Part shown: positions 1 to 22,966 of the stretch, one piece after another
Layout of the letters: each line of letters begins with the position of its first letter
How positions within the stretch are numbered: the first letter of the stretch is position 1
IMG/VR virus record: IMGVR_UViG_3300025769_000902
Coordinates: 1-22,966 of that record
DNA: 22,966 nucleotides
Origin: a virus
Reading direction: 5' to 3' (one strand)
Position numbers and translations under genes: made by a program
The notes under the pieces: generated by a model
The model's input: only the letters and a program-made list of their open reading frames with translations
Database searches by the model: none
Told to the model about the DNA's origin: nothing

Positions 1-1576
1 CTAATTCAGTTGTTAAATCTTCAATTTGTTTTTGTTGTTCATTAACAGCCTGTATAAGTAACGCTGTAAGTTTTTCATATTTAACAGCTTTATATCCATT
101 TCCTCTATCTTCTACAATTTCAGGAAGGACTTTTTCTACTTCTTGTGCTATAACTCCTACATCGTGTCCATTATGAACATGAATTCCTTCCATTGGTATC
201 CAATCAAAAGTATAACCTGTTAATTGTCCTACTTTTTCTGTAGCACTTCCGATTGGTTCTAAATTTTCTTTTAACCTTTCATCTGATGAAGCAAATGCTA
301 CAACATCATTTGTTGCTAATATAGCTCCTGCTACTCCTGATGGTGCTGTTCCAACTCCTAATCCATTAAATCTTACACTATCTCCAGTTTGTACATTTTG
401 GTTCATTAAATAAACCTCTGTAGCACCTTGTCCTGTATTAATGTTTCCTACTACTGTTAAAGTAGTTCCATCAAATGTTAGGTTTGTAGCTGCACTACCT
501 GATTGTGATTCAGATGTTGCTAATACTACTCTTTCTTGTGCATTATTGTTAACTACATACCCATCTACATTAGTTAAATCTTTACCATTACCTTGGAATG
601 AACCACTAAATGAACCTGAACCAGCTCTTGATAGAGTTGATATATCAGCAAACGAAGCAGTAGCTGTGGAACTTAAAGTTGAAGCTAAATCAGCAATTGA
701 AGATGAAGTTGCCCTATCAGCATGTGATGATGTTAATCCTGATCTAATTGTACCTGCTAAATCTGCGAATGATGATGTTGTAGCTCTATCTGCTATTGAT
801 GCAGTTGCATCAGAACTTAAAGTTGTAGCTCTTGCTGCTACTGATGCTGAATCTGCTTGGTCTGCAAATGAAGCAGATGTTATATTAACTACTGATGTTG
901 AAATAGCTAAGGAAGCTGTTTCAGCAAATGAGGCTGATATTACAGAACCTAATAATACAGATGCTGTATCAGCATTTGATGCTGTTCCCTCTAAATTACC
1001 TAAAAATTTAGTTGCTGAAAGTGTATCTGTGGATGGAACATATCCTAATCCACTATTAGTTTTTATTTCTGTTCTTGTTGTTAAACCATTAGAAAATAGT
1101 ATATAATGTCCTGCTCCACTACTATCTTCTTCTGTTACACTAAGTTGTGTAGAAACTGCAGCTATAGAAGCACTACTAGCATTATCTGCTTGTGAAGCAC
1201 TAACTGCTCTTTCAGAATTAGAGGCTGAATCTATTAAACCTTGGAATGAGCCACTAAATGAGCCACTCCAATATTCACTATTTGCAGAACCTGTAATTGT
1301 AACACTTCCTGTAAATTCATGTGTATCATCTAAAGTATCACCAAATTTTGTTGAACCAGAACTATATATAATAGAAGACGATTCATAGGAAGAAACTAAA
1401 TAATCAATAGAGGCTGTACCATTAATGTGAAGATTACCAGATATAAATTGACTTCCGGTAAGATTATAAGAACCACTTAAAGAATGAGTTCCTAAACCAT
1501 CTTGAATTAAAGTATCTTCTAATTGTAAAAGTTGATCGTAAGTCGACTTTATGGTTCTTCCAGTTAATGTAGCCAT
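1..1576 (-). CDS. Tail fibre protein with C-terminal S74 chaperone domain (3' end beyond window)
   Basis: This is an open frame of 525 codons starting at ATG 1576 and running off the left edge, so its C-terminus is missing. From about residue 431 it matches the peptidase S74 intramolecular chaperone: SSDERLKENLEPI, then TGYTFDW, then VGVIAQEVEKVLPEIV, then a predicted coiled segment QAVNEQQKQIEDL. S74 domains help trimeric fibres fold and then cut themselves off. The middle (about residues 190-320) is low in complexity and rich in Ala, Ser and Thr, with recurring S-F-A-D or S-I-A-D units. The segment SGSFSGSFQG occurs twice, once before and once after this repeat region. The protein most likely forms a host-binding fibre or spike. 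It begins just downstream of a terminator, so it probably has its own promoter. The S74 assignment is firm; the exact virion position is inferred. Confidence 0.9.
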   Translation of the reverse strand, partial: MATLTGRTIKSTYDQLLQLEDTLIQDGLGTHSLSGSYNLTGSQFISGNLHINGTASIDYLVSSYESSSIIYSSGSTKFGDTLDDTHEFTGSVTITGSANSEYWSGSFSGSFQGLIDSASNSERAVSASQADNASSASIAAVSTQLSVTEEDSSGAGHYILFSNGLTTRTEIKTNSGLGYVPSTDTLSATKFLGNLEGTASNADTASVLLGSVISASFAETASLAISTSVVNITSASFADQADSASVAARATTLSSDATASIADRATTSSFADLAGTIRSGLTSSHADRATSSSIADLASTLSSTATASFADISTLSRAGSGSFSGSFQGNGKDLTNVDGYVVNNNAQERVVLATSESQSGSAATNLTFDGTTLTVVGNINTGQGATEVYLMNQNVQTGDSVRFNGLGVGTAPSGVAGAILATNDVVAFASSDERLKENLEPIGSATEKVGQLTGYTFDWIPMEGIHVHNGHDVGVIAQEVEKVLPEIVEDRGNGYKAVKYEKLTALLIQAVNEQQKQIEDLTTEL

Positions 1577-1603
1577 TTAATATAAATTTATATCTATAAA
1601 TAT

Positions 1604-1631
1604 TAAAAAAAAGCCGCACTTAAGCGGCTTT
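1604..1631 (-). terminator. Rho-independent terminator after the lipoprotein gene
   Basis: The stem AAGCCGC (1611-1617) pairs perfectly with GCGGCTT (1624-1630) around a 6-base loop. Read on the minus strand, a run of eight T follows the stem. It lies 21 bases after the lipoprotein stop codon and ends that transcript before the tail fibre gene. A short T-run on the other side could let it work in both directions, but no plus-strand gene is seen. Confidence 0.9.
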
Positions 1632-1651
1632 CTTATATCTTAACTAATTTA

Positions 1652-2563
1652 CTATAGGTTCTCGTATTCTTTAACGAATTCAATAAACCATAAAAGTAAA
1701 GTAGGTTCTTTAGCAGCATTCCATGCAGCTGTCAATTCAGTAACTAGTGTTCTATAATTAACTACATTTGTATCTGTAGATGTATTATAAAAAGTAGTTG
1801 CTGAAGTTGTCATAGATGTAGTACCACTTGTAACTGCGTTATTAAATAACCAGTTAGCTTCAGCAGTTACTAATCCTTTTAATACTGATGGAGTAATGCT
1901 TGTAGAAGTTAAACCAATAGATAAAGAGTCAATAGCTTTGTTTAGGTTAACATCTGCAATAGTTGCAGCAACCATAACGTCTAATTTATCTCTAATTGAT
2001 TTAAAATTCTTCATAGCTAGTACGTCAGCTTCTAAAACGTCTGCAGCAGCTTCTAATGTAGCAACTTGTGCAGTTAATGTAGTAACATTAGCTGTTAAAG
2101 TTGTAATTTGACTTGTTAAGTCAGTATTAGTAGCTCCAGAGTTTGTTATTGTAGTGTTTAAAGTTACAATCTGTGCATCCAATGTAGCAATATTACCTGT
2201 TAAGGTAGCTACTTGTGCAGTCAAATCAGTTACATCATCATTTAAACTTGCAATAGTCGTTGTATTAGCTGTATTAGTAGCTGTTAACGCCGTATTCTCA
2301 GTGGATAATGTAGTGTTTGATGTTGTCAAAGATGTTACTTCTGCTTGTAACGTTTCAACTGTAGTAGTTAAAGTCGTTACTTGAGTAGTAAGATCCGCAG
2401 CTGAAGTTGTTAGATCAATATTAGCAACTTGTAACTCATTAATTTGAGTTTGATAACTTGCCTTTAAAGCGTCAACATCTTCAGGTGAGAACCAATCTTG
2501 TTTCTCACAGCTTACACTCATTCCAATGAGCATAAACGATATTACATAAATAAATTTATTCAT
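1652..2563 (-). CDS. Putative phage lipoprotein with long Thr-rich coiled coil
   Basis: The 303-aa product starts with a basic residue and a hydrophobic stretch (residues 3-17) ending in S-V-S-C at Cys19, then E-K-Q-D. This fits a signal-peptidase II lipoprotein signal of the relaxed Bacteroidota kind. Residues about 30-190 are an almost continuous heptad pattern of Leu, Val and Ile separated by Thr, Ser, Asn and Asp (for example TTLTANVTTLTAQVATL), predicting a long coiled coil. The last 110 residues are less repetitive and end in an aromatic and acidic tail. I do not recognise a family. It could be an envelope-anchored protein made in the infected cell, for instance one blocking superinfection, or a virion coiled-coil protein with a fortuitous leader. 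It sits between the initiator tRNA and a strong terminator. Confidence 0.75.
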   Translation of the reverse strand: MNKFIYVISFMLIGMSVSCEKQDWFSPEDVDALKASYQTQINELQVANIDLTTSAADLTTQVTTLTTTVETLQAEVTSLTTSNTTLSTENTALTATNTANTTTIASLNDDVTDLTAQVATLTGNIATLDAQIVTLNTTITNSGATNTDLTSQITTLTANVTTLTAQVATLEAAADVLEADVLAMKNFKSIRDKLDVMVAATIADVNLNKAIDSLSIGLTSTSITPSVLKGLVTAEANWLFNNAVTSGTTSMTTSATTFYNTSTDTNVVNYRTLVTELTAAWNAAKEPTLLLWFIEFVKEYENL

Positions 2564-2582
2564 AATTACTAATAAATAGTAG

Positions 2583-2655
2583 TGGCGGGGGGAGGACTTG
2601 AACCTCCGACCTCCGGGTTATGAGCCCGGCGAGCTACCTGCTGCTCCACCCCGCA
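2583..2655 (-). tRNA. Initiator tRNA-fMet (anticodon CAT)
   Basis: A complete 73-nt cloverleaf can be drawn by hand: D stem GAGC/GCTC, anticodon stem CCGGG/CCCGG around CTCATAA (anticodon at 2620-2622), a 5-base variable loop, and T stem GGAGG/CCTCC with loop TTCAAGT. The acceptor stem is paired at positions 2-7 and mismatched at 1:72 (T against C). The initiator hallmarks are present: unpaired 1:72, A11:T24 in the D stem, and three consecutive G:C pairs at 29-31/39-41. The discriminator base is A and the 3' CCA is not encoded. Confidence 0.93.
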
Positions 2656-2659
2656 ATTT

Positions 2660-2803
2660 TTAAATAGTGCGATATCTTCTCATATCACCCCATTGCACCT
2701 TTTTAGTTTTCCCTAATATACTTAATTTTTGTACATTATCATTAAAACTATCACGAGTTGTGTTAATTTGTGGGTTACCAGTTTCTTTATTTACTTTTGA
2801 CAT
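2660..2803 (-). CDS. Small hypothetical protein, 47 aa
   Basis: The frame starts at ATG 2803 and ends at TAA 2660, five bases before the tRNA. It begins MSKVNKETGNPQINTTRD and ends VQWGDMRRYRTI, so it is basic and hydrophilic with no membrane segment or cysteine. It follows queC after a 35-base gap and fills a stretch that would otherwise be empty. No family is recognised. The packing, the AT-rich start context typical of its neighbours and the normal amino-acid mix support a real gene, but its shortness keeps confidence moderate. Confidence 0.6.
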   Translation of the reverse strand: MSKVNKETGNPQINTTRDSFNDNVQKLSILGKTKKVQWGDMRRYRTI

Positions 2804-2838
2804 TTTTTACTTTACAATTTTATAACCCATAAATATTA

Positions 2839-3633
2839 TTACTCTGAGTATTCTGCAAGTAATTTTTCAACGTGTTTTCTTGCAACTTCGTAATCTACCG
2901 GCCCAGTTTCGTCTTCATATTGTACAGGGTCGTTGATGCCCAATTTAATGAATGCTTCAATTCTTTCCACTGAACTCGCTGATTTATAATCGCTATTACC
3001 GCTAGGGAAAGGTTTATAAGAAGTATTAGTACGTCTATATACTTCATCAAAATCAATTCCAAGGTCCTTAACAAGGATTTGTCCATCTTGTAATATTCCA
3101 AATTTATCTGTTTCTAAATAAGGTGTAAAGTAACCCACTGTCTCTGAGTTCCAGTTACCAATTCTAAATGCTGCATCATCAGCATCTCTAAATTCTTGTC
3201 TACAATCAGGGTAGATTGCGTGGTCACCAGCATGAATACCTAAAGCAATATCACAAGTTTCTTCTGTTTTATTTGCTATAGATAATGCTACTGCTTGTGT
3301 AATAGAAGCAAATATTTTATTTCTATTAGGCACTACAGTTGCAACCATATTTTTTTCTTCATAATGACCTTCCGGTACATCATTTCCTCCTTCTACAAGA
3401 TTTGAATCTAGTAAATTTACTAAACCATCTAATTTAATAACTTGATAATTTACATTTTGCCCATTTTCATTAACATAATTAATTAATGATTGAGCTCTTT
3501 CAAGTTCTACTCTATGCTTCTGACCATAATCAAAAGATAAAGCTGTTACATTATCATACTCAGATAAACATCTAAGTAATAAAGTTGAGGAATCCATCCC
3601 TCCAGATAAGGATACTACGACATTTTTTGCCAT
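2839..3633 (-). CDS. queC: QueC-like 7-cyano-7-deazaguanine synthase lacking the zinc cysteines
   Basis: The 264-aa protein has the PP-loop ATPase motif SGGMDSS (residues 10-16), FDYGQKH (34-40), VPNRN (101-105) and GIHAGDHAIYPDCRQEF (132-148), all typical of QueC. QueC converts 7-carboxy-7-deazaguanine to preQ0 via an amide intermediate, using ATP and ammonia. The family normally ends with four zinc-binding cysteines (SCY followed by CGxCxxC). Here that region (residues 202-228) reads TNTSYKPFPSG then NSDYKSASSVER: it aligns by spacing and by the following Arg, but contains no cysteine. Only Cys22, Cys127 and Cys144 exist in the protein. Fold and substrate class are clear; whether it goes all the way to preQ0 is uncertain. 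It is the last of the deazaguanine genes in the operon, eight bases after a small membrane-protein gene. Confidence 0.88.
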   Translation of the reverse strand: MAKNVVVSLSGGMDSSTLLLRCLSEYDNVTALSFDYGQKHRVELERAQSLINYVNENGQNVNYQVIKLDGLVNLLDSNLVEGGNDVPEGHYEEKNMVATVVPNRNKIFASITQAVALSIANKTEETCDIALGIHAGDHAIYPDCRQEFRDADDAAFRIGNWNSETVGYFTPYLETDKFGILQDGQILVKDLGIDFDEVYRRTNTSYKPFPSGNSDYKSASSVERIEAFIKLGINDPVQYEDETGPVDYEVARKHVEKLLAEYSE

Positions 3634-3641
3634 TTTTATAT

Positions 3642-3824
3642 CTATTTTAATTTTTGCCAGGTATTATTAAGCGTATAGGCAAACGCTTTAAATTTACATT
3701 TTATATATATTGCAATATAAGAAAAAATAGTTGATATCCCAACTCCACCTAATAAAAGGTGCCAAATATTTGGGTGAAAATGTTCACCACACATCCCACT
3801 AATATGTCTAATTATTTCTGCCAT
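3642..3824 (-). CDS. Small membrane protein with a CGEHFHP motif, 60 aa
   Basis: Its ATG overlaps the stop codon of the DpdA-like gene by one base (TAATG), so translation is probably coupled. Residues 11-21 read MCGEHFHPNIW, a Cys/His cluster that could bind metal. One hydrophobic helix follows (about residues 22-42), then a basic tail ending in QKLK. This predicts a single-pass inner-membrane protein with the basic end in the cytoplasm. I do not know its function. Its place between dpdA and queC may only reflect operon packing. Confidence 0.7.
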   Translation of the reverse strand: MAEIIRHISGMCGEHFHPNIWHLLLGGVGISTIFSYIAIYIKCKFKAFAYTLNNTWQKLK

Positions 3825-4588
3825 TATAAACCATTAATTGTTTTAAATCTTTTTACGTTTTTTAATATTTTATTATAATTAATTTTTTCAGGTTCAATAT
3901 CAAAGTGAGTATTCATATTTGCTTTTGGTTTTTCTATTAAACCACTTTTTGTATAAGGAATTCCTTCTAAAGCAGCCATTATAGGATTTGAAGTATCTAT
4001 TGATTCAATTTGAGATTCATTTCTATACCAACCAAACTCTTGAGGTACTGCACAACCTAACAAATGAAATTTAGTATCTTTATATCTTTTATCTTTTAAT
4101 AATTCTTTAACAAAATTTATTCTACCTAAAGCTTTATTTAAAGGAGTATCACCATACCAATCTGCACCATAAGATATACAAAGTTTATCATATCCTAAAT
4201 CTCTAATTAAACTAGCACATAAATGTGCTTTGATTTTATCTTCACCTTGTACTACAGCTACTATCTTTGTTTTTTTAGGATATTTAAATTGTATCCAATA
4301 TTTTGCTTGAGCACAAGTTTGGGCTTGTTTCATCCAAACATCTGGTACTATAAATTCATCTGGTTCTAATTCAGTTATCCAGTGTAGTAACCTTTCATGA
4401 TTATATGCTTTACCTAATTCATGAAGTGAATTATCCATAATAATGTAACGACCTTGTTTTTTAGATTCATAGAAGAAATTTTTATAATATTCATCTTCAT
4501 CTAAAAGATGAGGTAAACAATAATCATAATCATTAAATTCACGACTATTATTTAGTAAAACCTTTGGTACCTCGTGTGATATTTTCAT
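3824..4588 (-). CDS. dpdA: DpdA-like DNA guanine transglycosylase (TGT fold)
   Basis: The 254-aa protein looks like a short phage member of the tRNA-guanine transglycosylase superfamily that acts on DNA, swapping guanine for a 7-deazaguanine base. TGT-like elements occur in order: YIIMDNSLHELG (residues 48-59, with Asp52), FIVPDVW (79-85, with Asp83), VAVVQGE (110-116), LCISYG (136-141), HLLGCAVPQEF (175-185) and SIDTSNPIMAALEG (196-209). The C-x-C-x-x-C zinc site of tRNA-acting TGTs is absent, as expected for this group. It is coupled to the gene before it and the gene after it by TAATG overlaps, and flanked in the operon by queD and queC, which supports a DNA-modification role. Target sequence and the base inserted cannot be read from the sequence. 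Confidence 0.82.
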   Translation of the reverse strand: MKISHEVPKVLLNNSREFNDYDYCLPHLLDEDEYYKNFFYESKKQGRYIIMDNSLHELGKAYNHERLLHWITELEPDEFIVPDVWMKQAQTCAQAKYWIQFKYPKKTKIVAVVQGEDKIKAHLCASLIRDLGYDKLCISYGADWYGDTPLNKALGRINFVKELLKDKRYKDTKFHLLGCAVPQEFGWYRNESQIESIDTSNPIMAALEGIPYTKSGLIEKPKANMNTHFDIEPEKINYNKILKNVKRFKTINGL

Positions 4589-5295
4589 TAATAACCTGTT
4601 AAATTATTTTTTATTTCTTTTAATATACGACTATTATATTTCTTTTCCAAAAATAGATTATACAGTGTTTTTAAAGGTAAGAATTTTTTAAAATTTTTTA
4701 TACCCATAGTTGAATTTAAATATGTTCCTAATTGATTATTAAATTGATAATTTACTAAATTTATTTTTTTATTAGTATTAAATTTTAAATAATAAAGAGT
4801 ATCTCCTCTTTTAATATTAATTATATTTTTATGAGAAACATATGCGGGACTTATAGGTCTAAACCACTTCCCACAATCATATTTACCACTTAATAATGTA
4901 GTATTTTTAGTTAAATCATTAGGATCTAAATAAGCAGGTAATAATGATACTTCAAGAGGTTGATCACTAAAAAATATATAATTACTATTAATATCAAAAA
5001 ACTTTTCATTTATAGATCTTAAACTTATATGCCCCTCACGATTAAGTTGGTGTAAATTTTCATTACCTTCTTTAAGTTCTATATTATAATCTTGATCTGA
5101 TCTTATTCCTATTACATTTTTTAATTCATTGTAAGAAGCAGGACATTGGATATACCCAAGTAAAGATGAAGATGGATATTTTTTAAATTCAGTTTTTATA
5201 TTTTTATAAACTGAAAAAGGTTGGTAAGTAAGGAGATCTTTTGATGTTAAAAGAGGTAAATTTATTCTACTCCAATATACTGTAATACTTTTCAC
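4588..5295 (-). CDS. Conserved phage protein of unknown function within the deazaguanine operon, 235 aa
   Basis: Translation starts at GTG 5295, overlapping the queD stop by one base (TAGTG), and ends with a TAATG overlap into dpdA. Recognisable blocks are NYIFFSDQPLEVSLLPAYLD, then SGKYDCGKWFRPISPAY, then RGDTLYYLKFNT. From memory, the pattern of a WFRP motif followed by a YLKF strand occurs in proteins of unknown function in many marine T4-like phages. The gene is clearly more AT-rich than its neighbours: one sampled 60-base line (4741-4800) has 5 G+C, against 23 in queD (5581-5640) and 19 in dpdA (4141-4200). No catalytic motif is recognised. A role in DNA modification is only a guess from position. 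Confidence 0.75.
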   Translation of the reverse strand: MKSITVYWSRINLPLLTSKDLLTYQPFSVYKNIKTEFKKYPSSSLLGYIQCPASYNELKNVIGIRSDQDYNIELKEGNENLHQLNREGHISLRSINEKFFDINSNYIFFSDQPLEVSLLPAYLDPNDLTKNTTLLSGKYDCGKWFRPISPAYVSHKNIINIKRGDTLYYLKFNTNKKINLVNYQFNNQLGTYLNSTMGIKNFKKFLPLKTLYNLFLEKKYNSRILKEIKNNLTGY

Positions 5296-5810
5296 TATAA
5301 ATCTTTAAGATTACTTAAAATTGATTCTAATTTTTCATTTGAAGATGCTGCCTCGTATATAGCAGAGTTTTTACCATGTTCTCTAAATTCTACTCTTATA
5401 ATTTTTACTCTTCCATCAGTTTCTTCTTGAATAAATGGATTTACTTTATCATAAATAAATTGAGCGAATTTTTCAGCTCCAACAGCTGGTATAACTCTTA
5501 CTTGAGCGGCACCATGTTTTTCCATTGATTGGAATGATTCTACAAATGGATCATCTTCTGCTACTATAACAGTATGATCAAACATATAGTCCATCCATTC
5601 TTTAGGAGACATCCCATCGATTTGTCCTTTAGCTCTTTTCATTCCTCCAAAGTCCCAAACCCAGTTTTTTTCATCTAATTCTCCTTCAAACCATAGTTTG
5701 AATGATACCCCATAACCATGGAGGTATTTACAGTGTGTTTCTTCAGCTTTCCATTGTCTAAATACACAACTAAAGCCGTCAAAGATTTTTGTTGATTGAA
5801 ATTTACCCAT
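5295..5810 (-). CDS. queD: QueD-like 6-carboxytetrahydropterin synthase (divergent subfamily)
   Basis: The 171-aa protein belongs to the PTPS/QueD fold, which makes 6-carboxytetrahydropterin from dihydroneopterin triphosphate for 7-deazaguanine synthesis. The catalytic Cys27 (THCKYLHGY), the Asp78-His79 pair (FDHT) and the late Glu-rich strand (VEFREHG) are in place. Of the three zinc histidines of classical QueD, only His31 remains. The first (FSAAH in the family) is Phe17 in FSCVF, and the second His of HGH is Tyr33 in HGY. The unusual FRQW (17-20) and WDFGGMKRAKG (52-62) blocks mark a distinct subfamily. The gene overlaps the thioredoxin gene by 8 bases and is followed by a coupled unknown gene and dpdA. 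A folE and a queE gene are not in this window. Confidence 0.85.
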   Translation of the reverse strand: MGKFQSTKIFDGFSCVFRQWKAEETHCKYLHGYGVSFKLWFEGELDEKNWVWDFGGMKRAKGQIDGMSPKEWMDYMFDHTVIVAEDDPFVESFQSMEKHGAAQVRVIPAVGAEKFAQFIYDKVNPFIQEETDGRVKIIRVEFREHGKNSAIYEAASSNEKLESILSNLKDL

Positions 5811-6048
5811 TATAAAAATTTAAAATTGTTTCTTTTGTTTGTGCTCCTACTAATCTACCAACCTCATTTCCGTTCTCCACAAGTACTAATGAAGGAACAC
5901 CTCTAACTCCATATTGGGCTGATAAATCAGTGTTTGTATCAACATCGATTTTATCGAAATTAATTTGTCCTTGTAATGAATCCATTACAGGACTTAATGC
6001 TTTACATGGGGCACACCATGCTGCTGTAAAATATAAAATTTTTCTCAT
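5803..6048 (-). CDS. Minimal thioredoxin
   Basis: The 81-aa protein has the redox motif WCAPCK (residues 11-16) and the cis-proline motif GVPSL (50-54), with the DVDTN strand between them. It is shorter than the usual 105-110 residues and begins directly at the beta strand before the active site, so the first strand and helix of thioredoxin are missing. It could reduce the phage NrdA, whose C-terminus carries a CxxC pair, or serve another phage enzyme. It lies at the head of the deazaguanine genes and overlaps queD by 8 bases. The family is certain; the client is inferred. Confidence 0.9.
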   Translation of the reverse strand: MRKILYFTAAWCAPCKALSPVMDSLQGQINFDKIDVDTNTDLSAQYGVRGVPSLVLVENGNEVGRLVGAQTKETILNFYNG

Positions 6049-6058
6049 AATAATTTGT

Positions 6059-6223
6059 TTAAACTAATTCTTCACCTATACCTATCATCTCAGATAAAAT
6101 CAATAAAGTGGCTGCTATACCTATATCATACCAAAGGGCAAAATAACCAAGCAGTCTAACTGCAGATTTTATAAGTGATGCTATTAAATGTTTTTTTGGA
6201 TCGGGGTGTTTATTTATTTTCAT
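6059..6223 (-). CDS. Small membrane-associated protein, 54 aa
   Basis: The frame starts at ATG 6223, overlapping the stop of the AT-hook gene by four bases (ATGA), and stops at TAA 6059, ten bases before the thioredoxin start. It begins with a basic segment (MKINKHPDPKKH), followed by mostly hydrophobic sequence (residues 13-50, including LLGYFALWYDIGIAATLLIL), and ends IGEELV. It probably forms one or two membrane helices. No function is recognised. The coupled start and good hydrophobic design argue for a real gene. Confidence 0.7.
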   Translation of the reverse strand: MKINKHPDPKKHLIASLIKSAVRLLGYFALWYDIGIAATLLILSEMIGIGEELV

Positions 6224-6750
6224 ATTGCTATTTTTTTAGGTCTACCTCTTTTTTTAAATGTTACCCTAGGGGCTTTATTTGCTTTTAATTTATATTTTGA
6301 ATGTGTTGAAATATAATCATATAATTCAAGTAAGGTACCACCAAATTCTTCCATCTCCAACATAGCTTCATCTTTTGTTATATGAAAATTACGAGAAAAT
6401 TCTTTGACTAAATCATCTAACTTCCACTTTTCATCTTTTTCATAATCTTCATATAAACGTTTACGACGAGCACTCAACACTTGAACTTTTTCTGAAAATA
6501 ATCCAGCATCATCTTTACATTCAATTGCTAAATCATTTATATCATGTTCTACCCATGCTGCTTGATACCAATAATGGGAAAAATCATAATCACCATTTGC
6601 TATACGATCACGTAATGAACAATACGCAGCTAATGGTTTTTTCTTAACATCATATAACCTCCACCACCTAAATTGGTTATAATTTAGTTTTTGTAAATGT
6701 GAGAATTTTTCTTTTAACTCTTCTCTAGTAAATGTAGGTTTATAAACCAT
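6220..6750 (-). CDS. Hypothetical DNA-binding-like protein with C-terminal AT-hook, 176 aa
   Basis: The protein is charged and aromatic, with an N-terminal helical part (FTREELKEKFSHLQKLNYNQFRWW) and acidic helices in the middle. The last 11 residues read KKRGRPKKIAI, and the G-R-P core flanked by Lys and Arg is the AT-hook that binds the minor groove of AT-rich DNA. Such a motif fits the AT-rich phage genome, where it could be a transcription or packaging factor. The start overlaps the preceding gene by 11 bases, and the stop overlaps the next start (ATGA). The family is otherwise unknown to me. Confidence 0.72.
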   Translation of the reverse strand: MVYKPTFTREELKEKFSHLQKLNYNQFRWWRLYDVKKKPLAAYCSLRDRIANGDYDFSHYWYQAAWVEHDINDLAIECKDDAGLFSEKVQVLSARRKRLYEDYEKDEKWKLDDLVKEFSRNFHITKDEAMLEMEEFGGTLLELYDYISTHSKYKLKANKAPRVTFKKRGRPKKIAI

Positions 6751-6970
6751 ATTTCTGTTTATAAATGTCGTGAAAAGCTTTACCTACTCCAACCTCTTTA
6801 ATAACTGCTATTTTAGGGATACCAGGAATATTAAAATCACTTTCTAATATTTCATCAATATTTCTATTTTTAACTGTTTTGATTTTAATCTTTGCATTTG
6901 ACCTATTTGAAGTAGCAAATACAATACTGATTGGAATTTTTGCATAATCTGATGTTCTTCCTCTAGCCAT
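6740..6970 (-). CDS. Hypothetical protein, 76 aa
   Basis: It starts at ATG 6970 inside the end of the previous small gene (8-base overlap, ATGGCTAG) and overlaps the next gene by 11 bases. The N-terminus is basic (MARGRTSDYAK). The body alternates short strands (ISIVFATSN, KIKIKTVK) with an acidic turn and ends in an amphipathic helix (GKAFHDIYKQKYGL). No family is recognised. Interlocked overlaps on both sides support it being translated. Confidence 0.65.
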   Translation of the reverse strand: MARGRTSDYAKIPISIVFATSNRSNAKIKIKTVKNRNIDEILESDFNIPGIPKIAVIKEVGVGKAFHDIYKQKYGL

Positions 6971-7103
6971 ATATTTCGATTTTTTCTTTAGGTATTTGAA
7001 CTAATGTTCCATTCATTTTTACAATGTAATTACCATTAGTATGAATGCCAAAACATTTTTTTCTTTTATTATTATATAATATCCACTTTGGTGATTTAGC
7101 CAT
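6963..7103 (-). CDS. Small basic hypothetical protein, 46 aa
   Basis: The frame runs from ATG 7103 to TAG 6963, overlapping the genes before and after it by 8 bases each. Its sequence begins MAKSPKWILYNNKRKKCFG and continues with strand-like segments (IHTNGNYIVKMNG, TLVQIPKEKIEIYG). This suggests a small all-beta protein with a very basic N-terminal stretch. Function is unknown. It fills the only space between its neighbours. Confidence 0.65.
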   Translation of the reverse strand: MAKSPKWILYNNKRKKCFGIHTNGNYIVKMNGTLVQIPKEKIEIYG

Positions 7104-7278
7104 TTATTACTTGTTTATGAAATTCTTTAGGTGACAAGCCACTTTCCTTAATAGCTTCTTGTTTTGTTTCTTCTACAAGATGAATAAATTTTTTAAATTG
7201 GATTTCTCTATTAACTAATTTTAATAGTTGTTTATTTTTAAAATCTATAAATTCTTGAACAACGGGATGTGTACTCAT
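7096..7278 (-). CDS. Small helical hypothetical protein, 60 aa; first gene after promoter 1
   Basis: ATG 7278 is chosen as the start. A longer frame opening at TTG 7299 would place its start codon inside the promoter -7 box (7297-7304), upstream of the likely transcription start, so it is not credible. The product begins MSTHPVVQEFIDFKNKQLL and is charged and mostly helical, with no cysteine or membrane segment. It is the first cistron of the operon leading to thioredoxin and the deazaguanine genes. Function is not recognised. Confidence 0.68.
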   Translation of the reverse strand: MSTHPVVQEFIDFKNKQLLKLVNREIQFKKFIHLVEETKQEAIKESGLSPKEFHKQVING

Positions 7279-7296
7279 AACCTTTAATTGAACATG

Positions 7297-7328
7297 CAAA
7301 TATACGAACCCTATTTCAGGTAACCAAA
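7297..7328 (-). promoter_or_regulatory. Bacteroidota-type promoter 1, in front of the deazaguanine operon
   Basis: On the minus strand TTTG (7328-7325) is followed after 20 bases by TATATTTG (7304-7297). This matches the Bacteroidota primary-sigma consensus TTTG, 19-21 bases, TAnnTTTG. The -33 side continues as TTTGGTTACC, nearly the same as promoter 2. It begins directly after the stop codon of the 134-aa gene and leaves a short leader before ATG 7278. Confidence 0.85.
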
Positions 7329-7733
7329 TTATATTTTAAAAATAGTATTTAATCTTGAAGAACCTGTAAAACCATATCTTTCGAATTTTGTATGTAAATC
7401 AAAATTAAGATATTTATTCCATTTATCAACTATTTCTTTAGTAAAACCAGCTCCATCACCTTTAGCAAACATAACTATTTCATCAGCTATTTCTATAGGC
7501 ATTGGGATATTTTCTTTTTTATTTTTTGGAATATATGTTGAAGATGTACCTTCACCTATGCTTCTTTTTCTTGTAGGATTTACAAATTTATGAGATTTAA
7601 CAGAAGGATGATTAATTAAATCATCTACCATGTTAAATAATACCTCTTTTTTACCTTTTTTATATGATCTAAAAGTAACGATATCGTAAGTTGAAACAAC
7701 ATCATTATCATATTCTATTATAACCTTTTCCAT
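7329..7733 (-). CDS. Hypothetical protein, 134 aa, under promoter 2
   Basis: This single gene sits between the two promoters. It starts at ATG 7733 and its TAA directly touches the -33 box of promoter 1. It has an N-terminal beta-rich part (KVIIEYDNDVVSTYDIVTFRSYKKGKKEV), a basic low-complexity middle (NPTRKRSIGEGTSS) and a helical C-terminus with FERYGFTGSSRLNTIF. No family is recognised. Its placement right behind a host-type promoter suggests early expression. Confidence 0.75.
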   Translation of the reverse strand: MEKVIIEYDNDVVSTYDIVTFRSYKKGKKEVLFNMVDDLINHPSVKSHKFVNPTRKRSIGEGTSSTYIPKNKKENIPMPIEIADEIVMFAKGDGAGFTKEIVDKWNKYLNFDLHTKFERYGFTGSSRLNTIFKI

Positions 7734-7756
7734 TATTTATTATTTAAAATTAGACG

Positions 7757-7788
7757 TAAATATACGAAAAATTTTCTGGGTAGCCAAA
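7757..7788 (-). promoter_or_regulatory. Bacteroidota-type promoter 2
   Basis: On the minus strand TTTG (7788-7785) is followed after 20 bases by TATATTTA (7764-7757). It shares TTTGGYTACC at the -33 side and TTCGTATATTT at the -7 side with promoter 1, at an offset of exactly 460 bases. It lies just after the halogenase stop codon and about 25 bases before the 134-aa gene start. Confidence 0.82.
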
Positions 7789-7792
7789 TTTT

Positions 7793-9205
7793 TTAGTTAT
7801 AATGTTCTTGCAAATCTTTTAAATATTTTATTGGATCTATATTTGAAGGTAAATTTTGTATAGAAGGAACTAAATTTGCAAATTGAATTAAGGTATAATA
7901 CCAAGAATGATCAGAAAAAATACTTGTTGGATTATGAAATGAAGGATTATATGGAATAGTATTTGCAACATCTATCCTAAGTTTTAATGATTTTGAAATA
8001 TTTTTTGTAATATGGGTTTTACTATAATTCCAAAAAGGAGTATTATGATTATTATTTAAATAATGTATTGATATAAAGTCAAAAGTATCTGAGTATAATT
8101 CATTTAATTTTAAATTATATACTGTTTTATTTTCAGAACTAACCCATCCTTTTTTTATTAGGTAGTGGATAGTTCTAACTCCTTCTATTATAAACTGTAT
8201 TCCTGTTGATTCTAAAGGTTCTATAAATCCGGAGGATAATCCTATATCAACTACATTACCCTCCCATTGATTAGAATAATATCCTGATTTATATTCTATA
8301 TATTTTGTGTTTTGGTTTAATAAATTGTCTTTACCCCAATAATTTTCATACCAGGTAATAACTTCATCCTTATTTGAAATATCTTTATTAAAAACCATAC
8401 CTGAACCTATTCTAGATTGTAGGGGTGTTTTCCAAATCCATCCATAAGGTGTACACTGAGCTACAGTATAGGGAGTTTTTAAAGATTGTTTTGAATTATA
8501 TGAAGCAGGGTTAAAGATAGCAGCATTATTTGGGGTAGAATTTGATTTATCTATAAAAATTTTTTGTTGTTTTTTTGATAAAATATTATCAAATCCTAAA
8601 CAATTAATATAAAGATCTGATTTGTGATATTGATTTGAACTTAATAAAAGATTAGAAATATCTTTTTGATTAAAATCTATATCAATTATATCTTCATTTA
8701 TAATATTAATTTTAATATTATTTTTTATAAATTCAGATAATTTTCCAGAGTTAATATGTACCCCTTGATTAGATTTTGGGGGTTGATTTTTAATTACACA
8801 TTGTTTATAATCATTTATATATTTAATAAAGTCTGATTTAGGTAGATTAGAAGAAAAAAATAAATCAAAAATATTATATATTTTATTATCTTTATTAAAA
8901 TGGGGTATAGCTCCAAAAGGATGCCATTGAAAACTATTTTTATTAATCCAGTCTTTATACCCAACCCCTGCTTTTTCAGTGCATTCACAAAAATCATACC
9001 ATTGTTGTTTTGAAAAACCACACTCTTCTATAAATTTGGAAAAATCAGGTAATGTAGATTCTCCTACTCCAATACTTTTATCTGATTTTCCTTTAATTAT
9101 ATATAATTCAAAATAGTTTTTAGGTAAATTTTTTGATAAATAAGCAGCAGTTAACCAAGCGGATGTTCCTCCCCCAAGTATAGAAATTTTTTTAACTAAC
9201 CCCAT
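7793..9205 (-). CDS. Flavin-dependent tryptophan-halogenase-like enzyme
   Basis: The 470-aa protein has the family hallmarks: FAD-binding GGGTSAW (residues 11-17), VGESTLPDF (47-55), a lysine at 78 (TEKAGVGYKDW) aligning with the catalytic Lys79 of PrnA/RebH, GWIWKTP (255-261) matching the WxWxIP signature, and IEPLESTGIQF (328-338) with Glu332 matching the catalytic Glu346. Such enzymes use reduced FAD, oxygen and halide to halogenate tryptophan or other indole and aromatic substrates. Size is slightly below the usual 500-540. A gene of this type is, from memory, recurrent in marine T4-like phages, with unknown substrate. It is coupled (TAATG) to an unknown gene upstream. No flavin reductase is seen here. 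Base composition is very AT-rich (8 G+C in 8641-8700). Confidence 0.9.
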   Translation of the reverse strand: MGLVKKISILGGGTSAWLTAAYLSKNLPKNYFELYIIKGKSDKSIGVGESTLPDFSKFIEECGFSKQQWYDFCECTEKAGVGYKDWINKNSFQWHPFGAIPHFNKDNKIYNIFDLFFSSNLPKSDFIKYINDYKQCVIKNQPPKSNQGVHINSGKLSEFIKNNIKINIINEDIIDIDFNQKDISNLLLSSNQYHKSDLYINCLGFDNILSKKQQKIFIDKSNSTPNNAAIFNPASYNSKQSLKTPYTVAQCTPYGWIWKTPLQSRIGSGMVFNKDISNKDEVITWYENYWGKDNLLNQNTKYIEYKSGYYSNQWEGNVVDIGLSSGFIEPLESTGIQFIIEGVRTIHYLIKKGWVSSENKTVYNLKLNELYSDTFDFISIHYLNNNHNTPFWNYSKTHITKNISKSLKLRIDVANTIPYNPSFHNPTSIFSDHSWYYTLIQFANLVPSIQNLPSNIDPIKYLKDLQEHYN

Positions 9206-9999
9206 TATAGTGGCATTGGTTTATCATAACCACACCATTCTACAAACCAAGGTATAGATTTTGATTTAAATAAATGGCGGCTGAATGTATTAGTATCATT
9301 ATAGTTGATTGTAAAAGAATCATTTAAAATGGAACTTATATATTCTACTTCTAATATTAGGGTTTTATCTTCAGAAAAATTCTTTACTTTTAAAGAAGTA
9401 ATATCATTAAGCTGAACATCTCCATCATTTGACTCTATAACATTATACCCCCTTTTTTCATCTAAAATTAATGGTGTTGTTTGTAATTTATTTATTATAT
9501 CTCTTACTAAATTTCCTTTAAGTTCTTCTTTTAATTTTTGAATATTTGGAAAAATTAAATTTAAAGGAATTAAAAAGTTTTTATGTAAATTTTCTTGGGT
9601 TTCTTTAAGTATAGTATTAATTTGAGATATTATTACTTCTTTTGAGTTTAATAAATCTTGAGTAATATTACCTATATTAATAATTTTTTCAAAATTTATA
9701 CTTTTAAAATTTGTTTCAAATAATATTATTTTTAGATCTTTAATTTTATTTACTGATTCTTTAACAAAATCAATTTTAAATAAAATTGTATTTTTATCAT
9801 CGATAATATCTTCTACAATTAAACTATGTTTATTTACCCTATATTTTATATCTTTTTTTATAATAGAACTAAATAAAGAATCTAAATTAGATATTTCTAA
9901 TTTTTTTAAATTATTTTTAACTTCTTCTAATTTTTGTGATTCAATACTATATTTTTTTAATTCTTTTGATAAATTATTATAATAATCCTTTTTTTTCAT
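9205..9999 (-). CDS. Unknown Lys/Asn-rich protein coupled to the halogenase, 264 aa
   Basis: ATG 9999 is taken as the start; a GTG at 10035 would extend the protein into the nrdA end with a homopolymeric Lys stretch. The first 50 residues are lysine-rich and helical. The middle alternates charged helices (SKEVIISQINTILKETQENLHKNF) with strands. The C-terminus is distinctive, with FSRHLFKSKSIPWFVEWCGYDKPMPL. Its stop overlaps the halogenase start (TAATG). Composition is extremely AT-rich (7 G+C in the 60 bases 9901-9960). I do not recognise a family. The coupling suggests a partner or substrate carrier for the halogenase, but that is inference. Confidence 0.72.
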   Translation of the reverse strand: MKKKDYYNNLSKELKKYSIESQKLEEVKNNLKKLEISNLDSLFSSIIKKDIKYRVNKHSLIVEDIIDDKNTILFKIDFVKESVNKIKDLKIILFETNFKSINFEKIINIGNITQDLLNSKEVIISQINTILKETQENLHKNFLIPLNLIFPNIQKLKEELKGNLVRDIINKLQTTPLILDEKRGYNVIESNDGDVQLNDITSLKVKNFSEDKTLILEVEYISSILNDSFTINYNDTNTFSRHLFKSKSIPWFVEWCGYDKPMPL

Positions 10000-10015
10000 T
10001 TTTTTTATTTTTTTA

Positions 10016-11728
10016 TTAACCTTCACAAGAAACACAATCAGCCATACGTGATCCTAAATCGCCCTTAATTACTGAATCTGTTCTTAAGTAATAAAGTGTT
10101 TTAATTCCTAATTTCCAAGCTTCTATATGACATTGATTTATCCATTTAGGAGAATCATTAGGATCAAAACTTAAATTTAAAGATTGGGTTTGATCTAAAT
10201 ATCTTTGTCTAATAGCAGCTTGTCTAACTAATTCTAGTTGATTTATTTCTGGGAATGTTAAGAACATTTCTTTTTCATCAGGGGATAAAATAGTATCAGG
10301 AAGATTTTGAACAGATCCCCCATCAGCTAACATTTGATCCCACCATTTATTTTTATTTTCTTTTTTAGATTCTAATAAAGTTTCTAATACTTTATTTTTA
10401 CGAATAAATGTACCTTTAGCACCGTTAAATGTGTAAATATTAGCGGGTAAAGGCTCAATACCAGCGGAAATACCACCAGTAATTACACTATTCGATACAG
10501 TAGGAGCTATCGCAAGTAAATGCGTATTTCTCATACCAGTACCCTTACACCAAAGTGGTTCTCCATATTCTTGTGCTAAATCTCTTGATGCTCTTTCAGC
10601 TTTATTTTTAATATCTGAGAAAATATTGTGTGTATGAGCAGTTGAAGCAATTGAATTAAATGGTAATTGTTTTTGTTGTAAATAAGTGTGCCATCCCATT
10701 ACTCCTAATCCTAATGCTCTACCTTTTTTAGCATGAGCATGAGTTCTTTTTAATGAATCTTTACCATTTGATTTATCTATAAATTCTTGCATTACACCAT
10801 CTAAAAACCAAGTAGCAACTTCTACTGTATCTGTATCTTTCCATTCATCATATTTAGCTAAATTTAAAGATGATAAACAACAAATAAAAGAATGTTCTTC
10901 ATCAGTAAATAAAGTAATTTCAGTACAAATATTTGTCATACTTACATCTAAATTATTCATCATGTAAGCAATAGGATTATTTTTATTTACATTATCCTTA
11001 TACATTATATAAGGTTCACCTGTTTCCATTCTTGATTTTAGAATTTCAGCCCATAATGCCATAGCTTCTTGGTCTCTTGATTCTAATTTTCTCATAAACA
11101 CATCATCTACAACAACACATTGATGTAAATTTAAACATTGTCTATTTGGATCACCTTTTGGTCTTCTAATTTGTAAATATTCTTCAATATCAGGATGATT
11201 AATATCTAAATTAACAGATGCAGCACCTCTTCTAACATTACCTTGATTAGTAGCTATAATTGTTGAATCGTAAATTTTACACCAAGGAACTACTCCTTCT
11301 GATTTACCATTCCCTGTAATTGCTGTTCCTCTAGGTCTAATTCTAGAAACAGATATACCTACTCCCCCTCCTTGAGAAGTTAATTTCATTAACTCAGCAT
11401 TAGTTAATCCAATTCCTCTTACAGAATCAGGTGTATCAACACCGAAACAAGAAATAGGCAAACCCCTATCTGTTCCCATATTAGAGAATACTGGTGAGGC
11501 AAGGCCTAACCAACCATTCCACATTAATTTGTAGAATTTGTTTTCTAATTCTGGTTTTCTTAATCTTAGAGCAGCAGCTTTTGCAACCCTTCTATATGCT
11601 ATTTTTGGGGTTTCTCCAGGGATTAAATAACCTTTAGATACTGTTGCTAAAGAAATTTCATCCATCCAAGTAGGATAATCTTTTCCTGCTTCCCAATTTG
11701 AAGTATTTACACTAATATTTCCGTCCAT
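10016..11728 (-). CDS. nrdA: Ribonucleotide reductase class I large subunit, no ATP cone
   Basis: ATG 11728 is the likely start: one base after the NrdB stop and giving MDGNISVNTSNWEAG. The open frame extends 35 codons further, but only through nrdB sequence in another frame. The 570-aa protein has the active-site cysteines at 94 (LPISCFG) and 283 (ICCLSSLNL), the radical-site N-x-C-x-E (Asn266, Cys268, Glu270), the Tyr546-Tyr547 radical-transfer pair (LYYLRTDS) and a C-terminal CVSC (565-568). It starts near the GETPKIAYRR block, so the N-terminal ATP-cone domain of about 90 residues found in E. coli NrdA (761 aa) is absent. It reduces NDPs to dNDPs with NrdB; the phage thioredoxin may supply electrons. 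Confidence 0.95.
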   Translation of the reverse strand: MDGNISVNTSNWEAGKDYPTWMDEISLATVSKGYLIPGETPKIAYRRVAKAAALRLRKPELENKFYKLMWNGWLGLASPVFSNMGTDRGLPISCFGVDTPDSVRGIGLTNAELMKLTSQGGGVGISVSRIRPRGTAITGNGKSEGVVPWCKIYDSTIIATNQGNVRRGAASVNLDINHPDIEEYLQIRRPKGDPNRQCLNLHQCVVVDDVFMRKLESRDQEAMALWAEILKSRMETGEPYIMYKDNVNKNNPIAYMMNNLDVSMTNICTEITLFTDEEHSFICCLSSLNLAKYDEWKDTDTVEVATWFLDGVMQEFIDKSNGKDSLKRTHAHAKKGRALGLGVMGWHTYLQQKQLPFNSIASTAHTHNIFSDIKNKAERASRDLAQEYGEPLWCKGTGMRNTHLLAIAPTVSNSVITGGISAGIEPLPANIYTFNGAKGTFIRKNKVLETLLESKKENKNKWWDQMLADGGSVQNLPDTILSPDEKEMFLTFPEINQLELVRQAAIRQRYLDQTQSLNLSFDPNDSPKWINQCHIEAWKLGIKTLYYLRTDSVIKGDLGSRMADCVSCEG

Positions 11729-11729
11729 T

Positions 11730-12710
11730 TTAAAATAAGTCGTTTGCGTCCCACTTTTGGGCACCTTTTGAATAATTTGTAACTCGATTTGCAAAGAAAT
11801 CTGTATGTTGTTTTCCAGCAGATAAAGAATCAAACCATTTCATTCTTTGTACTGCTTCCTTATCAATCCCATTAACTACGGGCTCTAATCCTAAGTCACC
11901 CATTTTAGTATTAACTCTATGTTTAATAAATGAAACTAAATCATATTTAGAACAACCTTCTAAATCTCCCATTTCATAAACTTTATCTATAAAATCTAAT
12001 TCTAATTTTAAAGATAATAAAGCTGCTTCTTTAATAGATTCTCTTAATTCAGGAGTATTTAATTCTGGTTTTTCTTCCATTAATTGTCTATATAACCAAC
12101 ATCCAGCATTTGAGTGTAATGATTCATCTCTAATACTCCACTCTACTATTTGTCCTACTCCTTTTAATAAATTTCTTAATTTAAAAGATAGTAAAATAGC
12201 AAATGAAGAAAATAAATTAACACCTTCTGTAAATGCTGAAAATATTGCTAATGATTTAGCTCTGGCACTCCAATCAGGTGTACCATCATGGGAATCTCTA
12301 ACTTCCATTAATGTTTCAATTTTAGCCATTGTTGATTCATCCTCTAAAAATTCAGCAAAATTATCTAATCCTAATTCTTCATTTAATAATGAATATGCTT
12401 CTGCATGAATAGTCTCAAAAGCACCAAATGTAACACCCATTTTAATAATTTCAGGTTTTCTAAACCAAGAAGTTACTAAATTAGTCCAGTAATCATTTAC
12501 TACTGTTTCAGTTTGAGCAAATCCTTTTAAAATAGTACCAATGATATTTTTCTCATTTTCATCTAAATTTTGTTTCCAATCATTAACATCTGACATCATA
12601 GGAACTTCGGTATGTAACCAATGTGCTTGGTGTTGTTTCATCCAATAATCATGTGCTTCTGGATATTCAAAGGGCTTGTAAACTATTCTTTCTTGGGTTA
12701 TGTCTCTCAT
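11730..12710 (-). CDS. nrdB: Ribonucleotide reductase class I small subunit
   Basis: The 326-aa protein holds the diiron site and tyrosyl radical. Likely ligands are Glu68 (QTETVVNDYW), Glu99 and His102 (ETIHAEAY), Glu162 (TEGVNLFSSF), Glu196 and His199 (RDESLHSNAG). Tyr106 takes the position of the radical tyrosine (E. coli Tyr122), so this is a tyrosyl-radical enzyme rather than a Phe-type Ic variant. The C-terminus (KWDANDLF) is the short acidic/aromatic peptide that docks into NrdA. NrdA follows after one base, so the two subunits are co-translated. The helicase gene ends 41 bases upstream. Confidence 0.95.
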   Translation of the reverse strand: MRDITQERIVYKPFEYPEAHDYWMKQHQAHWLHTEVPMMSDVNDWKQNLDENEKNIIGTILKGFAQTETVVNDYWTNLVTSWFRKPEIIKMGVTFGAFETIHAEAYSLLNEELGLDNFAEFLEDESTMAKIETLMEVRDSHDGTPDWSARAKSLAIFSAFTEGVNLFSSFAILLSFKLRNLLKGVGQIVEWSIRDESLHSNAGCWLYRQLMEEKPELNTPELRESIKEAALLSLKLELDFIDKVYEMGDLEGCSKYDLVSFIKHRVNTKMGDLGLEPVVNGIDKEAVQRMKWFDSLSAGKQHTDFFANRVTNYSKGAQKWDANDLF

Positions 12711-12751
12711 ATATTATTTTTTTAAAAACGGGGCGATAACTATAGTATATA

Positions 12752-14131
12752 TCATGAATTCTCATCTTTACTTACGAAAGAATCTTGAAAAAGTTGATTT
12801 AATACAAATTTATCATTTTTTGTTGGTTCATTAAAATTATTTGATGTTGAAGCAGGCTCATTTTCAACAAATACTCTTGGTTCTTCATCCATTTTTATAT
12901 GTCCTGTTGATGCATCTATGTCAGCATGATAAGTTACACCATCAAATCCATATCTATTTTTCATTATAAAAAATCTACCGGTTCCATTAACTTTATCTTG
13001 GGGTAGTCTTGATAAAGACATACAAAAATCAGTAATCATCATTTTATTATATGAACCTGCTGCTTTATCCCCTTCAATAGTTTCATCTCTTGCACCTGCT
13101 CTATTAACCTGTGATACAGACCAAATAGGAATATTTAAAGTTCTAGCTAAAGCTTTAGTAGATATGTAAGTATTATCTAATTTTTCTTTTTCATCTTTAG
13201 AACCACTAGTACTTTTTAATAAATCTACATAATCAATAATTACTAAATCAGGAGCATATCCTAAATCTGTAACTTTTGATATGTGGGCCTCTATTGTTGA
13301 CATAGATGCTTGTCCAGGTGCATATTCTTTAATTGTTAAAGTTCCTTTTAAACCTTTAACATATTCATCTATTTTTTCTTTATGTAAATGAATAGTATTT
13401 ACAGGTTGATTTATAAAATGGGCATCATATCTTTTACCAACATATCCTTCGGATAATTCTAAAGTATAATGTACAACATTTAATCCTAATTTTATAGCAT
13501 GTGCTCCTAAAGCAACTAAACTCCAAGATTTACCACCACCTGGGGAACCAAATATTAAACCAAAATCTCCTCCACCTAAACCACCCATTAATCTTTCATT
13601 TATAACAGCCCAAGGTGTTGGTATTACTTGGCGATCTTCTTCTTTATAACGGGCTTCCATATCTTTCATATATTCATGCCCTATATCCTTATCTTGTCCT
13701 GCTTTTAATGCATTATCAATTGTAAATCTAATATCATCAAACATTCCACCAGCAAGTAAATCTACTGATTTAAGTAATGCGTCTTTTAGTGATTGGTTTT
13801 TACAAAAACTAGAAAATTCACTTTCAACATATTCCTGATCATCATTAGTTAATTTATATATTTCTTTTAATTGTTCTACAATAGCGGTTTTTAATACTTC
13901 ATTATCTAATTTTTTAACTTCAATTTTTAAAAAATCTAAAGTTGGATTAGCATGGAATTTATCAAAATATTGTAATGTTTCTCTAACAATCCATTTATGA
14001 GCTTCATTTTCAAAATAAGAAGGCATAATAACATCTCTAATATTAAGAGTAAATTTCTTATTTTTAAGTAAAGAATGTAATACTTTCACTTGAAAATGAG
14101 GACCGTATTGAGATAAACTTTTTAATGTCAT
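12752..14131 (-). CDS. DnaB/gp41-like replicative helicase
   Basis: The 459-aa protein has an N-terminal helical domain (about 1-165) and a RecA-like motor: Walker A GSPGGGKS (195-202), a glutamate-containing strand HYTLELSEG (221-229), Walker B LVIIDYVDLL (296-305), SVSQVNRAG, and an arginine near the end of the motor domain (MKNRYGFDG). The order and motifs are those of DnaB-family hexameric helicases such as T4 gp41, which unwind the lagging-strand template. The tail after residue 415 is acidic and probably unstructured. It directly follows the 2OG oxygenase stop (adjacent bases). No separate primase is found in the window. Confidence 0.9.
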   Translation of the reverse strand: MTLKSLSQYGPHFQVKVLHSLLKNKKFTLNIRDVIMPSYFENEAHKWIVRETLQYFDKFHANPTLDFLKIEVKKLDNEVLKTAIVEQLKEIYKLTNDDQEYVESEFSSFCKNQSLKDALLKSVDLLAGGMFDDIRFTIDNALKAGQDKDIGHEYMKDMEARYKEEDRQVIPTPWAVINERLMGGLGGGDFGLIFGSPGGGKSWSLVALGAHAIKLGLNVVHYTLELSEGYVGKRYDAHFINQPVNTIHLHKEKIDEYVKGLKGTLTIKEYAPGQASMSTIEAHISKVTDLGYAPDLVIIDYVDLLKSTSGSKDEKEKLDNTYISTKALARTLNIPIWSVSQVNRAGARDETIEGDKAAGSYNKMMITDFCMSLSRLPQDKVNGTGRFFIMKNRYGFDGVTYHADIDASTGHIKMDEEPRVFVENEPASTSNNFNEPTKNDKFVLNQLFQDSFVSKDENS

Positions 14132-14641
14132 TTAAGCTATTTTAAAATTAAAAGCAATTGAAATTCTATCCTGATTTTCCATATTAGCATCAACACTATG
14201 AGGAAGACTTGAAGGAAAAAAGATTAAGGTACCTGGGGTAAAATAAAAATGGTGGTGTAAATCAGTATCCCAAGGTGAGTAGATAGTTATAGGTCCACTA
14301 TTTTTAAAAGTTTGTAAATAATAAACTCCTGACCACATATTAGGTTCTTTTCCATGGTGATGAATTGCATTATAATGGTATTTAGAAGAAACATTTCCCC
14401 ATATCTCAAATAAATTAATATTAGTATTGAATGTTTCAGAAGCAATTTTTAATATAGTTTCTTTAAAAAATTGGAAATCTTTATTACAAAGTAAATCTTC
14501 AGATTGCCATCCTCCTTTATTACTTACTTTTACACCTAAAGAAGTATCTTTTATTTTATATAAACTTTTTATAAGAGAATTATTATCTATATTTACGTTA
14601 GTAGCATATAATTCTATAGGAAATAAATAAGTTTTTTTCAT
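14132..14641 (-). CDS. 2OG-Fe(II) oxygenase-like protein
   Basis: The 169-aa protein matches the short phage/bacterial 2OG-Fe(II) oxygenase family often labelled TIGR02466. It contains a histidine cluster at HYNAIHHHG (89-97), SGVYYLQTF (104-112), GPITIYSPW, a TPGTLIFFPSSLPHSV block (135-150) with the distal His148, and Arg159 in RISIAFNF for the 2-oxoglutarate carboxylate. These enzymes hydroxylate substrates using oxygen and 2-oxoglutarate; the substrate of the phage versions is unknown. It is squeezed between the nuclease gene (ATGA overlap) and the helicase gene. Family call is good; role is open. Confidence 0.82.
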   Translation of the reverse strand: MKKTYLFPIELYATNVNIDNNSLIKSLYKIKDTSLGVKVSNKGGWQSEDLLCNKDFQFFKETILKIASETFNTNINLFEIWGNVSSKYHYNAIHHHGKEPNMWSGVYYLQTFKNSGPITIYSPWDTDLHHHFYFTPGTLIFFPSSLPHSVDANMENQDRISIAFNFKIA

Positions 14642-15669
14642 TTAATTTTATATTTTTGAAGATAAGAAAAAACTTCTGCTAACCAAAATTCTGTGTTAGG
14701 GATTCCTCTACCTAATAAATCTTTTTCATACATTTCGAAAAATCTTTTTTTATTTAGATTATATGGTGGTAAATCTATTAATTCATCTAATTCTTTTTGA
14801 TCATGTTCCAATAATTGGATGTTCTCTAAAGACATTAATTCATGATTAATTTCTAATTGACTTTTAAATAAATGAACATTACCATAAATTCCATGTTCTT
14901 CAACTTTATCAGTTGCTTTTTGATATGCCTCTTGTAAAGTGAATATTTTTTCACCTGCTATTTCAGGAAAATATTTCATTAATTTTTTAGGGCCTAAACC
15001 TTTAACACCTGGTAAATTATCTGATTTATCACCCATTAAACATTTCATTGTGATAAAATTATGAGGATGTATACCATATTGTTCATAAACATCATTTGGT
15101 CTATAAAATTTCTTTTTAATTGGTGAGTAAACTGTAATTCGTTTGTTTACTAATTGTAAAAAATCCTGATCAGCTGAATATATTATAACATCATCTTTTA
15201 ATTTTTGGGATAAATAAGCTATAGTATCATCTGCCTCTATTTTATCAATTATAGAAATATTAACAGGTAAACATTTTAAATAATCTAACAATCTTAACAT
15301 TTGAGTTGAGATTGAATCAGATTCTTCTTCTAATGTTGAAAAAACTTTAAAATTTGTAATTCTTTTTATTTGACGGTTTGCTTTATATTCAGCATAGGTA
15401 TTTCTACGATTAGTAATATTACCTTGTCCATCAAAAACTAAGATAACTCTAGTTGGTCTAATTAGTTTAATAACATATCCTAGGGATTTTAAAAAACCAA
15501 CTAAACCACCAACATGATTCCCCTGTGGATTAATAGCGGGGATCATAGCAAATGAACGCAAAAATGTGTTCATGGAATCAATTAAGAGCACCCTACTGTT
15601 TAAGTGTAGGGGCTCCAAATTGGACTCCTCATGCAAGTTGTTGAGTATATCTTTATAAAGTTGGTTCAT
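14638..15669 (-). CDS. 5'-3' exonuclease / RNase H (T4 Rnh-like, FEN fold)
   Basis: The 343-aa protein shows the FEN/5' nuclease pattern: LLIDSMNTFLRS (Asp31), VFDGQG (Asp80), KANR (97-100), IEADDTIA (Glu145, Asp147, Asp148), YSADQDFLQLV (Asp167, Asp169), and GDKSDNLPGVKGLGPKK (213-229), which combines metal ligands with a helix-hairpin-helix. The enzyme would remove RNA primers and flaps from lagging-strand fragments. It starts 17 bases inside the end of uvsX and ends in an ATGA overlap with the oxygenase gene. The length is close to T4 RNase H (305 aa). Confidence in the family is high. Confidence 0.92.
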   Translation of the reverse strand: MNQLYKDILNNLHEESNLEPLHLNSRVLLIDSMNTFLRSFAMIPAINPQGNHVGGLVGFLKSLGYVIKLIRPTRVILVFDGQGNITNRRNTYAEYKANRQIKRITNFKVFSTLEEESDSISTQMLRLLDYLKCLPVNISIIDKIEADDTIAYLSQKLKDDVIIYSADQDFLQLVNKRITVYSPIKKKFYRPNDVYEQYGIHPHNFITMKCLMGDKSDNLPGVKGLGPKKLMKYFPEIAGEKIFTLQEAYQKATDKVEEHGIYGNVHLFKSQLEINHELMSLENIQLLEHDQKELDELIDLPPYNLNKKRFFEMYEKDLLGRGIPNTEFWLAEVFSYLQKYKIK

Positions 15670-16738
15670 CCACAGCTTCTATATTAGTAAAATCCTCATC
15701 TTCAGACCCTTCTAAAACTATTTCAATTGGACCTTCGCCTAATATAGCACCCCATTCTGATTGGTGGGCTTTTTTATAGTTGTCTATATCTTTTTTAGTA
15801 TCAGATATAAAACCATGAGGTGTAACTATAATTTTTCCTGTAGTTGTAACACCATTAATATGGTTTTTTTCAACAGCGGCTTTAACTTTTTTAGCCCATT
15901 CTACTTTTTTACCATCTTTAACTGCATTAACTTTTAAGTTACCTGAATTAGAGATATTACCAAATGTTACTATTAATGTTGAATCAAAGAACATTGTATT
16001 ACCACCCTTATTTTTCATAGTTGGTGGTTGCATAGGTCCTATTGGTTTTTCAACCCAAATTTTATTAATAGCAACTAATGTATTAGTATAAGGACTAGAT
16101 TCTTTTCTTGATAATAATATTTCTTGATTTATAAAGTTACCAAATTGAGTAGACATTGCTCCAGCATTCCATTCATTATTATTTTTAGCTTTTTCAACTG
16201 ACATTTGACATGGAACAGATCCAATAGAATCCCATAGAAATACCATATCCATAGGTAAATTCCCTTTTTTCTGTTCATTCATTAAATCAGCCATAAAACC
16301 TGCTACAGCTTCTACTGTTGGTAATTGCCCTCTATCAGCAAAAATAAAATTACCATCAACACCAATTGTATTACCATCTGCATCTTTTTCAAGATCTACT
16401 TCTAGACCCATCATTATAGCATGCTCCCAAGACCATTTCATCTCAGTTACTATAAAAACAGGTAAAATACCCATTTTTTGGGCATTAACAGCTACTTCTA
16501 ATAACGCTGTAGTTTTACCTGTATCAGAATGTCCACGTAATAAAGTAATATGACCAGCAGGAACACCTGGTAGTGATACCATTTCTTGCCACGCCGGGGA
16601 TAAAGGTATCCATTCTTGTTCTTTAAAGGTATTATTAGATGATCCTAAACCTTTTGCTGCTTTAAACTTATCAAGGGAGAACGTTCCCTTAACAGACTTG
16701 GAGATATCTCCCCCAAGGCTTACTTTTTTCTTTGCCAT
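15653..16738 (-). CDS. uvsX: UvsX/RecA-like recombinase
   Basis: The 361-aa protein carries Walker A GHSDTGKT (69-76), a TEMKWSWEHA block (98-107) after the second strand, Walker B MVFLWDSIGS (165-174), and a loop rich in Asn and Gln (WNAGAMSTQFGNFINQE) that resembles a DNA-binding L1 region. It would coat gp32-bound single strands and catalyse strand invasion for recombination-dependent replication. The N-terminus is basic (MAKKKVSLGG). The C-terminal tail is acidic (EDEDFTNIEAVDEP), as in RecA. It follows the gp32-like gene after four bases and overlaps the nuclease gene. Confidence 0.92.
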   Translation of the reverse strand: MAKKKVSLGGDISKSVKGTFSLDKFKAAKGLGSSNNTFKEQEWIPLSPAWQEMVSLPGVPAGHITLLRGHSDTGKTTALLEVAVNAQKMGILPVFIVTEMKWSWEHAIMMGLEVDLEKDADGNTIGVDGNFIFADRGQLPTVEAVAGFMADLMNEQKKGNLPMDMVFLWDSIGSVPCQMSVEKAKNNNEWNAGAMSTQFGNFINQEILLSRKESSPYTNTLVAINKIWVEKPIGPMQPPTMKNKGGNTMFFDSTLIVTFGNISNSGNLKVNAVKDGKKVEWAKKVKAAVEKNHINGVTTTGKIIVTPHGFISDTKKDIDNYKKAHQSEWGAILGEGPIEIVLEGSEDEDFTNIEAVDEPTL

Positions 16739-16742
16739 TTAA

Positions 16743-17522
16743 TTAATCTTTAAATAAATCGTCGAATTCGTCCTCGTTGAACGATTCTTTTTGTTTAACA
16801 TTCAAAGTATAACCAGTATCTCCCTCTGTAGTTGTTGTAGTTGGAGTATCTGTAGTAGTGTCTTCTGGGTTTAACCAATCTTGAAGTGCTGTTTTCATAT
16901 CATCATAAGAAACTCTTCTATAATATTTCAATAATTCAGGTTGATCAGATAACCATTTTTCAACTTCAGTATTATCATCAGATAAAACTGATTGTTTTGG
17001 TTTTACTCTAAGTGAGGTTTGTGGGTAAGGATTACCTTGAACTACTTCTACTGTCATGTCTAATCCAGAGACTACATCAGTGAAATCACCATAATCTTCA
17101 TCTGCGGCATAACTTAGTAATTCTTGATACACTTGTTTTCCAAATTCCCAAAATCTAACACCTTTACTTTCTTCTCCTCTAACTATTACAGGAGCAAATA
17201 CCCTCATTTTTGGTTCTAATTTCTTAGCTAACCTCCAATTTTCAGGTTCAGATGTTTTTCTTAATTCTTTAGAAAATTCTACAATAGGATCTTTTTCACC
17301 ATAATTAATTGGTGAGATCATTGTTCTACTTCCTATTCCATAATGAAAGAAAACTTCAGTGAATGGGTTTTCTTTATTTTCCTTATAAGGGACAAATCTA
17401 ACTTGTGATTTACCCATAGGTGCTTTCCAAAAATATTGACTTCTATCAAATTTTTGATTGGTGTTTTGACCAGGTTTGGTCTGTAATTGTTCTAACTTGC
17501 TTGAGATTAATTTTAAATCCAT
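16743..17522 (-). CDS. gp32-like single-stranded DNA binding protein
   Basis: The 259-aa protein has the gp32 layout: a short basic N-terminus, an OB-type core with many aromatic residues (SQYFWKAPMGKSQVRFVPY, VFFHYGIGSRTM, RFWEFGKQVYQELL), and an acidic, Thr-rich C-terminal tail ending FNEDEFDDLFKD, the protein-interaction tail. It contains no cysteine at all, so the zinc site of T4 gp32 is missing. It heads the replication gene string and is followed by uvsX after four bases. A terminator lies just upstream, so it should have its own promoter. Confidence 0.88.
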   Translation of the reverse strand: MDLKLISSKLEQLQTKPGQNTNQKFDRSQYFWKAPMGKSQVRFVPYKENKENPFTEVFFHYGIGSRTMISPINYGEKDPIVEFSKELRKTSEPENWRLAKKLEPKMRVFAPVIVRGEESKGVRFWEFGKQVYQELLSYAADEDYGDFTDVVSGLDMTVEVVQGNPYPQTSLRVKPKQSVLSDDNTEVEKWLSDQPELLKYYRRVSYDDMKTALQDWLNPEDTTTDTPTTTTTEGDTGYTLNVKQKESFNEDEFDDLFKD

Positions 17523-17537
17523 AATATAACTTTTTTT

Positions 17538-17545
17538 TATTTATA
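17538..17545 (-). promoter_or_regulatory. Possible T4-late-type promoter (TATAAATA) before the gp32-like gene
   Basis: On the minus strand TATAAATA lies 16-23 bases upstream of the gp32-like start and just after a terminator, where a promoter is expected. It equals the T4 late consensus. In DNA this AT-rich the match could be chance, and no gp55-type sigma gene is visible here. An alternative weak Bacteroidota-type match is TTTG at 17584-17581 followed 20 bases later by TACATTAT. Confidence 0.35.
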
Positions 17546-17560
17546 ACGATTAATAATGTA

Positions 17561-17584
17561 AGAAGAGCCCTTTAGGGCTCCAAA
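17561..17584 (-). terminator. Hairpin terminator after the RMF-like gene
   Basis: GAGCCC (17565-17570) and GGGCTC (17575-17580) form a perfect 6-bp GC-rich stem with a 4-base loop, extended by further AT pairs. On the minus strand it is followed by TTCTTAC, a weak T-tract. It separates the 62-aa gene from the gp32-like gene. Confidence 0.78.
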
Positions 17585-17606
17585 TGTTTTGTAAGAGAAA
17601 AATTAA

Positions 17607-17795
17607 TTACTCTACAGAACTTGATGCTTCTAAGTTCCATCCAAGCTCCCAAGAAACATGCTCACATGGGTTTGATGTAAAATCATAAGGATTTGCATTA
17701 AGAGCAACCCCATCTTTGTAATCTTGTTTTGCTGTTCTTCCTATACTAGCCGTTAAGTCATTTACTGGATAACCTCTATATGTTTTTGAAGGCAT
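17607..17795 (-). CDS. RMF/CrpP-like small protein, 62 aa
   Basis: The pattern A-x(n)-G-x(n)-NPY...W-x-x-GW is visible as DYKDGVALNANPYDF (residues 26-40) and HVSWELGWNLEA (46-57). This is the short motif shared by ribosome modulation factor and CrpP-like proteins common in phages. RMF dimerises ribosomes in stationary phase; whether the phage protein touches ribosomes is unknown. It is followed by a terminator, so it is the last cistron of its transcript. Confidence 0.55.
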   Translation of the reverse strand: MPSKTYRGYPVNDLTASIGRTAKQDYKDGVALNANPYDFTSNPCEHVSWELGWNLEASSSVE

Positions 17796-17829
17796 AATTA
17801 AAATATTAATTGATTTCTGCTTATAAATA

Positions 17830-18246
17830 TTAAAAATTTAATATTTCATGTATTTTTGTATCTAATTTTTTTAACTCGCCACCTGTAGTTAATAAGATAC
17901 AATTTCTGTAGTCTTGCCAATTTACTCTATAATTAGTATCTAATTCACCACTATTTAGAGAACGAATTAAATCATTAAGTGCGTTAATAGTGTATAGAGT
18001 ATTGGATTCCTTTTTTCTATGTAAAAGGATTGTATTATCTAGTATTGTACTAGACATATTGAATGAATCAACATTGTATGTACAGACATATTCATTTGTA
18101 GATTCTACAAACAATATAAATATCTTATTAAATAAGATTTGATATTGATCTTTAATCGTATCTACAGTTGATTCTAAGTCTTCCTTAGTGGTAAATGTGC
18201 AAAATAATTTGTTTGCCAAATCGTCAAAATTAATTTCGTAATCCAT
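17830..18246 (-). CDS. Hypothetical protein, 138 aa, downstream of the DNA polymerase
   Basis: The protein has an acidic N-terminal helix (INFDDLANKLF), a beta-rich centre (YQILFNKIFILFVESTNEYVCTYNV), a LHRKKESNTLYTINALNDLI segment and a C-terminal VNWQDYRNCILLTTGGELKKL part. It lies 8 bases after the polymerase gene. T4 has the translational repressor gene regA near its polymerase, but I see no RegA motif here and do not claim it. No family is recognised. Confidence 0.75.
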   Translation of the reverse strand: MDYEINFDDLANKLFCTFTTKEDLESTVDTIKDQYQILFNKIFILFVESTNEYVCTYNVDSFNMSSTILDNTILLHRKKESNTLYTINALNDLIRSLNSGELDTNYRVNWQDYRNCILLTTGGELKKLDTKIHEILNF

Positions 18247-18254
18247 AATAAATA

Positions 18255-19553
18255 TTATATGTCTTTTAGAGAATTGTAATTGTTACCATATGCAACTTTT
18301 ACAACGTATTTGTTATTTTCTAATAATTTTTTAATTTCTTTTAAAACCTCTTTACCATCTACTGAAGAGTAATCAACTAAGAATGAATCATAGGTGTATA
18401 ATATAACTTTACTTTGTTTATTATCCAAATAATCTATTACTTTTCTTACAGAAATAACATTATTATGTGTTTCTGCTGATTGTATCATATAATTTAATAC
18501 TTTATTTGGTGTTGGGTTTTGTATTTGTTCTTTGGTTAGTATTTTTCCTCCTACTAACTCTAATTTTTCTGTAGCATTAAACAATTCCCATAATTTTTCA
18601 ACATATTCATTCATTGCTTTAAAGAATGGTATTTCTTTATATTCCTTAAACACACCCCCATATAATTGTTTAAAGGTTAATTCTTTAGATTTAGCATACT
18701 CTTCATCAGTTAATTCTTCTTTATTAAAATACATTTTACCTAATTGATTATGTACTGATTCTCTATCTAAGTCAAATCCTATTAAATTAGCTAGTATCCT
18801 AACATGGTAAGCGTCATAGTCAAATTCAAAAAACATATCATTTTTAGGAATAAATGCAGTTCTTGAACCATCATTTTTATTTAAAGCAGCGAAGTTAACA
18901 CCATTAAAAGAGTTAGTTGGACGAGTAGTAAGGTTATATAAGTTATATTTAGTATACACTGTTTCTCCACGAATAAACCATTCTTTTTCATGATATTTAA
19001 AGTGTTTATTAAAATAATCCGGGTGGATTCTTAAACCTTGTTCCTCTATTGATTTAAATACTTTTGGAAAAGTATCATTATAAAATTCGTTTACTTCTGT
19101 TGGGATTTTTTCTCTAATTTCTTCGAAGTTTTTTTCTTCTTGCTCGTAAATTTTTGAGATTGGTACCAAGGAAGTACAGAACGGTAAATGTCCATACTTA
19201 TCATAAGTACGGGACCTAATAGGAGTATAATCCAAGTTGTTATTGTCATAAGGTATGTCTATTAATTTAGGTGAATCAAAGAAATATAAACATTCTTTTT
19301 TATTTGTAATATAAATTTTTTCATATTTGCTTTCTATCCATTCTATTACTTTATTAAAATCTAATCTAAATGCTTCAGAATGGTTAATTGGAAATACATA
19401 TCCTTTACCTTTAAAAGTTTTAAAATATATTAAACATGGTGAAGATAAACTAGAATGGTATTCATCATTCATAGGAATGATTTTTATATAACATTCATCA
19501 CCTGAACAATATAATCTACTTAATTGTTCCTCTGTCTCAACAATATAATACAT
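18255..19553 (-). CDS. Compact family-A (Pol I-like) DNA polymerase
   Basis: The 432-aa protein shows the family-A polymerase motifs in order. Arg211 (TTRPTNSFNGVNF) matches the TGRLSS arginine. Motif A is FEFDYDAYHVRILANLIG, with Asp245 as the catalytic Asp. Motif B is K290-x3-F294-x3-Y298-G299 (KELTFKQLYGG), the O-helix. N354-x3-Q358 matches the N-x3-Q pair, and motif C is YTYDSFLV with Asp389. At the E. coli Glu710 position there is His250, and at Glu883 Ser390, both unusual. The polymerase part spans about 135-432. The first ~110 residues are too short for an intact proofreading domain and show no clear DxE motif. T7 polymerase is 704 aa, so this is very small. It is followed by the 138-aa gene, the RMF-like gene and then gp32/uvsX. 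Confidence 0.82.
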   Translation of the reverse strand: MYYIVETEEQLSRLYCSGDECYIKIIPMNDEYHSSLSSPCLIYFKTFKGKGYVFPINHSEAFRLDFNKVIEWIESKYEKIYITNKKECLYFFDSPKLIDIPYDNNNLDYTPIRSRTYDKYGHLPFCTSLVPISKIYEQEEKNFEEIREKIPTEVNEFYNDTFPKVFKSIEEQGLRIHPDYFNKHFKYHEKEWFIRGETVYTKYNLYNLTTRPTNSFNGVNFAALNKNDGSRTAFIPKNDMFFEFDYDAYHVRILANLIGFDLDRESVHNQLGKMYFNKEELTDEEYAKSKELTFKQLYGGVFKEYKEIPFFKAMNEYVEKLWELFNATEKLELVGGKILTKEQIQNPTPNKVLNYMIQSAETHNNVISVRKVIDYLDNKQSKVILYTYDSFLVDYSSVDGKEVLKEIKKLLENNKYVVKVAYGNNYNSLKDI

Positions 19554-19571
19554 AACCTTTTATTCATAACT

Positions 19572-20417
19572 TTAAGTTGCACCAAGATTTCCTAATGCTT
19601 CATTTATCAATGTATTAACTTGTCCTTGAACAACCACATTAGCTGGTAGGAGAATTTTATTTTGTGATTGGGTATGTGTAGCACCATCCATTATTGTTCC
19701 ATCTGCCATTATATGATAATTACCTATATATACATTATTATCTAATTTAATTGTAAATTCATTTCCACTTGTATATTGGTTAGAGATTAATTCTAAGTTT
19801 GGTCTAACTGCAAATTGAATTAAATTAGATAAATATTGTTTTATACCTCTAAATTCTTTATTAGTGAAGTTAATTAATCTTTCATTAGTATCCACAATTC
19901 CTGCAGTAACTACTCCATTTGGGTTTCTTGTATCTCTAAGTGGACCAGTTATTTTCCAATATATTTTTACTACTTGCCATAAAGCATAATTATATTCCCC
20001 ACTTTGTGTAAATAAATCATTATAAGTTGATTCATTTATTTCTAATATTTGAAATGGGTTAGAATTTCTTTTCTTAGCAAAATATCTTTCTATTTGTCCT
20101 CTTTGATAATCTTTACCTTGAGGTTGAGGAATAAAGGAAGTTGGATTTTTACCATATTCAAATAGTTCCTGGTTTTTAGGGTTTAATCTAGCATATTCTA
20201 AATTATTAGGTGTATTAGGAACTTGATTTGTTGATTCATCTTTAGGAGCTATACCTAACAATTGCTTTGTTGGATCTAATGGGGTATTTCCACTATAGAT
20301 TTGTCCATTAAATAATTGATGATAAGGACCACTATAGGATTTACCAGTAGAGTCAACAAACTCCCCACCATTGGTGAATAAATTATTATTTGTTAATGAT
20401 TTAGGTATATAGCTCAT
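19572..20417 (-). CDS. Virion structural protein, 281 aa
   Basis: The N-terminal half is rich in Asn, Pro and Gly, with FVDSTGKSYSGPYHQLFNGQIYSG. The C-terminal half has structured segments and ends with YIGNYHIMADGTIMDGATH. From memory, this YxGxYHxxxxGxxMxGxxH pattern recurs in virion proteins of large marine phages, often next to baseplate genes. The start overlaps the stop of the 780-aa gene (TAATG). A baseplate or tail location is inferred from neighbours. Confidence 0.7.
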   Translation of the reverse strand: MSYIPKSLTNNNLFTNGGEFVDSTGKSYSGPYHQLFNGQIYSGNTPLDPTKQLLGIAPKDESTNQVPNTPNNLEYARLNPKNQELFEYGKNPTSFIPQPQGKDYQRGQIERYFAKKRNSNPFQILEINESTYNDLFTQSGEYNYALWQVVKIYWKITGPLRDTRNPNGVVTAGIVDTNERLINFTNKEFRGIKQYLSNLIQFAVRPNLELISNQYTSGNEFTIKLDNNVYIGNYHIMADGTIMDGATHTQSQNKILLPANVVVQGQVNTLINEALGNLGAT

Positions 20418-22759
20418 TAGTTACGTATTACAATTTGTCCTCTTAATATTGTATACCATTTATTACTTTCTATTTCATGATTTATAGAAAATACTGCAAA
20501 ATCAACTTTACCTCTATATTGTTTAGGTAACCTATCATCTGGGATTCTAAATATATTATAAGGTAAAATGCCTGATATTCCATCTATTTTAATACTATAT
20601 TCTATAGGGATTATAAGAGTTGGAGTAGTAGAAGGAATTGATATAGGGCTACTAAAATCAGGGAAAATTTTTTGTCCTGTAAATTCATTTATTAGTTGTG
20701 CTTGTGAAATTCTTACAGGTAATTTTACATCTCTATTTTGAATATCATTATATAAAGTTGTTAAACTATTTATATTTTCTACACTTAAATCATTAAAATT
20801 ATAAACTCTTTCAAAAAGTTGGTATAATTTTTTAAATGGTATTAATTGTTTTTTTATATCAGTTACAAATTTTTTATTAGGTGGTACAGCAGGAACTTTA
20901 GTTACTGCTAATCTATCCTTTACATTACCATTTAAAGAAGCGTAACTTAATATATCTTCAGGGAAATCACCTAAATCTTTTCCAGCAGCCTGTGCTGCAA
21001 TTACTATTTGTGCTGCTAATTTTGGTGAAATTTTACTATTAAAACTATAATCATATACTAAAGATTTAGTACCAAAATTAGGAATTTCAATTACTTCGTT
21101 GTTTTTAGAATCAGGTAAAATATGCTCATCTATAATTCTTATACAATTACTATCCTTATCATAAAAAGGTCTAAAAGAATTTATTTTACCTAATGAAACA
21201 TTAATTCCATCTAAAATCCTAGTTATAAAATCCATTAAATTAACTGTTCTATCTTCGGAGGATGTTGATAAAGATTTTAATGTATCAATAGCAAAATCTA
21301 AGTTAACTAAAACATTAAATAATTTTCCATTAAAAGGGGGAATATTATTACGATTATTAAATTTTTGTAATTCATATTCTTTTATAACTTTATCAAAATA
21401 ATTTTCTATACCTACTTGATCAATTAAACATTTAGAGGGATCAACACTTCCTTGTAAACTAAAACATCGTTTAATTAGTGTATTATCAGGATTATAATCT
21501 AAGTAAACTTCAGGTTTTTGAGCTGTTCCTCCTCCACCTTCAGAAAAAATACCTATATGTTGGATTAGTGTAAATAAGTGAGCTAAAGTAATATATGTTT
21601 GGAAAAATTTAGTATTATTAATTACCTGTCCTGTAATATATCCCGTATAATCACTAGTAGTAAGATCATTAGCTGTTCCAAGACCTGAAATTACTTGGTG
21701 AGCGTTACCTTTTCTAACATTTTCATTACCTGTTATTGAATTGTTAGCAAATACTGGTCCTCTATATGTAATTTCTGTAAAAATTTTATTTAAATATTTT
21801 CCATAAGCAATTTCATCATTGTTACTATCTACTGCTTTTTTACCTAAAGTAATAGGTACAAATTTACTAATAATTCTATCTTGTAAACCTTCACTGGCTG
21901 CAGATTCTCTAAATGCTATTTCTTCTTTTGTAGCATTTTTAAAGAATTTTTTATATGTAGTAAGTATACATTCTAAATCCGATGAGTAATTACTATCTGT
22001 ATCTTCTTCTGTTAAAAAAATATCAAAATTAACATTACTAGCTGTATTAATTTTAAGTGATTCAACTATACCACCGGAACCCATTACTTGTATTTTACAA
22101 TTATAGGAACCATCATTATTAGCTGACCAATCAAAATTATAAACTTTACCTAGTAAACATTCATAATTACCTTGAGAGCTTTGTCTTTTATTTGTAGTTT
22201 CTTTTAATAATTTATCTCTGTCTTTATACTCGAAAAAATCAATACTTGATGGATTTGTTTCAAATGTGTCATCTTTTCTAAAATAATTTGAGTGTCCCCA
22301 TTCTAAAAATACATTACACCCTAAACTCATATAAAGTTTAGTCATTCTATCTAATTGGTCTAAATCATAACAAATAAACTCAATATCTGCTTGCATTAAA
22401 GTTTGCCATTTACCTCCTGTACCAATTGAGACATTAGTAATACCAGGCATAGGTTTAAAACCTAAATCGTCATTAGTTCCTTTAGAATAAGTTTCATTAA
22501 ATCCTCCCCTTATATTTTGGTTAGTATTTAAAGTGCCCCCTTGCAAAACATTATTTTTAGCTAATGAGGAATCATTATTTACATCTACACCAGAACTTAA
22601 TCTAAACCAAACATTACGATTAGTTAAAAATTCAAGAATACTATTACTACGATTAGTAGTATTTAATTTTTCTCCTCTTTTTTTAATTTGGTCGTTTACG
22701 TACTCTGGAAAACCTGTACCTACTATATTTTTGAAGTTGGATTTTTTTTCAGTAGCCAT
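20417..22759 (-). CDS. Large virion protein, baseplate/tail-hub-like, 780 aa
   Basis: The protein begins with VNDQIKKRGEKLN and NVWFRLSSGVDV, a start pattern I associate with large structural proteins of T4-like phages. It continues with GITNVSIGTGGKWQTL, LDQLDRMTKLYMSLGCNVFLEW and YNFDWSANNDGSYNCKIQV. The C-terminus has VDFAVFSINHEIESNKWYTILRGQIV, resembling the H-x-I-x-x-N-x-W-x-T strand of tail hub proteins related to gp27 or late-control D. No enzymatic motif is seen. It lies between a LysM/gp53-like baseplate gene and another structural gene, so a hub or wedge role is likely but not proven. Confidence 0.72.
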   Translation of the reverse strand: MATEKKSNFKNIVGTGFPEYVNDQIKKRGEKLNTTNRSNSILEFLTNRNVWFRLSSGVDVNNDSSLAKNNVLQGGTLNTNQNIRGGFNETYSKGTNDDLGFKPMPGITNVSIGTGGKWQTLMQADIEFICYDLDQLDRMTKLYMSLGCNVFLEWGHSNYFRKDDTFETNPSSIDFFEYKDRDKLLKETTNKRQSSQGNYECLLGKVYNFDWSANNDGSYNCKIQVMGSGGIVESLKINTASNVNFDIFLTEEDTDSNYSSDLECILTTYKKFFKNATKEEIAFRESAASEGLQDRIISKFVPITLGKKAVDSNNDEIAYGKYLNKIFTEITYRGPVFANNSITGNENVRKGNAHQVISGLGTANDLTTSDYTGYITGQVINNTKFFQTYITLAHLFTLIQHIGIFSEGGGGTAQKPEVYLDYNPDNTLIKRCFSLQGSVDPSKCLIDQVGIENYFDKVIKEYELQKFNNRNNIPPFNGKLFNVLVNLDFAIDTLKSLSTSSEDRTVNLMDFITRILDGINVSLGKINSFRPFYDKDSNCIRIIDEHILPDSKNNEVIEIPNFGTKSLVYDYSFNSKISPKLAAQIVIAAQAAGKDLGDFPEDILSYASLNGNVKDRLAVTKVPAVPPNKKFVTDIKKQLIPFKKLYQLFERVYNFNDLSVENINSLTTLYNDIQNRDVKLPVRISQAQLINEFTGQKIFPDFSSPISIPSTTPTLIIPIEYSIKIDGISGILPYNIFRIPDDRLPKQYRGKVDFAVFSINHEIESNKWYTILRGQIVIRN

Positions 22760-22765
22760 AACATT

Positions 22766-22966
22766 TTAAGAATTTAAAGTGTTAAACTCTTGAACAGCAT
22801 TACTTAAATTACCAGGTATTCTTAATTGAAAACCAGGTATTGGAAATAATGAATCACCAGGTAAATCATTTGCCATTGCAATTACCCACCATAATGTAGA
22901 ATCTCCATAAAAATCAGTTGCTATTAAATCTAACCTATCTTGTTCTCTAACAATAATATAATAATC
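22766..22966 (-). CDS. gp53-like LysM baseplate wedge protein (5' end beyond window)
   Basis: Only the last 66 codons are inside the window, in frame with the right edge. They include REQDRLDLIATDFYGD, then STLWWVIAMANDL and FPIPGFQLRIPG. This is the LysM-type pattern D-x-L-x-x-I-A-x-x-x-Y-G-D-x-x-x-W-W-x-I-A-x-x-N followed by P-G-x-x-L-x-I-P, as found in T4 gp53 and related baseplate proteins. The stop is six bases before the start of the 780-aa gene. Confidence 0.82.
   Translation of the reverse strand, partial: DYYIIVREQDRLDLIATDFYGDSTLWWVIAMANDLPGDSLFPIPGFQLRIPGNLSNAVQEFNTLNS

Follow-up and report, generated by a model that had tools for sequence, protein, structure and literature searches.

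The window analysed here is an entire IMG/VR record (22,966 bases); it represents part of a tailed phage genome and includes ribonucleotide reductase genes. On its minus strand, at 2839..3633, we identified a QueC of 264 aa that is cysteine-less at the zinc site, and that we predict to be a zinc-site-free preQ0 synthase. The reading frame has an ATG start, 264 codons and no frameshift, and stops are numerous on the plus strand of the same stretch. The gene is part of a minus-strand cluster in the order QueD, an ORF, DpdA, a small ORF and QueC. QueD (6-carboxytetrahydropterin synthase; 5295..5810) matches Pfam PTPS with 52 bits and phrog_2389 QueD with 146 bits. The ORF between QueD and DpdA (4588-5295) has a weak phrog_17480 match and no counterpart in the rest of the phage loci retrieved; ORFs related to the small one between DpdA and QueC (3642..3824) lie near QueC in 30 of the 81 relatives examined. 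A thioredoxin-like protein (5803..6048, minus strand; Pfam thioredoxin, 71 bits) is likewise often near QueC in relatives.

The product of 3824..4588 is a DpdA-type DNA-guanine transglycosylase, which we call type I; its TGT-like barrel is similar to that of the DNA preQ0 insertase. Its AlphaFold2 model (pLDDT 95.7) has the DNA preQ0 insertase DpdA 7ui4 as its top Foldseek match and aligns by VIA with the archaeosine TGT 1iq8 at Z 17.3. Profile matches to DpdA were weak, and when the DpdA profile was run against PDB sequences only weak matches came back, to unrelated chains and designed TIM barrels, so that the assignment is based on structure comparison. QueE was not found in the 22,966-base fragment, and neither was FolE; in relatives both lie a few kilobases from QueC. 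Among the 81 relatives, a QueE-like gene is present in 58 and QueD in 61, so that the QueD and QueE neighbourhood typical of QueC is seen in the window for QueD and in relatives for both.

Elsewhere in the window we noted a tRNA-Met (CAT) downstream of QueC (2582-2655, minus strand), a flavin-dependent tryptophan-halogenase-like protein (7793-9205, minus strand; Pfam PF04820, 240 bits) and a putative 2OG-Fe(II) oxygenase (14132-14641, minus strand; PF13759, 50 bits). An open-ended ORF at 2-1576 (minus strand) has the look of a tail fibre, and its C-terminal part (DERLKENLEPIG...) resembles, by eye, an intramolecular chaperone domain.

The window QueC matches Pfam PF06508 with 127.1 bits over residues 5-230, above the gathering score of 22 bits. 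Against the NCBIfam equivalog TIGR00364 it scores 123.8 bits, under the cut-off of 150.3, as do four further zinc-site-less QueCs that we scanned (121.6-140.9 bits). Its only cysteines are residues 22, 127 and 144, of which C144 is the cysteine of the YPDC motif and no zinc ligand; residues 202-228 contain none, and the C(x)8CxxCxxC motif of canonical QueC is absent. In the alignment with canonical QueCs the former zinc segment is R201-R224 (RTNTSYKPFPSGNSDYKSASSVER; 2962..3033, minus strand), the four zinc positions are occupied by S205, D215, S218 and S221, and the register across the segment is kept by R224 and F228. The SGGMDS pyrophosphate loop (residues 10-15; 3589..3606, minus strand) and the DYGQKHRVE, VPNRN and YPDC motifs are all intact, and the canonical motif residues Y36/Q38/H40/E43, V101/P102/R104/N105, Y141-C144 and Y206 are present. 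The first-pass annotation had described a QueC homologue that has lost all four zinc cysteines, with the PP-loop and substrate blocks intact and the alignment held by a downstream Arg and Phe, and in each of these respects its description is confirmed.

We investigated the distribution of this form in phages and cellular organisms. The phage-type set comprises 83 sequences: the window itself, our own copy of it (L002), Flavobacterium phage immuto 2-6A and 80 IMG/VR contigs, the last being the best 80 loci of an IMG/VR scan, 68-84% identical to the window QueC. In all 83 the segment is free of cysteine and consists of TNTSYKP and SDYKSASSVER joined by a loop whose length varies, and this shared sequence indicates that the loss is neither chance nor sequencing error. 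The QueC of immuto 2-6A (QQO91707), a cultured phage, is 71% identical to that of the window, with the same segment and the same kind of pathway genes. In the other GenBank phage QueCs examined CxxCxxC is kept in most, including that of Campylobacter phage CPt10. A scan of bacterial and archaeal genomes placed the nearest cellular QueCs at 43-54% identity, except for one phage-like contig at 76%, and these too lack the zinc site, with a segment TNTSYNPD..GRSSGKSGADVERILAF or similar. The carriers are Poseidoniales archaea, marine Planctomycetes and the gammaproteobacteria Facilibium subflavum and Thiotrichales 19S9-11, in which the gene is chromosomal. Many of the Poseidoniales QueCs (L107, L108, L113, L117, L119, L123, L135, L147 and others) additionally end in a domain of methionine sulfoxide reductase B (TIGR00357; L107 scores 172 bits), giving a cluster order of FolE-QueE-QueC-MsrB-QueD.

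The zinc-site-less clade thus defined has 140 members, 83 phage-type and 57 cellular. The residues at the four old ligand sites are SDSS in 85 of the 140 and SSSD in 30, the remainder showing other mixtures of Ser, Asp, Thr and His, and a single member (L130) retains the first zinc cysteine. Three sister sequences (L114, L150 and L161) have identical spacing with all four cysteines present, and in a maximum-likelihood tree 69 zinc-site-less sequences form one group adjoining these sisters. L161 lies on a Spirochaetia contig, which may be phage or prophage, beside a DpdA of the window family and QueF.

The same tree requires a second, independent loss of the cysteines in Iggyvirus, the Rhizobium phage RHEph26 and two contigs (L097:1501-2562, L094:1480-2316, L179 and L180). 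These QueCs resemble the window form in lacking all four cysteines and in standing alongside FolE, QueD and QueE (Iggy also with DpdA), although the replacement segment is a different one, SHTSYDG.YPPT..NHSNLLRA. Iggy QueC is, in addition, extended at its C-terminus by about 100 residues. According to Olsen et al. 2023 (as cited in PMC11008142 and PMC11945000), dPreQ0 is present in the DNA of Pseudomonas phage Iggy; this is support but not proof for preQ0 synthesis by such an enzyme, since the host can be expected to make preQ0 too.

We found that the catalytic apparatus is retained throughout the clade. The residues reported as needed in E. coli QueC by mutagenesis, Y35, R99, Y131 and Y189 (PMC13329287), correspond to Y36, R104, Y141 and Y206 of the window protein and are conserved in 140 of 140 members, as are SGGxDS, Q38, H40, E43 and the lysine K177. 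Y206 is the essential tyrosine of the zinc segment itself. The five scored pyrophosphate-loop residues are invariant in all 140 members and in every canonical QueC aligned, and in the alignment none of the known active-site residues distinguishes the clade from canonical QueC.

The AlphaFold2 model of the window QueC (pLDDT 94.6) aligns by VIA with the QueC structures 2pg3 (Erwinia) and 3bl5 (B. subtilis) at Z 18.5-19.0 and rmsd 2.6-2.7 over 186-191 residues, with Cap9 at Z 19.4 and with QatC at Z 17.8. The aligned ranges against QueC and Cap9 structures end at model residue 234-235, and the former zinc segment therefore lies inside the matched span. The window form thus shares with canonical QueC the fold, the PP-loop, the CDG- and ATP-binding motifs, the zinc-segment tyrosine and a gene context with QueD, QueE and FolE, but differs in having S/D/S/S for the cysteines, a longer C-terminus and a sub-equivalog score. 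We considered whether other metal ligands occupy the old positions, but the SDSS, SSSD and mixed Ser-Asp-Thr-His patterns of the 140 sequences resemble no four-ligand site; the missing ligands suggest that the segment holds no metal.

Function without zinc ligands has precedents in zinc-free paralogs, among them FolE2, DksA2 and ribosomal proteins that lack the cysteines. Such paralogs are as a rule second copies switched on when zinc is scarce, whereas here the zinc-site-less form is the sole full-length copy. Zinc sparing is not favoured as the driver of the loss: QueD and a FolE akin to GTP cyclohydrolase I, both of them zinc enzymes, remain in the clusters of the phages and of Poseidoniales, so the pathway is not zinc-free.

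The cellular genomes, mostly MAGs, bear on the product. Among the 30 genomes searched, the zinc-site-less form occurs in 27, each of which contains one full-length QueC. Twelve of these 27 (10 Planctomycetes, Facilibium subflavum and Thiotrichales 19S9-11) also contain QueF, QueA and QueD, and Tgt was seen in 11 of the 12. In Poseidoniales most loci have the zinc-site-less QueC in a FolE-QueE-QueC-QueD cluster, and TGT was present in all but one of the archaeal genomes searched. QueF reduces the nitrile preQ0, archaeal Tgt uses preQ0, and we know of no established route to the QueF product from ADG, CDG or 7-deazaguanine. Thus, as the sole full-length QueC in genomes with a QueF that needs the nitrile, the zinc-site-less enzyme would make preQ0, unless all these organisms live by salvage; in some of the hosts QueF might in principle be supplied by salvage of preQ0 or preQ1.

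Evidence in the same direction comes from phages. QueF is encoded by immuto 2-6A (TIGR03138, 263 bits) and on the long contigs of L008, L022, L034 and L076 (the QueCs of these four share 75-83% identity with that of the window), and the C...QPD active-site motif is kept in immuto QueF and in the L196 copy. Unlike the window, the immuto cluster adds QueF and a PurN-like formyltransferase, and its DpdA is of a different subtype. The zinc-site-less QueC indeed occurs with two DpdA subtypes, that of the window (3824-4588) and that of L197:4090-4884. In the fetched DNA, QueF was found only with the second DpdA subtype and the PurN-like formyltransferase, or where no DpdA was in reach, and never with the type I DpdA. 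The QueC tree calls for six or more changes from one DpdA arrangement to the other, so that a single kind of QueC works with both, of which the second requires the nitrile.

We consider it very probable that the window gene encodes a working preQ0 synthase in which a metal-free packing of Ser, Asp and Tyr stands in for the zinc knuckle, and that DpdA inserts its product into phage DNA. The enzyme would adenylate CDG with ATP, form the amide ADG with ammonia, and then activate and dehydrate this amide to the nitrile preQ0, in the manner of canonical QueC. The Ser/Asp/Tyr-based packing would replace the Zn(Cys)4 knuckle near the C-terminal end and still position the essential tyrosine, Y206 in the window protein and Y189 in E. 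coli QueC. The neighbouring DpdA would then put preQ0 into phage DNA as dPreQ0. The window lineage has no QueF, and dPreQ0 is accordingly the base predicted in the virion DNA of this phage, the nitrile product in that lineage resting on homology. The first-pass annotation had offered two readings of the cysteine loss, structural compensation and a halt at another step yielding a different DNA base. The former is supported by the confident QueC-fold model through the former zinc segment, by the conserved new segment and by the retained catalytic residues. The latter is not borne out, given the sole full-length QueCs beside QueF/QueA or archaeal-type Tgt, and the QueF genes of phages with closely similar QueCs.

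One form of the latter reading is that the enzyme stops at the amide, converting CDG to ADG, which DpdA would insert to give dADG in phage DNA. ADG is an on-path intermediate of QueC (PMC13329287), and the context of the window lineage, without QueF, itself demands no nitrile. This reading is nevertheless improbable in view of the QueF-bearing genomes of its 75-83% identical relatives, the clade's position as sole full-length QueC in queuosine-type organisms and the lack of any known active-site residue that sets the clade apart. Moreover, Campylobacter phage CPt10, cited with complete replacement of dG by dADG (PMC8306585), has a four-cysteine QueC, indicating that loss of the cysteines and use of the amide base do not go together. 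It is similarly improbable that the two arrangements differ in product, with the QueC of QueF-less type I systems tuned to supply the type I DpdA with ADG or some other base that is not a nitrile, and QueF-bearing relatives making preQ0.

A decarboxylase acting on CDG is said to have been named DpdL by Cui and colleagues in 2023 and predicted in some phages, and the window protein might be proposed to have this activity, giving 7-deazaguanine. We regard this as very unlikely: the ATP-binding, CDG-binding and other catalytic residues that are kept would not obviously be needed by a decarboxylase, the QueF and PurN-like formyltransferase of immuto fit a route from preQ0 through preQ1 to formyl-preQ1, and in the cellular genomes where a clade member accompanies QueF no other full-length QueC is present. 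Less likely still is a protein-modifying enzyme that joins CDG to a partner protein, like Cap9 of type IV CBASS or QatC. These share the QueC-family fold, their matches to the window model being about equal to those of QueC, and Cap9 has QueC-like substrate motifs; however, both act on a partner protein and retain zinc cysteines. QatC, with C(x)19CGxCxxRR, lacks YxQxHxxE, VPxRN and YPDC, whereas the window QueC has all three and no cysteine motif. The neighbours QueD, QueE, FolE and DpdA form the preQ0 pathway, and PADLOC gave only a generic 46-bit QueC match, and on motifs and neighbours we reject such a function. Finally, a degenerate, inactive QueC retained for another role, which might be suggested by the loss of a motif regarded as the family hallmark, is hardly credible, as the catalytic residues are invariant and so is the new segment in the 83 phage-type sequences, a pattern unlike decay.

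A 2026 survey of the QueC family (PMC13329287) treats the Zn(Cys)4 site as a hallmark that is required for function, and in its main text we found no mention of a cysteine-less group within canonical QueC. Our data indicate that this site is not universal in QueC, and it is most likely dispensable. The clade spans marine archaea, Planctomycetes, gammaproteobacteria and phages with all catalytic residues in place, a pattern that favours a structural metal for which a substitute can be found. A further caution is that the TIGR00364 equivalog cut-off misses probable preQ0 synthases, and that the bases of phage DNA should not be predicted from loss of the zinc site. The natural pairs of zinc and zinc-free enzymes, including the sisters L114, L150 and L161 with the same spacing, make the role of the metal directly testable.
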